Source: Halomarina rubra
Lineage (GTDB): Archaea > Halobacteriota > Halobacteria > Halobacteriales > Haloarculaceae
Assembly: GCF_023699475.1 (NCBI RefSeq)
Contig: NZ_JALXFV010000001.1
Location: forward strand, 127,534 to 191,533
Direction: 5' to 3'
Length of the DNA stretch: 64,000 nt
Made by a program: the position numbers and the translations under genes. The notes below the pieces were generated by a model, which was not told the DNA's origin, ran no database searches, and saw nothing but the letters and a program-made list of their open reading frames with translations. Position 1 is the first letter of the stretch; the number at the start of each line of letters is the position of its first letter. Of the stretch, positions 1 through 64,000 are shown one piece after another.

Positions 1-117
1 CTGACCGACGAGTTCTGTCGGGTTCGGTACGCGGCCGCCCCCGTCACGGCCGACGTCGAGTCCCGTGTCCGGTGGGCGCTCGACCGCCTCCGTACCGACG
101 AGGAGGTGCGGTCGTGA
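1..117 (+). CDS. C-terminal fragment of a DUF4129-like membrane-operon protein (partial)
   Basis: An open frame enters from the left edge and ends at TGA 115-117, giving the last 38 residues of a larger protein. The tail is a short polar helix with the motif RYAAAPVTADVESRVRWAL. This is the kind of sequence that closes the DUF4129 domain in haloarchaeal membrane proteins, where a Tyr-containing strand precedes a final helix. The stop overlaps the next start (GTGA), so it is translationally coupled to the membrane protein that follows, and then to a DUF58 gene. That neighbourhood is the usual one for DUF4129. The family assignment is an inference from context plus this short tail; the bulk of the gene lies outside the window. 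Confidence 0.55.
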   Translation: MTDEFCRVRYAAAPVTADVESRVRWALDRLRTDEEVRS

Positions 118-683
118 CTCTCGCACGGCGACTCGCGACGGGTGTCGGCTTCCTCGCCGTCCTCGGGGGCCTCACCGTCGCCGCGGTCCCGTCGCTCGCG
201 CCGGCGCTCCCGTCGGTGACGGCCCTGACGGCGGCGGTCGGCCTCGGTGCACTCCTCGTCGGCGGGCACGCGGCGTACGGCCGCTCGCGGGCGGCCGGCA
301 GCACTCACCACGAACTCGCGGCGACGCCGACGTCGACTCCGCCTCCCGAGGCGGCGCTCGCGGTCTACCTCGACGACGTCACCGGCGTCCCCGGTCCGGT
401 CGACGAGCAGGCACGGGCGGCGGCGTACCTCGACGTACGACGGCTGACGGTCGCGGCGCTCGTTCGGAGCGAGGGCTGCTCACCCGCGGCCGCCCGCCGT
501 CGACTGACGACGGGCGAGTGGACCGACGACACGGTCGCGGCCGCGTTCTTCACGGGAGCGTCACCGTCGCTCCGGGACCGTCTCCGGGAGTGGGTGACCG
601 GCGAACCGACGTTCGAGCGCCGCGGGACACGTGCCGTCGCGGCCGTCACTCGAATCGACGCGGCTCCCGAACCGGCCCCATGA
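114..683 (+). CDS. Two-helix membrane protein of the DUF58 operon (DUF7269-like)
   Basis: This 189-residue protein starts at GTG 114, which overlaps the upstream stop; a GTG at 72 is possible but would run deep into the previous gene. Residues about 8-30 and 35-52 are two hydrophobic helices. A Pro/Thr-rich linker near 70-80 follows, then a soluble mostly helical domain rich in Arg and Asp. The stop overlaps the DUF58 start (ATGA). Size and position match the small two-helix protein that sits between DUF4129 and DUF58 genes in haloarchaea, annotated as DUF7269 in some genomes. No catalytic motif is visible. The likely role is a structural partner of the MoxR/DUF58 complex at the membrane, by inference only. 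Confidence 0.75.
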   Translation: MTLARRLATGVGFLAVLGGLTVAAVPSLAPALPSVTALTAAVGLGALLVGGHAAYGRSRAAGSTHHELAATPTSTPPPEAALAVYLDDVTGVPGPVDEQARAAAYLDVRRLTVAALVRSEGCSPAAARRRLTTGEWTDDTVAAAFFTGASPSLRDRLREWVTGEPTFERRGTRAVAAVTRIDAAPEPAP

Positions 684-1993
684 CGGCGGGTGCTCCCGAC
701 GAGCGGACGTTGGCGACCCGACGCTGGCACGGCGTCGCCGCGCTCGCGGTGGTGACGACGGCCGTCGGCGTCGTCACCGCGCGACCGGGGCTGCTGCTCG
801 TCTCCGTCGTCGGGGTCGCGGTCGCCGCCTACGCCAGCACGGCGAGCGCACCGGCGACGACGCTCGCGCTGACTCGGACGGTCGACACCGAGCGCCCGAG
901 CGACGGCGAGACCGTCACCGTCACCGTGACCGTCGAGAACACCGGGGAAGCGGCCGTCTCCGACCTCCGACTGGTCGACGGCGTCCCCTCGGGACTCGCC
1001 GTCGTCGAGGGGACCGCACAGTTCACGACCGCGCTTCGACCGGGAGCGATCGCCCGCTTCGAGTACGACGTGCGGGCGGCCCGTGGCGACCACCGGTTCG
1101 ACCCGGCGACCGCCGTCGTCCGCGACGCCGGCGGTGCACGCGAACGCCGGGTCCGCCTCGTGGCTCCGACGCGACTCCGGTGTGTCCCACGACTCGGACC
1201 GCTCGCGCCGCCCGCGCTCCGGGCGCTCACGACCCGACACAGCGGCCCGCGCCGGACGCCGACGCCCGGTGCCGGGACCGAGTTCGTCACCGTCCGGGAG
1301 TACCGACGCGGCGACCCACCCTCGCGCATCGACTGGCGACGACGCGCCCGGACCGGCGACCTGGCGACCGTCGAGTTCGCCGAACCGCGGGCGCTCCGCG
1401 TGCTCGTGCTGGTCGACGCTCGACCGGTCGCGTACGCGGCCCCAGGCGACGACGAGGTCGGCACGCCGGACGCGTCGACGGGTCACAGCGACACCGCCGT
1501 CGACCGGAGCGTCGCCGCGGCCGGCCGCCTGTTCGCCGGTCTCCTCGACGCCGGCCACACCGCCGGTCTCGCCGCGCTCTCCCCGCGGTCGTTCTGGCTC
1601 GCTCCCGGCGGTGGTGCGGGCCACCGCGCTCGTGGCCGCCGCGAACTCGCGCTCCACCCGGCGTTCGACGCGACTCCGCCCGACGCGGACGTCGACGAGC
1701 GGCGCGCGGTCGACCGTCTCGTGGCCCGTCTCGCGAACGACACGCAGGTCGTCGTGCTCTCGCCGCTGGTCGACGAGAGCGTCCTCGGGGCGATTCGGCG
1801 ACTCGACGCGGCGGGCCACCGTGTGTCGGTGCTGAGTCCCGACGTAACCGGGACGGCGACTCCGGGCGAACAGGCCGCCCGACTGGAACGGGTCGGACGA
1901 ATACGGTCGCTCCGTGGTCGGGGCGTGCCGGTGCTCGACTGGCGGTCCGGGACGTCGCTCGACCGTGCGCTCGCCGGGAGGCGGTGGCTGTGA
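680..1993 (+). CDS. DUF58 domain-containing membrane protein
   Basis: This 437-residue protein starts at ATG 680, overlapping the previous stop. Two hydrophobic stretches occupy residues about 15-60. A beta-rich CARDB/DUF11-like segment with VTVTVTVENTG follows, then the DUF58 signature around residue 205 (VREYRRGDPPSRIDWRRRAR). The C-terminal third resembles a von Willebrand A fold with a hydrophobic strand (LRVLVLVDARP). DUF58 proteins are commonly encoded with MoxR AAA+ ATPases and are thought to act in assembly or maturation of surface or membrane complexes; the exact substrate is unknown. The MoxR gene would be expected just left of the window. Start and stop are both shared by four-base overlaps, so expression is tightly coupled. 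Confidence 0.88.
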   Translation: MTAGAPDERTLATRRWHGVAALAVVTTAVGVVTARPGLLLVSVVGVAVAAYASTASAPATTLALTRTVDTERPSDGETVTVTVTVENTGEAAVSDLRLVDGVPSGLAVVEGTAQFTTALRPGAIARFEYDVRAARGDHRFDPATAVVRDAGGARERRVRLVAPTRLRCVPRLGPLAPPALRALTTRHSGPRRTPTPGAGTEFVTVREYRRGDPPSRIDWRRRARTGDLATVEFAEPRALRVLVLVDARPVAYAAPGDDEVGTPDASTGHSDTAVDRSVAAAGRLFAGLLDAGHTAGLAALSPRSFWLAPGGGAGHRARGRRELALHPAFDATPPDADVDERRAVDRLVARLANDTQVVVLSPLVDESVLGAIRRLDAAGHRVSVLSPDVTGTATPGEQAARLERVGRIRSLRGRGVPVLDWRSGTSLDRALAGRRWL

Positions 1994-2487
1994 GTCGTGT
2001 CGTCCGGGTCTGTCGTGCCGGCCGGGTCGGACTGGTCGGGGCGGCGGGCGCGGGGACCGGTGCGGTGGTCCTCGTCTCGCCGTCGCCGACCGCGGCCGCC
2101 GTCGGTGGCGGTGCCGTCCTCGCGCTCGTCGGGGGCTGTCTCCGCTCCTCGCGGCGACTGCTGACGCTCGCGGCGACACTGCTGTTCGGCTGCGTGCTGA
2201 CGGCGGCCGTCCTCGGCGTCCCGACGCCGCTGGTGCTCGTGGCGACGGTGCTCGCCGTCCTCGCTTACGACCTCGCGGAGAACGCCCTCGCGCTCCGTCG
2301 ACAGGTGCCCGACGCCGCCACGACCCGAGTCGAACTCGTCCACGCGACGGCGACGACGACGCTCGCTGGCGGGGTCGCGGGTGTCGCCTACGCGCTGTCC
2401 TCGCTCGCGCCCTCCGGACTGCCGGGGGTCGCGTTCCTCGGTCTCCTCGCGGGTGCGGTGGTGCTCGTGTTGGGGTTGCGAGCGTGA
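1990..2487 (+). CDS. Multi-helix membrane protein closing the DUF58 operon (DUF7519-like)
   Basis: This 165-residue, strongly hydrophobic protein starts at GTG 1990, which overlaps the DUF58 stop (GTGA). About five membrane segments are visible: residues roughly 13-30, 32-50, 53-70, 75-95 and, after a polar loop, 125-163. There is almost no soluble domain and no catalytic motif. Position and hydropathy match the short membrane protein at the 3' end of haloarchaeal MoxR/DUF58 clusters (DUF7519 in some annotations). It probably anchors or completes the same membrane complex; this is inferred from strict coupling. Confidence 0.75.
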   Translation: MSRVVRVCRAGRVGLVGAAGAGTGAVVLVSPSPTAAAVGGGAVLALVGGCLRSSRRLLTLAATLLFGCVLTAAVLGVPTPLVLVATVLAVLAYDLAENALALRRQVPDAATTRVELVHATATTTLAGGVAGVAYALSSLAPSGLPGVAFLGLLAGAVVLVLGLRA

Positions 2488-2530
2488 CCGGGACGCAACC
2501 GTCTTGCCCGCTCGCTCGGAGCACCGAGTG

Positions 2531-2938
2531 ATGCCCTCCGACGACGGCTCTCCCGACGACGGTCCACCGAGTCTCGCGCACGCTGCGCTCCCGCCGTTCT
2601 CCCTCGTGGCCGCTGCGAACGCGCTCGCGCCGCCGGACGCCGTCACGCAGTTGTACTACCTCGGGCCGGCGCTCGTCGCCGCGACGTTCCTCACCGTCTG
2701 GCTGGCACGCGGGGGCGGGTGGGAGCGTCTCGGGCTGTGGACGACGCCCTACACGCTCCGTGTGTTCGGCGGGTCGTGGTTCCTCGTCGCCGTCGTCGGT
2801 GGCGTCGTCGCTGCGTCGCTCGACGGCGTGGCGGGGCTGGTCGTGGGCGTGCTGGGCTACACCGTCGCCACCGTCCTCGCGACGTGGCTGGCCTACCGTG
2901 GCGGGGCTGGGACGCTCCGCCGAGCAGTCCGCCGGTAA
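2531..2938 (+). CDS. Small four-helix membrane protein, unknown function
   Basis: This 135-residue protein starts at ATG 2531, 43 nt after the DUF58 operon. After an acidic and proline-rich N-terminus, hydrophobic segments lie near residues 22-38, 40-57, 75-93 and 98-118. The C-terminus is basic (GTLRRAVRR), suggesting a cytoplasmic tail under the positive-inside rule. I do not recognise a family beyond a conserved haloarchaeal membrane protein. It could be the last gene of the operon or have its own promoter; no clear TATA box lies before it. Confidence 0.7.
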   Translation: MPSDDGSPDDGPPSLAHAALPPFSLVAAANALAPPDAVTQLYYLGPALVAATFLTVWLARGGGWERLGLWTTPYTLRVFGGSWFLVAVVGGVVAASLDGVAGLVVGVLGYTVATVLATWLAYRGGAGTLRRAVRR

Positions 2939-2959
2939 GTTCCGACGGGCACACAACGC

Positions 2960-2965
2960 TTAATC
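2960..2965 (+). promoter_or_regulatory. TATA-like box of npdG
   Basis: TTAATC lies 23-28 nt before the npdG ATG in an otherwise GC-rich stretch. This is the spacing of a haloarchaeal TATA box on a leaderless or nearly leaderless transcript. Confidence 0.5.
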
Positions 2966-2987
2966 GCCGGACGTGCGACGTACGCAC

Positions 2988-3656
2988 ATGCGAATCGCGC
3001 TCTGTGGCGGCACGGGTGACGTCGGCGAGGGACTCGCGCTCCGGTGGGCGTACCACACCGACCACGAGGTGCTCGTCGGGTCGCGGGACCCCGACCGCGC
3101 CCGCGAGAAGGCCGAGGAGTACGAGACCGAACTGTCGAGTCGCGGCGTCGACTGCACGGTCAAGGGGTTCGACAACGCGATGGCCGCCGACCGCGCGGAC
3201 GTAATCGTCCTCGCGGTGCCCGCGTACCACCTCGTCGACACCGTCGAGGCAATCGCCGACCGTCTCGACGGCGACGACGTGCTCGTCACGCCCGCCGTCG
3301 GGATGAAACGCGACGACGACGGTTTCCACTACAACCCGCCGAGCGCGGGGAGCGTCAGCGCACTCGCCGCCGACGCTGCCCCCGACGACGTCTCGCTCGT
3401 CGGCGCGTTCCACAACCTCGCGGCCGGCAAACTCGCCAACCTCGACGCCGACCTCGACTGGGACGTGCTGCTGTTCGGCGACGACCCCGACGCGAAGGAC
3501 ATCGTCTCGATGCTCGCCGAGGAGATTCGCGGTCTGCGAACGCTCGACGTCGGCGGCCTCGCCAACGCGGACGAGGTGGAGGCGTTGACGCCGCTGCTCA
3601 TCAACGTCGCGACGAACAACGACGGGATGCACGACCTGGGCGTTCGGTTCCAGTAG
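2988..3656 (+). CDS. npdG: F420-dependent NADP reductase
   Basis: This 222-residue protein moves hydride between coenzyme F420 and NADP in the cytoplasm. The N-terminal Rossmann loop ALCGGTGDVG (residues 4-13) binds NADP. A following GSRDP segment supplies the Arg expected to hold the 2'-phosphate. Later segments YHLVDTVEAI and FHNLAAGKLAN are typical of the family, and the length matches NpdG/Fno proteins of about 220 residues. ATG 2988 is preferred over GTG 2973 because a TATA-like element lies 23-28 nt upstream of it and the Rossmann strand begins at once. In haloarchaea the enzyme most likely supplies reduced F420 from NADPH; direction in vivo cannot be read from sequence. Confidence 0.9.
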   Translation: MRIALCGGTGDVGEGLALRWAYHTDHEVLVGSRDPDRAREKAEEYETELSSRGVDCTVKGFDNAMAADRADVIVLAVPAYHLVDTVEAIADRLDGDDVLVTPAVGMKRDDDGFHYNPPSAGSVSALAADAAPDDVSLVGAFHNLAAGKLANLDADLDWDVLLFGDDPDAKDIVSMLAEEIRGLRTLDVGGLANADEVEALTPLLINVATNNDGMHDLGVRFQ

Positions 3657-3697
3657 CGACTCGCCGAGGTGAGCAGTGTCGAAAAAGCGGTTCTCGT

Positions 3698-3967
3698 CTA
3701 CGCGCCGGCGGATTCGAGCGCGCCTTCGATGTCGTCACGCTGGGTGACGCCGACGAAGCGCTCGACGACGCCGTCGTCGTTCTCGATGATGAGCGTCGGG
3801 AGCGAGCGGACCTGGTACTCGTTGGCGACGTCCTGTTCCTCGTCGACGTTCACCTTCTCGACCTCGAAGCGGTCGCCCCAGTCCTCCTTGATGTCGTCCA
3901 GGATGGGGTCCTGGGTCTTACACGGGCCACACCAGTCGGCGTAGAAGTCCTTGAGTGTCACCGTCAT
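3698..3967 (-). CDS. Thioredoxin
   Basis: This 89-residue protein has the active-site motif WCGPCK at residues 12-17 and the cis-Pro segment RSLPTLII near residue 54, so it is a single-domain thioredoxin for cytoplasmic disulfide reduction. It is somewhat short (typical 100-110) because the first beta strand is trimmed. It converges on npdG with 41 nt between the stops; that gap has a run of five A on the + strand (T on the gene's own strand) that may end transcription. A TTATTC element lies about 28-33 nt upstream of ATG 3967. Confidence 0.93.
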
Positions 3968-4077
3968 CGGTACGACGACGTTGCCGTCCGCTCCGAATAA
4001 GGGTTTCCACTGTTCGCGAGCGGCGCGCCGAGACGGCCACCGACGGTCGTTCGCGGCGACGTCTCGGTGACGAAACG

Positions 4078-4084
4078 TTTAGGG
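4078..4084 (+). promoter_or_regulatory. TATA-like box of secG
   Basis: TTTAGGG lies 24-30 nt before the secG ATG (4108), the expected place for a TATA box of a leaderless transcript. Confidence 0.45.
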
Positions 4085-4107
4085 CGTCGCGTCGCTCACC
4101 GTCGCAC

Positions 4108-4269
4108 ATGAGTGGAAGCAATAGCGGTGGGCTGATGTCCAGTGCCGGACTCGTCCGGTACTTCGACTCCGAGGACCGCAACGCCCCGCGCATCGACCCG
4201 AAGACGGTCGTCGCCTTCGGCGCGATGTTCGGCCTCCTCGTGATGGTCCTGACGGCCGTCGCCGTCTGA
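4108..4269 (+). CDS. secG: Preprotein translocase subunit Sec61-beta (SecG)
   Basis: This 53-residue protein has a Ser/Gly-rich N-terminus, the conserved block [15 protein letters not shown] (residues 9-23), a short linker with IDPKTVV, and one C-terminal transmembrane helix. It is the small tail-anchored beta subunit of the SecYE-beta translocon, the euryarchaeal equivalent of Sec61-beta. ATG 4108 gives exactly the family length. The longer open frame from 3955 is Arg-rich and non-native in composition. It is a single gene between the thioredoxin and pdxT, with its own TATA-like element. Confidence 0.93.
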
Positions 4270-4408
4270 GGACGCCCCGACCGCTTTCTCGTCTCCGCGT
4301 GCCGTCGTCAGCGACCGCTCTCCGGTGTCGGCTCCGCCGCGAGACGACGTCACGACCCCACGACCGCCGTCCCGCGACACTTTTCCCCGGAACTCGCCTA
4401 GCAGGGCC

Positions 4409-5002
4409 ATGACACTCGTAGCCGGCGTCGTCGCGGTCCAGGGCGACGTCTCGGAGCACGCCGACGCCATCCGGCGGGCGGCCGCGGCCCACGACGAGGA
4501 CGCCGAGGTCAGGGAGATACGCACCCCCGGCGTCGTTCCGGAGTGTGACGTGCTGTTGTTGCCCGGCGGGGAGTCGACGACCATCTCCCGACACCTCGCG
4601 ACCGACGGTATCGACGCGGAGATTCGCGAGCACGTCGCCGCCGGCAAACCGCTGTTGGCGACGTGTGCGGGGCTCATCGTCGCCTCGACGGACGCCAAGG
4701 ACGACCGTGTCACGACGCTCGACGTGCTCGACGTGACCGTCGACCGCAACGCGTTCGGCCGGCAGGTCGACTCCTTCGAGGCTCCCCTCGACGTCGACGG
4801 CCTCGACGACCCGTTCCCGGCGGTGTTCATCCGCGCGCCCGTCATCGACGAGGTCGGTGCGGCCGTCGAAGTGCTTGCGTCGTGGGAGGGGCGGCCCGTC
4901 GCGGTCCGGCAGGGGCCGGTCGTCGCCACGTCGTTCCACCCCGAACTCACCCCGGACCCTCGACTCCACGACCTCGCGTTCTTCGAGTCGGTGCTGGCGT
5001 AG
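4409..5002 (+). CDS. pdxT: Pyridoxal 5'-phosphate synthase, glutaminase subunit PdxT
   Basis: This 197-residue class I glutamine amidotransferase releases ammonia from glutamine for the PdxS synthase in vitamin B6 synthesis. Landmarks are VVAVQGDVSEH (residues 7-17), GGES (53-56), the nucleophile Cys86 in LLATCAGLI, and the His177/Glu179 pair in SFHPEL. ATG 4409 is chosen because the family starts at this strand; the upstream extension to 4325 is Pro/Arg-rich. The synthase gene pdxS is not in the window. A pyrimidine-rich CTTTTCC lies about 30 nt upstream. Confidence 0.95.
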   Translation: MTLVAGVVAVQGDVSEHADAIRRAAAAHDEDAEVREIRTPGVVPECDVLLLPGGESTTISRHLATDGIDAEIREHVAAGKPLLATCAGLIVASTDAKDDRVTTLDVLDVTVDRNAFGRQVDSFEAPLDVDGLDDPFPAVFIRAPVIDEVGAAVEVLASWEGRPVAVRQGPVVATSFHPELTPDPRLHDLAFFESVLA

Positions 5003-5109
5003 CGGCGCGACGTTCGGAGCGCCGTCGTCGGTCGGGAACTCCCGACGCGGCCGCACAATCCGTCCGGAGAGTGAGAGGTGTTATCCGTCGGGGTCTCCGA
5101 GAGGCGGCT

Positions 5110-5586
5110 ATGAAAGCAGTGATAGAGTCGGTCCGGGTCGCCGGGACCCCTCGGGGACCCGCACCAGTCGTCCTCCTCGACGTCGAGGGGCAGGCCGACG
5201 TGCTCCCCATCTTCATCGGTTTCGAGGAGGCGACGAGCATCGCCCGCGGGATGGACGCCGCGGACATGGGTCGGCCGTTGACCCACGACCTCCTGCTGGA
5301 CGTCGTCGAGGAACTCGGCGGCCGGGTCGACCGTGTCCACGTCGCCCGGCTGAACGAGGGGACGTTCATCGCGGACCTCCACCTCAACACGCCCCGCCAA
5401 GACGTCACCGTCGACGCTCGACCGAGCGACGCGCTGGCGCTGGCCGCCCGGACGAACTGCCCGGTGTCGGTCGCCGACGAGGTGTTCGCCGAGGCGAGCG
5501 ACGACCCCGACCGCTACGCCGAACTCGACGACATCCGCGACGTCATCCGCGCGGAGATGGACGCCGAGGAGGAGGGGTTCCTGTGA
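5110..5586 (+). CDS. Bifunctional nuclease family protein (DUF151)
   Basis: This 158-residue protein has the DUF151 pattern: LPIFIGFEEATSIAR near residue 33, LTHDLLLDVVEELGG near 57, and the ARPSDALALAART segment near 103. The family was named for plant and bacterial proteins with DNase/RNase activity; the role in archaea is not established. The C-terminal tail is acidic (DAEEEGFL), as in halophiles. Its TGA overlaps the hisE GTG by four bases, so the two genes are translationally coupled. No metabolic link between them is known to me. Confidence 0.88.
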   Translation: MKAVIESVRVAGTPRGPAPVVLLDVEGQADVLPIFIGFEEATSIARGMDAADMGRPLTHDLLLDVVEELGGRVDRVHVARLNEGTFIADLHLNTPRQDVTVDARPSDALALAARTNCPVSVADEVFAEASDDPDRYAELDDIRDVIRAEMDAEEEGFL

Positions 5587-5927
5587 GCGAGGGGTCGACG
5601 GGCGGGACCGGCGAGACCGGCGAGACCGCCGAGGACGCCCCCGCCGCCGACGTGCTCGACGACCTGTTCGCGGTCGTCGAGGAGCGCAAGGAGACGCTCC
5701 CCGAGGGCTCCTACACGACGTCGCTGTTCACCCACGAGAAAGGCGAGAACGCGGTGCTGGAGAAACTCGGCGAGGAGGCGACCGAGATCGTCCTCGCGGC
5801 GAAAGACGACGACGACGAGGAGTTGGCCCACGAGGCCGCCGACTTCGTCTACCACCTGCTCGTCCTCCTCTCGATGAAGGGGATGAGCCTCGACGACCTG
5901 CGCGCCGAACTCGAAGAGCGTCGCTGA
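5583..5927 (+). CDS. hisE: Phosphoribosyl-ATP pyrophosphatase
   Basis: This 114-residue MazG-fold enzyme performs the second step of histidine synthesis, hydrolysing PR-ATP to PR-AMP and PPi. A Gly/Thr/Glu-rich leader (residues 1-20) precedes the domain. Key segments are SYTTSLF, KLGEEATEIVLAAKD with the metal-binding Glu residues, and HEAADFVYHLLVLL. GTG 5583 is chosen because it overlaps the DUF151 stop. The gene stands apart from other his genes. Just downstream a short echo of its C-terminal codons (LERR-stop at 5932-5946) is visible. Confidence 0.93.
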   Translation: MSEGSTGGTGETGETAEDAPAADVLDDLFAVVEERKETLPEGSYTTSLFTHEKGENAVLEKLGEEATEIVLAAKDDDDEELAHEAADFVYHLLVLLSMKGMSLDDLRAELEERR

Positions 5928-5975
5928 ACGCCTCGAACGCCGCTGAGCGCTCTTCTCTCGGCTTCTCGTTCCGAC

Positions 5976-6293
5976 TCAGTCCCGTCGCTCGAACCGGTGG
6001 CGGACCACGTCCGCGTCGTCGTTCCACTCGAAGCCGTCGCTGTGGGCGTGTTCGAGTCGCTTCCGGTACGCGTCGAGGTCTTCCGAGCCTTCGGCGCGGG
6101 CGTCCGCGTCGGTCAGGTCCCCCAGCGTCCGGTGGGTCACCTCGACGACCTCGAACGTCGTGTCCTCGATGTCGAACGTGTCGCCTTCCTCCGCGTAGGG
6201 GTTCCCGCGGTGGATTTGGGTGATGTCACCCGACAGCGCCAACTGCTCGACGTGGTCGTTCGGCAACAGCGTCTCGGCGTCGATTCGCGTCAT
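5976..6293 (-). CDS. ASCH domain-containing protein
   Basis: This 105-residue protein consists of one small beta-barrel of the ASCH/PUA-like type. It opens with a strand-loop LPNDHVEQLALSG, has IHRGNPYAEEGDTF as the characteristic mid-domain loop, and the strand FEVVEVTHRTLGDLTD. ASCH domains are predicted RNA-binding or RNA-modifying modules; no enzymatic residue can be assigned here. It is convergent with hisE (48 nt between stops) and downstream of a DUF5518 gene on the same strand with about 80 nt between them. Confidence 0.8.
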   Translation of the reverse strand: MTRIDAETLLPNDHVEQLALSGDITQIHRGNPYAEEGDTFDIEDTTFEVVEVTHRTLGDLTDADARAEGSEDLDAYRKRLEHAHSDGFEWNDDADVVRHRFERRD

Positions 6294-6374
6294 GGGCCGG
6301 CTACGTGCGGCGTGTGCAAACCGCTACTGGTGTCGTCACTCTCGGGTCGCAGTCGTTCGGAAAAACTGGGAGTA

Positions 6375-6785
6375 TCAGGCCGCGGGTCGGCCGGTCTCGG
6401 TCGGTTCCTCGCGGGTCATCATGCCGCCGATAGCGCCACCGATGGCTGCCGGGACGGCGGCGAGGATGGCGAGCATGACGGCCGCGAGCGCGATACCGAT
6501 GGACGCGAACACGCCACCGAGCGAGAGCGAGACGACCGAGACGGCGAGGCCGAGCACCGCGAGCACGGCGATGAGGACGAGCGCCCCGATAGCGCCGGCG
6601 AGCAGGCCGTTCCACGCGCCGTTGGCGGTCCCCATCCGGGCGAAGTACCCGGCGGTGAACCCGCCGATGATGCTACCGAGGACGGTGCCGAAGATAGCGA
6701 GCGACTCCACGTACGCGCCGACGATGCCGAGCACGGCGATGACCACGAAGCCGATTGCTACAGCGCGCCAGTTAGTTTCTACCAT
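6375..6785 (-). CDS. DUF5518 family membrane protein (copy 1)
   Basis: This 136-residue integral membrane protein has four hydrophobic, Gly/Ala-rich segments (about 9-27, 30-48, 55-85, 92-120). It carries the motif GGFTAGYFARMG followed by GAWNGLLAGAIG, which is shared with the next gene upstream. DUF5518 is a haloarchaeal and methanogen family without known function; the small-residue-rich helices suggest an oligomeric membrane assembly. The C-terminal tail TREEPTETGRPAA is soluble and acidic. Confidence 0.82.
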   Translation of the reverse strand: MVETNWRAVAIGFVVIAVLGIVGAYVESLAIFGTVLGSIIGGFTAGYFARMGTANGAWNGLLAGAIGALVLIAVLAVLGLAVSVVSLSLGGVFASIGIALAAVMLAILAAVPAAIGGAIGGMMTREEPTETGRPAA

Positions 6786-6928
6786 AACGGATACTCCTTG
6801 GCCGTCTGAGACGATAAACTATGTAACGAGACCGCCAGAAACTCCAGAAATTCGGTCTCTACCCCCGGAGTTAGCGCCAGAACAGTCGGTCAGTCCGATT
6901 GCCACGTGCCGGCCAGTTTGGCCGGTTC

Positions 6929-7288
6929 TCACGCCACCGCAGCGCCGAGCAGTCCCCCGACGGCGCTCGGGACGGAGACGAGGAGCCAGAACACGACGGC
7001 GAGCGCCGTGCCCGTGACACCGAGCACTGCCCCGCCGGGACCGCCCAGGAGGGTGAGAATCGCGGTTCCGAAGACGCCGACGAGCAACGCGATGACCAGT
7101 CCGCCGAGCGCGCCGGCGAGCAGGCCGTGCCACGCGCCGTTGCCGAGGCTGCCGCCCGCGATGTAGCCCGCGACGAACCCACCGACGACGGCGGCGAACA
7201 GTTGGCCGATGCCGGGGAGGACGAAGCCGACGATACCGAGCACCACCTCGACGGCGAAGCCGACGACGACGGCGTACCAGTTGACCAT
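6929..7288 (-). CDS. DUF5518 family membrane protein (copy 2)
   Basis: This 119-residue protein is a paralogue of the neighbouring gene, starting MVNWYAVVVGF where the other has MVETNWRAVAIGF, with GGFVAGYIAGGSLGNGAWHG in the same place. It has four hydrophobic segments. ATG 7288 is preferred over the longer frame to 7399, whose extra residues are His/Pro/Arg-rich and unrelated to the copy. The two genes lie in tandem on the same strand with about 143 nt between them, enough for separate promoters. Confidence 0.82.
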   Translation of the reverse strand: MVNWYAVVVGFAVEVVLGIVGFVLPGIGQLFAAVVGGFVAGYIAGGSLGNGAWHGLLAGALGGLVIALLVGVFGTAILTLLGGPGGAVLGVTGTALAVVFWLLVSVPSAVGGLLGAAVA

Positions 7289-7449
7289 ACCCCCGGTAGG
7301 GCGGCCGAGCGGATGAGGTTGGTGTCGGAACCGGCCTCCGCGACGGGGTATCCCAGCGGCGGGGACGGGCCCCCGGCCGACTGAGTGTCCCGTTGGCACG
7401 CCGACGACGGGAGGGACGCGCTTTTGCCCGTTCGTCCGATACGAGGGGT

Positions 7450-8433
7450 ATGACCTTCGAAGACCTCCCCACCACGCCGCGTGCGGAGGAACTCATCGAC
7501 AAGGCGTTCTCGCGGGCGGCCCGAGCGGGCCACGCGAAGTCCGGACTAGAGGCCCAGCAGTCGATGCTCCAGACGGCGTCGAACATCATCTCGGACAACC
7601 TCCAGAACGTCACGACGTCGTGGCCCGACTTCGACGTCGTCGACCCGTTCTACCGCGACCTGGCGGACGCGACGGTCGACGCTCACGGGGACTGTCCCGG
7701 CGGCGTCGACGGCCTCCGCAAGCACCTCTCGCAGGTGATGTGGGCGGGGCGGCAGGCCGACAAGATCCGCGACGAGTACCAGTCGAAGCTCCGGAACACC
7801 GACCCCGACACCGCGAAGAAACACCGCAAGCAGGCGTTCGCTCGTCTCGCCAGCATCACCGAGTCCGTCGGCGACGACCTGCTCGCACTCGGGGAGGCCC
7901 GCAACACGCTCCGTGACCTCCCCGACATCCGCCCCGACGAACCGACCGTCGTCATCGCGGGCTACCCCAACGTCGGGAAGTCGACGTTCGTCAACGCGGT
8001 GACGAACGCGCGCAACGACATCGACTCCTACCCGTTCACGACGACGCAGGTCCACGTCGGCCACGTCGAACGCGACCACATCCGCTACCAACTGGTCGAC
8101 ACGCCGGGCCTCCTCGACCGCCCGGCCGAGGAGCGCAACGGCATCGAGCGTCAGGCGGTCAGCGCCGTCGAACACGCCGCCGACACCCTGCTCGTCTTCG
8201 TCGACGCCAGCGAGGAGTGTGGCTACCCCCTGGAGACCCAACTCGCCCTGCGCGACGAACTCCAAGCGCACTTCGACGCCCCCGTCCTCACGGTCTGCTC
8301 GAAGGCCGACCGCTCGCGGGACGTCGAGGCCGACGTCTACCTCAGCGCCGAGACCGGCGACGGTCTGGACGACGTCGTCGACGCCGCGGTCGAGGCCGTC
8401 GACTACGAGATCGAGCTTCCCTTCGACGGCTGA
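7450..8433 (+). CDS. NOG1-family GTPase
   Basis: This 327-residue Obg/NOG1-type GTPase is probably a large-subunit ribosome biogenesis factor. An N-terminal helical NOG1 domain (about 1-160) precedes the G domain: G1 loop GYPNVGKST at 171-179, G2 region with YPFTTTQ near 194-200, G3 DTPG at 217-220. The G4 position reads SKAD (284-287) rather than the usual NKxD, a conservative change at the base-recognition Asn. ATG 7450 is used because the sequence from there has NOG1-like character; the Arg-rich extension to 7393 does not. It stands alone on its strand and converges on the DUF389 gene. Confidence 0.9.
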   Translation: MTFEDLPTTPRAEELIDKAFSRAARAGHAKSGLEAQQSMLQTASNIISDNLQNVTTSWPDFDVVDPFYRDLADATVDAHGDCPGGVDGLRKHLSQVMWAGRQADKIRDEYQSKLRNTDPDTAKKHRKQAFARLASITESVGDDLLALGEARNTLRDLPDIRPDEPTVVIAGYPNVGKSTFVNAVTNARNDIDSYPFTTTQVHVGHVERDHIRYQLVDTPGLLDRPAEERNGIERQAVSAVEHAADTLLVFVDASEECGYPLETQLALRDELQAHFDAPVLTVCSKADRSRDVEADVYLSAETGDGLDDVVDAAVEAVDYEIELPFDG

Positions 8434-9785
8434 ACCGGTCGGGCGACCGAATCGGCCACCGAAGCGGCGGCCCGACCGCCGACCGTCGCCCTGCCGACGC
8501 GTGCCGTCTCTATCTCGACGTACCTGACCTGCACCTCGACGTCACGACCGGCCGCCTCGTCGACCGCCTGGTCGATCTGGTCGGCGAGCCCCGGCGGCCG
8601 GTTCCCCGGCGGCGCGCCGACGGTGACGACGACCCGCTGTGGTTCGGTGAACAGGACGGTGCGCGTCTCCAGTTCGATCTCGGTCTCCAGGAGTGTCAGC
8701 TGGGAGCTGTTGTTGACGACGCTCCCCGCGGCGTCGCGAATCGCCTGCTCGTCGGTCGCGGTCGTGTAGCTGTCGTAGGTGACCCCGCCGAGGAACACCG
8801 AGAGGACGGCGATGGCGACGACGAGCGTCAGCAGTCGCTTGACGGTCGCGCTCCGGGCCTGGTCGCGCTGGAAGAACCGCTCCGGGCGGTAGCCGCTGTA
8901 CCACAGCACGACGAGCGCGGCGAAGTTGATGGAGAGCAGGTTGACGAGCGTCAGCACCGCCGAGCTGATGGCGGCGCTCGGGATGCCGTACGCGATTGCG
9001 AGCCCGACGGTCGCGGCGGGTGGGATGAGCGCGACGGCGATCATCACGCCGACGAGCGCCGTCGAGACGCCGGTCGTGAGGCTGACGACGCCGGCGACGC
9101 CCGCCCCGAGCGCGACGGCCAGCGAGAGCGCGTCGGGCGCGAGGCGTTCGCGCACCTGCGCGAGGTTCGTCGGGTCGAGCGACGGCGGCACGATGCCCGT
9201 GAGCTGGACGACCCACGCGAACACCGCGGCCGCACCGATCGACAGCCCGACGCCGAGGATCTGGTACCGGACGCCGCGGCCGAACAGTTCGTCGTCGTCG
9301 ATGACCGTCCCGACGGCCGTCGCCATCGCCGGCCCGATGAGCGGGGCGATGACCATGCTCCCGACGACAGTCGCGGGGGAGTCCAGCAGGAGACCGGCGG
9401 TCGCGATGATGGCGCTGACGACGGTCATGACGACGTACGTCGAGAAGGTGCTCGCGAGCCCCTCGGCCTTCGACCGGAGCTCCTCGCGGGCGATGCGGTC
9501 GCCGTTGCCGTGGTCGGCGTACTCGTTCTCCAGCGCGTCGAACCGGTTGGAGACGACCGTCTCGGCCTCGGTCACGACGGTGTAGGCGCTCTCGTCGACG
9601 CCGACGTCACGGAGCGCTTCGAGCACCTCCTCGACGGCGTTCGTCGGTAGCGGGAACGCGACGATGGCCTCGTAGTCGTGGTTGCCCGTCTCGTCGCTGA
9701 CGACGTACTCGACGTCCTCGTCGTCCAACACGCCGAGCACCACCGCCCGGCGGCCCTCCGGCACGCCCACCTGAACGAGTCGCAC
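8403..9785 (-). CDS. DUF389 (TIGR00341) membrane protein
   Basis: This 460-residue protein opens with a regulatory-like domain (residues 1-100; RLVQVGVPEGRRAVVLGVL), then a hydrophobic core of about six helices (residues 112-335) with VVGSMVIAPLIGPAMA, IPPAATVGLAIAYG and NLLSINFAAL. Small polar and Pro residues inside those helices are typical of the family, and a soluble beta domain closes the protein. The function of DUF389 is unknown; transport has been suggested. GTG 9785 is chosen because the family begins with this strand; the long extension to 10148 is Arg/Ser/Pro-rich. The 3' end overlaps the NOG1-like gene by 31 nt tail to tail. Confidence 0.85.
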   Translation of the reverse strand: MRLVQVGVPEGRRAVVLGVLDDEDVEYVVSDETGNHDYEAIVAFPLPTNAVEEVLEALRDVGVDESAYTVVTEAETVVSNRFDALENEYADHGNGDRIAREELRSKAEGLASTFSTYVVMTVVSAIIATAGLLLDSPATVVGSMVIAPLIGPAMATAVGTVIDDDELFGRGVRYQILGVGLSIGAAAVFAWVVQLTGIVPPSLDPTNLAQVRERLAPDALSLAVALGAGVAGVVSLTTGVSTALVGVMIAVALIPPAATVGLAIAYGIPSAAISSAVLTLVNLLSINFAALVVLWYSGYRPERFFQRDQARSATVKRLLTLVVAIAVLSVFLGGVTYDSYTTATDEQAIRDAAGSVVNNSSQLTLLETEIELETRTVLFTEPQRVVVTVGAPPGNRPPGLADQIDQAVDEAAGRDVEVQVRYVEIETARVGRATVGGRAAASVADSVARPVQPSKGSSIS

Positions 9786-9921
9786 GCTCGGTGTCGACTC
9801 CCGGCGACGCGTTATAGCTACGGGTCGACGGCGGCGAGACCGTCCGTGAACCGACGGCTGGAGCGAGGTGGCTCCGATACTAGCGGCAAGCGTTATAGTT
9901 CTGAATTCGTGAGTGTCTGGT

Positions 9922-10728
9922 ATGAAACGACGACGGTTCCTCGGACTCTGTGGCGTCGCGGGCGTCGGGGGCGTCTCCGCGATGACGCTGTACGACGACG
10001 GCGTCGCGGCGGGCGCGCCGGCGTTTCCACGCTCGGCAGCGGGGCACCCGCGACTCCGCGAGGACGACGGGGCCGAGTGGTCGATTCTCGACGAGGCGAC
10101 CCGGACGGTCTCGGGCGGGAAGTTCGGCGTCGACGTCTCCGCGACCATCTCCTCGACGCTGTTCTCGTACGACGCCGCCAGCGAGCACGCCGCCGCCCGA
10201 ACCGACGGGGCGTTCGACCGCTCGGTCGTCCTCGCCTCGCTCTCGCGTATCGACCTCGACAGCTACGTCAACCTCGCGGTGACGGCCGACCGTATCGAGG
10301 GGCAGGTGCTCCCGGCCGTCGAGTCGCAGTTGCGCGAGCGCGACGTCGGCGAGGTCGACTACGAGCGGACGACGCTGGCCGACGACCTCCGTGGCGTCCA
10401 GCGGACCTACGACGTGGGCGGGACGATGGGGGTCGGCCCCATCTCCTACGACGACCCCGACGCACCGGACGTCTCCGTCGACGTCCCCGGGTTCGACCTC
10501 GACGTCGCGGGCGTCGTCGCGCTCTGGAAGGCCTCGGTGGGGACGGTGTACGTCCTCGGCGGCGTCTACCCGGCCGCGTCCGTCACGCGGACGGCGACGG
10601 CGACCGCCGAGGGGCCGGACGGCGAGCACCACGAGACCGACCGCGAGGTCACGATGGAGTTCGAACCGGCGACCTATCGCGACGCGCTGCTCTCGTTGCT
10701 TGACGACGAACGGGCAGCCTCTGAGTAG
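9922..10728 (+). CDS. Tat-type lipoprotein, DUF6517-like
   Basis: This 268-residue secreted protein begins MKRRRFLGLCGVAG: twin Arg followed by Phe-Leu and a lipobox Cys at residue 10, so it is probably exported by Tat and lipid-anchored. The mature part is beta-rich: KFGVDVSATISSTLFSYD, then long strands with DRSVVLASLSRIDLDSYVN and VYVLGGVYPAASV. This matches, from memory, a haloarchaeal lipoprotein family annotated DUF6517. ATG 9922 gives the cleanest signal; GTG 9913 would add three residues. It is divergent from the DUF389 gene across 136 nt. Confidence 0.75.
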   Translation: MKRRRFLGLCGVAGVGGVSAMTLYDDGVAAGAPAFPRSAAGHPRLREDDGAEWSILDEATRTVSGGKFGVDVSATISSTLFSYDAASEHAAARTDGAFDRSVVLASLSRIDLDSYVNLAVTADRIEGQVLPAVESQLRERDVGEVDYERTTLADDLRGVQRTYDVGGTMGVGPISYDDPDAPDVSVDVPGFDLDVAGVVALWKASVGTVYVLGGVYPAASVTRTATATAEGPDGEHHETDREVTMEFEPATYRDALLSLLDDERAASE

Positions 10729-10778
10729 CACGCCCCCGTCGACACGACCGCGACCGACACGACGTTACCGTCGCGCTT

Positions 10779-11480
10779 TCACTCGCGGACCCTCGCGAGC
10801 ACCGGTATCTCCTCGATTCGCTCCTCGTCCAGCGCGTCCCAGTCGACGCCGTCGGGGCGGCCCGTCGCCCCCGTTCGAACCGTTCGTTCGGGGGTGACGA
10901 CGACGTCCATCGGCACGTCGTGGTCGGCCGTCTCGAACGCCTCGTCGACGACCTGCCGCTCGTGGACCGTCGTGACGACCGTCGTCGTCTCGTCGACCAG
11001 TCCCAACTCCCGGAGCACGGCGAACTCCAGGTCCGAGTAGCCCTCGCCCTTCCCGATACGGTCGCCGGTCTCGGTGACGGCGACGCTCCCCGAGACGACG
11101 AGGTCGACGTGCGGGAGGGCGTCCGGACCGACCTGGACGCCGTGGTCGTCCATGCCGCTGACGGTCGCCGCGGCGTCGGTGTCGGTCAGTTCCGCGGGGT
11201 CGAGTTCGACGAAACACTCCTCGTCGCGCAGTCGCGGGACGGCCATGTAGACGGTCTTGCCCGCGTCGAGTGCCGCGCGGCGGACCGGCAACTGCGGCGC
11301 GTCGGGGTTCGCCTTGATGGCCGTCGCCGCCTCCCACTGGGGGAGCGCGGCGAGACGCTCGGCCGCCTCCTTCGCCCCGTCGAAGTTCGGGATGCGCCCG
11401 TGTGGCGGGAACGGGAACCGGGCGATACCCTCCGCCTCCAGCGCGTCCCAGATGCGCTCGCGGATGTCCTGCTTGTCCAT
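10779..11480 (-). CDS. 5-formyltetrahydrofolate cyclo-ligase
   Basis: This 233-residue enzyme converts 5-formyl-THF to 5,10-methenyl-THF using ATP. The family signature is GKGEGYSD at 143-150, followed by DLEFAVLRELGLV. Other supports are an N-terminal basic helix KQDIRERIWDALE and VDLVVSGSVAV. ATG 11480 gives the usual length (190-235); the extension to 11534 is Pro/Arg-rich. Haloarchaea use folate-type C1 carriers, so the role fits. The gene is divergent from engB, whose start is 82 nt away. Confidence 0.88.
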   Translation of the reverse strand: MDKQDIRERIWDALEAEGIARFPFPPHGRIPNFDGAKEAAERLAALPQWEAATAIKANPDAPQLPVRRAALDAGKTVYMAVPRLRDEECFVELDPAELTDTDAAATVSGMDDHGVQVGPDALPHVDLVVSGSVAVTETGDRIGKGEGYSDLEFAVLRELGLVDETTTVVTTVHERQVVDEAFETADHDVPMDVVVTPERTVRTGATGRPDGVDWDALDEERIEEIPVLARVRE

Positions 11481-11562
11481 GCGCTCGGGAGGGTCGGCCG
11501 GTCCAAAGGCGTGTCCACGTCCGTCCCGGCGCACTTATCGGCCGTGACGCGATAGGTGGGCC

Positions 11563-12180
11563 ATGTTCGAAGGTCGCCCGGAACGGGGTGCCGAGGTCGT
11601 CCTGGTCGGACGGTCGAACGTCGGGAAGTCGACGCTGATGCGCGAACTCACCGGCAAGCAGTTCTCGACGGGCGGCAAGCCCGGCGTGACCCGCTCGCCG
11701 AACCACTACGACTGGTCGTCTCACGACTTCGTGCTCACCGACCTGCCCGGCTTCGGGTTCATGGAGGGCGTCGAGTCGGGCCACCGCGAGGCCATCAAGA
11801 CGAACATCGTCCACTACCTCGAGGACAACGCCGACAGCATCCTCGTGGGCGTCGTCGTCGTCGACGGGAAGAGCGTCATCGACATCATCGACCGCCACTC
11901 CGGCCCCGACGAGATTCCCCACGTCGTCGAACTGTTCTACCTGTTCGAGGACCTCGGCATCCCGTGTGTCGTCGCGGTCAACAAGATGGACAAGGTCGAC
12001 GACCGCGACGACCGCCTCGATGAGGTGTGTGACCGTCTCGGTCTCTACCCGCCGTGGAAACAGTGGCAGGACACCATCGCGCCCATCACGGCCAAGCGTG
12101 GCTCCATCACGCCGCTCACCGAGGCCGTCCGCACGCACCTCCACGACGCCGGTCGGGACGACCTGTTCCAGTTCTTCTAA
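11563..12180 (+). CDS. engB: GTP-binding protein EngB
   Basis: This 205-residue TrmE/Era-like GTPase is probably needed for large-subunit ribosome assembly. The G1 loop GRSNVGKS lies at 16-23, followed by a G2-like [11 protein letters not shown]3 DLPGFGFM, and G4 NKMDKV near residue 146. The archaeal form has the insert [13 protein letters not shown] after switch II. The start at ATG 11563 puts the G1 loop at its usual distance from the N-terminus. The stop is followed at once by an unusual nested inverted repeat. Confidence 0.92.
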
Positions 12181-12552
12181 GCGACCTTTTATCCACGAGC
12201 GGGGCGGCTTCGCCGCCCCACGGGGTAAAAGCTCGACCAAAAGGATTCGTCGCTCACTTCGTGCTCTCCGAGCACTCCGTTCGCTCCTCACCCCGCTCGC
12301 TCGTTCGCCTCTGGCTCACTCGCTCGCGGTACGGCACACCAACGGTCCCGCCTCGGCACCGCGACCGCTCCGGACGTTCAAGTACCAGCACGCGACCAGC
12401 GCCGACGTGTTCTGAGAACTGTGGCGTGACCGGTCGGGGTGCTCCCCAGCCGTGGTGTCGGTCCCACGGAGCGCGACACGCGGTCACGTCTCGGTTCGGT
12501 GTGTCGCCTGCTCGTCGACCGACTCGGAGCGCGCCGCACTCGCCGGACGCCC
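12181..12552. repeat. Gene-free stretch with nested inverted repeat after engB
   Basis: This 372-nt interval has no supportable gene. Directly after the engB stop, outer arms CTTTTATCC (about 12186) and GGGTAAAAG (ending about 12230) bracket a perfect 8-bp hairpin GGGGCGGC-TTC-GCCGCCCC at 12201-12219. It is followed by GCTCGACCAAAAGG and a stretch rich in CGCTC/GCTCG words. I know similar post-gene sequences from other haloarchaeal genomes, but no established function. It could end engB transcription, or mark an old insertion. The remainder, to the lipoprotein stop, shows nothing further. Confidence 0.6.
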
Positions 12553-13404
12553 TCACCTGCTCGCCGCGGTTCCGTTGTCCACCCGAACCGCGTCGTCGGC
12601 GTCGTCGGGGATGTCGACGGTCACCGGGTCGCCGTAGCCGCTGAAGCGGAGGTCGACCGACCGCTCGAACTCGAACGACTCGCCGCGTGCCTGCCGGGTT
12701 CCCGCCAGGTCGACCTGCGAACGGACGAGCGTCGCGTTCGCGACGCTCACGTAGAACGTCGCCGAGACGGTCGAGACGTTGAGCACGCCCGCCGAGCGGA
12801 GACCGAGTCGTTCGTACTCGCTCTCCTCGACGGTCCCGTTCAGGACGTAGACGTCGGTGCCGTTCAGCCGCTCCGTCCCCTCGAGGGTGACGTTCGAGGC
12901 GTTCAACAGGGCGCGCTGGCGAGCGAGCGTGTCGTACTGCTCCCAGGTCGCCGAGAAGTTCCCCGAGACGTCGCTCCTGAGCCAGTTGGAGTCGAAGTCC
13001 TGAGCGTAGGCGGGACTGTACTGGTACAGCGTCTGGTTCTCGCCGTCGACGTACGTCTCGACGGTGAGCGAGACGCCGCTGGCCGAGACGTTGTTGACGA
13101 GGGCGGCGTCACGGACCGTCCGGTTGAACCGACCCGTCGCGGTCGTGTTCTCGGACTCGTTGCGCGCGACGTAGTCGGTGCGCTGGTCGACGGCGAGGCG
13201 GTACGTCGTCACCTCGTCGAGCGTCGCGAGCGTCTCGTTCTTGACGCTCTGAGCGGTGACGTTCTCGCCGGGAGGTGCCGGCGTGCCGGTGGCGGTGGCG
13301 TTCGGCGCGACGGTCGTGTCGTCCGCCCCGCCCGGGAGGCCGAGGCCGTTGCACCCGGCGAGGACTACCAGCGCGGCGAGGAAGAGGGGGAGAAGACGGC
13401 GCAT
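12553..13404 (-). CDS. Haloarchaeal lipoprotein (DUF7537-like), copy 1
   Basis: This 283-residue protein has a Sec-type lipoprotein signal: basic start MRRLLPLF, hydrophobic core, lipobox LAGC with Cys18. A Thr/Pro/Asn linker (residues 25-50) follows. The rest is a beta-rich LolA/LppX-like fold with many NxT/NxS sequons, for example ENTTATGRFNRT and NASNVTLEGTERLNGTDVYV, fitting an exposed, possibly N-glycosylated lipoprotein. A second member of the same family lies at 52612-53514. The role is unknown; the fold suggests binding of a hydrophobic ligand. Confidence 0.78.
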   Translation of the reverse strand: MRRLLPLFLAALVVLAGCNGLGLPGGADDTTVAPNATATGTPAPPGENVTAQSVKNETLATLDEVTTYRLAVDQRTDYVARNESENTTATGRFNRTVRDAALVNNVSASGVSLTVETYVDGENQTLYQYSPAYAQDFDSNWLRSDVSGNFSATWEQYDTLARQRALLNASNVTLEGTERLNGTDVYVLNGTVEESEYERLGLRSAGVLNVSTVSATFYVSVANATLVRSQVDLAGTRQARGESFEFERSVDLRFSGYGDPVTVDIPDDADDAVRVDNGTAASR

Positions 13405-13493
13405 GGTCCGACGTGTCTGCGCGTCGGGTTAAGGATTCCGTGACGGTGAGTCGACCACTGGAGGGCGGTCTGCTCTTTCGTCGCGGCGACCGA

Positions 13494-14189
13494 CTACCGG
13501 ACCGTCCCGCTGAGGACGCTGACGAACCCGAGGGCGTGCTCGTCGTACCGGCGGTCGAACGTCCGGTCGGCGAGCGCGCTGCGGGCCGCTCGGACCTTCC
13601 GGTCGAGACCGGTCCGAGCCTCGCCGCCGCCGAGCGCCTGCCGGGCGGAGTCCCCGAGCGAGTCGGCGGGTGCGCCCGCACCGACGAAGGCACCGAACAG
13701 CGGGTTCGCCAACGCGCCGACGGGGTGGTCGCTGCTCGTCCCGTCGAGGAGGGCGACTCGCCCCTCGGTGAGCGCACACCAGTCGGCGACCGTCTCGGCG
13801 GGGTCCGGGAGCATCCCGACGACGAACGACCCCAGGACGGCGTCGGCACAGGCGACCGGTGGCGCGGTGGCGTCGGCCTGGACGACGGCGACGTTCGACC
13901 AGCCGTGGCGTTCGACACGGTCACGTGCCCGGCCGAGTAGCGGCCGCGTGAGGTCGATGCCGAGCACCCGCCCGTCGGGGCCGACCCGCTCGCGGAGGAA
14001 CGGGAGGTTCGCGCCCGTCCCACAGCCCATCTCGACCACGGTGTCGCCCGCCGAGAGGTCGAGCGCGTCGGCGGCGGTCCGTCGCCACTCCGCCACCCCG
14101 GGTGCGGTCGCGATGGCGTCGTACAGCGCGGCGTACCGACCGTAGAACTCCTGGACGGGGTCGTCACGGCCGCCGTCGGGGTCGCTCAC
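13494..14189 (-). CDS. Class I SAM-dependent methyltransferase
   Basis: This 231-residue protein has motif I VVEMGCGTGAN at residues 51-61, the acidic end of strand 2 in VLGIDLT, and a motif-IV-like ADAVLGSFVVGMLPD. The N-terminal FYGRYAALYDAIA helix is common in UbiE/Methyltransf_11 enzymes. The substrate cannot be read from the sequence. GTG 14189 overlaps the stop of the upstream thiR-like gene (GTGA), so the two are co-translated; a link to thiamine metabolism is possible but unproven. Confidence 0.83.
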   Translation of the reverse strand: MSDPDGGRDDPVQEFYGRYAALYDAIATAPGVAEWRRTAADALDLSAGDTVVEMGCGTGANLPFLRERVGPDGRVLGIDLTRPLLGRARDRVERHGWSNVAVVQADATAPPVACADAVLGSFVVGMLPDPAETVADWCALTEGRVALLDGTSSDHPVGALANPLFGAFVGAGAPADSLGDSARQALGGGEARTGLDRKVRAARSALADRTFDRRYDEHALGFVSVLSGTVR

Positions 14190-15082
14190 ACCAGCCTCCG
14201 GACGCGCTCGGCGGCCGACGCCGCGTCGTCGCCGAGGACGTAGACGACCGGTTCGATGCCGAACGCACCCGACTGGTACAGCACGTCGGGGTCGGTGCCG
14301 TCCGCGAGCGCCGTCGCGATGGCGTCGTCCAGCGAGGCCTCGGGGTCGAACGCGACGGTCGTCAGCCCCTCGGCGTCGAGCGCCTCGACGATCGCCTCGT
14401 CGTAGCGGACGTTGAGCGCCGCTCGGGCGCTGGCACCGTGTTCGCGGGCGGCGAGCAGCACACGGGCGACGTGTTCGCTCACGCCGAACTCCGGGTCGCC
14501 CGGGACCGTCGCCCGCCCCTTCACGTCGAGGATGCGCCCCGGAACGCCGGCCACGTCGTCGATACCGCCGGCCTCGGGGAGACACATCACCAGGTTCGAC
14601 CCGACGGCGGGGATGAGCGTGGCGAACCCGCTGGTGTTCTCCAGGACGCGGAGCCCCCGGCGCACGGACGACAGCGCGCGCTCGGCCGCTCGGAGGTCGC
14701 TGTCGGCGTCGTGGATGGAGAACGAGCCGTCGTAGGCGGCGAGTGCGGGCATCGCCTCCTCGTGGAGCGTCGCCAGCAGGTCGCCGCGTTCGAGTCGCCG
14801 GACGAGCACCTCGGCGTCCGCGAGCGCCTGGACGGACGTCATCTCGCCGGTCGCGAGGCCCTCACCGAGGCGTTCGACGAGCGACACGACGCGTTCGTCG
14901 GCGAGCACGCGGTCGTTGCGCTCGACGTCGCCGTGGGCGTACTTCGAGACGGCGCTCTGAGAGATGCCCAGCAACCCGGCGACCTCGCTCTGGGTCAGTC
15001 CGCGCCCCCGGAGGTCCTCGGCGAGCATCGAGCGGAACGTCGGCAGGAACTCGTCGACGACGACCTCCTCGATGAACTTCAT
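14186..15082 (-). CDS. ThiR-type transcription regulator (HTH plus ThiN domain)
   Basis: This 298-residue protein has an N-terminal XRE-like helix-turn-helix (GLTQSEVAGLLGISQSAVS, residues 28-46), a helical linker, and a C-terminal ThiN domain from about residue 128 with the signature PAVGSNL (158-164). ThiN catalyses thiamine-phosphate synthesis when fused to ThiD; fused to an HTH it is known as the ligand sensor of the archaeal thiamine regulator ThiR. Its likely targets are thiamine genes, such as thi4 at 21564-22487 in this window. It lies 58 nt downstream of dcd on the same strand and overlaps the methyltransferase start. No matching palindrome is seen near its own start. Confidence 0.85.
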   Translation of the reverse strand: MKFIEEVVVDEFLPTFRSMLAEDLRGRGLTQSEVAGLLGISQSAVSKYAHGDVERNDRVLADERVVSLVERLGEGLATGEMTSVQALADAEVLVRRLERGDLLATLHEEAMPALAAYDGSFSIHDADSDLRAAERALSSVRRGLRVLENTSGFATLIPAVGSNLVMCLPEAGGIDDVAGVPGRILDVKGRATVPGDPEFGVSEHVARVLLAAREHGASARAALNVRYDEAIVEALDAEGLTTVAFDPEASLDDAIATALADGTDPDVLYQSGAFGIEPVVYVLGDDAASAAERVRRLV

Positions 15083-15140
15083 ACCGGGGCCTCGTCACGC
15101 ACCGGTCGACTCGCTCGCCGGGTGTGGTCCGCGGTGACCA

Positions 15141-15728
15141 TCACTGGTCGCCTCCGAACTCCCGGTCCCCACGAATTCGGGACGCCTGCGGGCCGGCCTG
15201 GTCCTGGTACTTCGACCCGCGGCCGCTGCCGTAGGGGCGCGCCGCGGGGGAGGTCAACTCGGTGAACACCAACTGCGAGACGCGCATCCCCGGCGAGAGG
15301 GCGACGGGCGCGGTCCCGAGGTTCGACAGTTCGAGCGTGACGTGGCCCCGGAACCCGGGGTCGATGAACCCGGCGGTGGCGTGGACGACGACGGCGAGTC
15401 GCCCCAGCGAGGAGCGTCCCTCGACCTGTGCGACGAGGTCCGAGGGCACCTCGACACGCTCGTGGGTCGTCCCGAGCACGAAGTCCCCGGGATGCAGGAT
15501 GAACTCTCCCCCCTCCTCGACTATCGTCTCGGTGACGTAGTCGTCGACCTCCGTCTCGCGATTGGGGTGGATACACGGGATGTTGGCGCGCTGGAACTCC
15601 AGGAACTCCCGGCCCAGGCGAACGTCGACGCTCGCCGGCTGGACCTGTAAGTCGGGGTCGTCCAGCGGTTCGACGACGAGGTCGCCCGCCTCCAGTCGCC
15701 GGAGGATGTCCGTGTCCGACAGTATCAT
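15141..15728 (-). CDS. dcd: dCTP deaminase
   Basis: This 195-residue trimeric enzyme deaminates dCTP to dUTP for dTTP supply. It begins [17 protein letters not shown], the canonical N-terminus of Dcd. The core motif [16 protein letters not shown] is followed by [15 protein letters not shown], which supplies the catalytic Glu. The end, [15 protein letters not shown], is also typical. ATG 15728 is unambiguous. The thiR-like gene follows 58 nt downstream. Confidence 0.95.
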
Positions 15729-15842
15729 GCGGGTACGAGCGACCGACAGCGGGTAAAACCTCCCGGTCGCGCGGGCGGCGGGGCGGCGGGGGGTCGTCGG
15801 CCGAGTCGCCAGCGCTTTGACCCGTCTCACCCAGCCTCGGGT

Positions 15843-16181
15843 ATGAAACAGGCCATCGTCGCCCGCACGGACATCGGGATGGGCACCGGCAAACTCGCCG
15901 CGCAGGTCGCCCACGCCTCGCTCTCCGCCTACGAGAACGCCGGACCGGACGCCCAGCGGGCGTGGAAATCGGGCGGCCAGAAGAAGATCGTCCTCAAGGC
16001 CAGCGGCGAGTCACAGGTGTTCGAACTCGCCGAACAGGCCCGTCGCGAGGGCCTCCCCCACGCGGTCATCCGCGACGCGGGCCACACCCAACTCGACCCC
16101 GGCACCGTGACGACGCTCGCGGTCGGCCCCGCCCAGGAGTCGCTCGTCGACAAGGTCACCGGCGACCTCTCGCTGTTCTGA
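15843..16181 (+). CDS. pth2: Peptidyl-tRNA hydrolase, archaeal type (Pth2)
   Basis: This 112-residue protein cleaves peptidyl-tRNAs released from stalled ribosomes. It shows [26 protein letters not shown], in which the Lys and His of the catalytic groove are present. Further blocks are [21 protein letters not shown] and TTLAVGPA near the C-terminus. Length and block order match archaeal/eukaryal Pth2. It is divergent from dcd across 114 nt. Confidence 0.95.
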
Positions 16182-16215
16182 GACGGCACGCCGCCTCGCG
16201 GGTCGGCCGCGGTTC

Positions 16216-17295
16216 TCAGAACCCCCGGCCGTACTGGTCGGGTACGTCGACGGCGTCCATCCGGTCCAACTCCTCGGCGGCGTGGAGCGTGAAGTGCGGG
16301 TCGTTGAGGTGCTCGCGAGCGAGGATGGCGAGGTCCGCGCGCTCGTTGCGGATGACCTCGTCGGCTCCCTGTGGCGTCGTGATCTTCCCGACCGCACCCG
16401 ATGGGACGTCCGCCTCGTGTTTGACGCGCTCGGCGTAGGGCACCTGGTAGTGTGCGCCCGTCTGTGGCACCTGCTGGTCGGGGTGGATGCCGCCGCCGCT
16501 CACGTCGACGAGGTCCGCGCCGGCCTCTTCGAGGTCCTGCGAGAGGCGGACAGTGTCGTCGACGGTCCACGACTCGCGGTCGGGGAGCCAGTCGGTCGCC
16601 GAGAGACGGACGAAGACGGGTTTGTCGTCGGGCCACACCTCCCGGACCGCGGCGGTCACTTCGCGGATGAGGCGCGTGCGGCCGTCGTAGTCACCGCCGT
16701 AGTCGTCCTCGCGGGTGTTGGTCACCGGCGAGTAGAACTCGTGGAGCAGGTAGCCGTGTGCGCCGTGGACCTCGGCGATATCGAAGCCGGCCTCCAGCGA
16801 CAGCTCTGCGGCCCGCCGGAAGTCCTCGATGACCTGCTCGATACCGCCCTGGTCGAGTGCCTCCACGTCGTGCGGGTCGTCGTGGGGGTACGGCTCGTCG
16901 GTCGGGCCGACGGGCGTCCAGCCGGTCTCGTCGCGGACGGGCCCGGACTCGTCAGCGAACGGGCGGTGCGTCGAGGCCTTCCGCCCGGCGTGGGCGAGCT
17001 GGATGGCCGACGTCGCACCCTGCTCGTGGACGAACTCGGTGACGGGCGCGAGCGCCTCTGCGTGCTCTCGATTCCAGATGCCGAGGTCGTGTGGCGAGAT
17101 GCGTCCCTCGGGGTTCACGGCCGCGGCCTCGGTCATGACGATGCCCGCTCCACCCCTCGCCAGCGAGCCGAGGTGGACGAGGTGCCAGTCGGTCGCCTGC
17201 CCGTCGAGGTCACAGGAGTACTGGCACATCGGCGACACCATCACGCGGTTCCGCATCTCGGTGCCCCGCAGCGTCAGGGGCGTGAACAGGTCCAT
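16216..17295 (-). CDS. NADH:flavin oxidoreductase, Old Yellow Enzyme family (YqjM-like)
   Basis: This 359-residue FMN-binding TIM barrel is related to YqjM-type ene-reductases. The flavin-modulating Cys24 sits in VSPMCQYS, the substrate-binding His177 and His180 in EVHGAHGYLLHEF, with Tyr182 after them. IQLAHAGRK and SGGGIHPDQQ are also family blocks. It likely reduces activated alkenes with NADPH; the physiological substrate is unknown. It converges on pth2 with 34 nt between stops. Confidence 0.9.
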   Translation of the reverse strand: MDLFTPLTLRGTEMRNRVMVSPMCQYSCDLDGQATDWHLVHLGSLARGGAGIVMTEAAAVNPEGRISPHDLGIWNREHAEALAPVTEFVHEQGATSAIQLAHAGRKASTHRPFADESGPVRDETGWTPVGPTDEPYPHDDPHDVEALDQGGIEQVIEDFRRAAELSLEAGFDIAEVHGAHGYLLHEFYSPVTNTREDDYGGDYDGRTRLIREVTAAVREVWPDDKPVFVRLSATDWLPDRESWTVDDTVRLSQDLEEAGADLVDVSGGGIHPDQQVPQTGAHYQVPYAERVKHEADVPSGAVGKITTPQGADEVIRNERADLAILAREHLNDPHFTLHAAEELDRMDAVDVPDQYGRGF

Positions 17296-17463
17296 CGACT
17301 GTCCCTCCGGGCGTCGGTAGAAAAGGCGCGTCGGAATCGGCAGCCCTTCCGGGTCTCGTCGGCGAACCGATACGACGGCCCTCCGCGATGGACAGTCCCT
17401 TACCAGCCCCCCGAGTACGCCGGGTATGATTTCGAGTTCGCGTCAGGGCCGTGAGGGTGGTCG

Positions 17464-18849
17464 ATGACCCGTCCCGGTCACCCCGTCGAGCGCGCCGTCG
17501 GGATGGACCACTACGTCAGCGACGCCGACGGCATCGGCGGCCGCCTGCGCGCCCGCCCCGAGGACTTCCGGGTCCGCGAGTTGGAGGCCGTCGACGTCGA
17601 ACCCGTCGACGCCGACCCGGGGTCGTACGGCCACCTCGTCTTCCGCGCGACGCTCTACAACTGGGACACGAACGACTTCGCCAGCGCGCTCTCGGACAAA
17701 CTCGGGATGAGCCGCGAACGCCTCTCGTGGGCGGGGACGAAGGACAAACGCGCCGTCACGACCCAACTGTTCTCGGTCCGGAGCGACGAGAACGACCTCC
17801 CCGACCTCTCGGACGCCGACGTCGAGGTACTGGGGCGGACCGGCCGGCCCGTGCTGTTCGGCGACCTCCGGGGCAACGAGTTCGAACTGGTCGTCCGCGA
17901 CGTCGAACGCCCCGACGACGTCTCCGAAATCGCGACGCAACTCGCTGCGTTCTGCGCCGGTGGTGACGACGAAGCACCACCTCTCGACTCGCTCCCGCTG
18001 GAGGCGTCGGTCTGCGTCCCGAACTACTTCGGCCACCAGCGCTTCGGGTCGAAACGACCGGTCACCCACGAGGTCGGTCTCGCCATCGTCCGCGAGGACT
18101 ACGAGGGGGCGGTGCTGGCGTACGTCGGCAACCCCAGCGAACGCGAACCCGAGTCGACGCGGGAGGCCCGGCGGTACGTCGAGGAGACCCGCGACTGGCA
18201 GGGCGCGCTCGACCGCCTGCCGAAACGGCTGGGCTACGAACGCGCCATGTGTCACCGACTCGTGGAGGGCGACGACTCGCCCGAGGACTTCCGCGAGGCG
18301 CTGGAGACTGCCCCCTCGAACCTCCAGCGACTGTTCGTCAACGCCGCGCAGTCGTTCCTGTTCAACCGTATCTGCTCGGAACGGCTGGAGCGAGGGCTGC
18401 CGTTCGACCGCCCAGTCGCCGGCGACGTGGTCTGTTTCGCCGACGACGAGGGCCGCCCCGACACCGACCGTCTCCAGCGCGTCGACCAGCGCCGGGTCCG
18501 AACGGTCACCCGCCACTGCGAGCGTGGGCGGGCGTTCGTCACCGCGCCGCTGGTCGGCACCGAGACCGAGTTGGGCGACGAGGAACCGGGCGATATCGAG
18601 CGGTCGGTCCTCGCCGACGCCGGCCTCGAACCGGGGGACTTCGCGAACCCCCACGGCTTCGAGTCGACCGGGACGCGTCGCGCGATTCGCCTGCGGACCG
18701 ACCTGAGCGTCGAGGCGACGGCAGACGACCGTGCCGACGGGGACGCCGACCCCGAGACCCTCCGGTTCACCTTCGGACTCCCCTCCGGGTCCTACGCGAC
18801 GGTCGTCCTCCGGGAGTTCCTCAAGGCCGACCCCGAGACGCTCTCCTGA
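17464..18849 (+). CDS. truD: tRNA pseudouridine synthase D
   Basis: This 461-residue enzyme isomerises uridine 13 of tRNA (and related sites) to pseudouridine. The catalytic Asp94 is in [16 protein letters not shown] near residue 189 and [11 protein letters not shown] near 300 are conserved TruD blocks, and the end [15 protein letters not shown] is typical. The archaeal protein is longer than bacterial TruD, with an inserted TRUD subdomain in the middle. ATG 17464 fits; GTG 17451 is less likely. The DUF2103 gene follows after 98 nt. Confidence 0.93.
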
Positions 18850-18947
18850 GCGGCACGAAACTCGTCGCTCTCGTCGGTCGTCGGCTCTCGCTCACGCCGT
18901 TCGCCCGAACCGTCCGCCTTATCCCGCGTACACTCCACCGTCCGACA

Positions 18948-19670
18948 ATGACGTGTCGGCAGTGCGCGAGCGACCTCGACAGACCGGGAGACTTCTGTCT
19001 GGTCTGTCGAACCGCCAACGCCGACACCGTCGTCCTCGACCTCGACCGCGACCGGGCGCGCGTCGTCGCGCTGTTCGACGACGACGTCGTCTCCGACCGG
19101 ACGGTCACCACCACCCCCGAGACCGGCGACCTCGAAGGCACGGAACTGCGGAACTTCGCGGGGTTGGTCGCCGACGAGATCCACCGCAAGCGCCCCGAGG
19201 AGGTGTACGCGACCGGCGAGCGCGACGTGCTCTCGGCGGTCCGCGCCCAGGCGCACTACCCGTTCTACCGCGTCGAGGGCGAGGACCCGGTCGAGGCCGT
19301 CGTCGAACGCCGTGGCGAACCCGCCCTCGAGACCGTCGACAAATCGCCCCACGAGAAACTGGGCGGCTCCCACAGCACGCTCATCGGGAACCGCGACGGC
19401 CGCCGCGCTATCGAGACGGCCGCTGCCCACCCCCACGTGAAGAAGCTCATCCCCGGTCCCATCGACGCCGGTGGCTCCGGTTCTCGCTCGGGCGTCCGCG
19501 CCAAGGCCACCCGCGCCGACGAACACGGGAACGTCCGACTGCTCATCCGTGACGGCTCCAGCGTCCAAGAGAATCGCGTCGTCACCACCGCCAGCGACCG
19601 CGAGATGGGTGAACGCATCCGCGACGACCTCGACCAGGCCCTCCGCGAGGAGGGCCTGCAGGACGACTGA
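18948..19670 (+). CDS. DUF2103 zinc-binding protein
   Basis: This 240-residue protein opens with two CxxC pairs (residues 3-6 and 17-20 in CRQCASDLDRPGDFCLVC), a likely zinc site. A domain with EIHRKRPEEVYATG follows, then the block HEKLGGSHSTLIGN, which is the best recognised part of DUF2103. The segment GPIDAGGSGSRSGVRAKATR ends in a basic patch that could contact nucleic acid. It lies between truD and the eL43/rpoP cluster, so an RNA-related role is plausible but not shown. Confidence 0.82.
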   Translation: MTCRQCASDLDRPGDFCLVCRTANADTVVLDLDRDRARVVALFDDDVVSDRTVTTTPETGDLEGTELRNFAGLVADEIHRKRPEEVYATGERDVLSAVRAQAHYPFYRVEGEDPVEAVVERRGEPALETVDKSPHEKLGGSHSTLIGNRDGRRAIETAAAHPHVKKLIPGPIDAGGSGSRSGVRAKATRADEHGNVRLLIRDGSSVQENRVVTTASDREMGERIRDDLDQALREEGLQDD

Positions 19671-19711
19671 ACCACCACACGACGCTCGATTCCACGGACA
19701 CCACGGGTGGG

Positions 19712-19828
19712 ACTGAAAGGGGCCGGACGGTCGGCGAAGCAGGGCGACGCAAGCACCGAAGGAGCGAACGAAGTGAGCGACGAGGCGCGCAGCGAGCCGC
19801 GCGAGTCGACCGTCTGGGGGCTTTCGGG
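19712..19828. repeat. Dispersed intergenic element A (ACTGAAAG ... CTTTCGGG inverted ends)
   Basis: Arms at 19712-19733 and 19807-19828 are imperfect inverted repeats, 16 of 22 positions matching by eye. The outer core is GAAAG/CTTTC and the inner core GACGGTCG/CGACCGTC. Between them lie CGAAGGAGCGAACGAAGTG-type words. A shorter related element lies at 38237-38308. No transposase or ORF is present. Confidence 0.6.
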
Positions 19829-19908
19829 TTCTCGTCGTTCCGAACGATTCCGATGACCACGACACCGAATCACACGCCACAGACGAATCCTAGCGGCGAC
19901 TCAACGGA

Positions 19909-19914
19909 TTTATA
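19909..19914 (+). promoter_or_regulatory. TATA box of the eL43 gene
   Basis: TTTATA lies 28-33 nt before ATG 19942, in an AT-richer patch (ACGGATTTATACC). It is a convincing haloarchaeal core promoter for the ribosomal/RNA-polymerase gene run. Confidence 0.65.
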
Positions 19915-19941
19915 CCTGTGTCGAAGGTAGCGACACGTATC

Positions 19942-20217
19942 ATGGCCAAGAAGAAAGGAACGGTCGGCTCTGCCGGTCGCTTTGGCGCTCGCTACGGCCG
20001 CGTCGCTCGCCGTCGCGTCGCGGAGATCGAATCGGACATGCACGACGACCACACCTGCCCCGACTGCGGGTCGGACGCCGTCGACCGCAAGGGCACGGGC
20101 ATCTGGGCGTGTGGCCGCTGTGACTACACGTTCGCCGGCGGTACGTACCGCCCCGAGACGCCCGGTGGCCGTCAGGTCCGACGCTCCATCCGCGCCGCGC
20201 TGTCCGACAGCGAGTAA
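19942..20217 (+). CDS. rpl37ae: Large ribosomal subunit protein eL43 (L37Ae)
   Basis: This 91-residue zinc-ribbon ribosomal protein has Cys39 and Cys42 in CPDCG, and Cys57 and Cys60 in [11 protein letters not shown]. The N-terminus [18 protein letters not shown] is the basic rRNA-binding tail. Start ATG 19942 gives the standard N-terminus; the upstream frame start at 19918 would add residues across the transcription start. It is followed by rpoP after 23 nt and pcc1, the usual archaeal order. Confidence 0.96.
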
Positions 20218-20240
20218 CCCCCCGACCCCCTACACCAGCT

Positions 20241-20375
20241 ATGAGCTACAAGTGTTCTCGATGCAAGCGTGACGTCGAACTGGACGAGTACGGCGGCGTC
20301 CGGTGTCCGTACTGTGGGCACCGCGTGCTCCTCAAAGAGCGTAGCCGCGACGTGAAGGAAGTCCAGGTCGAGTAG
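20241..20375 (+). CDS. rpoP: DNA-directed RNA polymerase subunit P (Rpb12-like)
   Basis: This 44-residue protein starts at ATG 20241 and ends at TAG 20375. It carries a zinc ribbon with Cys5/Cys8 (CSRC) and Cys22/Cys25 (CPYC), then [19 protein letters not shown]. This is subunit P, the archaeal homologue of eukaryotic Rpb12. It lies between eL43 and pcc1, only 2 nt before the pcc1 GTG, so it is part of the same operon. Confidence 0.95.
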
Positions 20376-20377
20376 CC

Positions 20378-20659
20378 GTGACCGCCGGTCGGGGTGACGG
20401 CCACGCCGACCCGCCACACAGCGTCGTTCTCACGTTCACCTACCCCGACAGCCGAACGGCCGAAATCGTCGAGCGGAGCGTCCGTCAGGAGGTCGACGAC
20501 ATCGAGGGCGACCGAACCAGCGCGACCGTCTCGCGAGCGGGGACGGTGCTCACCGTCGACGTGGCGGCCGAGGACCTCGTCGCCCTGCGAGCGGGCCTGA
20601 ACACGTGGTGTACGCTGGTGGAGGTCTCGGAGCGAAGCTCCGAGGCCAGTGAGCCGTAG
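20378..20659 (+). CDS. pcc1: KEOPS complex subunit Pcc1
   Basis: This 93-residue dimerising subunit belongs to the KEOPS complex, which makes N6-threonylcarbamoyl-adenosine (t6A) in tRNA. The pattern is a strand VVLTFTYPDSRTAEIVERS, a middle SATVSRAGTVLTVDVAAED, and a last helix LVALRAGLNTWCTLVEV. GTG 20378 follows rpoP by 2 nt. The C-terminus VSERSSEASEP sits on a DNA hairpin (20626-20644), and an in-frame echo of these codons follows the stop. Confidence 0.9.
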   Translation: MTAGRGDGHADPPHSVVLTFTYPDSRTAEIVERSVRQEVDDIEGDRTSATVSRAGTVLTVDVAAEDLVALRAGLNTWCTLVEVSERSSEASEP

Positions 20660-20703
20660 TCTCGGGACGTTGCAGAACGAAGCTCCGAGGCCAGCGAATC
20701 GTG
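20626..20703 (+). repeat. Hairpin and in-frame duplicate of the pcc1 3' end
   Basis: CTCGGAGC-GAA-GCTCCGAG (20626-20644) is a perfect 8-bp hairpin inside the last pcc1 codons. A 17-nt word (CGAAGCTCCGAGGCCAG) at 20633-20649 recurs at 20678-20694, exactly 45 nt later and in the same frame. The frame between is open after the stop. First copy: RSSEASEP-TAG. Second copy: RSSEASES-TGA. Confidence 0.7.
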
Positions 20704-20810
20704 ACGGGACCGGTCTCGGGGTGTCACGCCGCGTCCGTCGGAAAATCGTGTCGTCCGGTCGACGAGCCGAATAGCGGCCCTTTTTCACTCTGGAAGGCGA
20801 GTGACCGGAC

Positions 20811-21215
20811 ATGCAAGGAAATCTGCCGCCGGAAGCGCAGGAGAAGATCGAGGAACTGCAGGACCTGCAGGAGACGGCCCAGAACGTCGCGATGCAGAAA
20901 CAGCAGGCCGACTCGACGCTCGCGGAGTCCGAGGCCGCTCTCGACCAGTTCGAGGAGATCGACGAGGACACGACGATGTACCAGGAGGTCGGCGAACTGC
21001 TCGTCCAGACCGACTACGACAACGCCAAGGACGACCTCGAGGAGAAGGTCGACAGCCTCGAGATTCGCGTCGAGACGCTGAACAAGCAGGAAGAGCGCGT
21101 CCAGGAGCGTTTCGAGGAGCTCCAGCAGGAACTGCAGGAGATGCTCCAGGGCGGCGGCGCGGGCGGCCCGCAGGGTCCCGGCGGCCCCGGCATGGGCGGT
21201 CCCGGCGGCGACTGA
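20811..21215 (+). CDS. pfdB: Prefoldin subunit beta
   Basis: This 134-residue subunit of the prefoldin chaperone hexamer captures unfolded proteins. It is a coiled coil from about 8-45 and 70-115 joined by a short beta hairpin ([19 protein letters not shown]), then a Gly/Pro-rich tail after residue 116. ATG 20811 gives [16 protein letters not shown], the family start. CTTTTTC about 26-31 nt upstream may act as its promoter element and as a terminator for pcc1. The DUF3194 gene starts 3 nt after its stop. Confidence 0.95.
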
Positions 21216-21218
21216 GCG

Positions 21219-21491
21219 ATGCCGACGGAAGCAGACCGAGAACCGACCGACGAGGAGGTCGTCCAGACGGCCAGCGACGCCGCGGAGGGCGTCGTCCTCT
21301 CCCGGTACAAACAGAGCGAGGTGCGTGACGTCGACGTGACCGTCCACTTCGAGGACGGCACGCTGTCGGTCGACGTCTACCTCGACGCGCCCGGCGACGC
21401 CGAAGCGGTCGCCGACGAAGCGGCGCTCGCGGCACGCAGCGCGGTCGACGACCTGTTCGCCGAAGCCGAGGCCGACGCCGACGCGAACTGA
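21219..21491 (+). CDS. DUF3194 family protein
   Basis: This 90-residue, very acidic protein has one alpha/beta domain. VVQTASDAAEGVVLSRYK is the helix, followed by paired strands RDVDVTVHFEDGTLSVDVYLD. DUF3194 is an archaeal family usually found next to prefoldin beta and pcc1, as here (3 nt gap). Its function is unknown; the strand pattern resembles KH or Pcc1-like folds. The run of Ala/Asp/Glu at the C-terminus is a halophile feature. Confidence 0.85.
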   Translation: MPTEADREPTDEEVVQTASDAAEGVVLSRYKQSEVRDVDVTVHFEDGTLSVDVYLDAPGDAEAVADEAALAARSAVDDLFAEAEADADAN

Positions 21492-21563
21492 GTCGTCCGC
21501 GGGCCGATTCTCTCTCCCGTTCGTCTCCACCGCGAGCGACGTGCTCGCGACGAGGGGCCGCCG

Positions 21564-22487
21564 TCAGTCGTCGGCCGGCGTGGGTGTCGTCGGAACGGGG
21601 TCGGCGTCGACGCCCAACTCGTCGATGACGGCCTGTGCGCCGACCTTCCCCGAGAGCAACATCGCGCCGAACGTCGGCCCCATCCGCGGGAGGCCGTGGG
21701 CGGTGGCGACGGCCATCCCCGTCGCGACGACGCCGTCGTGGACGACGCCGGTGTGTTCGACGACGGCGTCCTCGCTCCGACCGACCCACATCGAACCGTG
21801 GCCCGGCGAGTCGTGACCGGGGGCACCGTACTCGTCGTCGCCGCTGGCGTCCATGACGGTGCCACGGTCGCGGGCGGCCGCGATACCGGGGGCGTCGAGC
21901 GCACCGCGTTCGTCGAGTTTCGAGACGACCAGCGCCTCGTGGCCCGTCGCGTCGACGACGACGTCGGACTCGACGGCGACGGGGTCGACGCAGGTCAACT
22001 CCCGAGGGAGGGCGTGAACCGGCGTCCAGTTCATCACGATGCCGCCCACGCGGTCGTCCTCGCGGACGACGACGTCGGTGAACTCGGTCATGTTCTGGAT
22101 GGCGACGCCCGCCGCACATGCGCGCTCGATGAGCGCCGAGCACGCGTGAGGGCCGCTCGCGACGTACAGTCCCTCGACGTCCTCGACGGGGTCGTACGGA
22201 ACGCCCAGGTCGTCGAGAACCGTCTGAGCGGGCGCGCGGACGGTCACCTTGTTCATCAGGAACCCGCCCAGCCAGAACCCGCCGCCGAGGTAGTTGTTCT
22301 TCTCGACGACGGTGACGTCGACGCCGCGGTCGGCCAACTCGGTCGCCGCCATCAGCCCCGACGGGCCGCCGCCGACGACGATGACGTCGGTGTCGATGCG
22401 TTCTTCGAACTCCGCGGACCACGCGCCGGCGATGGCGCGGGTCACGTCTGCCTCGTCGACCGGACTGAAGCCTTCGAACTCGGGCAT
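21564..22487 (-). CDS. thi4: Thiazole synthase Thi4 (Cys-type)
   Basis: This 307-residue protein makes the ADP-thiazole precursor of thiamine from NAD and glycine. The dinucleotide-binding loop [10 protein letters not shown] lies at 35-44. [18 protein letters not shown] (63-80), the segment [11 protein letters not shown] and the C-terminal [12 protein letters not shown] loop are diagnostic. Cys166 in ELTCVDP aligns with the Cys that gives up its sulfur in yeast Thi4, as in the haloarchaeal enzyme studied in Haloferax; methanogen versions have His and use sulfide. It is convergent with DUF3194 (72 nt). A palindrome upstream suggests regulation by the ThiR-like protein at 14186-15082. Confidence 0.93.
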
Positions 22488-22495
22488 ACGACTAG

Positions 22496-22505
22496 GTAAT
22501 ATTAC
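22496..22505 (-). promoter_or_regulatory. Palindromic candidate operator of thi4
   Basis: The perfect 10-bp palindrome GTAATATTAC lies 9-18 nt before the thi4 start codon. A TATA-like TAAAT (about 22513-22517 on the minus strand) lies further upstream, so the palindrome would cover the transcription start. I saw no second copy in the window. The thiamine regulator family encoded nearby is the natural candidate ligand. Confidence 0.5.
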
Positions 22506-22688
22506 TCAGTGATTTAGCGGTTGCGGTACCGTTCGGTCGAAGGGACTGTGTCCGAGCAGCGAGCGAGGGGACGAGTCTCGGGCGAGGGGACGGGTAACGG
22601 GGCGTGACGACGACCGACCGCTCTTCGCGGGTCACACGGCCGCGACACGAACGCTGATGGTGACGGGGACTGTCCGGTCGGACGGACA

Positions 22689-23321
22689 ATGGGGTTCAGG
22701 CAGGACTTCGTCAACGCCGTTCGGCGACGCGTCTGGCCGAGGATTCACCATCTGCTCGCCGGGACGGTCGACGGCTACGCGGTGACCCACACGACCGAAG
22801 AGGAGTACGTGATGACGGTCCACTGCTCGGAGGCCGACCTGGAGCGAGTGCTCGACGAGGAACTCGGCTTCTCGCGGAACCCGATTTCGGCGCTGAAGGT
22901 CCGTCTCGACGGCAACACCGCCGAGGGGTCGTGGGTGTGGCGTGACTCCCTCCTCGCCGACTGGCAACTCCACGTCGTCCTCCACGCCGTCGACGGCGGC
23001 GCGGTCGACGTCTACGCCCACTGGGAGTACTCGTGGGTGACCCACCCGCTGGAACACTACGCCGGCCGGGGGTACGACGCGGAGAAGGGCGTCAGACTCG
23101 CTCGGTCGTGGCTCGCCGACCACGACGGCGAGCAGTTCCCCGAGGGACTCCCCTATCGCGTCGAGTCCGCGGCCTACCGCCGGGGCCGAGAGCTACTGTA
23201 CGCCGTCTACCACGAACTCGAAGGGACCGAGGTCGCCCGCTACCTGGACCCGTTCGTCGCCGACCGGCGGGCACGGGGTGTGGACGGCCGACCGAACGTC
23301 TCCCCGCGCATCGTCGACTGA
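22689..23321 (+). CDS. Conserved hypothetical protein
   Basis: This 210-residue soluble protein starts at ATG 22689. It contains two recognisable beta-rich stretches, VDGYAVTHTTEEEYVMTVH and SWVWRDSLLADWQLHVVLHA, with GGAVDVYAHWEYSWVTHP in the middle and a helical C-terminal half. The high Trp/His/Tyr content suggests a compact ligand-binding or START-like fold, but I cannot name a family. It is divergent from thi4 with 201 nt between the starts. A TGTCCG/CGGACA inverted repeat sits just before its ATG. Confidence 0.72.
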   Translation: MGFRQDFVNAVRRRVWPRIHHLLAGTVDGYAVTHTTEEEYVMTVHCSEADLERVLDEELGFSRNPISALKVRLDGNTAEGSWVWRDSLLADWQLHVVLHAVDGGAVDVYAHWEYSWVTHPLEHYAGRGYDAEKGVRLARSWLADHDGEQFPEGLPYRVESAAYRRGRELLYAVYHELEGTEVARYLDPFVADRRARGVDGRPNVSPRIVD

Positions 23322-23324
23322 CGC

Positions 23325-24080
23325 TCATGCCTCTTCGTCGACGCCACCACGAATCGCCCGCTCCGCGTCGGCCAGGGTCGCGTCGGCGTCGAACGCCTCG
23401 ACGACGTCGCGCAGTTCCTCCTCGCTCGCGTCCGCGAGGTCGCGGGCGTGGCGCGTCACGTTCGGCACCGCCCGAATCACGTTGTCGACGATGGGGACCG
23501 TCGCGACCTGTGCCGACCGCGAGAGCGGGTTGAGGTCGACGACCAGTTCCACCTTCCCCATCGCCCCGAGCGCCTCCGCCCGGTCGCCGTCCTCCAGCGG
23601 GACGAGCACGACGTCGGCCGAGCCGATGCCGTCGGCGTCGACCTTCGCTCGCTCGTGGTCGATGCCGGGGATGCGCCCGTCGGCGGTGAGGCCCTTCACG
23701 TCCTCGGCACCGTGCTCGCGGAGGTGCTCGACGATGGCGCGCATCCGCTCGTCGGTACGGTTGAACAGGTTCACTTCGAGGTCGGCGTCGACCACCTCGG
23801 CGAGTTCGACGAGTTCGCCGGGACAGAGCGCGGCGACGTTCCCGTTGACCGAGAGCACGGGGTGGCCGGCGAGCAGGAGGTGGGCGGCCGCGGCACGGGC
23901 GGCGTCGTCGGCGCTCTCGGTCGTGCGTTCACCGAGCAGGTAGTCGAACGCCTCGCCGCGGCCCTGCGCGATGAGACCCTGTCTGCTGGTGATGCCCTTC
24001 TCGACGCCCTCCTCGATGCGGTGGCGCGTCAGGAGGGACTCGTACCGGGGGTGGCTCTCCGGGACGTCGATGTCGCTCAT
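23325..24080 (-). CDS. 4-phosphopantoate--beta-alanine ligase (archaeal phosphopantothenate synthetase)
   Basis: This 251-residue enzyme joins 4-phosphopantoate with beta-alanine in the archaeal CoA route. Landmarks are HPRYESLLTRHRIEEGVEKG near residue 11, the segment GRGEAFDYLLGE near 41, LSVNGNVAALCPGELVEL near 76, NLFNRTDERMRAI near 104, and LVVDLNPLSRSAQ near 179. The pantoate kinase gene lies 63 nt upstream on the same strand, as expected for consecutive steps. It converges on the gene before it with only 3 nt between stops. Confidence 0.93.
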   Translation of the reverse strand: MSDIDVPESHPRYESLLTRHRIEEGVEKGITSRQGLIAQGRGEAFDYLLGERTTESADDAARAAAAHLLLAGHPVLSVNGNVAALCPGELVELAEVVDADLEVNLFNRTDERMRAIVEHLREHGAEDVKGLTADGRIPGIDHERAKVDADGIGSADVVLVPLEDGDRAEALGAMGKVELVVDLNPLSRSAQVATVPIVDNVIRAVPNVTRHARDLADASEEELRDVVEAFDADATLADAERAIRGGVDEEA

Positions 24081-24143
24081 GGCCGACGGTTGGCGGGTCC
24101 GGGGAAAAGCGGTACGTTGTGTCGTGTTCGTCGTCGCGGCGAC

Positions 24144-24977
24144 TCACTCCCCGACCAGCGCCGCACCGTCGGTCACTCGACACGAGCGGGCGTCGTAGCC
24201 CGCCCGCGAGAGGCCGTCGTCGAGCGCGAACACGGTCTGGCCGAGCATCGCCATCGCCGCCTCGCCGCCGGCCGCCTCGACGGCTTCGATGGCCGTCCGG
24301 ACCTCGTCGGTCTGGAGGCTCGCTTCGCGGGAGAACCGGCGCGCCGCCCGCATGAACGTCTCGACGGTCGGGGTCTCGCGGAGCGTCGCGAGTGCCTCCT
24401 CGCCGGCCCGCGAGAGCGTCTCGGTGTCGCCGCCGATGACCGCGGCGGTGTCGAGGCCACCGAAGGTGACGTACTCGACGGCGGGCCGGGCGGGGAGGCC
24501 GTCGAGGTAGCCGTGTGGCGGCGCGCCCGGTTCGAGACGGACGGGCAGCCCGCCCCGGGCCTGCCCGACCACGTCGCCGAGGCCGGTACCGGCCTCGACC
24601 TCGCTGGCGTGGGCGATGGCGACGAGTTCGCGCTCGGTGTGGCCACCGGCGGTCGCCGCGTCGAGCGAGAGCGCGGTCCCGAGCGCGCACGCTCCCGAGA
24701 CGCCGAAGCCGGCGCTGAGGGGGAGGTCGGTGTCGGCGACGACCCGGGCGTGGGCGTCGAGACGGTTGAGGACGCCAGTCACCGCTGGCATCTCGACGGT
24801 CTCGCCGTTCAACTCGACGGCGCGCTGGTCGGCGGAGGCGACCGGGTCGGCCGTGACGGTGACGCCGTCGGAGAGGGCGAGGCCCGCGCCCCGAGAGCCC
24901 GCGACGACCGGGTCGTCGTCGGGGTGGACGCTGAAGAAGCCGGTGACGTGGCCGGGGACGAACGCGCGCGGTGTCAT
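24144..24977 (-). CDS. Pantoate kinase
   Basis: This 277-residue GHMP-superfamily kinase phosphorylates pantoate before beta-alanine is added, the order specific to archaea. The N-terminus AFVPGHVTGFFSVH and the ATP loop PLSAGFGVSGACA (residues 86-98) are typical. GTGLGDVVGQARGG is motif-3-like for this subfamily. It is presumably co-transcribed with the ligase downstream. Its substrate ketopantoate/pantoate genes are not visible here; MfnA, which supplies beta-alanine, is at 53564-54625. Confidence 0.92.
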   Translation of the reverse strand: MTPRAFVPGHVTGFFSVHPDDDPVVAGSRGAGLALSDGVTVTADPVASADQRAVELNGETVEMPAVTGVLNRLDAHARVVADTDLPLSAGFGVSGACALGTALSLDAATAGGHTERELVAIAHASEVEAGTGLGDVVGQARGGLPVRLEPGAPPHGYLDGLPARPAVEYVTFGGLDTAAVIGGDTETLSRAGEEALATLRETPTVETFMRAARRFSREASLQTDEVRTAIEAVEAAGGEAAMAMLGQTVFALDDGLSRAGYDARSCRVTDGAALVGE

Positions 24978-25051
24978 CTGCCCGGAGTCGGCCCGTCGCG
25001 CACTAAAACGTTACAATCCGTCCCGCACCCGAAGGTCGTCTCGCCGTCAGG

Positions 25052-25669
25052 TCAGTCGGTGTCGGACGTCGGGTCGTCGTCGGGGGCGTCCGCCTCGTCG
25101 TCCGTGAAGAAGCCGGTCAGTTTCGCGGTCTCGTCGTCGGTCCCCCACGGCGGGTCGAACTCCTCGATGGCGAGTCGGGGCAGGTGTTTCGCGCAGTGGA
25201 CGTACGCTTCCTCGACGTCGACGCGGACCCACAGCTTCTGGCGGTCGGTGTCTGCGGGGTCGATGGCCCCCGGCAGGTCCTCGTGGAGCGTCGCCTCGCC
25301 GTTGACGTGGAGGCCGACAGTCGTGTCCCACCAGTCGACGAACGTCAGGCTGGCGCTGGGGTTCTCCCGGACGTTGCCCAGCGAGGCGTGGACGCCGTTG
25401 CCCCGGTACTCCGGGTAGGCGACGGTTGTGTCGTCGAGGACGTTGACGAACCCGCGCGGCCCGAGCCGCGGCGAACAGTCGGTGTGGCCCTCGGCGTCGG
25501 CCGTCCCCAAGAAGAACATGATACGGTCGGCGAGGAACCGTTGCATCCGTGGCGTGAGCGCCTCGTGCATCGACCGCTCGTAGAACCCGTCGGCACGTGC
25601 TTCGGTCCCCAACTCCCGTTGCAGGTCGTGTTCCCCCGTACTGCCGGGTCGGTCCCGTCGGTCCGACAT
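25052..25669 (-). CDS. Pyridoxamine 5'-phosphate oxidase-like flavoprotein (205 aa)
   Basis: This protein has the split-barrel FMN-binding fold: RIMFFLGTADAEGHTDCSPR is the first strand pair, FVNVLDDTTVAYPEYRGN the next, then GNVRENPSASLTFVDWWD and a domain-closing VDVEEAYVHCAKHLPR. The CAKH motif is common in PPOX-family proteins that are not true PdxH. The acidic C-terminal tail (DDEADAPDDDPT) is unstructured. The substrate is unknown; it may use FMN or F420. ATG 25669 is chosen; the frame upstream to 26326 is shadow. It lies downstream of halorhodopsin on the same strand. Confidence 0.85.
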   Translation of the reverse strand: MSDRRDRPGSTGEHDLQRELGTEARADGFYERSMHEALTPRMQRFLADRIMFFLGTADAEGHTDCSPRLGPRGFVNVLDDTTVAYPEYRGNGVHASLGNVRENPSASLTFVDWWDTTVGLHVNGEATLHEDLPGAIDPADTDRQKLWVRVDVEEAYVHCAKHLPRLAIEEFDPPWGTDDETAKLTGFFTDDEADAPDDDPTSDTD

Positions 25670-25794
25670 GACCGTCCGTTCGTGCGCACGTGGCAAACCC
25701 GTTCTGATTCTCCGAATTTCCGGGGCTCCGTGGGCCGTCCAGCACCCCGTCACCGCGACTCGCAGTGCCGGGTCGCGCCGCCAGAGCGGTCGAC

Positions 25795-26625
25795 TCAGTC
25801 GTCGGCGGGTTTCGCGCCCTCGCTCCCGAGGCCCTGCCGGGTCACCGTCGGTTGCTCGACGGCGAGGAACCGCACGAGCAGGAACGCGAACACGAACTTC
25901 GCGCCCACGTCGAGGAGGCTGTAGAGCCACGACGTCACCGCGAGGCCCGCGATGCCCGTTCCGAACAGCGCCAGCCCCTCGGTACCGATGGCCCAGACGA
26001 CGGGGTAGCCGACCCACAACACGACGGTCAGGTACTTCAGCCGGCCGAACAACCGCTGGACGGCGGCGTCCTGGCTCTCGACGTCGCGCGACCACGACCC
26101 CAGGATGACGGCGAGCACGACGAGGAAGAACGCCGTCGAGAGTGCGAACCACACCCAGCGGAGCCAGAGCGCTTGGGAGGTCATCGCCGCCGCCAACCCC
26201 GTCACGCACATCGCGACGTCGAAGACGACGGCCGTGAACAGCTTCGTGAAGTTCGTCCCCGCCAGCAACCCGAGCGCTGCGAGGATGAGCGGCGTCGAGA
26301 ACGTCCACGTCAGGTAGCGACCCCACAGCGTCACCAACTCCCCGCGCCCGGGGATGTCGACGACACCGACGGTCAACCCGCTGATGAGCGCCAGATAGCT
26401 CGCGATGGACACCGCCGGGATGGCGATGGTAGCGACGACGATGAGCTTGGCGTACTCGTCGGTGACGGTCCGACCCATGTAGGTGAACGCGAGCAGCGCG
26501 AACCCCATCAGCGCGACGTTCACCCAGAGCGATCCGGCGAGCAGCGGGTCCGAGAGCGCCTCTCCGACGAGGTCGTCGGCCTGTAGTGTCGCGACGCTCG
26601 CAGCGAAGCCAGTTTGCACGACCAT
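25795..26625 (-). CDS. hop: Halorhodopsin (light-driven chloride pump)
   Basis: This 276-residue seven-helix retinal protein pumps chloride inward on light absorption. Helix C reads RYLTWTFSTPLILAA, giving Arg103 and the Thr106/Ser110/Ala117 triad; Thr in place of the proton-acceptor Asp identifies an anion pump rather than bacteriorhodopsin. Retinal Lys243 lies in SLLDVGAKFVFAF, with Asp239 before it. Length and the C-terminal end KPADD resemble the Halobacterium protein. ATG 26625 gives a short N-terminal extension (MVVQTGFAAS), as is usual. No opsin-activator UAS of the known bop type was seen upstream. A bat-type HTH gene lies upstream, beyond aspS. Confidence 0.95.
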   Translation of the reverse strand: MVVQTGFAASVATLQADDLVGEALSDPLLAGSLWVNVALMGFALLAFTYMGRTVTDEYAKLIVVATIAIPAVSIASYLALISGLTVGVVDIPGRGELVTLWGRYLTWTFSTPLILAALGLLAGTNFTKLFTAVVFDVAMCVTGLAAAMTSQALWLRWVWFALSTAFFLVVLAVILGSWSRDVESQDAAVQRLFGRLKYLTVVLWVGYPVVWAIGTEGLALFGTGIAGLAVTSWLYSLLDVGAKFVFAFLLVRFLAVEQPTVTRQGLGSEGAKPADD

Positions 26626-26696
26626 ATAGTTCACAGAGGTGCCGCTCGTACTTGTAGCATCGACAACATGCAGGCAGGATTCGCCGCTCTCCGGGC

Positions 26697-26920
26697 TCAC
26701 GGACTGTCTCGGCGGGTAAAGCGAGTGATTCGGTCTCGCGGGAACTGACTCGTAGTGAACTGCTCGCCGTTCCCGCTCGACGCTTGCGGTGTCGCTTACG
26801 GCGACAACCGCTGCCGGTCTCGCGGGAACACGGTCGCTTCGCTACGCTTCACTCCCTGTCCCCACCCTCGGACAGCGGCCTCGCCTCACGGCGAGAGCCG
26901 CTGTCGGTCGCGTGGGAACA
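26697..26920 (-). repeat. Serial in-frame echoes of the aspS 3' end
   Basis: The last aspS codons ([13 protein letters not shown], stop 26886-26888) recur 90 nt downstream as [13 protein letters not shown] (stop 26796-26798). FPRDR recurs 84 nt further on, ending in RRDSP-TGA (stop 26697-26699). All three are in the aspS frame, with no other stop between them. Copies 1 and 2 match at 29 of 35 bases, and all six differences are synonymous or swap one stop codon for another. A hairpin places the aspS stop in its loop (CTCGCC-TCAC-GGCGAG). Confidence 0.75.
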
Positions 26921-28190
26921 ACACAGCCTCCCGGATGTTGTCGAGTCCGAGCATCGTCATGACGAGGCGCTCGCCACCGAGGCCGAAGCCGGCGTGGGGC
27001 GGCATGCCGTAGCGGAACATCTTCGTGTAGTACTCGAACGCCTCGGGGTCGAGACCCTGCTGTTCGAACCCGGCGACGAGTTCGTCGTAGCGGTGTTCAC
27101 GCTGGCCGCCCGAGACGAGTTCCATGTCCGGGTGCATCATGTCGAAGCCCGTCGAGAGGGACTCGTCGTCGTCGTGGTCCTTGATGTAGAACGGCTTGAC
27201 CTCGCTGGGCCAGTCGGTGATGAAGTAGTGACCGCCGACGTCGGCTCCGAGCGCCTTCTCGGCCTCCGTCGAGAGGTCGTCGCCGAACACGAGCTGTTCG
27301 TCGAGTTCGCCCGTCGCGTTGACGCGCTCGATGGCCTCCTCGTAGGAGAGCCGCGGGAAGTCCTCCTCGGGCACCTCGAACTCGTCGGCGAGACCGAGCG
27401 TCTCCAGTTCGTCGGCGCACTCCTCGGCGACGGCCGCGTAGGCCGCCTTCAGCGCGCCCTCACAGACGTCCATCGCGCCCTGGTGGTCGGTGAACGCGCT
27501 CTCGAAGTCGATGGAGGTCGCCTCGTTGAGGTGTCGCGGCGTGTTGTGCTCCTCGGCACGGAAGATAGGGCCGATTTCGAAGACGCGCTCCAGTCCGGAG
27601 CCGACCATCAGCTGTTTGAACAGCTGTGGCGACTGGTTCATGAACGCCTCCTCGCCGAAGTACGTGATGGGGAACAGTTCGGTGCCGCCCTCGGTGCCGG
27701 TGGCGACGATCTTCGGCGTGTTGATCTCCGTCGCGTTCTGCGAGCGGAAGTAGTCGCGGACCGCTTCGAGGACGGTCGCGCGAATCTCGAAGATGGCCTT
27801 CGGCTCGTCACGGCGCAGGTCGAGGGTGCGGTTGTCGAGTCGCGTCGGGAGTTCGGCGTCGACCTTCCCGGAGGGGTCGAGGGGGAGTTCGGGGTCGGCG
27901 GGTGCGACGACCTCGACGCTCTCGGGGACGACTTCGACGCCCGTGGGGGCGCGTGGCTCCTCCTCGACCGCACCGGTGACCTGCACGACGGACTCTCGCG
28001 AGACGTTCGTGCCCGTCTCGACGAGGTCTTCGTCCATCTCGTCTTTCGCGAACTTGACCTGAATCTTGCCGGTCTTGTCGCGTACGATGAGGAAAGCGAT
28101 GCCGCCGAGGTCGCGGATCTCGTGTGCCCAGCCGGCGACGGTGACGTGGTCGCCCGGTTCGGCGTCCGCTGTGTACGTTCGGTCGTCCAT
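26886..28190 (-). CDS. aspS: Aspartate--tRNA(Asp/Asn) ligase
   Basis: This 434-residue class II synthetase has an N-terminal OB fold ([19 protein letters not shown], residues 15-33), then the catalytic domain. Motif 2 is [15 protein letters not shown] and motif 3 [15 protein letters not shown]. It is the archaeal/eukaryal type, 430-440 residues. Euryarchaeal enzymes of this type often also charge tRNA(Asn) where a GatCAB amidotransferase exists; gatB is in this window. Discrimination depends on anticodon-loop contacts I cannot read with certainty. The 3' end is followed by two displaced copies of its own C-terminus. Confidence 0.94.
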
Positions 28191-28229
28191 ACGCCAGCGT
28201 GTCGGTCGAGCGGCTAAAGTGGGTCGGAT

Positions 28230-28865
28230 TTACTTCCCGTAGTTCCCGGCGACCAGTCGCGAGTACGCCCGACGGAGGCGCTGGCTGATGGCCTGTTCGC
28301 TCACGTCGAACTCGACGGCGAGGTCCGCGAGCGTCGCCTTCCGCGGGACCTCGAAGTAGCCCTTCTCTAGCGCGAGGACGACGGTCTCGCGCTGGCGTCG
28401 GGTGAGGTTCGGCCCCTCGTCGTCGTCGTCCTCGACGTAGACGTTGTCGAGGTGGACGGCGGCGTCGCGCTCGGTGAGCCACGTCCGGTAGCTGTCGAGC
28501 GCGTCCTGGTCGGGGAACCGGGACTCGGTGTGCCACCAGTCGTCGTCGTACTGGAGGGTGAGCCAGGTGGCGTCGGACTCCTCGCTCGCGGCCGTCAGCG
28601 TCGCCCGAGTCTCGACCTGCGCGCTGTACAGTCGGTCCCCGGCCCCGTCGTCGTCGAGTCGAACCACCCCCGAGACGGTGCCGTCGGACTGGAGTCGTCG
28701 CTCGAACCCGTCGAGGTCGACGCCGTTGGCCCAGAAGTGAAGCCGTGACTGACCGGCAGTCGTCTGTCTCGCTCGTTCCAACGACACGCTCACGTCGCTC
28801 GCCGCGAGCGTGTCGGCCATCGCCAACGCAGGCGACTGGACGCGGTGTGCGGCGATGAGTGACAT
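28230..28865 (-). CDS. Bat-type helix-turn-helix transcription regulator (HTH_10)
   Basis: This 211-residue protein has an N-terminal sensor-like beta domain (residues 1-140, with WANGVDLDGFERRLQSD) and a C-terminal HTH of the bacterio-opsin-activator type: LTRRQRETVVLALEKGYFEVPRK, then LADLAVEFDVSEQAISQRLRRAYS. It lacks the GAF/PAS modules of Bat itself. Haloarchaea have many such paralogues, most with unknown targets. ATG 28865 is chosen over GTG 28871 because a TATATAT box lies 24-30 nt upstream. It is 1.6 kb from halorhodopsin on the same strand, with aspS in between. Confidence 0.88.
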   Translation of the reverse strand: MSLIAAHRVQSPALAMADTLAASDVSVSLERARQTTAGQSRLHFWANGVDLDGFERRLQSDGTVSGVVRLDDDGAGDRLYSAQVETRATLTAASEESDATWLTLQYDDDWWHTESRFPDQDALDSYRTWLTERDAAVHLDNVYVEDDDDEGPNLTRRQRETVVLALEKGYFEVPRKATLADLAVEFDVSEQAISQRLRRAYSRLVAGNYGK

Positions 28866-28888
28866 AAGCACCCTGCGTGAGCAAGGTG

Positions 28889-28895
28889 TATATAT
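28889..28895 (-). promoter_or_regulatory. TATA box of the bat-type HTH gene
   Basis: TATATAT lies 24-30 nt upstream of ATG 28865, the strongest TATA match in the window. It also lies inside the short gap to the GGGP synthase stop (28903), so this regulator is probably transcribed separately. Confidence 0.7.
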
Positions 28896-28902
28896 TGTCG
28901 GG

Positions 28903-29619
28903 TTAGTTGTTCGCGGCTGTCACGCCCTCGACGGTCTCTCTGACGGCCGCACAACCCGCGTCGTGGACGAGGTCGCCGACGACGACGACGTCCGAGTGCT
29001 GGCCCATCTCGAACGCCGAGTCGTAGTCGTGGACGCCCCCACCGTAGAACAGCGTCGCCTCGTCGAGTGCGTCGTGGGCCGCGCCGACTATCTCCGGGTC
29101 GCCGAGCGTCCCCGAGTACTCCACGTAGACGATGTCCTGGCCGAACATCTGCTCTGCGACCTCCGCGTAGGCGGCGACGTCCGCGGCGTCGAGGGTGCAG
29201 TCGGCCTGCGTGTACTCCGCGACGGAGGCCTCCTCGTTGAGCACGATGTACGCCTCGGTGTGGGTGACGTCCCACTGGATGTCGCCGTCCATGCGGACCC
29301 ACTCCTTGTGCGCGCCGGTCACCCACGCGATGTCGCCCGCGTTGAAGACGATGGGGACGAGGTAGCCGTCCAGACCGTCGGGGTGGACGACGACGCCCGC
29401 GCTGCTCGGTTCGATGTACACCGGGATGTCGTGGCCGCGGGTGCCCTCGATACAGCCCTCGACGTACTCGGCCATCTTCTCCTCGGTCATCCCGAGAGTC
29501 CCGCCGACCATGATAGCGTCCGTCCCGGTCGCCGCCACGTCCTCGAACGTCTCGTCCTCGTACAGCGTCTTGTCCGGGTCCACCTTCACGATGTGGTCCC
29601 ACTCGCTCCACGCGTTCAT
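28903..29619 (-). CDS. Geranylgeranylglyceryl phosphate synthase (group I)
   Basis: This 238-residue TIM-barrel prenyltransferase joins geranylgeranyl-PP to glycerol-1-phosphate, the first ether bond of archaeal lipids. Family blocks are [45 protein letters not shown] and [12 protein letters not shown]. The length fits haloarchaeal group I enzymes. Phosphate-binding Gly loops ([14 protein letters not shown]) are intact. It is divergent from the SnoaL-like gene across 135 nt. Confidence 0.93.
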
Positions 29620-29754
29620 ACTCGGAGGACCGAACGCCCGGACAAAACCGCTTCGACACGTTCACACACCGGGGCTATGTGTATTGCCTCCCGTTCGCGA
29701 GGGGCTACGTCTGTGGGCCCCACCCTTATCCCCCGTGCCGGTGGAGCGGTTGAC

Positions 29755-30267
29755 ATGTCCCACTGCGCCGACGGCGACCCCCCAGTTCCCGCCGACGCCG
29801 GTTCCGACACCGGTTCCGACGCCCGCCCCGACATCGAGCGCGTGAGCCGTCGGGACTTCGAGGAGGTCTGGCACGAGCAAGACCCCAGCGTCATCCCGGA
29901 CCTCTACCACGCCGACTACCGCGGCCACGGGTTCCCGCTCCTCGGCACCGTCTCCCGTACCGGCTACCGTCGGGTGTCGGGACTGTTCCTCCGGGCGTTC
30001 CCCGACATCCGGTTCGACATCCACCGCCTCGACTCCGCGACCGGCCGGGTCGAGACCGACTGGACGTTCGAGGCGACGCACTCGGGGTGGGTCGGCCCGC
30101 TCCCGCCGAGCGGCGCGCGCATCAGCGTCGACGGCTGGGGTCGCCACCGCTACGAGGGCGACCGCGTCGCCGAGACCTGGCTGGACCTCGACTGGGCCGA
30201 CCTCGCCGGCCAACTCGGTCGAGGGTACCTCGCCGCCGCCCGCGAGAAGGTCGGCACGCTGGTCTGA
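29755..30267 (+). CDS. SnoaL-like ester cyclase/NTF2-fold protein
   Basis: This 170-residue protein has a disordered acidic N-terminus (1-30) followed by an NTF2-like cone fold: DFEEVWHEQDPSVIPDLYHADY, then FPDIRFDIHRLDSATGRVETDW, THSGWVGPLPPSGARISV, and a last strand RVAETWLDLDWADLAGQLG. It resembles SnoaL polyketide cyclases and other proteins of that fold. No polyketide genes are present, so the function is open. ATG 29755 is used; TTATCC lies about 24-29 nt upstream. Confidence 0.8.
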   Translation: MSHCADGDPPVPADAGSDTGSDARPDIERVSRRDFEEVWHEQDPSVIPDLYHADYRGHGFPLLGTVSRTGYRRVSGLFLRAFPDIRFDIHRLDSATGRVETDWTFEATHSGWVGPLPPSGARISVDGWGRHRYEGDRVAETWLDLDWADLAGQLGRGYLAAAREKVGTLV

Positions 30268-30386
30268 GCGTCGCTGCTCCCCCGTCGACTCGCCCGCCTG
30301 CACTCTCCCGCACGTTCTCCCCCGTCCTCGTGACGCTCTCCCCGTCGAGTGACCACCGCTACGGTCGTCGAGCACCATCCTCCCAC

Positions 30387-30647
30387 ATGGCTCCGAGACG
30401 CGAGTCGACCCGCCCGTCGCGCTCGGACGCGGGCGACGACCTCACCGAGCGACTCGTCGCGGCGATTCGGGACGCTCCGCGACCGGTGGTGAACACGGGG
30501 TATCTGGTCCGACAGTTGGACCGACCAGCCGCGGACCTCCGCCCCGAACTCGACGCGCTCGTCGAGGCGGGGGTCCTCGACCACCACGAGGTCCGCGGGC
30601 GGGGCCACCTCTGGTGGCTCACGCTCGACGCCGAACTGGAGGGGTAG
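30387..30647 (+). CDS. Small winged-helix protein
   Basis: This 86-residue protein has a basic and Ser-rich N-terminus, then a compact winged helix: LTERLVAAIRDAPRPVVNTGYLVRQLDR, LRPELDALVEAGVLDHHEVRGRGHLWW. The wing ends in WLTLDAELEG. It looks like a DNA-binding or protein-binding regulator found in haloarchaea; no effector domain is present. ATG 30387 is the last plausible start. It converges on topA (117 nt between stops). Targets are unknown. Confidence 0.7.
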   Translation: MAPRRESTRPSRSDAGDDLTERLVAAIRDAPRPVVNTGYLVRQLDRPAADLRPELDALVEAGVLDHHEVRGRGHLWWLTLDAELEG

Positions 30648-30764
30648 TGTTCGTCCCACCCGTCGACCGTCCAGCGAGCGGTTCCTCCCGTCGGTCCGGT
30701 CGGGAGTGTGTACGACGAAAACCACCATCGAACGCTGTCGTAGGGTCTGGCGAGCGATGTCCGT

Positions 30765-33254
30765 TCAGGTCGCCGCCTGACTCTGCCACTCGCGAATGCG
30801 GTCGGCGCTGACGCCCTGGACCTCGCCCGCGACGGCGTCGGCCTCGGCGTCCCGGAGGTCGTCGAGGCTCTCGATGCCCGCCGCCGCCAGTTTCTCGGCG
30901 GTCTTCGAGCCGACGCCGTCGAGGTCCTCGATGTTCCGCATCGCGGTGCGCTCTCTGTACTCGGCGTAGTTGCAGATGGGACAGCCCAACTCCCACGGGT
31001 CGTCACCGTTGTGGACGACGAGTTCGGGCAGGTCGTGTTCGTCGCAGTACTCGTCGGTCACCTCGATGTCGCCCTTCCGTGGGAGGGGCAGCGAGTACTC
31101 GCAGTCGGGGTAGCGGGTACAGCCGACCAGTCTGGACCCCGAGCGGAGGGTCTTGATGGCGAGCTCCCCGTCGTGCTCTTCGCCACAGTCCGGACAGACG
31201 CCGATGACGCGGTCCTCGGCGTCGTCGGCCTCCTCGGCCCGACAGAGCGGGCAGCCGTGGGTGTAGGTGTCCCGGCCGGCGAGCATCTTCACCTCGTGGA
31301 GGCCGTGGTCTGCACACTCGTCGTCGAGCACCATCGGCTCGCCGTTGCTCGGGAGGGGTAGCGTGTACTCGCAGTCGGGGTAGCCGTCACAGCCGACGAA
31401 GTACGACCCGTAGCGCGAGCGCCGGACCAACAGGTCCTCGCCGCAGTCGGGACACGGGCCGAGCAGTTTGTCGGCCTTCAGCGCCTTCCGGAGGTGGTCG
31501 CCCACCTCGTCGCGGGAGGCGTGGAGGTCCTCGAACACACGTTTGAGGATGGCGCGGGACTCGTCGGTCACCTCGTCGAGCGTCGCCTCGCCCTCGGCGA
31601 TGGCGCTCATGTCCGACTCCAGTTGCGCGGTCATCTCCTCGCTGACGACGAGGTCCGCGAACCGCTCGGCGGCCTCGACGACGCCCGTCGCCAGCTTGGT
31701 CGGGCGGGGCGGGTCGCCCTCGATGTAGCCGCGGTCGTAGAGCTTCTGGAGCGTGCCGTGGCGGGTCGCCTTCGTCCCGATGCCCATCTTCTCCATCGTC
31801 TCGATGATGCGCGACTGGCCGCGCCGACGGGGTGGCTGGGTCTGTTTGGCGTCGAGGCGGGCCTCGGAGACGGCGAGCGTCTCGCCCTCCTCGACGGCGG
31901 GGACGTAGTTCTCGGTCGTGGAGTGGTACGGGTACACCGCGTGGTACCCCTCCTCGACGAGACGCTTGCCGTTGGCCTTCAGCAGGCAGTCGTTCGCCTC
32001 GGCGACGACCTTGAGGTGTGCCCACTTCGCGGGTTCGGCGCAGGTCGCGAAGAACCGACGGACGACGAGGTCGTAGACGTCCCACTCGTCGTCGGAGATG
32101 TCCGTCGGGAACTCGCCGGTCGGGTGGATAGGCGGGTGGTCGGTGGTCTCCTTGTCGCCGCTGGTCGGTTCGATGTCGTCGCGCTCCAGCAGCGAGGCCG
32201 CGTCGTCGCCGAAGCGGGCGTGCTCGGCGAACCGTTCGAGCAGGTCGCGCTCGTCGAGGTCGTCGGGGTAGACGGTGTTGTCCGTCCGGGGGTAGGTGAT
32301 GTACCCCGACGTGTAGAGGTCCTCGGCGATGGACATGGCGCGCTGGGCGGAGTAGCCGATGGAGCCCGCGGCACGGATGTACTGCGTCGTGTTGAACGGT
32401 GCGGGTGGGTCGTCGGTTCGGGTGCGGCGGTTGACCGACTCGACGTGGGCCTCGCTCGCTCCCTGGAGACGCTCGAAGGCGCTCTCGGCGTCGGCCTCGA
32501 CCCAGACGCGGTCCTGTTCGTTGTCGTCCTCGTCGTACAGGAAGTACTGCGCCTCGAACGGCTCGTCGTCCTCGTCGTGTTTGGCGAGGTTCGCGTACAG
32601 CTCCCAGTAGTCCTCGGGGTCGAACGCCTCGATCTTCCGTTCGCGGTCGACGATGAGCTTCAGCGTCGGCGACTGGACCCGACCCACCGAGATGAAGTCG
32701 TTGCCCAGCTGTTTCGCCGACAGCGAGAGGAAGCGCGTCAGCGCCGCCCCCCACATCAGGTCGATTATCTGGCGAGCCTCACCCGACGCGGCGAGGTCGA
32801 AGTCCAGTTCCTCGGGGTTCGCGAACGCCTCGGTCACCTCGCGGTCGGTGATGGAGGAGAACCGGACGCGCTTGATGGGCGCGTCGCTCTCCTCGCGGAC
32901 GAGTTCGTACGCCTCCTTCCCGATGAGTTCGCCCTCGCGGTCGTAGTCGGTCGCGACGATGGCGCTGTCGGCGTCACGGGCCAGCGAGCGCAGCGCCGCG
33001 ACGATGTTCTCCTGGGTCTCGGTCTTGACGACCCGCGCGTCGACCAGTTCGACGGGACGGACGTCCCGCCAGTCGTTGTACTCCGGAGGGAAGTCGACGC
33101 CGACGACGTGCCCCGACAGCCCGATACAGCGCTTGCCGCCCCACTTGTACACCGGGACGCCGTTACGTCGGTCGACGCTCGCGCCACCCTCGCTGAGGAT
33201 CTCCGCGATGCGCCGCGCCGCGTTGTCCTTCTCCGTGATGATCAGCTCCACCAC
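30765..33254 (-). CDS. topA: DNA topoisomerase I (type IA) with zinc ribbons and HhH tail
   Basis: This 829-residue enzyme relaxes negative supercoils. An N-terminal Toprim domain has Glu8 in IITEKD and ATDYDREGE (101-109). The catalytic Tyr321 lies in SGYITYPRTDNT. C-terminal zinc modules begin at CPDCGEDLLVR, with later CPLC, CPDCGEEHDG and CPIC pairs. The last 60 residues form a helix-hairpin-helix repeat (LDGVGSKTAEKLAAAGI), an addition seen in haloarchaeal TopA that may bind DNA or partners. The start at 33254 gives MVELIITEKDNAARRIAEIL, the family start. Confidence 0.95.
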   Translation of the reverse strand: MVELIITEKDNAARRIAEILSEGGASVDRRNGVPVYKWGGKRCIGLSGHVVGVDFPPEYNDWRDVRPVELVDARVVKTETQENIVAALRSLARDADSAIVATDYDREGELIGKEAYELVREESDAPIKRVRFSSITDREVTEAFANPEELDFDLAASGEARQIIDLMWGAALTRFLSLSAKQLGNDFISVGRVQSPTLKLIVDRERKIEAFDPEDYWELYANLAKHDEDDEPFEAQYFLYDEDDNEQDRVWVEADAESAFERLQGASEAHVESVNRRTRTDDPPAPFNTTQYIRAAGSIGYSAQRAMSIAEDLYTSGYITYPRTDNTVYPDDLDERDLLERFAEHARFGDDAASLLERDDIEPTSGDKETTDHPPIHPTGEFPTDISDDEWDVYDLVVRRFFATCAEPAKWAHLKVVAEANDCLLKANGKRLVEEGYHAVYPYHSTTENYVPAVEEGETLAVSEARLDAKQTQPPRRRGQSRIIETMEKMGIGTKATRHGTLQKLYDRGYIEGDPPRPTKLATGVVEAAERFADLVVSEEMTAQLESDMSAIAEGEATLDEVTDESRAILKRVFEDLHASRDEVGDHLRKALKADKLLGPCPDCGEDLLVRRSRYGSYFVGCDGYPDCEYTLPLPSNGEPMVLDDECADHGLHEVKMLAGRDTYTHGCPLCRAEEADDAEDRVIGVCPDCGEEHDGELAIKTLRSGSRLVGCTRYPDCEYSLPLPRKGDIEVTDEYCDEHDLPELVVHNGDDPWELGCPICNYAEYRERTAMRNIEDLDGVGSKTAEKLAAAGIESLDDLRDAEADAVAGEVQGVSADRIREWQSQAAT

Positions 33255-33516
33255 GGCCCACCTCGTTCGGTCATTGGGGTCGCTAAGCCGACCCGGTACG
33301 TAACGTTTTCGCCGTCAAAACCGCAACACAGCGCGCGTGTGCGCCGGGCGCGAGCGAGCAGGCGACGGGCGCACTCGCGTCGCGCGCTCGGGCGCGCGGG
33401 AGGTGTCGTGTGGCCGGCGACACGGTCGACCGGCGGGCGACGTCGACCGCCGGTGACGGCCATCGGGTCCGGCGCGAAACTGACAGCCACTTATTCGTGC
33501 GGACCACACCTCCGGT

Positions 33517-34026
33517 ATGGACGACGACCTGCTGGGCGGGCTTCACCTGTTGGTGCTCCAGTTGCTGGCACTGGACGCGGTGGTCCACTTCGAGGTCATC
33601 TGGCCGCGCCTCGTCGCGGTGATGCAGTCGGGAACGTACCCACGCGTGGCGACCACCCTGATGTTGCTGGCGGTTCTCGCCGTCGTGGCGGGAGTCGTCG
33701 CGTTCCGCCTCGACCTCGTCTCCCGTCGGACGCTCTACCTCGCCGGCGTCGCGCTCGTCCTGGGCCAGTTGTTCGCGTGGTTCGTCTACCACAACGTCCA
33801 GACGGCCAACTTCGGCCACAGCCACGGGACGGGACCGTTCGCGTTCGTCACGAGCACCTGGGAACACCTCACCGACCTCGACGAGGACCCACTGGAGACC
33901 GTCTCGAAGGTCGCCGAGGTCATCGCGCTCGGACTGCTGCTCGTGTTGCTCCGCGTCGACCCACGGGCGCGCTCCGGCGAGCGGAGCCGCGCACTCGGCG
34001 ACCACGAGACCGACGTGGACGCCTGA
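33517..34026 (+). CDS. Four-helix membrane protein, unknown function
   Basis: This 169-residue protein has hydrophobic segments at about 7-30, 45-62, 70-90 and 132-148. The loop between helices 3 and 4 holds NFGHSHGTGPFAFVTSTWEH, a His-rich stretch that could bind a metal or haem, then an acidic DLDEDPLE. The cytoplasmic tail is charged. I do not recognise a family. It is divergent from topA across 262 GC-rich nt; TTATTC about 22-28 nt upstream may be its TATA box. It converges on the subtilase (56 nt). Confidence 0.68.
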   Translation: MDDDLLGGLHLLVLQLLALDAVVHFEVIWPRLVAVMQSGTYPRVATTLMLLAVLAVVAGVVAFRLDLVSRRTLYLAGVALVLGQLFAWFVYHNVQTANFGHSHGTGPFAFVTSTWEHLTDLDEDPLETVSKVAEVIALGLLLVLLRVDPRARSGERSRALGDHETDVDA

Positions 34027-34082
34027 ACGAGTCCCACTTCTATCGCCCGTTCGACGCCACTGTCGGTCCCCTCCAGCGACGG

Positions 34083-35663
34083 TCAGCCGCGGGCCACGAC
34101 GGCCACCGCGCCCGCTTTCCTCGTCTCGGCGTCCGCCTCCGCGGGCGTCGTCTCCGTGTCGTCGCTCGTCTCGTCGGCGTCGTCACCGGTGGCTGCGAGG
34201 ATGCCGGCCGCCGACACCACGCCATGGCCCGACCCGTCGTCGATGCCGTCGACGCCGAGGTCGACGGCGGTGTCGTAGAGGTGCTGGCGGACCTCGGTGG
34301 CGTTCATCTCGGGGTTGGCGTCGACGGTGAGCGCCGCGACCCCGGCGACGTAGGGGGCGGCGAAGGAGGTGCCGCCGTCGATGGACGCTCCGGAGAGTGC
34401 GACGCCGTCGGGGGCGACGAGGTCGACGTTCGTCCGGGCGCTGAACGGCCGGAGCGTTCCGTTGTCGACCGCACCGACGGTGACGACGCCAGCGGCGCTC
34501 GCGGGTGCGGTCGTGCCGCCCGTCGAGCGGTTCGACAGGTCGTGACTGGTGAACAGTTCGACGCGGTGTGGCTCGCTGACGTTCTTCGCGTGGATGCCGA
34601 CGTAGTACCGCCCCTCGGCGACCGTCGTCGAGAGGTGTTCGAACGGTTGGCCCTCGTGGCCCGTCGCCTTCGCGACGGCGTAGTCGCCGCCCGGGTAGTC
34701 GCGGTAGAGGTAGACGTCGAAGTCGTCCGCCGTCGTCGGCCAGCCGTCCCAGCGCACCGAGACGTCGACGGCCCCCGAGAACGACTCCCCGTCGTTGAGG
34801 TAGTTGCGGTCGTCGGTGTCGGTGAAGTTCACGAAGCTCCCGTCGGTGTAGTTGCCCGCCCAGTACCGGTTGGCGTGGTTGCCCGCGCTCGTGACGAACA
34901 CGACGTCCTCGGAGACGTTGGCGACGATGCGCCCGAGCGTCCCGGTGCCGTCGCCAGGCTGGGCGTAGTAGCTCCCGGAGTCGACGACGACGTCCGCGCG
35001 GCCCTCGACGAGCCAGTCGACCGCCTCGCGGTACTCCTCGGGCGAGGTGGTCGGTCCGACCGCCGCGAGTCTGAGGTCGGCGTCCGGTGCCGTATCGGCG
35101 ACGACGCTGGCGACGGCGGTGCCGTGTTCCCAGTCGCCGCCGGCGTCGAACGCGCGGTAGGTCGTGTCGGTCCTCGCGACGGCCGGGTGGCTCATCCGGA
35201 AGTCGCTGTCGATGATGCCGACGGTGACGTTCTCGCCGGTGACGTTCGCCGCGTGGAGTTCGTCGGCTCCGACGACGCTCACACCCGGTGAGACCGTGTC
35301 GGTGCGGTCGAGGGCTGCCCCGGTGATGCTGACGGAGGTGATGCGCGGGTTCCGTGAGAGCTGACGGATCTCGGTGTACGACACCGACCCCTCGACGATG
35401 CGGTCACCCGCCCGCGTGTACGTCCGCTCGACGTCGATTCTGGCGGTGTCGGGGACGCTCGCGGTTCCTTTCAGCCTGAGGATGACGGCGGCCGGCTGGT
35501 CGACGGTCGGGGGTTCCTGTCGCTGTTCGTCGAGACCGACGCGGAGGCTGTCGACGGGGTCGACGTTCACCGCGCGGTCGTCGGCCGTGGCCGGGAAGTC
35601 CGTGACTGGCGCGAGCACCAGCGCACAGACCAACGCGACGACGACCACGCGACGGGAACTCAT
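34083..35663 (-). CDS. Secreted subtilisin-family (S8) serine protease
   Basis: This 526-residue protease has a signal peptide (residues 1-27). A propeptide-like region follows to about 140, then the catalytic triad Asp152 (GIIDSDF), His180 (WEHGTAVAS) and Ser433 (GGTSFAAPYVAG), with oxyanion Asn262 (SAGNHA). Between Asn262 and Ser433 lies an inserted beta-sandwich (about 270-378, with SVRWDGWPTTADDFDVYLY) that resembles a PPC-type domain. The acidic C-terminal tail has no membrane anchor. It begins 9 nt after the stop of an HTH-membrane protein gene on the same strand, so the two are likely one operon. Confidence 0.92.
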   Translation of the reverse strand: MSSRRVVVVALVCALVLAPVTDFPATADDRAVNVDPVDSLRVGLDEQRQEPPTVDQPAAVILRLKGTASVPDTARIDVERTYTRAGDRIVEGSVSYTEIRQLSRNPRITSVSITGAALDRTDTVSPGVSVVGADELHAANVTGENVTVGIIDSDFRMSHPAVARTDTTYRAFDAGGDWEHGTAVASVVADTAPDADLRLAAVGPTTSPEEYREAVDWLVEGRADVVVDSGSYYAQPGDGTGTLGRIVANVSEDVVFVTSAGNHANRYWAGNYTDGSFVNFTDTDDRNYLNDGESFSGAVDVSVRWDGWPTTADDFDVYLYRDYPGGDYAVAKATGHEGQPFEHLSTTVAEGRYYVGIHAKNVSEPHRVELFTSHDLSNRSTGGTTAPASAAGVVTVGAVDNGTLRPFSARTNVDLVAPDGVALSGASIDGGTSFAAPYVAGVAALTVDANPEMNATEVRQHLYDTAVDLGVDGIDDGSGHGVVSAAGILAATGDDADETSDDTETTPAEADAETRKAGAVAVVARG

Positions 35664-35672
35664 CGGGGAGGC

Positions 35673-36281
35673 TCAGACGGTCGGGCCACTCACCCGTTGC
35701 CAGCGTCGATACGCGAGTGCGAGTCCCAGCACCAACAGCCCCCCGGCGAAGAACACCAGTCCAGGCGGGACGACCAGCGGACCGCTCGCCCCACCGGCGG
35801 CACCGTCGGCCATCCGGGGGAACACCTCCGACTGGACGGCGTCGGTGACGACCAACTGCTGGACGACGTAGCTCACCAGTCCGAGGACGCCCACGGCGGC
35901 CATCAGCCCCTTCAGCGAGTCGAGGAAGCTCGTCTTGCGCTCCTCGTTGCCGACGAACACGACGAGCGGCTCCTCGCTCGGGGCGTAGACGTTCATCTCT
36001 CGGCCCTTCTGGGAGTAGCGGGTGTCCGCGACGCGGACGAGGCCGGCCTCCTGGAGGTTGGTGAGGTGGTGGCGGGCGTTCTGCAACGAGGTGTCGACGC
36101 GGCCGGCAACCTCCGAAGCCGTCGCGGGGTCCTCGTGCAGGGACGTCAAGATCGCACGGGCCGTATCCGAAGAGAGCGAAGAGAGCAGTTCCCCGGTGTC
36201 CTCGCCGTCGAGCCAGAACGTCCGGAGGTCACCCTCCTGCTCAGAGCTGGCATCCGTGCTAGTAGGCAACAGCCCTGACAT
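35673..36281 (-). CDS. ArsR-like winged-helix regulator with two C-terminal membrane helices
   Basis: This 202-residue protein (from ATG 36281; TTG 36308 is possible) carries a winged helix: LSSLSSDTARAILTSLHEDPATASE, then VDTSLQNARHHLTNLQEAGLVRV. Two transmembrane segments follow: about 125-145 (LKGLMAAVGVLGLVSYVV) and 169-193. The DNA-binding domain would face the cytoplasm, while the extracellular loop (residues 147-168, Gly/Ala-rich) faces the protease side. Immediate coupling to the secreted subtilase suggests a membrane-tethered switch. Its target is unknown; autoregulation is one possibility. An AAATAT element (36307-36312) lies 26-31 nt upstream. Confidence 0.82.
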   Translation of the reverse strand: MSGLLPTSTDASSEQEGDLRTFWLDGEDTGELLSSLSSDTARAILTSLHEDPATASEVAGRVDTSLQNARHHLTNLQEAGLVRVADTRYSQKGREMNVYAPSEEPLVVFVGNEERKTSFLDSLKGLMAAVGVLGLVSYVVQQLVVTDAVQSEVFPRMADGAAGGASGPLVVPPGLVFFAGGLLVLGLALAYRRWQRVSGPTV

Positions 36282-36304
36282 TGTTCGTGATAAACCCTCA
36301 TCAT

Positions 36305-36390
36305 ACAAATATCTGCGGTCCAGCGTCCGACGGAACGCCGAGTACGTCCAACAGTTGAACTTATATTTTGAGGAGTTATATTTTTAGAAG
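36305..36390. promoter_or_regulatory. AT-rich regulatory interval between gatB and the HTH/protease operon
   Basis: This is an unusually AT-rich patch for the window. It holds a TATA-like AAATAT at 36307-36312 serving the minus-strand HTH gene and two direct repeats of TTATATTTT (36361-36369 and 36376-36384), 15 nt apart. It could hold operator sites or the 3' end of gatB transcription. Confidence 0.5.
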
Positions 36391-36415
36391 TAGTTGCTGA
36401 AAAGTGCAGTACAGC

Positions 36416-37897
36416 TTAGCTGTCTAACTTCTCGCGGAGTAGTTCGTTCACCGCGCCCGGTTCGGCGCTTCCTCCGGTCGACTGCATCACCTGCCCGACT
36501 AGGAAGTTGAGCGCTCCCCCTTCCCCGTCGTGGTAGTCCTCGACGGCGTCCGGGTTGTCGGCGATCGCCTCCTCGACGGCCTCCTCGACGGCGTCGCCCG
36601 AGGTCTTCCCGAGGCCCTCCGCTTCGACGACGGCGTCGGGGTCCGAACCGTCGTCGAGCATCGCGCGCAGGACGACCTCCTCGGCGTTCTTGACGGTGAT
36701 GTCGTCGCTATCGACGAGTTCGAGCAGGCGGACGAACGCCGCGCGGTCGACGCTGCCGACGCTCCGGTCTCGGTAGTTCAACTCGCCGAGCAGGCGGTCG
36801 ACGACCCACGACGCCGCGAACCCGGCGTCGAACTCGTCGGTGAGCGCCTCGTAGAAGTCCGCGACCTGCTTGGTGGAGGTGAGCTTCGACGCCTCCTCCG
36901 CCGAGAGGTCGTACTCCTCGCGGAACCGCTCGCGTCGGGCGTCGGGGAGTTCGGGGATGGCGATCTCCTCTTTCCACCCCGAGACGCGCATCGGCGGGAG
37001 GTCCGCCTCGGCGAAGTAGCGGTAGTCCTTCTCCTCTTCCTTCGAGCGCATCGAGACGGTGATTCCCCGGGACTCGTCCCAGTGGCGCGTCTCCTGTTCG
37101 ACCGCGCGCCCGCGACGGACGGCGTTCTTCTGGCGCGTCTCCTCGTAGCTCAGCGCCTTGGCCGCGCCCTTGTGACTGGAGATGTTCTTCACCTCCGTCC
37201 GGTTGGCGTCGGCGAGCACGTCCGTCGGGATGGTGCCGTCCTCCGCGACCTCTTCGGCGTCCACGACCGAGAGGTTCGCGTCGATTCGCAGCGAGCCGTC
37301 GCGTTCGGCGTCGAACACGCCGAGGTACTCCAGCACCTCTTCGAGTTTCTCGAGGAACGCGCGGACCTCCGTCGGCGACCGGAAGTCCGGGTCGGTGACG
37401 ATCTCCATCAGTGGCATCCCGGCGCGGTTGTAGTCGACCATCGTGTACTCCGCGCGGTCGATGGCTCCGCCCTCGTGTTTCAGGCTGCCGGGGTCCTCTT
37501 CGAGGTGGGCGCGCTCGATGCCGATGGTTCGGCGCTCGTCGGCGACGGCGACCTCCAGACTGCCGTCCTGACAGATGGGTTCGTCGTACTGCGTGACCTG
37601 GAAGTTCTTCGGCAGGTCGGGGTAGTAGTAGTTCTTCCGGTGGAAGCGGGTCTCCTCGGGGATGTCGGCGTCGAGCGCCTTTCCGACCTTCACCGCGGCC
37701 TCGACGGCGGCCTCGTTGACCACCGGGAGCGCCCCCGGCAGACCGAGACAGGTCGGACAGGTGTGGGTGTTTGGCTCCGAGTCGGCGGTGTCGGTCGAAC
37801 AGCCACAGAACAGTTTGGTGGCCGTCTCCAGTTGGACGTGGACCTCCAGTCCGATGACGACGGCGAGGTCCCGCGCCTGGGTCGTCTGCGCGGTCAT
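36416..37897 (-). CDS. gatB: Asp-tRNA(Asn)/Glu-tRNA(Gln) amidotransferase subunit B
   Basis: This 493-residue subunit carries the kinase and tRNA-binding part of GatCAB, which converts Asp-tRNA(Asn) and, in bacteria, Glu-tRNA(Gln). The N-terminus VIGLEVHVQLETATKLFCGC has a Zn site with Cys residues (CGC and CPTC). FHRKNYYYPDLPKNFQ near residue 90 and EDPGSLKH near 140 are signature blocks. The C-terminal YqeY-like domain starts near 400. ATG 37897 gives the family start. Archaea use GatDE for Gln, so GatCAB here most likely serves Asn. No gatA/gatC in the window. Confidence 0.94.
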   Translation of the reverse strand: MTAQTTQARDLAVVIGLEVHVQLETATKLFCGCSTDTADSEPNTHTCPTCLGLPGALPVVNEAAVEAAVKVGKALDADIPEETRFHRKNYYYPDLPKNFQVTQYDEPICQDGSLEVAVADERRTIGIERAHLEEDPGSLKHEGGAIDRAEYTMVDYNRAGMPLMEIVTDPDFRSPTEVRAFLEKLEEVLEYLGVFDAERDGSLRIDANLSVVDAEEVAEDGTIPTDVLADANRTEVKNISSHKGAAKALSYEETRQKNAVRRGRAVEQETRHWDESRGITVSMRSKEEEKDYRYFAEADLPPMRVSGWKEEIAIPELPDARRERFREEYDLSAEEASKLTSTKQVADFYEALTDEFDAGFAASWVVDRLLGELNYRDRSVGSVDRAAFVRLLELVDSDDITVKNAEEVVLRAMLDDGSDPDAVVEAEGLGKTSGDAVEEAVEEAIADNPDAVEDYHDGEGGALNFLVGQVMQSTGGSAEPGAVNELLREKLDS

Positions 37898-38304
37898 TGA
37901 TTGGTCGTGGTTTTCGGCGGGTGGGGTAAAACGTGTCGGGACTAGGATGGTGCGATGGTAGTATCGGAGCCGCTGAAGTCGAGTCTGTGACCTCCGAAGC
38001 CCTCGGGCGCTCGACTCGGGGGCCACACACTGCGCTCCTCGCTCGCTTCGGTGCTTGTGGTGTCCGCCATCGTAGAGCTCCCTCGCCCTTCGATTCCGCC
38101 AGGAACCGCACCGCGCCTACCTGTCCCGTCGGCCGCGCCTGAACGCGCGGCCAGCCGTCCGTGCTGTGGCCGGAAGCGCGTGGCTGAACACCGTGAAGCC
38201 CGCGCGACTCGGGGAAGGGCAGGGCAGCCTCGGAGGACTGAAAGGGCGAGTGCTCCCATCGAGGGCTTTCGAGATGTCGCCCTCGACTCTGGAGTCGACT
38301 GCTT
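37898..38304. repeat. Gene-free stretch holding dispersed element B and other hairpins
   Basis: No supportable gene lies in these 407 nt. Contents: a perfect 8-bp inverted repeat GGCCGCGC-CTGAAC-GCGCGGCC at 38131-38152; element B from ACTGAAAGGGC (38237) to CTTTCAG (ending 38308, on the hydrolase stop), with GGGCTTTCGAG at 38263-38273; and a TCGACT-CTGG-AGTCGA hairpin (38283-38298). Element B resembles element A at 19712-19828. The gatB promoter would lie near 37920 on the minus strand. Confidence 0.55.
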
Positions 38305-39222
38305 TCAGCCCAGAAACTCGACCAACCGCTCCGACACCGCCTCGGCGCGTTCGTGTTGGAGCCAGTGGGACGCACCGTCGAACCGCTCCAGTGACCCGTC
38401 CGCACAGAACTGGAGGCTCCGCTCGGCGTTCTCCTCGACGAGCGCCACGTCGTCGGTGCCCCACAACACGAGCGTCTCGGGTTCGATACGCGTGTCCCGG
38501 GAGAACAGCCCGCTCCCGACACCGTTGGCGCGATACCAGTTGACCATCCCCGTCAGCGCGCCCTCGCGACTCCACGCCGTCCGGTACCGTCGCAGGTCGT
38601 CGTCGGAGAACGTCCCCGGACGGGCGCTCTCGGTGAGCATCCGGGTCAACAGTCGGTAGTCCCGCGCGCCCATCGCCGCCTCCGGGAGTCGCGGCACCTG
38701 GAAGAACCCGGCGTACCACGAACGGAACACCTGCTCCCAGTTCGAGCGCAGCGTCTCGCCGAACGCCGCTGGGTGGGGGACGTTGAGGATTCCCAGCCGC
38801 TCGACGCGCTCGGGGTGCTCCTGGGCGAGCACCCACGCAACCATCGCCCCCCAGTCGTGCCCGACGACGGCCGCCGACTCGTGGTCCAGCGCGTCGAGCA
38901 GTCCCGTCACGTCGTCGGCGAGTCGTTCGACGTGGTAGGCGTCGCGTCCCTCGGGTTTCTCCGAGAGGTTGTAGCCGCGCTGGTCCGGCACGAGCACGCG
39001 GTGGCCGGCGTCGGCGAGCGCGTCCAGTTGGCGGTGCCAGCCGTACCAGAACTCGGGGAAGCCGTGGAGGAGCACGACGGGCGGCCCGTCCGCCGGTCCG
39101 CGGTCACTCTCGCTCTCCGGTCCCGCCTCGCTCCGCTCGTCGGGACCGGCGGTCCGGACGTGCAGTCGGACGTCGCCCACGCGGACGTACTCGGAGTCGC
39201 CGGGGACCGTCTCCGTGCGCAT
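38305..39222 (-). CDS. Alpha/beta hydrolase (epoxide hydrolase-like)
   Basis: This 305-residue hydrolase has the oxyanion motif HGFPEFWYGWH and the nucleophile elbow VVGHDWGAM. Asp in that elbow, with Trp next, is typical of epoxide hydrolases and haloalkane dehalogenases rather than serine esterases. A lid domain with FFQVPRLPEAAM follows, and the catalytic His is in ASHWLQHERAEA. The FPEFWY motif favours epoxide hydrolase. The substrate is unknown. ATG 39222 is preferred over GTG 39228. It is divergent from the coiled-coil gene at 39361. Confidence 0.87.
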   Translation of the reverse strand: MRTETVPGDSEYVRVGDVRLHVRTAGPDERSEAGPESESDRGPADGPPVVLLHGFPEFWYGWHRQLDALADAGHRVLVPDQRGYNLSEKPEGRDAYHVERLADDVTGLLDALDHESAAVVGHDWGAMVAWVLAQEHPERVERLGILNVPHPAAFGETLRSNWEQVFRSWYAGFFQVPRLPEAAMGARDYRLLTRMLTESARPGTFSDDDLRRYRTAWSREGALTGMVNWYRANGVGSGLFSRDTRIEPETLVLWGTDDVALVEENAERSLQFCADGSLERFDGASHWLQHERAEAVSERLVEFLG

Positions 39223-39330
39223 GGTCACGGATACGGGGTCGTCCCCGGAAGCGCTGTCGCAACCGGCAGCGAGCGGTCGACCCCCACCGAGACGTGAGTG
39301 ACACGAGACGGTGTTATTGTCTGACGCAGG

Positions 39331-39336
39331 TTTATA
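39331..39336 (+). promoter_or_regulatory. TATA box of the smc-scpA operon
   Basis: TTTATA lies 25-30 nt before ATG 39361 in GCAGGTTTATACGTC. It is a clear core promoter for the coiled-coil/smc/scpA run. Confidence 0.65.
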
Positions 39337-39360
39337 CGTCTGGGACAGCCGACACTAGAC

Positions 39361-39621
39361 ATGAGCAGCGGGAACCGCGTCGAGGAGCTCGAAGCGCGCG
39401 TCAAACAGCTGGAAGCGTCGGTCACGGGCCTGACCGACGAACTCGTCGAGTGCAAGGAGCGTCTGCAGGCGCTCGAAGACGAGGTCGACCCCGAGATGGA
39501 CATCATCGAGGGTCAGCCGACGCGTGTCGACGACGAGTCAGAGACCGACACATCCAAATCCGCACAGGAGAACGGAGAGGAAAGTACGGACTCCGACACC
39601 GACGAGATCATCGTCGCGTAA
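39361..39621 (+). CDS. Small coiled-coil protein upstream of smc (DUF7518-like)
   Basis: This 86-residue protein has an N-terminal coiled coil of about 43 residues (VEELEARVKQLEASVTGL, then LVECKERLQALEDEV) and an acidic disordered tail ending DEIIVA. It is the first gene after the promoter and lies 25 nt before smc. Such a protein next to smc is annotated DUF7518 in some haloarchaea. It may be an accessory or loading factor for condensin; this is inference from position only. Confidence 0.75.
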   Translation: MSSGNRVEELEARVKQLEASVTGLTDELVECKERLQALEDEVDPEMDIIEGQPTRVDDESETDTSKSAQENGEESTDSDTDEIIVA

Positions 39622-39646
39622 CGGGGTTCGCACCACGAGCGCCCCC

Positions 39647-42600
39647 ATGCACATCAAAGAGCTCGTCCTCGACGACTTCAAGAGCTTCGGCCGGAAGACG
39701 AGAATCCCGTTCTACGAGGACTTCACCACCATCAGCGGCCCGAACGGCTCGGGGAAGTCGAACATCATAGACTCCGTGCTGTTCGCGCTGGGTCTCGCAC
39801 GCACCTCGGGCATCCGCGCGGAGAAACTCACCGACCTCATCTACAACCCCGACGACGACGGGACGGAGTTCACCGGCGAACGCGAGGCGAGCGTCGAGGT
39901 CGTCCTCGACAATTCGGACGGCACGCTCTCGCACTCGCAGGTGACGACCGCCGCCGGGACGGACAACGTCGGCGACACCGACGAGATAACCATCAAACGC
40001 CGGGTGAAACAGACCGAGGACAACTACTACTCGTACTACTACCTCAACGGTCGCTCGGTCAACCTCTCGGACATCCAGGACCTGCTCGCACAGGCCGGGG
40101 TCGCCCCCGAGGGCTACAACGTCGTGATGCAGGGCGACGTGACGGAGATCATCAACATGACCGCCGGGTCTCGTCGGGAGATCATCGACGAGATAGCGGG
40201 CGTCGCGGAGTTCGACGCCCGGAAGGCCGACGCGATGGACGAACTGGAGGTCGTCGAAGAGCGCGTCGACGAGGCCGACCTCCGCATCGAGGAGAAACAA
40301 GAGCGCCTCGCCCAACTCGAAGACGAACGCGAGACCGCCCTCCAGTACCAGGGGCTCAAGGAGGAACGCGAGGAGTACGAGGGCTACCTGAAGGCGGCCG
40401 AACTCGAAGACAAGCGCGCCGACCTGGGGAAGACCGAGGGCAAAATCGAGCGCGACGAGGAGAAACTGGCCGACCGTCAGCGCGCCCTCGACGAGAAGCA
40501 GGGCACCGTCGTCCGCCTCGAAGAGGACCTCGAGGACCTCAACGCGGAGATCGAACGGACTGGTGAGGACGAACAGCTCCGGGTCAAACGCGAGATGGAG
40601 GAGGTCAAAGGCGAAATCTCGCGCCTCGAAGACCAGGTGGAGAGCGCTCGCGAGCGCATCGAGGAGGCCGAGAACAAGCGCCGACAGGCGTTCGTCAAGG
40701 TCGACCGCAAGCAGGAGACCGTCGACGACCTCCACGCGAAGGTCCGGAACATCAAGGTCGAGAAGGCGTCGCTGAAGGCCGACGTCCAGGAGAAGGAGGC
40801 CGAACTCGAATCCGTCGAGGCGGACATCGCCGCCGTCGACGACGAGTACGAGCAGTTGAAGACCGACCTCGCGGACGCCCGAGAGCGACTGGAGGACGCC
40901 AAGGCCGAGAAGAACGAACTCCAGCGCGAACAGGACCGCCTGCTCGACGAGGCGCGACGACGCTCGAACGAACAGCGCGAGTTGCGAGAAGAAATCGAGG
41001 AACTGGAGGCCGAGATTCCGGACCTGAAGGCCGACCTCACCGACCTCGAAGCCGAACTCGGGAAACTGGAGCAGAACAAGGAGACCATCGAGTCGGTCGT
41101 CGACGACCTGCGCGGCGAGAAGTACGAACTGCAGGACGACCTCGACGCCATCGAGGACGAGGTCAGCGCGGCCCAGGCGGAGTACGCCGAACTCGAAGCG
41201 AAGGCCGGCCAGTCCGGCGACACCTCCTACGGGCGTGCGGTGACGACCGTCCTGAACGCCGACGAACAGGGCGTCCACGGCACCGTCGGCCAGCTCGGGG
41301 GGGTCTCCGCACAGTACGCCACCGCGTGTGAGACCGCCGCCGGCGGTCGCCTCGCGAACGTCGTCGTCGAGGACGACGGCGTCGGCCAGCGCTGTATCGA
41401 GTTCCTGAAGTCCAGAAACGCGGGCCGGGCGACGTTCCTCCCGATGTCGAAGATGCGGGGACGCTCGCTACCCTCGCTGCCGAACGACGACGGCGTCGTC
41501 GACTTCGCGTACAACCTCATCGACTTCGACCCGATGTACGCGGACGTCTTCTCGTACGTCGTCGGCGACACGCTCGTCGTCGAGGACATGGCGACCGCCC
41601 GCGACCTGATGGGGAAGTTCCGGATGGTCACGCTGGAGGGCGACCTCGTCGAGAAGTCCGGCGCGATGACTGGTGGCTCCCGGTCGGGGTCTCGGTACTC
41701 GTTCGCTTCGGGTGCGGGCCAACTCGAACGCGTCGCCAAGCGCATCAACGACCTCGAAGAGAAACGCCAGTCCGTCCGCGAGGACCTGCGCGACGTGGAG
41801 TCGCGTCTCGACGACGCCCGCGACCGGCAGGCGAACGCCGCCGACAAGGTCCGGGACGTCGAGAACGACATCGCCCAGACCGAGAGTCGTATCGAGGAGA
41901 TTCACGACACCATCGCGGCGAAGGAGGAGGAACTCGACGCTATCGACGACGACCGCGAGACGGTGTCCGAGCGCATGGACGCCCTCGAAGCCGACATCGC
42001 CGACCAGGACGAGACCATCGAGGGAATCGAGTCCGAAATCGCCGACCTCGAAGCCGAACTGCGGGACTCGGAGGTCGCCGAACTCACCGAACGCGCCGAG
42101 GCCATCCGCGAAGAGGTCGCGACGCTCGACGAGGAGGCGGACGACCTCGACGGGACGCTCAACGAACTCCAACTGGAGAAGCAGTACGCCGAGGAGGCCA
42201 TCGAGGACCTCCACGACGACATCGAGAGCGCCCAGAACCGCAAGGCCGAGGCCGAAGAGCGCGTCGCCGAACTCGAAGCCGAAATCGAGGACCAGAACGA
42301 ACTGCTGGAAGAGAAACGCGAGCAGGTCGCGGACCTCGAAGACGAACTCGCCGACCTCAAGGAGGAACGCAACGACCTGAAGGCGGACCTCCGCGAGGCC
42401 AGAGAGGAACGCGACGCCGCCAAGGAGAAACTGGGTCGCGTCGAGTCCCGTCTGGAGAACGCCCGCGAGAAGCGCGACCGCCTGGAGTGGGAGGTCGACG
42501 AACTCGCCGCCCAGGTCGGCGAGTACGACCCCGAGGACGTGCCCGACCACGAGACCGTCGAGAAGGAGATCGCCCGCCTCGACGGCGAGATGGAGGCGCT

Positions 42601-43213
42601 CGAACCGGTCAACATGCTCGCCATCGACGAGTACGACGCCGTCGCCGAGGACCTCGCGGACCTCGAAGACAAGCGTGCGACGCTCGTCGAGGAGCGCGAC
42701 GGCATCGTCGAACGCATCGAGGGGTTCGAGGCGAAGAAGAAGGAGACGTTCATGGAGTCGTACGAGGCCATCCGCGAGCACTTCGAGGACATCTTCGAGC
42801 GCCTCTCCAGCGGGTCGGGCACGCTCGTCCTCGAAGACGAGGCCGACCCGTTCGACGGCGGTCTGACGATGAAGGCCCAACCCCGAGACAAGCCCGTCCA
42901 GCGTCTGGACGCGATGAGCGGCGGGGAGAAGTCCCTGACCGCACTGGCGTTCATCTTCGCCATCCAGCGCCACAACCCCGCGCCGTTCTACGCGCTCGAC
43001 GAGGTCGACGCCTTCCTCGACGCCGCCAACGCCGAGGCCGTCGGCGAGATGGTCGACGCGCTGGCCGACGACGCGCAGTTCGTCGTCGTCTCCCACCGCT
43101 CGGCGCTGCTCGAACGCTCCGAGCGCGCCATCGGCGTGACGATGATGGACGACAACGTCAGCGCCGTGACAGGCATCGACCTGAGCAGTCAGGGGGTGCC
43201 GGCGGATGATTGA
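39647..43213 (+). CDS. smc: Chromosome segregation protein SMC
   Basis: This 1188-residue condensin ATPase has Walker A GPNGSGKSNIID at 31-42. Long coiled coils (about 165-515 and 690-1030) surround a hinge near 527-680 (YGRAVTTVLNADEQGVHGTV). The signature AMSGGEKSLTALAF lies near 1089, with Walker B YALDEVDAFLD near 1115. It bridges and loops DNA with ScpA. ATG 39647 is set by MHIKELVLDDFKSF, the family start. The 3' end overlaps scpA by 8 nt. Confidence 0.97.
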   Translation: MHIKELVLDDFKSFGRKTRIPFYEDFTTISGPNGSGKSNIIDSVLFALGLARTSGIRAEKLTDLIYNPDDDGTEFTGEREASVEVVLDNSDGTLSHSQVTTAAGTDNVGDTDEITIKRRVKQTEDNYYSYYYLNGRSVNLSDIQDLLAQAGVAPEGYNVVMQGDVTEIINMTAGSRREIIDEIAGVAEFDARKADAMDELEVVEERVDEADLRIEEKQERLAQLEDERETALQYQGLKEEREEYEGYLKAAELEDKRADLGKTEGKIERDEEKLADRQRALDEKQGTVVRLEEDLEDLNAEIERTGEDEQLRVKREMEEVKGEISRLEDQVESARERIEEAENKRRQAFVKVDRKQETVDDLHAKVRNIKVEKASLKADVQEKEAELESVEADIAAVDDEYEQLKTDLADARERLEDAKAEKNELQREQDRLLDEARRRSNEQRELREEIEELEAEIPDLKADLTDLEAELGKLEQNKETIESVVDDLRGEKYELQDDLDAIEDEVSAAQAEYAELEAKAGQSGDTSYGRAVTTVLNADEQGVHGTVGQLGGVSAQYATACETAAGGRLANVVVEDDGVGQRCIEFLKSRNAGRATFLPMSKMRGRSLPSLPNDDGVVDFAYNLIDFDPMYADVFSYVVGDTLVVEDMATARDLMGKFRMVTLEGDLVEKSGAMTGGSRSGSRYSFASGAGQLERVAKRINDLEEKRQSVREDLRDVESRLDDARDRQANAADKVRDVENDIAQTESRIEEIHDTIAAKEEELDAIDDDRETVSERMDALEADIADQDETIEGIESEIADLEAELRDSEVAELTERAEAIREEVATLDEEADDLDGTLNELQLEKQYAEEAIEDLHDDIESAQNRKAEAEERVAELEAEIEDQNELLEEKREQVADLEDELADLKEERNDLKADLREAREERDAAKEKLGRVESRLENAREKRDRLEWEVDELAAQVGEYDPEDVPDHETVEKEIARLDGEMEALEPVNMLAIDEYDAVAEDLADLEDKRATLVEERDGIVERIEGFEAKKKETFMESYEAIREHFEDIFERLSSGSGTLVLEDEADPFDGGLTMKAQPRDKPVQRLDAMSGGEKSLTALAFIFAIQRHNPAPFYALDEVDAFLDAANAEAVGEMVDALADDAQFVVVSHRSALLERSERAIGVTMMDDNVSAVTGIDLSSQGVPADD

Positions 43214-44231
43214 CGACGAGGAGTCACGCGAGCAGGAGCGAGCCGACCGCGAGGCGTTCTACACCGACGGCGGCCAGGAGATAGCAGACGGCGTCTCGCT
43301 GAACATCGCGGGCCACGACGAGCGCAAACGCGAGCGCGAGAACGGGCACGACGACGCGGCCGCGCTGTTCGGCGACGAGGACGGCGACACGGAGGACACA
43401 CCGACCGTCGACGCTCCCTCGGACCTCCCGACCGACGACGACGGCGAGGAGGTCGAACCCGTCGAACTGCTCGTCCAACTGGCCGACCGTGGCGAGATAG
43501 AGCCGTGGGACATCGACATCGTCGCGGTCACCGACGCGTTTCTCGACGCACTCGACGACGCCGACATCCGTACCGGTGGCCGCGCGCTGTTCTACGCGAG
43601 CGTCCTCCTGCGGATGAAGTCCGACGCGCTGATGGAGTCCGACGACCCCGAGGAACCGGAACCGTGGGAAGAGCCGTGGGACGCCCCACCCGCAGACGCC
43701 GACGAGGACTGGCGACCGGACCCGTTCGACGCGCTCGACCGGGAGATGGACCGCCGACTCGAACGCAAGCGCGCTCGGGGGATGCCCGAGACGCTCGACG
43801 AACTGGTCCGAGAGTTGCGCGAGGCCGAACGCGGGTCGTGGTGGAAGGAGTCGCGAACCTACGACACGAGCGACTCGCCGAAGGGCTTTCGACGCGGGAC
43901 CCAGACCCTCGACTACCACACCGCCGACGACCTGCGCCTCGACGACGAACCCACCGCCGACGACGTGACCGGCACCGCCCACCAGGAGGACATGGAGACG
44001 ACTATCCAGCACGTCTACCGCGACCTGCGCGAGCAGTACGACGCGGGCCGGAGCGAGGTGCTGTTCGCCGAAGTCGAGCAGTCCGGCGGCGCGCGCGTCG
44101 AGACGTTCCTCGCGTTGCTGTTCCTCGCACACCGCAAGCAGATTCGCCTCGAACAGGACGAACTGTTCGGCGACCTCTGGATTCAGGACCCGGCGGCGGC
44201 GGACGCGCCCGCCGAGGCCGTCGCCGACTGA
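43206..44231 (+). CDS. scpA: Segregation and condensation protein ScpA
   Basis: This 341-residue kleisin closes the SMC ring. An acidic, Arg-containing N-terminal extension (1-75) precedes the kleisin N-domain with VELLVQLADRGEIEPWDIDIV and LFYASVLLRMKSDALM. A charged linker follows, and the C-terminal winged helix has FAEVEQSGGARVETFLALL and LAHRKQIRLEQDELFGD. It overlaps the smc stop by 8 nt. No scpB follows, although bacterial and many archaeal loci have it. Confidence 0.94.
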   Translation: MIDDEESREQERADREAFYTDGGQEIADGVSLNIAGHDERKRERENGHDDAAALFGDEDGDTEDTPTVDAPSDLPTDDDGEEVEPVELLVQLADRGEIEPWDIDIVAVTDAFLDALDDADIRTGGRALFYASVLLRMKSDALMESDDPEEPEPWEEPWDAPPADADEDWRPDPFDALDREMDRRLERKRARGMPETLDELVRELREAERGSWWKESRTYDTSDSPKGFRRGTQTLDYHTADDLRLDDEPTADDVTGTAHQEDMETTIQHVYRDLREQYDAGRSEVLFAEVEQSGGARVETFLALLFLAHRKQIRLEQDELFGDLWIQDPAAADAPAEAVAD

Positions 44232-44286
44232 CGCGACTGGACCTGTTCTCCCCACGATTTATCACTCGCCATACACACGTCCGTCC

Positions 44287-44754
44287 ATGGCCCGCCCCCG
44301 GTCCCTCTCGGATGCGGTGGGAGACCTCCTCCCGATTGCCGCGTTCGTCCTCCCGGCACTCGCGTACAGCGCCGCACACGACGCCGGAATCGTCGGCGAG
44401 ACCGCGGGCTACGCGCTCGCCACGTTCTACGTCGTGGTGGCAGTGCTCGCCAACCACCGTGAGTATTCGGTGTCGACGTTCGGGTGGACACGGAGCGTCG
44501 ACACCGAATCGGTCGAAGAGTGCGACGACCGCTGTGCGTCCTGCGACGGTCCCGTCGCGACCGGTCTCGAACGGACCTACGCCGAGCAGTTCGTCGCCTT
44601 CGGCTACCCCCTGACGACGGGCGACTGGGGCGAGAACACGTACTGTGCGGCGTGTGCCACCGAGGAGTTCCCGGGTGAGCACCGCCGTTCGCACGACGAA
44701 CGCGATGTCGCACAGGACGCAGAGGAACGGACCGACGAACTCGACACCGCGTAG
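44287..44754 (+). CDS. Two-helix membrane protein with a zinc-like Cys module
   Basis: This 155-residue protein has hydrophobic segments at about 13-29 and 40-56. A cytoplasmic part follows with CDDRCASCDGPV and YCAACATEEF, pairs that could form a zinc ribbon. The acidic Glu/Asp-rich tail is disordered. It lies 55 nt after scpA, perhaps read through from the condensin operon. I cannot assign a family with confidence; it appears conserved in haloarchaea. Confidence 0.7.
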   Translation: MARPRSLSDAVGDLLPIAAFVLPALAYSAAHDAGIVGETAGYALATFYVVVAVLANHREYSVSTFGWTRSVDTESVEECDDRCASCDGPVATGLERTYAEQFVAFGYPLTTGDWGENTYCAACATEEFPGEHRRSHDERDVAQDAEERTDELDTA

Positions 44755-44772
44755 TGTGACGAGAGCGCCGTT

Positions 44773-45621
44773 CTACAGGTACTCGCCGGCGAGCAGGTCC
44801 ACCTGTTCTTTGGTCGCGTCGGGAATCTCCTCGCTGGGCGTGTTGATGGTGCCGTCGAGCGCGTGCCCGCAGTCACAGTCGCGCTCTGCGGGGAGGTGCT
44901 CGATGGCGTGGTCGATGACCCGCTTGATGGCCGTCTCGTTGGCGGCGGCGTTCTCCAGCACCTCGTCGAGCGTGACTTCGGCGTCCTGTTTCCAGACGTC
45001 GTAGTCGGTGATGCCGGTGATGGTCGCGTAGCACATCTCGGCCTCGCGGGCGAGTTTCGCCTCGGGGATGGCGGTCATTCCGACGACGTCCCAGCCCTGC
45101 TGGCGGAAGAACTCGCTCTCGGCGCGCGTCGAGTACTGCGGGCCTTCGATGCAGACGTAGGTGCCGCCCTTCTCCGCGCCCTCCTCGGTCGCTTCGTTCG
45201 CCGAGTCGGTGAGGTGGTCGACCATGTGCGGGCAGTACGGGTCGGCGAACCCCATGTGGACGACCATCCCGTCGCCGAAGAAGGAGTACGGCCGGTGGGA
45301 GGTGCGGTCGAATATCTGGTCGGGCACCAGCAGCGCCTGTGGCGGGAGGTCCTCGCGGAGGCTCCCCACGGCGTTGGAGGCGAGGATGCGCTCGACGCCT
45401 AACTGCTTCAGGGCGTGGATGTTCGCGCGGTACGGCGCGTTCGTCGGGTTGTACTGGTGGTTGCGGCCGTGGCGCGGGAGGAAGGCGACTTCAGTCCCGG
45501 CCATCTCGCCGACGGTGACGGGTGCGCTCGGTTCGCCGAACGGTGTCGTCACGTCCTCCTCGCGGACGTTCGAGAGGTCGAGCGCGTCGTAGATTCCACT
45601 GCCACCGATGAACCCTATCAT
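44773..45621 (-). CDS. mtnP: S-methyl-5'-thioadenosine phosphorylase (or 6-oxopurine variant)
   Basis: This 282-residue phosphorylase cleaves methylthioadenosine to adenine and methylthioribose-1-phosphate. The phosphate loop is FIGGSGIYD at residues 3-11. FLPRHGRNHQYNPTNAPYRANI near 49 and ASNAVGSL near 83 are family blocks, and VCIEGPQYSTRAESE with GMTAIPEAKLARE close the site. Substrate-determining positions are similar in MTAP and MTIP, so inosine-type substrates cannot be excluded. ATG 45621 is used. The tail carries a Cys-rich ERDCDCGHALDG. It is divergent from the DUF547 gene across 46 nt. Confidence 0.9.
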   Translation of the reverse strand: MIGFIGGSGIYDALDLSNVREEDVTTPFGEPSAPVTVGEMAGTEVAFLPRHGRNHQYNPTNAPYRANIHALKQLGVERILASNAVGSLREDLPPQALLVPDQIFDRTSHRPYSFFGDGMVVHMGFADPYCPHMVDHLTDSANEATEEGAEKGGTYVCIEGPQYSTRAESEFFRQQGWDVVGMTAIPEAKLAREAEMCYATITGITDYDVWKQDAEVTLDEVLENAAANETAIKRVIDHAIEHLPAERDCDCGHALDGTINTPSEEIPDATKEQVDLLAGEYL

Positions 45622-45667
45622 ACCTCTTGCTCCCGCGTGCGCCGCTAAAGCCTGACGGAAAACGACC

Positions 45668-46489
45668 ATGCCGTTCGCGCGTCTCTTGGCGCCCGTGACT
45701 TCCGTGCCCCTCGCCGCGACGGTCGACAACGACCCGCTCGCGCTGGCCGCCGACTTCCTCCGGGCGGTCCGGTACGGCGACCCGACGACCGCACACGAGC
45801 GCACTCTGCGTGACCTCGACCCCGACGTACTCGCGGCGACGCTCGACACCGACGAACGCAGGCTGGCGTTCTGGCTGAACGTCTACAACGCCTCCGTTCA
45901 GGTGCTCCTCGACGCCGCGCCCGAGCAGTTCGCGGACCGTCGTCGGTTCTTCTCCGCGCCGGTCGTCGCCGTCGCCGGCCACGACCTGAGCCTGGACGAC
46001 ATCGAACACGGCATCTTACGCCGGTCACGGCACTCGCTGGGGCTGGGGTACCTCCCGCGTCGGGCCGACGCGTTCGAGCGGACCCACCGCGTCGACGAGC
46101 GCGACCCGCGAATCCACTTCGCGCTCAACTGCGGGGCCGAGAGCTGTCCGCCCATCCTCGCGTACGACCACGAGACCGTCGACGAACGACTCGACACGGT
46201 GACTGCGGGCTACCTCGACACGGAAGTCGAGTCCGACGCCGAGGGCGACGTGGTCCGGGTTCCCCGACTGTTGCTCTGGTACCGCGGGGACTTCGGCGGT
46301 CGTTCGGGTATTCTCGACCTGCTCCGGGAGTACGACGCGGTCCCGGCCGACGCGTCCCCCCGTCTCCGCTATCGCTCGTACGACTGGTCGCTCGCGCTCG
46401 ACCGGTTCGCCGACCGAGCGGGCGGTCGCAGGCCCGAACGCACAGGCGGGAGCGAGGACGACGACTCAGACGGTGCACCACGCGAGTAG
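45668..46489 (+). CDS. DUF547 domain protein
   Basis: This 273-residue protein shows the DUF547 blocks FWLNVYNASVQVLL and IHFALNCGAESCPP, with LSLDDIEHGILR between them. His, Cys and Glu in these blocks suggest a thiol-peptidase-like site, but the activity is unproven. ATG 45668 is chosen. The acidic tail overlaps the 3' end of the prenyltransferase gene by 24 nt on the other strand. It is not preceded by an evident signal peptide, so it is probably cytoplasmic or membrane-associated. Confidence 0.86.
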   Translation: MPFARLLAPVTSVPLAATVDNDPLALAADFLRAVRYGDPTTAHERTLRDLDPDVLAATLDTDERRLAFWLNVYNASVQVLLDAAPEQFADRRRFFSAPVVAVAGHDLSLDDIEHGILRRSRHSLGLGYLPRRADAFERTHRVDERDPRIHFALNCGAESCPPILAYDHETVDERLDTVTAGYLDTEVESDAEGDVVRVPRLLLWYRGDFGGRSGILDLLREYDAVPADASPRLRYRSYDWSLALDRFADRAGGRRPERTGGSEDDDSDGAPRE

Positions 46490-47389
46490 CTGGACGACGA
46501 CGAGCGCGACCATCGCGGCGACGCTCGGGAACGGCACGCGCCGTTCGGTGTACCCCGCCGCGCCCCACACGGACAGCGGGAGGACGAGCAGGCTCGCACC
46601 CGCGACGACGACCGGGAGTACGCCCCCCGCGAGGAGCGCGAGCGACCCGAACGCGACCACGACGCACCCGACGTACAACGTTCGGAGGCGTCGCGGTGCG
46701 AGTCGGGTGACGAGCGTCCGTTTCCCGACGGCGGCGTCGGCCCGCCGGTCGGGCCACTGCGTCGCCAGCAGGTTCGCGAACACGAGTGAGAACAGCGGGA
46801 CGCACGCGAGCAGTGTCGTCGCCAGCGGCCCGCCGAGCACGGCCGCGCCGTACGTCGGCAGGAGGAGACCGCCGAGTACGGCGTTGTCGAGTTCGCCCCA
46901 CCCCCGCCAGGCGAGTTTCAACGGCCCGACGGAGTACTGCCAGCCGAAGACGGCGACCACTGCGAGCAGCGCGAGCGCGGGGAGCGGGAGGACGCCGAGC
47001 ACTGCACCGACGAGCGCGAGCGCCGACCCGACGCCGAGCGCGACGACACCCGCGCGGAGGGCCATCGTCCGCGGGAGACCGGTCCGAGCCAGTGCACCGC
47101 TCCCGCCGGAGAAGGGCGTCCGGTCGGTCAGTGCGTCGGTCTCGTGGTCGGCGAACTCGTTGGCGTCGTGGACGCTCGCGGCGACGCCGAGCAGGGCGGC
47201 CGCCCCGACGACGAGCGCGGCCCAGTCGAGGGTCGCGCCGCTCGCCAGCGCTATCTTCGCACCCAGCGCGTAGACGGCGAGTATCAGGAGGAGCTGTGAG
47301 GGGCGGCTCAGCTTCCAGTACGCCCACAGGCGGGTCCGTGGCCCCAGCGACGGCTCGGCGGCCGCGCTCGTCGTCGGTGCCCGGTCCAT
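46466..47389 (-). CDS. UbiA-family prenyltransferase
   Basis: This 307-residue membrane protein has about eight to nine hydrophobic helices. The first Asp-rich motif, NEFADHETD (residues 77-85), binds the prenyl diphosphate through Mg. The second, DRRADAAVGKRT, is near residue 204. The loop TPFSGGSGAL and a helix with GELDNAVLGGLLLPTYG are MenA-like, suggesting an aromatic acceptor such as a naphthoquinone precursor. Lipid (DGGGP) or carotenoid acceptors are alternatives. Two basic loops mark the cytoplasmic side. Confidence 0.85.
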   Translation of the reverse strand: MDRAPTTSAAAEPSLGPRTRLWAYWKLSRPSQLLLILAVYALGAKIALASGATLDWAALVVGAAALLGVAASVHDANEFADHETDALTDRTPFSGGSGALARTGLPRTMALRAGVVALGVGSALALVGAVLGVLPLPALALLAVVAVFGWQYSVGPLKLAWRGWGELDNAVLGGLLLPTYGAAVLGGPLATTLLACVPLFSLVFANLLATQWPDRRADAAVGKRTLVTRLAPRRLRTLYVGCVVVAFGSLALLAGGVLPVVVAGASLLVLPLSVWGAAGYTERRVPFPSVAAMVALVVVQLLAWCTV

Positions 47390-47480
47390 ACGCGAGAATC
47401 GGTCGCTCGGTGCCTAAACACGCCGGTCGGGTCCGGAAGTCGTCGGTCGCTGTGCGTGTCGGAGGTCGGTCGCGCGCTCG

Positions 47481-48173
47481 TCAGTCGGCGAGTCGCCAGG
47501 TGCCGCCCGAGGAGGCGATGACGTCGCGGCGTTCCATCTCCTGAAGGACCTCGTCCATCCGGCCCGGCTGGGCGATCTCCATCTCGATGCGCTCGACCTG
47601 GTGGTACTCGTTGAGGAGGTGGCGGATGTCGTCGCGGGTGTAGGGACCGTCGTCGTCGCGCTCCATCACGCCCGAGATGACGTCGGTCATGTCCTCGATG
47701 AAGTTCCACGGGTAGACCATCCACGTCCACTCCTCCAGGCGCTCGCCGATGAAGTCGGGTTCGAACCCGCTTGTCTGGAGCAGTTGGAGCGAAGCGGTGC
47801 GGACCTCGCCGGGGTCGCGTTCGGCGACGTACTCCTCGGCGCGACGGAACGACCCGCCGGTGTCGGCGATGTCGTCGATGATGAGGACGTCCTTGCCCTC
47901 GACGCTCCCCTCCGGCATCGGGTAGCGCACCGTCGGTTCGCCGGACTTCTGGGCGGTGCCGACGTAGTGTTCCATCTTCAGGCTCGCGAGGTCGTCCAGT
48001 CCGAGGAAGTCACAGACACACCGACCCGCGAACCAGCCCCCGCGCGCGAGCGCGACGACGACCTCTGGCTCGAACTCGGCGCGCTTGATGTCCTCGCTCA
48101 CCTCGCGACAGAGGTCGTAGACGTAGTCCCAGTTGGTGATGGTGCACTTGAAGTCGTCCGGGAGGTCGCTCAT
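47481..48173 (-). CDS. Purine-type phosphoribosyltransferase with winged-helix C-terminus
   Basis: This 230-residue enzyme has the PRPP loop VLIIDDIADTGG at 96-107 and a hood region with VVVALARGGWFAGR. ATG 48173 is used; family enzymes start at SDLPDDFKC-like residues. The C-terminal 60 residues (RDDIRHLLNEYHQVERIEME) look like a winged helix, a common haloarchaeal addition to hypoxanthine/xanthine PRTs. It probably salvages xanthine or guanine and may sense nucleotides. The C-terminal region may bind DNA, but that is inference. Confidence 0.85.
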   Translation of the reverse strand: MSDLPDDFKCTITNWDYVYDLCREVSEDIKRAEFEPEVVVALARGGWFAGRCVCDFLGLDDLASLKMEHYVGTAQKSGEPTVRYPMPEGSVEGKDVLIIDDIADTGGSFRRAEEYVAERDPGEVRTASLQLLQTSGFEPDFIGERLEEWTWMVYPWNFIEDMTDVISGVMERDDDGPYTRDDIRHLLNEYHQVERIEMEIAQPGRMDEVLQEMERRDVIASSGGTWRLAD

Positions 48174-48279
48174 TCCTTCCGTCAGTCCCCGGCCACCGAC
48201 CATAAGGGTTTACAGCCGTGGTTCGTGCGGTGACGCCACGCACACCTCACGACGCGCCGCCGAGACCGTCTCGACCCGG

Positions 48280-48672
48280 TCAGTAGCTCCGGTGGGTCGC
48301 CGACCCGACGTCGACGCGGACGAGCGTGTTCTCGCCCTCCCAGGCGTCCTCGGGGACGCCGTACCGACGGTTGATGGCACGGTTCGCCGTCCGGGTCGCC
48401 GCCTCGTCGTCGACGACCGACGCGGTCCCGAGCACCGTGACGTGCCACTCGGGGATGCCCGCCGAGGCGCGCTCTATCGACAGCGCGACCCGCGGGTTCG
48501 CCCGCAGGTTGGCGAGCTTCCGCCCGCTGGTGACGAGTTCGACGACGCCGTCCTCGTAGCGGAACCACAGCGGCGCGACGTGGGGTCGACCATCGTCGCA
48601 GGTCGCGAGGTGGGCGGTCACGGGGTCGCCTGTGAGCAGTCGTTCGGCCTCCGCGGGGACGTTGGCTCCCAT
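48280..48672 (-). CDS. Pyridoxamine 5'-phosphate oxidase-like flavoprotein (130 aa)
   Basis: This is a split-barrel protein. HLATCDDGRPHVAPLWF is the first strand pair, YEDGVVELVTSGRKLANLR the second, then NPRVALSIERA and the loop WHVTVLGTASVVDD. Such short proteins bind FMN or F420 and reduce unknown substrates. ATG 48672 is used; the longer frame to 48753 is rejected because extra residues are not family-like. It is downstream of and divergent from the small Cys protein at 48852. Confidence 0.84.
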   Translation of the reverse strand: MGANVPAEAERLLTGDPVTAHLATCDDGRPHVAPLWFRYEDGVVELVTSGRKLANLRANPRVALSIERASAGIPEWHVTVLGTASVVDDEAATRTANRAINRRYGVPEDAWEGENTLVRVDVGSATHRSY

Positions 48673-48851
48673 ACCCGACGGGACGTGTCGAGCGAGGAAA
48701 ACGTTCGTCCCGTCGACGTGGTTCGTCTCGACTCGCCGCCACGTTTCCCCCACTCACCGCCACGGCACGTCTGCCGCCCGTCAGACGACGACACCGACCG
48801 GCTACAGGTGTAGACGTGAACCACAAATACATCCACTCGTGAGTGTGCGAC

Positions 48852-49085
48852 ATGACACCAAACGCCAGCACGCCCGTCGACGGTGCAGTCGAGCGCCCTC
48901 GCTCGTGGCTCTACTGTGAGACCTGCGAGTGGACGCGGACGGTCCGGTCGGCGTCCTGCCAGTCGGCGTTCGCGCTGGCCGAGGAGGACGCCCGGATGCA
49001 CGCGGCGCTGACCGACTACGAGGGCGAGAGCCACCGCGTCCACGCCATCGACGCCGAGACGGGGCAGGTCGTCGTCCGTGACTGA
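48852..49085 (+). CDS. Small Cys/His protein, possible zinc finger
   Basis: This 77-residue protein carries LYCETCEWTRTVRSASCQSA, with Cys pairs and later His residues (ARMHAALTDYEGESHRVHA) that could form one zinc finger. Such small zinc-finger proteins are abundant in haloarchaea, usually with unknown function. ATG 48852 is chosen over the frame start at 48843. It precedes PhzF by 81 nt; no clear operon. Confidence 0.7.
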   Translation: MTPNASTPVDGAVERPRSWLYCETCEWTRTVRSASCQSAFALAEEDARMHAALTDYEGESHRVHAIDAETGQVVVRD

Positions 49086-49166
49086 CCACCAGTAGTCGGC
49101 GCGTCCCCGCCCGCCTCGACTCTCCCGGCCCCGAGATTGAAACCACCCCGCCGCGATTGGGTCCGT

Positions 49167-50063
49167 ATGGACACCCGACGCACGCTCCTCGTGGACGCGT
49201 TCACCGACGACCCGTTGGCGGGGAACGCCGCGGGACTGGTCCCCGACGCCGAGGGCCTCGACGAGGGGCAGATGCAGGCCATCGCCCGCGAGTTGAACGC
49301 CAGCGAGACGGCCTTCCTCACCGACAGCGAGGAGGCCGACCGCCGCATCCGCTACTTCACGCCCGAGACGGAGGTGAACCTCTGTGGGCACGCCACCGTC
49401 GCGGCCCACGCGTTCCTCCACCGGGCCGAGGCCATCGACGACGGGACGCACTCGCTGGCGACGAACGTCGGCGTCCTCGACGTCGAGGTCGAGAGCGACG
49501 GGACGGTGTGGATGACCCAGGCCCCACCCGAGACCCACGCCGTCGACGTGGACTACGAGGAGGTGGCGGCGGCCATCGGCGTCGACCTCGACGCGCTGAC
49601 CGACCTCGAAGCCGACCTCCCGCTGGGGTGGGCCTCGACCGGTCTCGCCTTCCTCTGTGTCCCCGTGACGTTCCTCGACGCACTCGGGGAGGCCGACCCG
49701 GACATGGCCGCCGTCGAGGCGCTGTGTGAGGCGGTCGACGCCACGGGCGTCTACGCGTTCACGTTCGACACCATCGACCCCGACGCGACGCTCCACGGCC
49801 GGATGTTCGCGCCCGGCGCGGGCGTCCCCGAGGACCCCGTGACGGGCACCGCCAGTGGGGCGGTGACGGCGTACCTCCGCGAACACGACGCGCTCGATTC
49901 GTACGCCGACCTCGCCTACGAACAGGGCCACTTCGTCGACCGGCCCGGGCGGGTCCACGTCCGGTACACCGAGGAGGTCCACGTCGGGGGACGCGCGGTC
50001 GTCACGCTCGACGGAGAACTCGCCGTGCCCGACCCCGACGAGGAGGACATCGTCGTCGCGTAA
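49167..50063 (+). CDS. PhzF family isomerase/epimerase-like protein
   Basis: This 298-residue protein has the DapF-like double fold. The catalytic Glu47 is in NASETAFL. NLCGHATVAAHAFL near residue 74 and the C-terminal GVPEDPVTGTASG near 219 are signature loops. PhzF proteins isomerise diverse substrates; the real substrate here is unknown, and no phenazine genes are present. ATG 49167 gives a native start, MDTRRTLLVDAFTDDPLAGN. Confidence 0.9.
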   Translation: MDTRRTLLVDAFTDDPLAGNAAGLVPDAEGLDEGQMQAIARELNASETAFLTDSEEADRRIRYFTPETEVNLCGHATVAAHAFLHRAEAIDDGTHSLATNVGVLDVEVESDGTVWMTQAPPETHAVDVDYEEVAAAIGVDLDALTDLEADLPLGWASTGLAFLCVPVTFLDALGEADPDMAAVEALCEAVDATGVYAFTFDTIDPDATLHGRMFAPGAGVPEDPVTGTASGAVTAYLREHDALDSYADLAYEQGHFVDRPGRVHVRYTEEVHVGGRAVVTLDGELAVPDPDEEDIVVA

Positions 50064-50185
50064 CCCCACCAGCGACCCGGAGAGTACGCGATTTCGTATC
50101 TGCGTGAACTGTCCCGATGTCGTGGGTAGCGGCCCGCTACCGCCGGGTTACGCGGTGGGAAACGGTTGGGAGGTTCGGAAGGTTC

Positions 50186-50191
50186 TTTAGC
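50186..50191 (+). promoter_or_regulatory. TATA-like box of ppsA
   Basis: TTTAGC lies 27-32 nt before ATG 50218. It resembles the boxes of secG and metG (TTTAG), suggesting a shared local promoter style. Confidence 0.5.
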
Positions 50192-50217
50192 GGTTCCGTT
50201 GACGGACCCGATACGCA

Positions 50218-52500
50218 ATGGCTGTACTCTGGCTCGACGAAGTGGGGTCCGACGACCTCGCCGCCGTCGGTGGAAAGGGCGCGTCGCTCGGCGAGTTGAC
50301 GGGCGCGGGCCTCCCCGTCCCGCCCGGGTTCGTGGTGACGGCGGGCACGTATCGTACCTTCATCGAGGAGACCGGCATCGACGAGGAGCTGTTCGCAGCC
50401 GTCGACGTCGACTCCGACGACTCGAAGGCGCTGGCTGCGGCCTCGAAACGGGCCGAAGAACTCATCCTGGAGACCGACATCCCCGAGGAGATGCGCCAGG
50501 GCATCCTCGACGCCTACGACGAGATGGGCGACGGCGAGGCGTTCGTCGCGGTGCGTTCCTCGGCGACGGCGGAGGACCTTCCCGACGCGAGTTTCGCCGG
50601 CCAACAGGAGACCTTCCTCAACATCACCCGGAAGGACCTGGTCCAGCGCGTCAAGGAGTGCTGGGCGTCGCTGTTCACCCAGCGGGCTATCTACTACCGC
50701 GAGGAGCAGGGGTTCGACCACGACATCGTCGACATCGCCGTCGTCGTCCAGCAGATGGTCGACGCCGAGAAGTCCGGCGTGATGTTCACCTCCCACCCCT
50801 CGACCGGCGAACCCGAGATCATCATCGAGGCGGCGTGGGGTCTCGGCGAGGCCGTCGTCAGCGGTTCGGTCTCCCCCGACAACTACGTCGTCGACCGCGA
50901 GAGCGCGACCGTCGAGGAGGTCACCGTCGCGGACAAGAAGATGATGATGGAGAAGGACGCCGAGACGGGCGAGACCGTCGAACGCGCCGTCGCCGACGAC
51001 ATGCGCAACCAGCAGGTCCTCGACGACGCCGAGATTCGACGTCTCGTCGAACTCGGGCGCATGGTCGAGGACCACTACGGCGTCCCCCAGGACGTCGAGT
51101 GGGCTATCTTCGAGGGCGAGGTGTACATGCTCCAGTCCCGCCCCATCACGACCATCTCGGAGTCGAGCGCGGCCGCCGCCAGCGCCACCGACGGCAGCGG
51201 CGTGCAGGCGATGGACGAGGGCGACAACGAGGTCATCCTGAAGGGGCTCGGCGCGAGCCCCGGCGTCGCCAGCGGTCCCGTCCGCATCGTCGACAAACTC
51301 GACGAACTCGACAAGGTCGGCGAGGGAGACATCATCGTCACCGAGATGACGACTCCCGACATGGTGCCCGCGATGAAGCGCGCGGCGGGCATCATCACCG
51401 ACGAGGGAGGGATGACCTCCCACGCCGCCATCGTCTCGCGTGAGCTCGGCGTTCCGGCGGTCGTCGGCACGTCCAGCGCGACCCGCGAACTGGAGGACGG
51501 CCAGGTCATCACGCTCGACGGCGACAAGGGCACCATCCGCAGCGGGAAGGTCGCCTCGAAGGACGAGGAGAGCGACCCGCTCGACGACGTGCGCCCACAG
51601 AACCCCGTCAAGCCGATGACGGCGACGGAGGTGAAGGTGAACGTCTCCATCCCCGAAGCGGCCCACCGTGCGGCCGTGACGGGCGCGGACGGCGTCGGCC
51701 TGCTCCGCGTCGAGCACATGATCCTCTCGACGAACAAGACGCCCGAGCGCTACATCCGCGACCACGGCGCGGACGAGTACATCGAGGAGATCGTCGGCGG
51801 CATCCAGTCGGTCGCCGACGAGTTCTACCCGCGACCGGTCCGGGTCCGCACCCTCGACGCGCCGACCGACGAGTTCCGACAGTTGCAGGGCGGGGAGGAC
51901 GAACCCAAAGAGCACAACCCGATGCTCGGCTACCGGGGCATCCGGCGCTCGCTCGACACGCCCGACGTGTTCGCCCACGAGTTGGAGGCGTTCCGCCGCC
52001 TCTACGACATGGGCTACGACAACGTCGAGATCATGTTCCCGCTGGTCAACGACGCCGAGGACGTCATCCAGGCGCGGAACCTCATGCAGCAGGCCGGCAT
52101 CGACCCCGACAAGCGCTCGTGGGGCGTCATGATCGAGACGCCCGCCAGCGCGCTCTGTGTCGAGGAGATGGCGAAAGCCGGCATCGACTTCGCCTCGTTC
52201 GGGACGAACGACCTCACGCAGTACACGCTGGCCGTCGACCGGAACAACGGCAACGTCGCCGACCGGTTCGACGAACTCCACCCCGGCGTCCTCAAACTCA
52301 TCGGCGAGACCATCGAGACCTGTCGCGAACACGGCGTCAACACGAGCATCTGCGGGCAGGCCGGCTCGAAGCCCAAGATGATTCGCTACCTCGTCAACGC
52401 TGGCGTCTCCTCCATCTCGGCGAACATCGACGCGGTGCGCGACGTCCAACACGAGGTCAAGCGCGTCGAACAGCAGCTCCTGTTGGACTCGGTGCGGTAA
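50218..52500 (+). CDS. ppsA: Phosphoenolpyruvate synthase
   Basis: This 760-residue enzyme converts pyruvate, ATP and water to PEP, AMP and phosphate for gluconeogenesis. An N-terminal nucleotide-binding domain (about 1-330) includes VRSSATAEDLPDASFAGQQE. A phosphohistidine domain follows with catalytic His402 in GGMTSHAAIVSRELG. The C-terminal PEP-binding barrel has Cys712 in TSICGQAGS. The length is that of a regular PpsA. A TATA-like box is visible upstream. Confidence 0.96.
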   Translation: MAVLWLDEVGSDDLAAVGGKGASLGELTGAGLPVPPGFVVTAGTYRTFIEETGIDEELFAAVDVDSDDSKALAAASKRAEELILETDIPEEMRQGILDAYDEMGDGEAFVAVRSSATAEDLPDASFAGQQETFLNITRKDLVQRVKECWASLFTQRAIYYREEQGFDHDIVDIAVVVQQMVDAEKSGVMFTSHPSTGEPEIIIEAAWGLGEAVVSGSVSPDNYVVDRESATVEEVTVADKKMMMEKDAETGETVERAVADDMRNQQVLDDAEIRRLVELGRMVEDHYGVPQDVEWAIFEGEVYMLQSRPITTISESSAAAASATDGSGVQAMDEGDNEVILKGLGASPGVASGPVRIVDKLDELDKVGEGDIIVTEMTTPDMVPAMKRAAGIITDEGGMTSHAAIVSRELGVPAVVGTSSATRELEDGQVITLDGDKGTIRSGKVASKDEESDPLDDVRPQNPVKPMTATEVKVNVSIPEAAHRAAVTGADGVGLLRVEHMILSTNKTPERYIRDHGADEYIEEIVGGIQSVADEFYPRPVRVRTLDAPTDEFRQLQGGEDEPKEHNPMLGYRGIRRSLDTPDVFAHELEAFRRLYDMGYDNVEIMFPLVNDAEDVIQARNLMQQAGIDPDKRSWGVMIETPASALCVEEMAKAGIDFASFGTNDLTQYTLAVDRNNGNVADRFDELHPGVLKLIGETIETCREHGVNTSICGQAGSKPKMIRYLVNAGVSSISANIDAVRDVQHEVKRVEQQLLLDSVR

Positions 52501-52611
52501 CCGGGGTCCGACGCGGCGGCCCCGGTTCCCGGGGACTGCCACCCACTCATCTACTTTCTGGCCGGTCGCGAACCCCACGTGCTTTTTCCCGTCGCCGACG
52601 GACGAGGGCGT

Positions 52612-53514
52612 ATGTCCACCCGACAGCTTCGACGCGCCCTCCCCGTCGTGGCGATGGCGCTGCTGCTCGTCACGGCCGGCTGTTCGCTCCCCGGTGGTGG
52701 CGACGGCACGCCGACGGCCGGGTCGCCCGAGCCGACGACCGGGACGACGACGCCGAGCGCGACCCCGACGACGAACGGGACGCCGGGCGACGTCTCGATA
52801 GCGGGCGTCGAGGACGGCCGGGTCGTCGACGCGAGCGCGCTCGCCGCGGCCCACGAGGAGGCGCTGGCCGCCGACAGCATGGAGACGCGACTCGTCCAGG
52901 ACGCGAGCATCATCGTCCCGACGGGGCCGAACTCCTCGCAGGTGGCGAACGCGACCATCGTCCAGCAGGTCGTCGCCGAGGCCGGCGGGCAGCCGTACCG
53001 CTACCGCCTCGAACAGCGAGGTATCGGCTTCACCGCGCAGGTCTGGGGCAACGACTCCGTCGAGGTGACGCTGCCGAGTCAGGCCGGCGAGACCCAGCCA
53101 CCGCGCGTCGGCGAGCCACAGGACCGCTCGCTCATCACCTCGACGAACGCCATCGGGACCTACCTCGACCGCGGGAACTACACCGTGACCGGGACGACCA
53201 CCGAGGGCAACCGGACGCTCGTCACGCTCGAAGCCGACGAGTTGACCGTCGAGAACGACACCGACCTGTTCGTCCGCGGAGCGAGCGACTTCGAGAACTA
53301 CCGTTCGACGGTCGTCGTGAGCGAGGACGGCGTCGTTCGGTCGCTGGAGATCACCGCGGAGTACACGCTGCGCGGCGAGCGCCGGGACCTCTCGATCACC
53401 TACGAGGTCCTCCGACAGGGCAACGTGAGCTTCGAACAGCCGGAGTGGGCCCGAACGGCGCTCGCGTCGACGACGGCGACCGAGGAGCCCGTCGGGACGG
53501 CCACACCCGCCTGA
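52612..53514 (+). CDS. Haloarchaeal lipoprotein (DUF7537-like), copy 2
   Basis: This 300-residue secreted protein starts [19 protein letters not shown] with lipobox VTAGC (Cys24). A long Thr/Pro/Gly linker follows to about residue 60. The mature domain is beta-rich with many NxT/NxS sequons and a C-terminal Thr/Ala-rich tail. It is a paralogue of the protein at 12553-13404, sharing order and composition rather than close identity. Its ligand is unknown. Confidence 0.78.
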
Positions 53515-53563
53515 CGGTCCGACAACGCAACCGATAAACGCGCGAACCCGGTATCGAGGGGTA

Positions 53564-54625
53564 ATGCAGCGGCCGGAACCGCAGGAGTTCGCACGGGTGC
53601 TGTCGTCGATGTGCACCGAACCGCACCCAGCGGCCCGTGCGGCGGCCGAACGCTACCTCGCGACCAACCCCGGCGACCCGGGCACCTACGGGGCGGTCGC
53701 CGACCTCGAACGGGAGGCCGTCGAGATGCTCGGCGCGGTCACCCGCCTCGACGACCCGACGGGCTACGTCACCTCCGGGGGGACCGAGGCCAACATCCAG
53801 GCGATTCGCATCGCCCGCAACCGAAAGCGCGACGTCGTCGACCGGCCGAACGTCGTCGTCCCCGACCACGCCCACTTCTCGTTCACGAAGGCCGCCGACC
53901 TGCTGAGCGTCGACATCCGCCGTGCACCGCTCGACGAGGACTACCGTGCGGACCCCGAGGCGATGACCGCACTCGTCGACGGGGACACCGTCGGCGTCGT
54001 CGCCGTCGCCGGGTCGACGGAGTACGGTCGGGTCGACCCGGTTCCGGCCCTCGCCGACCTCGCACACGACAGCGACGCCCTCCTCCACGTCGACGCGGCC
54101 TGGGGCGGGTTCGCCCTGCCGTTCACCGACCACGCGTGGGACTTCGCCGACGCGCCCGTCGACACCATGACCATCGACCCGCACAAACTCGGGCAGGCGG
54201 CGGTGCCCGCCGGCGGGTTGCTCGCGCGCGCCCCGGCGCTGTTCGACACGCTCGCCGTCGACACGCCGTACCTCGAATCGACCTCGCAGGTGACGCTGAC
54301 GGGGACGCGCTCGGGAGCGGGCGTCGCCAGCGCCGTCGCCGCGATGGAGGCGCTGTGGCCCGACGGCTACCGCGCGGAGTACGAACGCGCCCAGGACCTC
54401 GCCGAGTGGTTCGCCGACGAACTCCGCGACCGTGGCTACGACGTTGTCGACCCGACGCTCCCGCTGGTCGCGGTGGACGTCCCCACCGACACCGTCGAGG
54501 CGCTGCGGGAGGCGGGGTGGCGACTGTCGAAGACCGGCGCGGGCGAGGCGCGCGTCGTCGTCATGCCCCACGTCACCCGCGGGATGCTGCGGGCGGTGCT
54601 GGCCGACCTCGACCGACTGGGGTAA
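53564..54625 (+). CDS. mfnA: L-aspartate/L-tyrosine decarboxylase MfnA
   Basis: This 353-residue PLP enzyme is a fold-type I decarboxylase. PLP Lys208 is in [30 protein letters not shown] near residue 64, [13 protein letters not shown] near 102 and VDAAWGGF near 176 are conserved. In haloarchaea without methanofuran it most likely makes beta-alanine from aspartate, feeding the CoA genes at 23325-24977; in methanogens it makes tyramine. A GTAGCCC/GGGCTAC inverted repeat follows its stop. Confidence 0.92.
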
Positions 54626-54630
54626 CACAC

Positions 54631-54657
54631 GTAGCCCTCCGTGGGGGCGGGGGCTAC
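54631..54657. terminator. Inverted repeat after mfnA
   Basis: GTAGCCC (54631-54637) and GGGCTAC (54651-54657) form a perfect 7-bp stem, followed by GACTGTTT. It is a possible 3' end for mfnA, although archaeal termination usually depends on T runs rather than stems. Confidence 0.4.
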
Positions 54658-54712
54658 GACTGTTTCACGCAAGGCTTACACACGAACGCCCGAAGCCAGA
54701 AACGTGAACCTC

Positions 54713-55276
54713 ATGGCCCTCGCCGCGGTGTTCCAGGCGCTGCAGAGCGGCGTGCTCGAAGCGCTCCGACTCGCCGTCGAGACGGCGACCGGTCCGGCGG
54801 GGCTGCTCGTCATCGCGGTCTACTCGTTCCTCATCGCGATCGTGTTGCCGCTTCCGAGCGAAGTGGTGCTGGCGGCCCCGCTCAACCTCGGTCTCGGCGA
54901 GTGGGGGACCTACGCCGTCATCATGCTCGTCAGCGGTCTGGGGAAGGCCGCCGGCAGCGTCGTCGCGCTCAGAATCGGTAACGAAGCCAAGGAGTACGGG
55001 CCGCTGATTCGGGCGCTGAAGCGCTCGCGGTTCGACATCATCTCGTGGTCGGAGAAGCGGACCGTCGAAATCGCGCGCAAGTGGGGGTACGTCGGACTGG
55101 CGGTGGCGCTGTCGATACCGTTCTTCCCCGACACGCTCTCCATCTACGCGTTCACCGTCCTCGAGGAGGACTACGTGAAGTTCTCCATCGCGACGTTCGT
55201 CGGGTCGGTCGGTCGCCTGGTCGTCTGGCTGGCCGGCGCGCACGCTATCGCGGCGGGGCTGACGATTCTGGGCTGA
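54713..55276 (+). CDS. VTT/YqaA-like membrane protein
   Basis: This 187-residue membrane protein of the DedA/VTT-related YqaA group has about four helices. VLPLPSEVVLAAPLNLG in the first half carries the Pro/Glu loop typical of VTT proteins. GLGKAAGSVVALRIGNEAKEYG follows. A second half has SIPFFPDTLSIYAFTVL. VTT proteins include lipid scramblases in eukaryotes, but no function is known here. ATG 54713 is used; GTG 54704 is possible. It has a GC-rich 3' end. Confidence 0.82.
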   Translation: MALAAVFQALQSGVLEALRLAVETATGPAGLLVIAVYSFLIAIVLPLPSEVVLAAPLNLGLGEWGTYAVIMLVSGLGKAAGSVVALRIGNEAKEYGPLIRALKRSRFDIISWSEKRTVEIARKWGYVGLAVALSIPFFPDTLSIYAFTVLEEDYVKFSIATFVGSVGRLVVWLAGAHAIAAGLTILG

Positions 55277-55339
55277 GTCGGAGTCGGTCGGCGGTCGGAC
55301 GGTCGCTCTCCTTATCGTTTCAGGTGGTTTAGACGAACT

Positions 55340-56017
55340 ATGGCCGTTCGACGTCTCACTGGGCAGACCGTACTGGGTGGTGCAATCGTCCTCCTCGGAC
55401 TCCTCCTGCTCGTGAACACGACGGGCGTGGCCGACACCAGCGCCCTGCTGGTGTACGTCCCCTCGCTGTTCGTCCTCGTCGGCGTCTACGCGCTGGTTCG
55501 CAGTCGGTTCCACAACCTGTTCGGACCGGTGCTCGTCGTCGTGGTTGCGGGGGCGGCGCAGGTCGTCGCGCTCGGGTGGGTCGCAGCCGACGACCTCGTC
55601 GCGCTCTGGCCGCTGTTGGTGGTGCTGTTCGGCGTCTCGGTCCTCGCCGGGCGGATGCGGGCACGGGCGACCGCGAGTGACGACGCGTACGTCGACGCCT
55701 TCGCGCTGTTCGGCGGTGTCGACCGGCGGGCGACCGGCGACACGTTCACCGGCGCGACGCTCACGGCGGTGTTCGGCGGGACGGAACTCGACCTCCGCGA
55801 CGTGAGGCTCGCCGAGCGCCCCGCTCGCGTCTCAGCGACGGCGCTGTTCGGCGGAGCCGAGGTCGTCGTCCCCCGTGACTGGCGCGTCGAGGTGGACGTG
55901 GTGCCACTCTTCGGCGTGGCGGAGGACGAGCGTCCGCGCCGGGCCGACGAACACGAGACGGTGGACCTCGTCCTCACCGGGTTCACGGCGTTCGGTGGCG
56001 TCAGCGTCAGCGATTGA
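55340..56017 (+). CDS. LiaF-like membrane protein (cell-envelope response family)
   Basis: This 225-residue protein has about four hydrophobic helices in the first 105 residues. The soluble C-terminal half has repeated FxGG-type units: AFALFGGVDRR, LTAVFGGTELDL, TALFGGAEVVV, VVPLFGVAEDE, TGFTAFGGVSV. This is the C-terminal domain of LiaF/VraT proteins, which in bacteria sense envelope stress; here no LiaRS genes lie nearby. ATG 55340 is used. Confidence 0.85.
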   Translation: MAVRRLTGQTVLGGAIVLLGLLLLVNTTGVADTSALLVYVPSLFVLVGVYALVRSRFHNLFGPVLVVVVAGAAQVVALGWVAADDLVALWPLLVVLFGVSVLAGRMRARATASDDAYVDAFALFGGVDRRATGDTFTGATLTAVFGGTELDLRDVRLAERPARVSATALFGGAEVVVPRDWRVEVDVVPLFGVAEDERPRRADEHETVDLVLTGFTAFGGVSVSD

Positions 56018-56254
56018 CTTTTGTAGCTCGGTCGTCGACGAACTGCCATGCTCGCAGCACGGCTCTCGCGGACTCTTTCGATGCGGATGGAGCCGTCGCT
56101 GCGGCGGTGAATCGTCACCCCGGACCCTCATACGGTCGTTCGGTGACGTGAACCCGTCGCGCCGTTCTCGCACCGACAGCGACCCGCTTCGACCGCCGCG
56201 TCGACGCGACCCACCACACCACCGATGGACACACCACACCAACCACCGAAATCG

Positions 56255-56271
56255 GCGGGCTTTAGGCCCGC
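56255..56271. promoter_or_regulatory. GC palindrome enclosing the TATA-like box of metG
   Basis: GCGGGC-TTTAG-GCCCGC is a perfect 6-bp inverted repeat. Its loop TTTAG lies 25-29 nt before ATG 56290, where the TATA box is expected. The 272-nt interval upstream (56018-56289) otherwise shows CCACACC-rich sequence and no gene. Confidence 0.5.
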
Positions 56272-56289
56272 GCACGAGGCATCGCACGT

Positions 56290-58374
56290 ATGAGCCACGA
56301 GGAGTTCCCGACCGAGGAGACGGCCGTCGTCACCTGCGGCCTGCCGTACGCGAACGGCGACCTACACATCGGCCACCTCCGCGGCAACGTCGGCGCGGAC
56401 ATCTACGCCCGCGCGCTTCGCCGTCTCGGCCAGCAGACCGCCTACGTCTGCGGGTCGGACATGCACGGCACACCCATCGCGGTCAACGCCGAACAGGAGG
56501 GCGTCGACCCCGAGGAGTTCGCGCTGCGCTACCACGACCAGTACGAGGAGACGTTCGCGGGGTTCAACGTCGACTTCCAGAACTACGGCCACACACGCGA
56601 ACCGTCGAACGTCGAGTTGACCCAGGAGATCGTCGCCACGCTCGACGAACGGGGCTACGTCTACGAGAAGGAGATCCTCGTCGCCTGGGACCCCATCGAG
56701 GACCAGCCACTCCCCGACCGCTACGTCGAGGGCACCTGTCCGTACTGCGGCGAGAAGGCCCGCGGCGACGAGTGCGACGAGGGCTGTGGGCGGCACCTCG
56801 AACCCGGCGAGGTCGAGGACCCGGTCTCGACGGTGACCGGTAACCCCGCGGAGTACCGCGAACGGCCCCACAAGTTCTTCGAACTGTCGGCGTTCCAGGA
56901 GTATCTCCAGGGGTTCATCGACCGCCTCGAAGGGACGTCGAACGCCCGCAACCAGCCCCGCGAGTGGATAGAGGGCGAGCTACAAGACTGGTGTATCACC
57001 CGCGACCTGGACTGGGGCATCGACTACCCGGACGAGGAGACGGACCTCGTACTGTACGTCTGGGTCGACGCGCCCATCGAGTACATCGCGGCGACGAAGG
57101 ACTACTCCGCACGCGTCGGCAGCGACACGTACGACTGGGAGACGGTCTGGAAGGAGTCGGGCGAGATTGTCCACGTCATCGGCCCGGACATCATCCAGCA
57201 CCACACCGTGTTCTGGCCGGCGATGCTCCACGGCGTCGACTACAACGAACCGCGTGCCGTCATGGCGAGCGGGTTCGTCACGCTCGCGGGCGACGGCTTT
57301 TCGACCTCGCGAAATCGTGCGGTGTGGGCGCGCGAGTACCTCGACGAGGGGTTCGACCCCGACGCGCTGCGGTACTACCTCGCCACCCAGAGCGGGTTCC
57401 AGCAGGACCTCGACTTCTCCTGGGAGCGGTTCCAGGAGAAGGTGAACTCGGACCTCGTCGGGACGGTCGGCAACTTCGTCTACCGGTCGCTGCTGTTCGC
57501 CCAGCGCAACTACGAGGGCACCCCGGATGCGGTCGTGAGCGACGACGTGCGCCACCGCATCGAGTCGGCCATCGACGACTTCGCGGAGGGCGTCAACGAC
57601 TACTCCGTCCGCAAGGTCGGCAACGCGGTCACCGACCTCGCGCGGTTCGGCAACGAGTACATCCAGCGCAACGAGCCCTGGAAGCTCACCGACGAGGACC
57701 CCGAGCAGGCCGCCCAGGTCATCCGGGACTGCGTGCAGCTCGTGAAGGCCATCGCCGTGTTGTTCCAACCGGTCGCTCCCGGCGCGGCCGACCGAATCTG
57801 GGCGCAGTTGAACGAGGACGGTGTCGTCGCCGACGCGACGTTCGAGGACGCGCTGGCCGCGCCGCCGGCGACGTTCGACGCCCCGACGGAGCTGTTCGAG
57901 AAGATAGAGGACGAGCGCGTCGAGGAGCTCAACGAGAAGCTCGCCGAACGCACCGAGTCGCCCGACGACGAGGTCGAAGGCCGCGACGAGACCGACGACA
58001 CCGCCAACGCGGACGAGACGGTCGACGTCCACGCCGACGTCGAGGCGCTCGCCGACGAACGCATCGGCTTCGACGACTTCCAGGCGCTCGACCTGCGCGT
58101 CGGCGAGATTCGCTCTGCCGAACCCATCGAGGGGGCGGACAAGCTGTTGAAACTGGAGGTGGACATCGGCGTCGAGACCCGGCAGGTCGTCGCCGGCCTC
58201 CGGCAGTTGCACGACGCCGAGACGCTCCCGGGGACGCGCGTCGTCCTCGTCGCGAACATGGAGAAGGCCGAACTGTTCGGCACCGAGTCGAACGGGATGG
58301 TGCTCGCCGCCGGCGAGGAGGCCGACCTGCTGACGACCCACGGCGACGCGCCGCTGGGGACGAAGGTCAGGTAA
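56290..58374 (+). CDS. metG: Methionine--tRNA ligase
   Basis: This 694-residue class I synthetase has HIGH (residues 26-29) in ANGDLHIGHLRGN. A zinc knuckle has CPYCGEKARGDECDEGCGR near 155. The KMSKS region reads GFSTS at 336-340, lacking both lysines of the classic motif. The anticodon helical domain follows, and the C-terminal EMAPII/Trbp-like tRNA-binding domain occupies about 595-694 with LDLRVGEIRSAEPIEGADKL. The linker is acidic. Confidence 0.95.
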   Translation: MSHEEFPTEETAVVTCGLPYANGDLHIGHLRGNVGADIYARALRRLGQQTAYVCGSDMHGTPIAVNAEQEGVDPEEFALRYHDQYEETFAGFNVDFQNYGHTREPSNVELTQEIVATLDERGYVYEKEILVAWDPIEDQPLPDRYVEGTCPYCGEKARGDECDEGCGRHLEPGEVEDPVSTVTGNPAEYRERPHKFFELSAFQEYLQGFIDRLEGTSNARNQPREWIEGELQDWCITRDLDWGIDYPDEETDLVLYVWVDAPIEYIAATKDYSARVGSDTYDWETVWKESGEIVHVIGPDIIQHHTVFWPAMLHGVDYNEPRAVMASGFVTLAGDGFSTSRNRAVWAREYLDEGFDPDALRYYLATQSGFQQDLDFSWERFQEKVNSDLVGTVGNFVYRSLLFAQRNYEGTPDAVVSDDVRHRIESAIDDFAEGVNDYSVRKVGNAVTDLARFGNEYIQRNEPWKLTDEDPEQAAQVIRDCVQLVKAIAVLFQPVAPGAADRIWAQLNEDGVVADATFEDALAAPPATFDAPTELFEKIEDERVEELNEKLAERTESPDDEVEGRDETDDTANADETVDVHADVEALADERIGFDDFQALDLRVGEIRSAEPIEGADKLLKLEVDIGVETRQVVAGLRQLHDAETLPGTRVVLVANMEKAELFGTESNGMVLAAGEEADLLTTHGDAPLGTKVR

Positions 58375-58480
58375 CCGCGACGGACAACCGAGCCTCTTCC
58401 CGCACACCGTTCGCCACGCTCACCTCGCTCGCACGTCGCCGGTCGGACAGCTTTTTCGCCTGGGAGTCGTAGAGTCGGGT

Positions 58481-58702
58481 ATGAGCGACGACGACTGGCG
58501 GTTCAGCACCGACGAGGTGGGCGACACCGCGTCGGCCGACGACACCGCCGCCACGGACGACCGCCCCGGCGAGGGCGTCCTCGGCCGCACCGACGGCGCG
58601 TTCGACGACCCCGAACCGCAGTCCATCGCCGCCGAGAACGTCTTCTTCGTCCTGCTCGGCGCGGCGACGATGGTCGGAATCATCGCGCTGCTGGTGGTCT
58701 GA
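58481..58702 (+). CDS. Small tail-anchored membrane protein (DUF7312-like)
   Basis: This 73-residue protein has an acidic disordered N-terminus and one C-terminal hydrophobic helix (NVFFVLLGAATMVGIIALLVV; the last 21 residues). It lies between metG and nfeD, 43 nt before nfeD. The pattern is conserved in haloarchaea, with no known function. It may accompany the NfeD/SPFH pair at the membrane, which is only positional inference. Confidence 0.7.
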   Translation: MSDDDWRFSTDEVGDTASADDTAATDDRPGEGVLGRTDGAFDDPEPQSIAAENVFFVLLGAATMVGIIALLVV

Positions 58703-58745
58703 GGTCAGGGGAAGCGTTAATCAGCGCCCGTTCGTATCTCGTAGC

Positions 58746-59342
58746 ATGGTCGCCCTCCAACTCGGCGATATCCTCAACCTCTCGCTCCCGGTGTTGCTGT
58801 TGCTGGCGGGTACCGGCCTCATCGTCGCCGAGGCGGCGATTCCCGGCGCACACTTCGTCGTCCTCGGCATCGCGTTGCTCCTCGCGGGGCTCGTCGGCCT
58901 CGTCGTCGGCACGACGGCCCTCGGTCTGCTGGCGATGACGCTGACGCTCCTCGTCGCGGGCGCGGCGACGTTCTTCGCGTTCCGGGAGTTCGACGTGTAC
59001 GGGGGCGGCGGAGCCGGTCGGACTCGCGACTCGGACTCGCTGAAGGGGACGACCGGTCGGGTGACCGAGCGCGTCACGACGGCCGACGGCGAGGTGAAAC
59101 TCGACTCGGGCGGGTTCAACCCGTACTACCGCGCTCGGGCGATGGACGCCGACATCCCGGTCGGGACGGAGGTGATGGTCGTCGACCCCGGCGGGGGGAA
59201 CGTCATCACCGTCGAACCGGTCGACGCCATCGAGGACTCCATCGACCGCGAACTGCGTCGTGACCGCGAGCAGAAGACGAACGGTGGGGACGGTTCGGCG
59301 TCCGGTCGGCGCGACGAGGACCGCGAGAGCGAGACCGCCTGA
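58746..59342 (+). CDS. nfeD: NfeD family membrane protein
   Basis: This 198-residue protein has about three to four hydrophobic helices (residues 11-76), then a soluble OB-fold-like domain near 95-160 (LKGTTGRVTERVTTADGEV), and a charged tail. NfeD proteins partner with SPFH proteins in bacteria and archaea; the SPFH gene follows 82 nt later. The short form without a protease domain is present. The pair may organise membrane microdomains. Confidence 0.88.
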   Translation: MVALQLGDILNLSLPVLLLLAGTGLIVAEAAIPGAHFVVLGIALLLAGLVGLVVGTTALGLLAMTLTLLVAGAATFFAFREFDVYGGGGAGRTRDSDSLKGTTGRVTERVTTADGEVKLDSGGFNPYYRARAMDADIPVGTEVMVVDPGGGNVITVEPVDAIEDSIDRELRRDREQKTNGGDGSASGRRDEDRESETA

Positions 59343-59424
59343 GCGGGGTCGTCGAGGGCGCTTCTGACACCGTCGAGACCTGACAGTGCGAACGTTTTTG
59401 GTAGCGCTCACCAAAGCTCCGGAC

Positions 59425-60660
59425 ATGTCCCCCGCACTGCCGGTCGTACCGATGCAGACAGGAACGATTCTCGCGTTCGTGGGCGTCGTCTTCCTGCTCA
59501 TCGCCATCGCGGCGATATACAGCGCCATCGAAATCGTGCAGGCGTACGAGAAGCGCGCCTACACGCGCTTCGGTGAGTACCAGCGCCTGCTCGAACCGGG
59601 TATCAACTTCGTCTGGCCGTTCGTCTCCCGAACGTACGCGTTCGACATGCGGACGCAGACGCTCGACGTCCCCCGACAGGAGGCCATCACGCGCGACAAC
59701 TCGCCCGTGACCGCCGACGCCGTCGTCTACATCAAGGTGATGGACGCGAAGAAGGCGTTCCTCGAGGTGGACGACTACAAGCGCGCCGTCTCCAACCTCG
59801 CCCAGACCACCCTCCGTGCCGTCCTGGGTGACATGGAACTCGACGACACGCTCAACAAGCGCCAGGAGATCAACGCCCGCATCCGCAAGGAACTCGACGA
59901 ACCCACCGACGAGTGGGGGGTCCGTGTCGAGAGCGTCGAGGTCCGGGAGGTCAACCCGAGCGCCGACGTCCAGCAGGCGATGGAGCAACAGACCTCCGCG
60001 GAACGCCGCCGCCGTGCGATGATCCTCGAAGCGCAGGGTGAACGCCGCAGCGCCGTCGAGACCGCCGAGGGTGAGAAGCAGTCGAACATCATCCGCGCCC
60101 AGGGTGAGAAACAGAGCCAGATTCTCGAAGCGCAGGGTGACGCCATCTCGACCGTTCTCCGTGCGAAGAGTGCGGAGTCGATGGGCGAGCGCGCGGTCAT
60201 CGAGAAGGGGATGGAGACGCTCTCGGACATCGGGACCAGCGAGTCGACGACGTTCGTCCTGCCCCAGGAGCTCACCTCGCTCGTCGGCCGCTACGGCAAG
60301 CACCTCACCGGGAGCGACGTGGCGACGGCGACGAACGGTGCCTCCCTCGACAGCCTGAACTTCGACGCCGAGACCCGCGAGATGCTCGGCCTCGACGACA
60401 TCGAGGAGATCCTCGGCCAGATCGACAACGCCGCGGAGATGGACGTCGAGAAGATGGAACAGGAGGCCCAGGCCATCAAGTCCGGCGAGGACACCGCAGA
60501 CATCAAGGACCCCGACGAGGTCATCGACGAAATGGACGCCGAGATGGGCGGTCCCGCGATGGACACGCCCGAGGACGCCGCCGGTGAGAACACCGACGCC
60601 GGCGCGAACGGGTCCGAATCGGCCGACACCGAACGCGAACCCGAACCCGAGTCGGAGTAA
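59425..60660 (+). CDS. SPFH-domain protein (stomatin-like)
   Basis: This 411-residue protein has one N-terminal membrane helix (about 13-34). The SPFH domain follows (about 35-210): KRAYTRFGEYQRLLEPGINF, TQTLDVPRQEAITRDN, TLRAVLGDMELDDTLNKR and VRVESVEVREVNPSADVQ. A coiled-coil with AEGEKQSN and AQGEKQSQ repeats follows, then a Glu-rich tail. ATG 59425 is used. Stomatins in archaea often pair with a protease-NfeD; here only short NfeD is adjacent. Confidence 0.92.
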   Translation: MSPALPVVPMQTGTILAFVGVVFLLIAIAAIYSAIEIVQAYEKRAYTRFGEYQRLLEPGINFVWPFVSRTYAFDMRTQTLDVPRQEAITRDNSPVTADAVVYIKVMDAKKAFLEVDDYKRAVSNLAQTTLRAVLGDMELDDTLNKRQEINARIRKELDEPTDEWGVRVESVEVREVNPSADVQQAMEQQTSAERRRRAMILEAQGERRSAVETAEGEKQSNIIRAQGEKQSQILEAQGDAISTVLRAKSAESMGERAVIEKGMETLSDIGTSESTTFVLPQELTSLVGRYGKHLTGSDVATATNGASLDSLNFDAETREMLGLDDIEEILGQIDNAAEMDVEKMEQEAQAIKSGEDTADIKDPDEVIDEMDAEMGGPAMDTPEDAAGENTDAGANGSESADTEREPEPESE

Positions 60661-60720
60661 CGTCGACCCGTCTCGGGTCGAAGCGGTTTTACTGTCGTCT
60701 CCACAAGGAGCCAACGAACT

Positions 60721-61341
60721 GTGACAGGTGACCAACGCGACGGCGTGGACGAGGAGAAGCGTGCCACGCTCAGGCGGTTCGCCGCGCTCGGAGCGGCCGG
60801 GCCGCTCGCGCGCCTCGCTGACACCGACACCGCTAGCGGCGAGAGTCCCGCCCGCGACGCCATCGTCGGCTACCTCTCGACGACGCCGGGCGCACACTTC
60901 TCGAAGGTCCGTGACGACCTCTCACTCGGAACGGGTGAGACCCAACACCACCTCCGGCGACTCGTCGACGCCGGTGCCGTCGAGTCGTTCAAGGACGGCG
61001 AGTACCGGCGGTTCGTCCCCGCCGGACGGTTCTCCGCCTTCGAGCGACGCGCACTCGGCTACCTCCGACGCTCGACGCCCCGCGGGATGCTCGTCGCACT
61101 CCTGCGCGACCCCGAGGCGACGGGCAGCGACCTCGCGACGGCGCTCGGCGTCTCGCGACCGACGGTGAGCAAGTACGCCAAGGAGTTGGAGGCGGCCGGT
61201 CTACTGAACCGCGACGACGGCTACGCGGTCGAGCGTCCCGAGGTCGTGTTGACGCTGCTCGTCCGCTACGCCGACTCCTTCGGCGAGGACGCCGCGGCGC
61301 TCGCCGACGACGCCGCGTCGTTGCTCAGCTACGACCCGTAG
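60721..61341 (+). CDS. Tandem winged-helix transcription regulator
   Basis: This 206-residue protein has two winged helices. The first is ARDAIVGYLSTTPGAHFSKVR with TGETQHHLRRLVDAGAVES. The second is PRGMLVALLRDPEATGSDLA with VSRPTVSKYAKELEAAGLL. The start GTG 60721 is used; a GTTTTACTG lies about 30 nt upstream, with a purine-rich AAGGAG nearby. No effector domain. The tandem arrangement resembles archaeal regulators whose targets are often adjacent, perhaps the SPFH operon. Confidence 0.82.
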   Translation: MTGDQRDGVDEEKRATLRRFAALGAAGPLARLADTDTASGESPARDAIVGYLSTTPGAHFSKVRDDLSLGTGETQHHLRRLVDAGAVESFKDGEYRRFVPAGRFSAFERRALGYLRRSTPRGMLVALLRDPEATGSDLATALGVSRPTVSKYAKELEAAGLLNRDDGYAVERPEVVLTLLVRYADSFGEDAAALADDAASLLSYDP

Positions 61342-61386
61342 AACGAGTGATTCCGTCCCCGCTTCCGTTCCTGCTCGACCGTTCGT

Positions 61387-61626
61387 CTACGCCGTGACCT
61401 TCCAGGTCGTCCCCGACGAGTAGCCCCACTTCTCGATGGTGAGCGCGCTGGCCTCACGGACCGCTCGCATGTTCGCGCCGACCTCCTTCGCGCTCATGTC
61501 GAGTTCGTCGCCGATGAGTCGCGACTTGAAGTACGTCTGGGTGCCGGCGTGCTCCTCGAGGAACCGCGCGATTCGCCGCTGTTTGTCGCTCATCGTGGTC
61601 GTGGTCACCGACGCGCTCGTGCTCAT
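61387..61626 (-). CDS. Small HTH-like protein (DUF7123-like)
   Basis: This 79-residue protein is basic in the middle: KQRRIARFLEEHAGTQTYFKSR, then IGDELDMSAKEVGANMRAVR, which reads as a helix-turn-helix. A Thr-rich leader precedes Met12 (MSDKQ), an alternative start at 61593. The end ALTIEKWGYSSGTTWKV is a wing-like strand pair. It is conserved in haloarchaea. Convergent with the tandem winged-helix gene (45 nt). Confidence 0.78.
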   Translation of the reverse strand: MSTSASVTTTTMSDKQRRIARFLEEHAGTQTYFKSRLIGDELDMSAKEVGANMRAVREASALTIEKWGYSSGTTWKVTA

Positions 61627-61948
61627 ATTCCACCGGAAGCACCAGCGACGTAAAGGGGGTTTGGTACGGTGGGTTAACACCGCGTTGTCTGGTGGTTTTG
61701 GCCGCGGCAGGGGTGGTTTCGACGCCCGTCGGTCCCCACGGTGGTACACGGGGGTAATCGTCCGGGGCGAGTGACACTGTTCGCGACGCCGTGGTCGGGC
61801 CGAGCGGCAAGGTTCACGTTACGGGAACGGTCCGACGGGGGTGGTCGTCGGTCTCGGTCGCGCGCTGGACGGGCCGTCCGGGGGCCGCACGGTGGTTTGT
61901 CGGTCGTTTATCCGACCGGTCGAGCGGTGGTCGCTCGTAACGGTCGCG
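61627..61948. other. Gene-free stretch between DUF7123-like and TRAM genes
   Basis: No supportable gene. On the left, CGGTG-GGTTAA-CACCG and a TTTACG element upstream of the DUF7123-like start may be regulatory. On the right are GGACGGGCCGTCC (61867-61879), a perfect hairpin CGGTCG-TTTATC-CGACCG (61901-61918), and GTAACG-GTCG-CGTTAC (61937-61952), which overlaps the TRAM stop codon. The middle is G-rich and featureless. Confidence 0.55.
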
Positions 61949-61952
61949 TTAC
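61901..61952 (-). terminator. Two hairpins at the TRAM 3' end
   Basis: GTAACG-GTCG-CGTTAC (61937-61952) includes the TRAM stop TAA (61951-61949) within its stem. CGGTCG-TTTATC-CGACCG (61901-61918) follows about 30 nt later on the minus strand. Both are perfect 6-bp stems. They may protect or define the 3' end, by inference. Confidence 0.45.
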
Positions 61953-62344
61953 TCGATGATTTCGCCGACGGCGAAGTTCGACTTGACCTCGGTCACCTCG
62001 ATCTTCACGCGTTCGCCGACCTCCGCGTCGGGGACGATGATGACGTAGCCGCGTTCGACGCGGGCGATGCCGTCGCCCTGTTTCCCGAGGTCCTCGACCT
62101 CGACGTAGCGAATCTCGCCGATCTCGACCGGTGGTTGTGGTTCGCCCGGGGCGGTCGTGGTGGTGGTGGTCGCCGTCTCGCTCCCCTCGGTCTCGCTGGT
62201 CGCGATGAGGGCGACACGGTAGGTCTCACCGGCCTCGACGGACCCGGTTTCGAGTTCGCGGCGGGGCACCTCCACGACGTAGCGGTCCCCCTCGTCGGAG
62301 ACCTCCGCGCTAAACAGACACAGGAGCTTCTCTGAGATTTCCAT
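61949..62344 (-). CDS. TRAM domain protein
   Basis: This 131-residue protein has a TRAM beta-barrel in its C-terminal half: EIRYVEVEDLGKQGDGIARVERGYVI, then VIIVPDAEVGERVKIEVTEV, ending NFAVGEIIE. The N-terminal half (1-50) is a separate beta-rich part, joined by a Thr-rich linker (TATTTTTT). TRAM proteins bind RNA and can act as cold-shock-like chaperones in archaea. It is divergent from nothing on the left but convergent in space with hairpins at its 3' end. Confidence 0.88.
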   Translation of the reverse strand: MEISEKLLCLFSAEVSDEGDRYVVEVPRRELETGSVEAGETYRVALIATSETEGSETATTTTTTAPGEPQPPVEIGEIRYVEVEDLGKQGDGIARVERGYVIIVPDAEVGERVKIEVTEVKSNFAVGEIIE

Positions 62345-62383
62345 AGAGCCTCGGGCGAACCGTTACGCTCCTGCCCTAAAAGC

Positions 62384-63100
62384 TTACCTCGGGGTTCCGT
62401 CGGGGCGTTTGGCCCCCTCGGAGTCGTGGACGACCACTTCGCCCGGAGCGGTGTCGACGGGGTCGTAGTTCGCGCGGACGGCGACGGCCTCCTCCAACTC
62501 CCGGACGGCGCGCTCTTTCAGCGCCGCGGCCAACTCCTCGGCGTCGGTTCGGGAGATGTCCCGACCCAGCCCCTCGCACTCGTGGGCACGGACGGACGCC
62601 TCGACCTGGGGGTCGTCGCTCTCGTCGTCGTCCGGGCGCGCCGGGAGGTCGACGCTGTCGACGGGTTCGCCCATCGGCTGACTCGTCCCCGTCAGGGCGA
62701 CGCTGAACGGGTAGGTTCGACAGATGAGCGGTCGGTCGTCGTGGACGGTACACGCGCCCCGCCCCTCGTCGTCCTCGGCGTAGAACGTGCAGTCGCCACA
62801 CGAGTCCGTCTGGAGCGCCCACTCGATGGTCTCGCCTTCCGGGCCCTCCTCGCCCTCCTCCAGACCGAACGGCATCGGGCGGGCGACGTCTCGCCACTCC
62901 CGCGAGGCGTCGTCGAGCGTCCGTACCTCGTCGGGGAACACCGTGGCGGTGTGCGGTTCGCGCGTCCCGTCGGGGTGGTCGTAGCCCTTACAGCACGCCC
63001 CACAGCGGGTACACTCGAAGCCCATCGACTCGATGGCGTCCGCGAGGTCGCTCACGTCGAGGGCGCGCGCTCGGTCGAGTTCGGCGTCGAGTGACTCCAT
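62384..63100 (-). CDS. YkgJ-family cysteine cluster protein
   Basis: This 238-residue protein has the CxxCxxCC cluster ECTRCGACCKGYD (Cys30, 33, 36, 37), then CGDCTFY and CTVHDDRPLICRTYPF with further Cys. The family (Fe-S or Zn cluster) has no settled function. ATG 63100 is used; the long frame to 64000 is the shadow of the MBL gene. The C-terminal half is acidic and helical. It is probably in one operon with the MBL protein upstream (80 nt). Confidence 0.88.
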   Translation of the reverse strand: MESLDAELDRARALDVSDLADAIESMGFECTRCGACCKGYDHPDGTREPHTATVFPDEVRTLDDASREWRDVARPMPFGLEEGEEGPEGETIEWALQTDSCGDCTFYAEDDEGRGACTVHDDRPLICRTYPFSVALTGTSQPMGEPVDSVDLPARPDDDESDDPQVEASVRAHECEGLGRDISRTDAEELAAALKERAVRELEEAVAVRANYDPVDTAPGEVVVHDSEGAKRPDGTPR

Positions 63101-63180
63101 ACGTGGTCGTGGAGCGGCATCCGGAAAAACGGCGCGTTCGGCGGAACGTGCCGCCCGTCGCGGGACGCGCCCTCTCTCGT

Positions 63181-63993
63181 TCAGCGTGGGGTCGCACGCT
63201 CGCCGTCGAAACGGAGCCGACCCTCGACGGCCAGTTTCTCCAGGTGAGCGTGGACGGTCGCCTCCGCGAGCGGACGGACGTGCGAGACGTCCTTCTCGTA
63301 GGCGGCGTCGGTCACGTCGCTCACACTCGTCGCGCCCGCTTCGACCGCCGCCAGCACCGACGCTTCGCGGTCGAGACGGTGGTCGACGAGTCGGCGCAGG
63401 GTCTCGCGGGGAGCCTCGACAACGGGGCCGTGCCCGGGGAGGAGTCGGGCGGGGTCGCGGGCGTGGAGTCGCCGGAGCGCGGTGAGGTACGCCCGGAGGT
63501 CGCCCTCCGGCGCACCGACGACGACGCTCCCCTCGGCGACGGCGAGGTCGCCGGAGACGACCCACTCGTCCCCGTTGTCGCCGTCGTATTCGAACGAGAA
63601 CGCGACGTGTTCGGGGGCGTGGCCGGGGACGTCGAGGACCGTCACGGTCCCGCTGCCGGTTTCGACGCGGGTTCCCTCCAGGAAGGTGCGGTCGGGAGCG
63701 ACGCCCGTGGCCGTCTCGAAGGCTCGTTCGCGGCCCGCGCGACACCAGACCGTCGCGCCGGTCCGCTCGGCGACCCACTCCACCGCGCCCACGTGGTCGG
63801 GGTGGTGGTGGGTGACGGCGACGTGACCGACCTCGAACGGGCCGTCGACGAACTCGTCGAGGTCGTCGGTTCGCGCAGCGGGGTCGACCAGCAGGGCGTC
63901 GGCCTCGCCGACGAGGTAGCAGTTGGTCGCGCCCTCGGGGGCGGCGGTCTCGACGGGGAGTGCGACCGGGCCGAGCACGTGCTCGATGGGCAT
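63181..63993 (-). CDS. MBL-fold metallo-hydrolase (LACTB2-like)
   Basis: This 270-residue enzyme has the metal motif THHHPDH at residues 61-67. Further ligands lie in VPGHAPEH near 119, SGDLAV near 146 and LLPGHGPVV near 184. The C-terminal part after 200 is a winged helix (LDREASVLAAVEAGATSVSD), typical of LACTB2-type RNases/thioesterases. The substrate is unknown; RNA is possible. ATG 63993 is 7 nt from the window edge, so upstream context is missing. Confidence 0.9.
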   Translation of the reverse strand: MPIEHVLGPVALPVETAAPEGATNCYLVGEADALLVDPAARTDDLDEFVDGPFEVGHVAVTHHHPDHVGAVEWVAERTGATVWCRAGRERAFETATGVAPDRTFLEGTRVETGSGTVTVLDVPGHAPEHVAFSFEYDGDNGDEWVVSGDLAVAEGSVVVGAPEGDLRAYLTALRRLHARDPARLLPGHGPVVEAPRETLRRLVDHRLDREASVLAAVEAGATSVSDVTDAAYEKDVSHVRPLAEATVHAHLEKLAVEGRLRFDGERATPR

Positions 63994-64000
63994 GGCTCAC

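Follow-up and report, generated by a model that had tools for sequence, protein, structure and literature searches.

A shared short tandem duplication of the pcc1 gene end with stop-codon turnover in Halomarina

The duplicated 3' end of pcc1

The 3' end of pcc1, a small tRNA-modification gene of a salt-loving archaeon, is followed by a second copy of itself, and our comparisons confirm that this echo is a local short tandem duplication of the gene end, shared with a related species and accompanied by turnover of the stop codon. Within the 64,000-nt stretch analysed (hereafter the window), pcc1 occupies positions 20378-20659 of the forward strand and encodes the KEOPS subunit Pcc1 of 93 residues (Pfam PF09341 Pcc1, E = 1.1e-16, residues 16-87), the C-terminus of which reads SERSSEASEP, followed by TAG. 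It is flanked by an RNA polymerase zinc-ribbon gene, itself preceded by rpl37ae, on one side, and on the other by the downstream gene of the prefoldin beta subunit (20811-21215, +; Pfam PF01920 Prefoldin_2, E = 1.1e-23). Directly after prefoldin beta sits a DUF3194 gene (21219-21491, +), which by its size and neighbourhood is a possible candidate for the Pcc1 paralog Pcc2.

The proximal copy of the duplicated end, ...EVSERSSEASEP-TAG, spans positions 20620-20659, and the distal copy, ...DVAERSSEASES-TGA, spans positions 20665-20704, both on the forward strand. A repeat search with 20620-20657 as the reference copy aligned this segment to 20665-20702 with 30 of 38 bases identical (79%) at a period of 45 nt, and the two segments share the 17-mer CGAAGCTCCGAGGCCAG at 20633-20649 and 20678-20694. 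The two stop codons, TAG at 20657-20659 and TGA at 20702-20704, are exactly 45 nt apart in one frame, which is open for 14 codons past the TAG. The initial annotation had described an echo exactly 45 nt on, in the same frame, without an intervening stop and with 17 identical bases. The sequence agrees with this description, and the repeat extends further, to 38 nt; the echo was correctly located, but its end had been set at 20703, one base short of the TGA. The changes had also been called mostly synonymous, in line with the differences between the two window copies, which number 2, 0 and 6 at codon positions 1, 2 and 3, respectively (P = 0.009).

A 24-mer of the echo found no match with up to three mismatches in any of 100 shuffled windows, and first-order Markov copies of the window reached a self-identity of at most 28/38 at shifts of 38-150 nt in all ten trials, compared to 30/38 in the real sequence. 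The aspS repeat of the window also reaches 30/38 and other coding repeats up to 29/38, and thus the DNA identity of the pcc1 echo alone is not far above the coding-sequence background. The 13-mer GCTCCGAGGCCAG has only two exact occurrences in the 4.07-Mb genome, both at the pcc1 end, which argues for a local rather than a dispersed repeat. With up to one mismatch, it occurs ten times (the two exact sites and eight others), compared to 25 for a reversed control pattern. A dispersed palindromic (REP-like) repeat is therefore ruled out, and the objection that the shared word might be scattered over the genome and unrelated to pcc1 did not survive this search. Two head-to-tail copies with one period, in a genome without other exact copies, identify the echo as a short tandem duplication. 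No paper on it was found in a search of the literature on duplications, template switching, terminators, palindromes, tandem stops and Pcc1, which drew on passages of PMC9889334, PMC7237163 and PMC8211752.

The displaced in-frame copy has a history, as the closest named relative, Halomarina oriensis (L018; identical in the pcc1 region to G004/L012), carries both copies with the same 45-nt period. The alignment of the two species is free of gaps through both copies, over 105 nt counted from AACACGTGG up to the second stop. Where the window has its TAG, H. oriensis has TCG, so that a single reading frame runs through both copies and reads ERSSAASKT-S-SCDVSERSSGANES-TGA at its end. Its pcc1 is 15 codons longer, ending in ...ERSSAASKTSSCDVSERSSGANES-TGA, and the distal window copy is homologous to this coding sequence. 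Single-copy relatives are also present at the orthologous place: G002 and G006 each possess a single ERxSxAS tail and, like the window, have TAG at the codon in question. This codon is TAG in three of the four species with the ERxSxAS tail, and G002 and the window both have CCG-TAG-TCTCG. The single copy of G006 may reflect secondary loss of a copy. G001, G003 and G005 possess different pcc1 tails, and no pcc1 was found in G007 (73% complete). All pairs of copies are identical at 25-31 of 36 bases, which fits a duplication of roughly the same age as the split between the species. The spacers of G002 and G006 gave no clean alignment owing to the diverged flanks; judged by eye, 45 or about 54 nt are extra compared to G002. 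Pcc1 and prefoldin beta are separated in G002 by a regulator-like gene of about 215 residues (L014, 1750-2790), whereas only a short spacer lies between the two genes in the window, H. oriensis and G006.

Across haloarchaea, Pcc1 tails vary between genera in length and sequence. The pcc1 search of 110 loci yielded 98 matches, 94 of them distinct. Three of the 94 ends (the window, Halorubrum rubrum L034 and G005) have an echo with a score of at least 16, compared to 0.2 expected, and five have one with a score of at least 14, compared to 1.2 expected; H. oriensis is absent from the three because both of its copies lie inside the gene. Halorubrum rubrum is a fresh example of gene-end duplication, in which an exact tandem copy of the pcc1 end with a 23-nt period, out of frame, matches the end itself as far as the final base of the stop. 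In Halorubrum sp. Boch-26 (L054), the pcc1 tail has grown by in-frame repeats, ...ERVSSERVGSERVGSERVGSERDRE.

A hairpin within the pcc1 coding end

The proximal copy contains a stem-loop at positions 20623-20647 (+), inside the pcc1 coding end. The perfect 8-bp hairpin seen at first, which pairs 20626-20633 with 20637-20644 around a GAA triloop, grows to 11 bp with one U-G pair. This structure, GGUCUCGGAGC-GAA-GCUCCGAGGCC, has a folding energy of -21.5 kcal/mol, and none of 200 shuffles folded as well. The second window copy does not form it (-4.4 kcal/mol). The same 11-bp stem is built from different bases in G002 (-22.0 kcal/mol) and in the first copy of H. oriensis (-19.4 kcal/mol), and partial folding is seen in G006 (-14.8 kcal/mol) and in the second copy of H. 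oriensis (-11.1 kcal/mol). Three of the four species thus have an intact stem at the coding position, and the extra copy of the window has none. No Rfam family was detected at 20000-21300 up to an E-value of 1. The DNA mini-hairpin word GCGAAGC has special stability; it occurs five times per strand of the window, an ordinary count within the range of similar words, and its enrichment was dropped as a candidate.

A hairpin selected as an RNA element, for example in 3'-end formation, would make the echo a by-product or spare copy, a reading that we regard as possible but doubtful and that is compatible with duplication. In favour of it, the six rows compared, which come from four species and include three imperfect folders, have 89.4% of their cells paired, and three of the 11 pairs change on both sides, including silent codon positions (columns 6/24 and 9/21). 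Further pair types number eight, compared to 4.5 in shuffles (0/500 as high), and the covariation measure is 0.230 against 0.103 (8/500). Six of the 11 pairs, however, never vary, and pairs that change on both sides also turn up in shuffles with some frequency (108/500). Folding is stronger in the seven Halomarina pcc1 ends than in the 86 pcc1 ends from other haloarchaea (P = 0.003 in a post hoc test), although G005 and G006 are not outstanding in this comparison, and G006 has no excess at all (z = 0.29). The loss of the stem from the distal window copy also argues against selection on the element. At gene ends overall, stems are barely above chance: those of 8 bp or better were counted in 50 of 673 stop regions against 51 of 673 gene interiors, so that an 8-bp stem alone is not unusual. 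Perfect arms of at least 9 across the stop occur in 40 of 676 cases compared to 29.0 in swapped pairs, and a general enrichment of stop-spanning inverted repeats is thus at most marginal. The excerpted part of a study of Haloferax volcanii (PMC7237163) reports hairpins upstream of 503 termination sites and one tested hairpin in a coding region with 59% termination. The pcc1 hairpin likewise lies inside a coding region, and by this analogy it perhaps acts in RNA 3'-end formation.

History of the duplication and competing readings

We consider it probable that a single tandem duplication of the pcc1 3' end in a common ancestor was followed by loss of the stop in H. oriensis. The end with its stop codon would have been duplicated once, with a 45-nt period, in an ancestor that the window species shares with H. 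oriensis, presumably by slippage or microhomology. The Pfam Pcc1 match stops at residue 87 of 93, and the duplication would have been tolerated because the domain ends just before most of the duplicated stretch. The echo is in frame because 45 is divisible by three, a one-in-three outcome. In the window lineage, the original TAG would still terminate Pcc1, leaving the distal copy as an untranslated remnant, probably without function; in H. oriensis, one substitution, presumably from TAG to TCG, would have annexed the copy as a C-terminal extension of 15 residues. Because TAG is shared by three of the four species, the simpler reading is that H. oriensis lost the stop. In a tree from aspS and the pcc1 core, G002 lies outside G000 (the window genome), G006 and G004 (support 92/99); the support of just 92 for this outgroup and the lack of a clear order among the inner three species count against this explanation. 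Short tandem duplications at gene ends with stop-codon turnover are a known kind of event. The pcc1 case resembles them in the head-to-tail copying of a free C-terminal tail and in the extension of the protein where the stop is absent, but differs in that its copies straddle the stop and that the proximal copy holds a covarying hairpin. Overall, the pcc1 echo has the appearance of a small duplication of an ordinary kind, apart from the curious hairpin that it copies. Taken alone, it would be a small example of the growth of a protein tail, in which an end and its stop were duplicated and the stop was then lost.

Alternatively, the same duplication could have led to a long gene in the ancestor, of the kind that H. 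oriensis has today, and the window lineage would later have gained a premature TAG from TCG. This order of events has some appeal but is rather unlikely. The distal window copy differs from each of five other copies mainly at third positions (P = 0.002-0.022, five comparisons), which suggests that it was translated during part of its history, and this bias is easier to explain if the ancestral frame was long and the TAG came later than if the TAG was ancestral; moreover, the TCG of H. oriensis is a single step from TAG. What speaks against a late TAG here is that G002 and G006 share the TAG at this codon, in G002 within the same CCG-TAG-TCTCG. Third-position differences would likewise fit an imprecise allelic replacement, in which a foreign pcc1 end recombined beside the resident one and displaced it downstream, and the copies would be two alleles with separate coding histories. 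The first window copy, SEP-TAG-TCTCG, resembles the sole end of G002 and the second, SES, that of G006, much as an aspS echo in one species resembles, by eye, the real end of another. SEP and SES differ in one codon only, however, the divergence between the copies equals that between species and needs no foreign source, and the same arrangement in H. oriensis would make the replacement one old event, all of which renders it quite improbable. With 36 aligned bases per copy, the choice among an ancestral long frame with a late TAG, two alleles and stop loss is not firm, and the former two are kept alive. Features common to both copies of one species, CGA-AGC-TCC-GAG-GCC in the window and CGT-AGC-TC in H. 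oriensis, hint at gene conversion and weigh against the favoured reading. Programmed readthrough of the TAG would yield a second, longer Pcc1, to which the 14 open codons and the silent-biased changes lend some colour; TAG is the stop of 150 of the 842 genes called in the sample, and the excerpted part of a review of archaeal readthrough (PMC8211752) names Sec and Pyl, so that readthrough at pcc1 is hardly credible.

Echoes at other gene ends

From the pcc1 and aspS cases, the initial annotation had proposed a general process of in-frame end echoes. The corresponding scan of gene ends for downstream recurrence was run on 31% of the genome, and a simple script based on codon usage served to call the genes. 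Among 836 genes (864 kb) of the window genome, a threshold of at least 24 of 36 bases returned eight echoes, four in frame and four out of frame, compared to about 0.5 with swapped downstream regions. On reading, two of them (C10:285052 and C15:139580) are tandem genes that we take from their sequences to be cspA-like, and two (C10:107761 and C15:314370) are low-complexity coding repeats. The other four look real, namely pcc1, aspS, a presumably ribosomal-protein-like gene (C10:293052) and a gene that we take from its sequence to be nfo, for endonuclease IV (C10:271635). Local alignment over 1202 genes (1.264 Mb) gave a score of at least 20 at four ends, compared to 0.0 with swapped regions; these are two tandem cspA-like paralogs, aspS (23) and pcc1 (22). 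Five of 1202 gene interiors reached the same score, in a control stretch extending to 360 nt upstream of the stop, which in very short genes can pass beyond the gene. Five interiors against four ends, together with the even split of frames, argue against any broad excess at ends or preference for frame, and the proposed general process is not supported. Gene ends are not specially prone to echoes; instead, certain genes recur. In G005 (379 genes) and G091 (330 genes), a score of at least 20 was reached once each, by aspS in G005 and by a duplication with a 190-nt period in G091. Lower scores were obtained for pcc1 of G005 (16, period 45) and for aspS (19) and nfo (14) of G091.

The aspS gene of the window (26886-28190, -; Pfam tRNA-synt_2, E = 3.4e-85), taken as a comparator, has a 3'-end echo with a period of 90 nt. 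Echoes with a score of at least 16 are found at 13 of 31 loci of the family and none in reversed sequence; this count leaves L248 and L250 (the same place in two genomes) unmerged and leaves out the fragment L106. Six of the eight Halomarina loci and seven of the 23 others have them, and the copies begin 31 to 248 nt past the stop, at times several together. As in pcc1, the gene end is repeated downstream with silent-biased differences; compared to the 13 aspS loci with varied spacing, pcc1 has one 45-nt copy in two species in addition to two other cases (score of at least 16, 94 loci). From these sequence counts, the aspS 3' end appears to be a gene-specific echo hotspot and a larger matter than the pcc1 echo. 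Across the aspS loci (window 26750-26890, -; L098-L105 and L239-L261), the echoes differ silently and their spacing varies; by eye, an echo can look like the true end of the gene in a different species. In the window, the stop codon of aspS also lies at the centre of a long inverted repeat formed by the gene end.

It is tempting, though improbable in our view, to propose that certain haloarchaeal housekeeping genes, led by aspS with pcc1 and nfo next, accumulate displaced duplicates of their 3' ends. Hairpin ends would be repeatedly re-copied or re-imported in recombination and the old ends would stay downstream, where stop loss would occasionally re-annex one, as in the Pcc1 of H. oriensis. 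If the aspS pattern has the same cause, the 3' ends of haloarchaeal genes would be recurrent sites of recombination, and the leftover ends would record allele replacement in a form readable from one genome.

For nfo, ends with a score of at least 14 were found at five of 30 loci (57 genomes searched) and none in the reversed control, which is lenient since it loses codon structure. The end of the nfo-like gene of the window genome (C10:271635-272471, L172; family loci L262-L291) is echoed inside a region of GAGCGA-type repeats. In the ribosomal-protein-like gene (C10:293052-293582, L173), a perfect 17-bp inverted repeat with a TCGTAG loop spans the stop at the coding end and is followed by an out-of-frame echo at a period of 58 nt.
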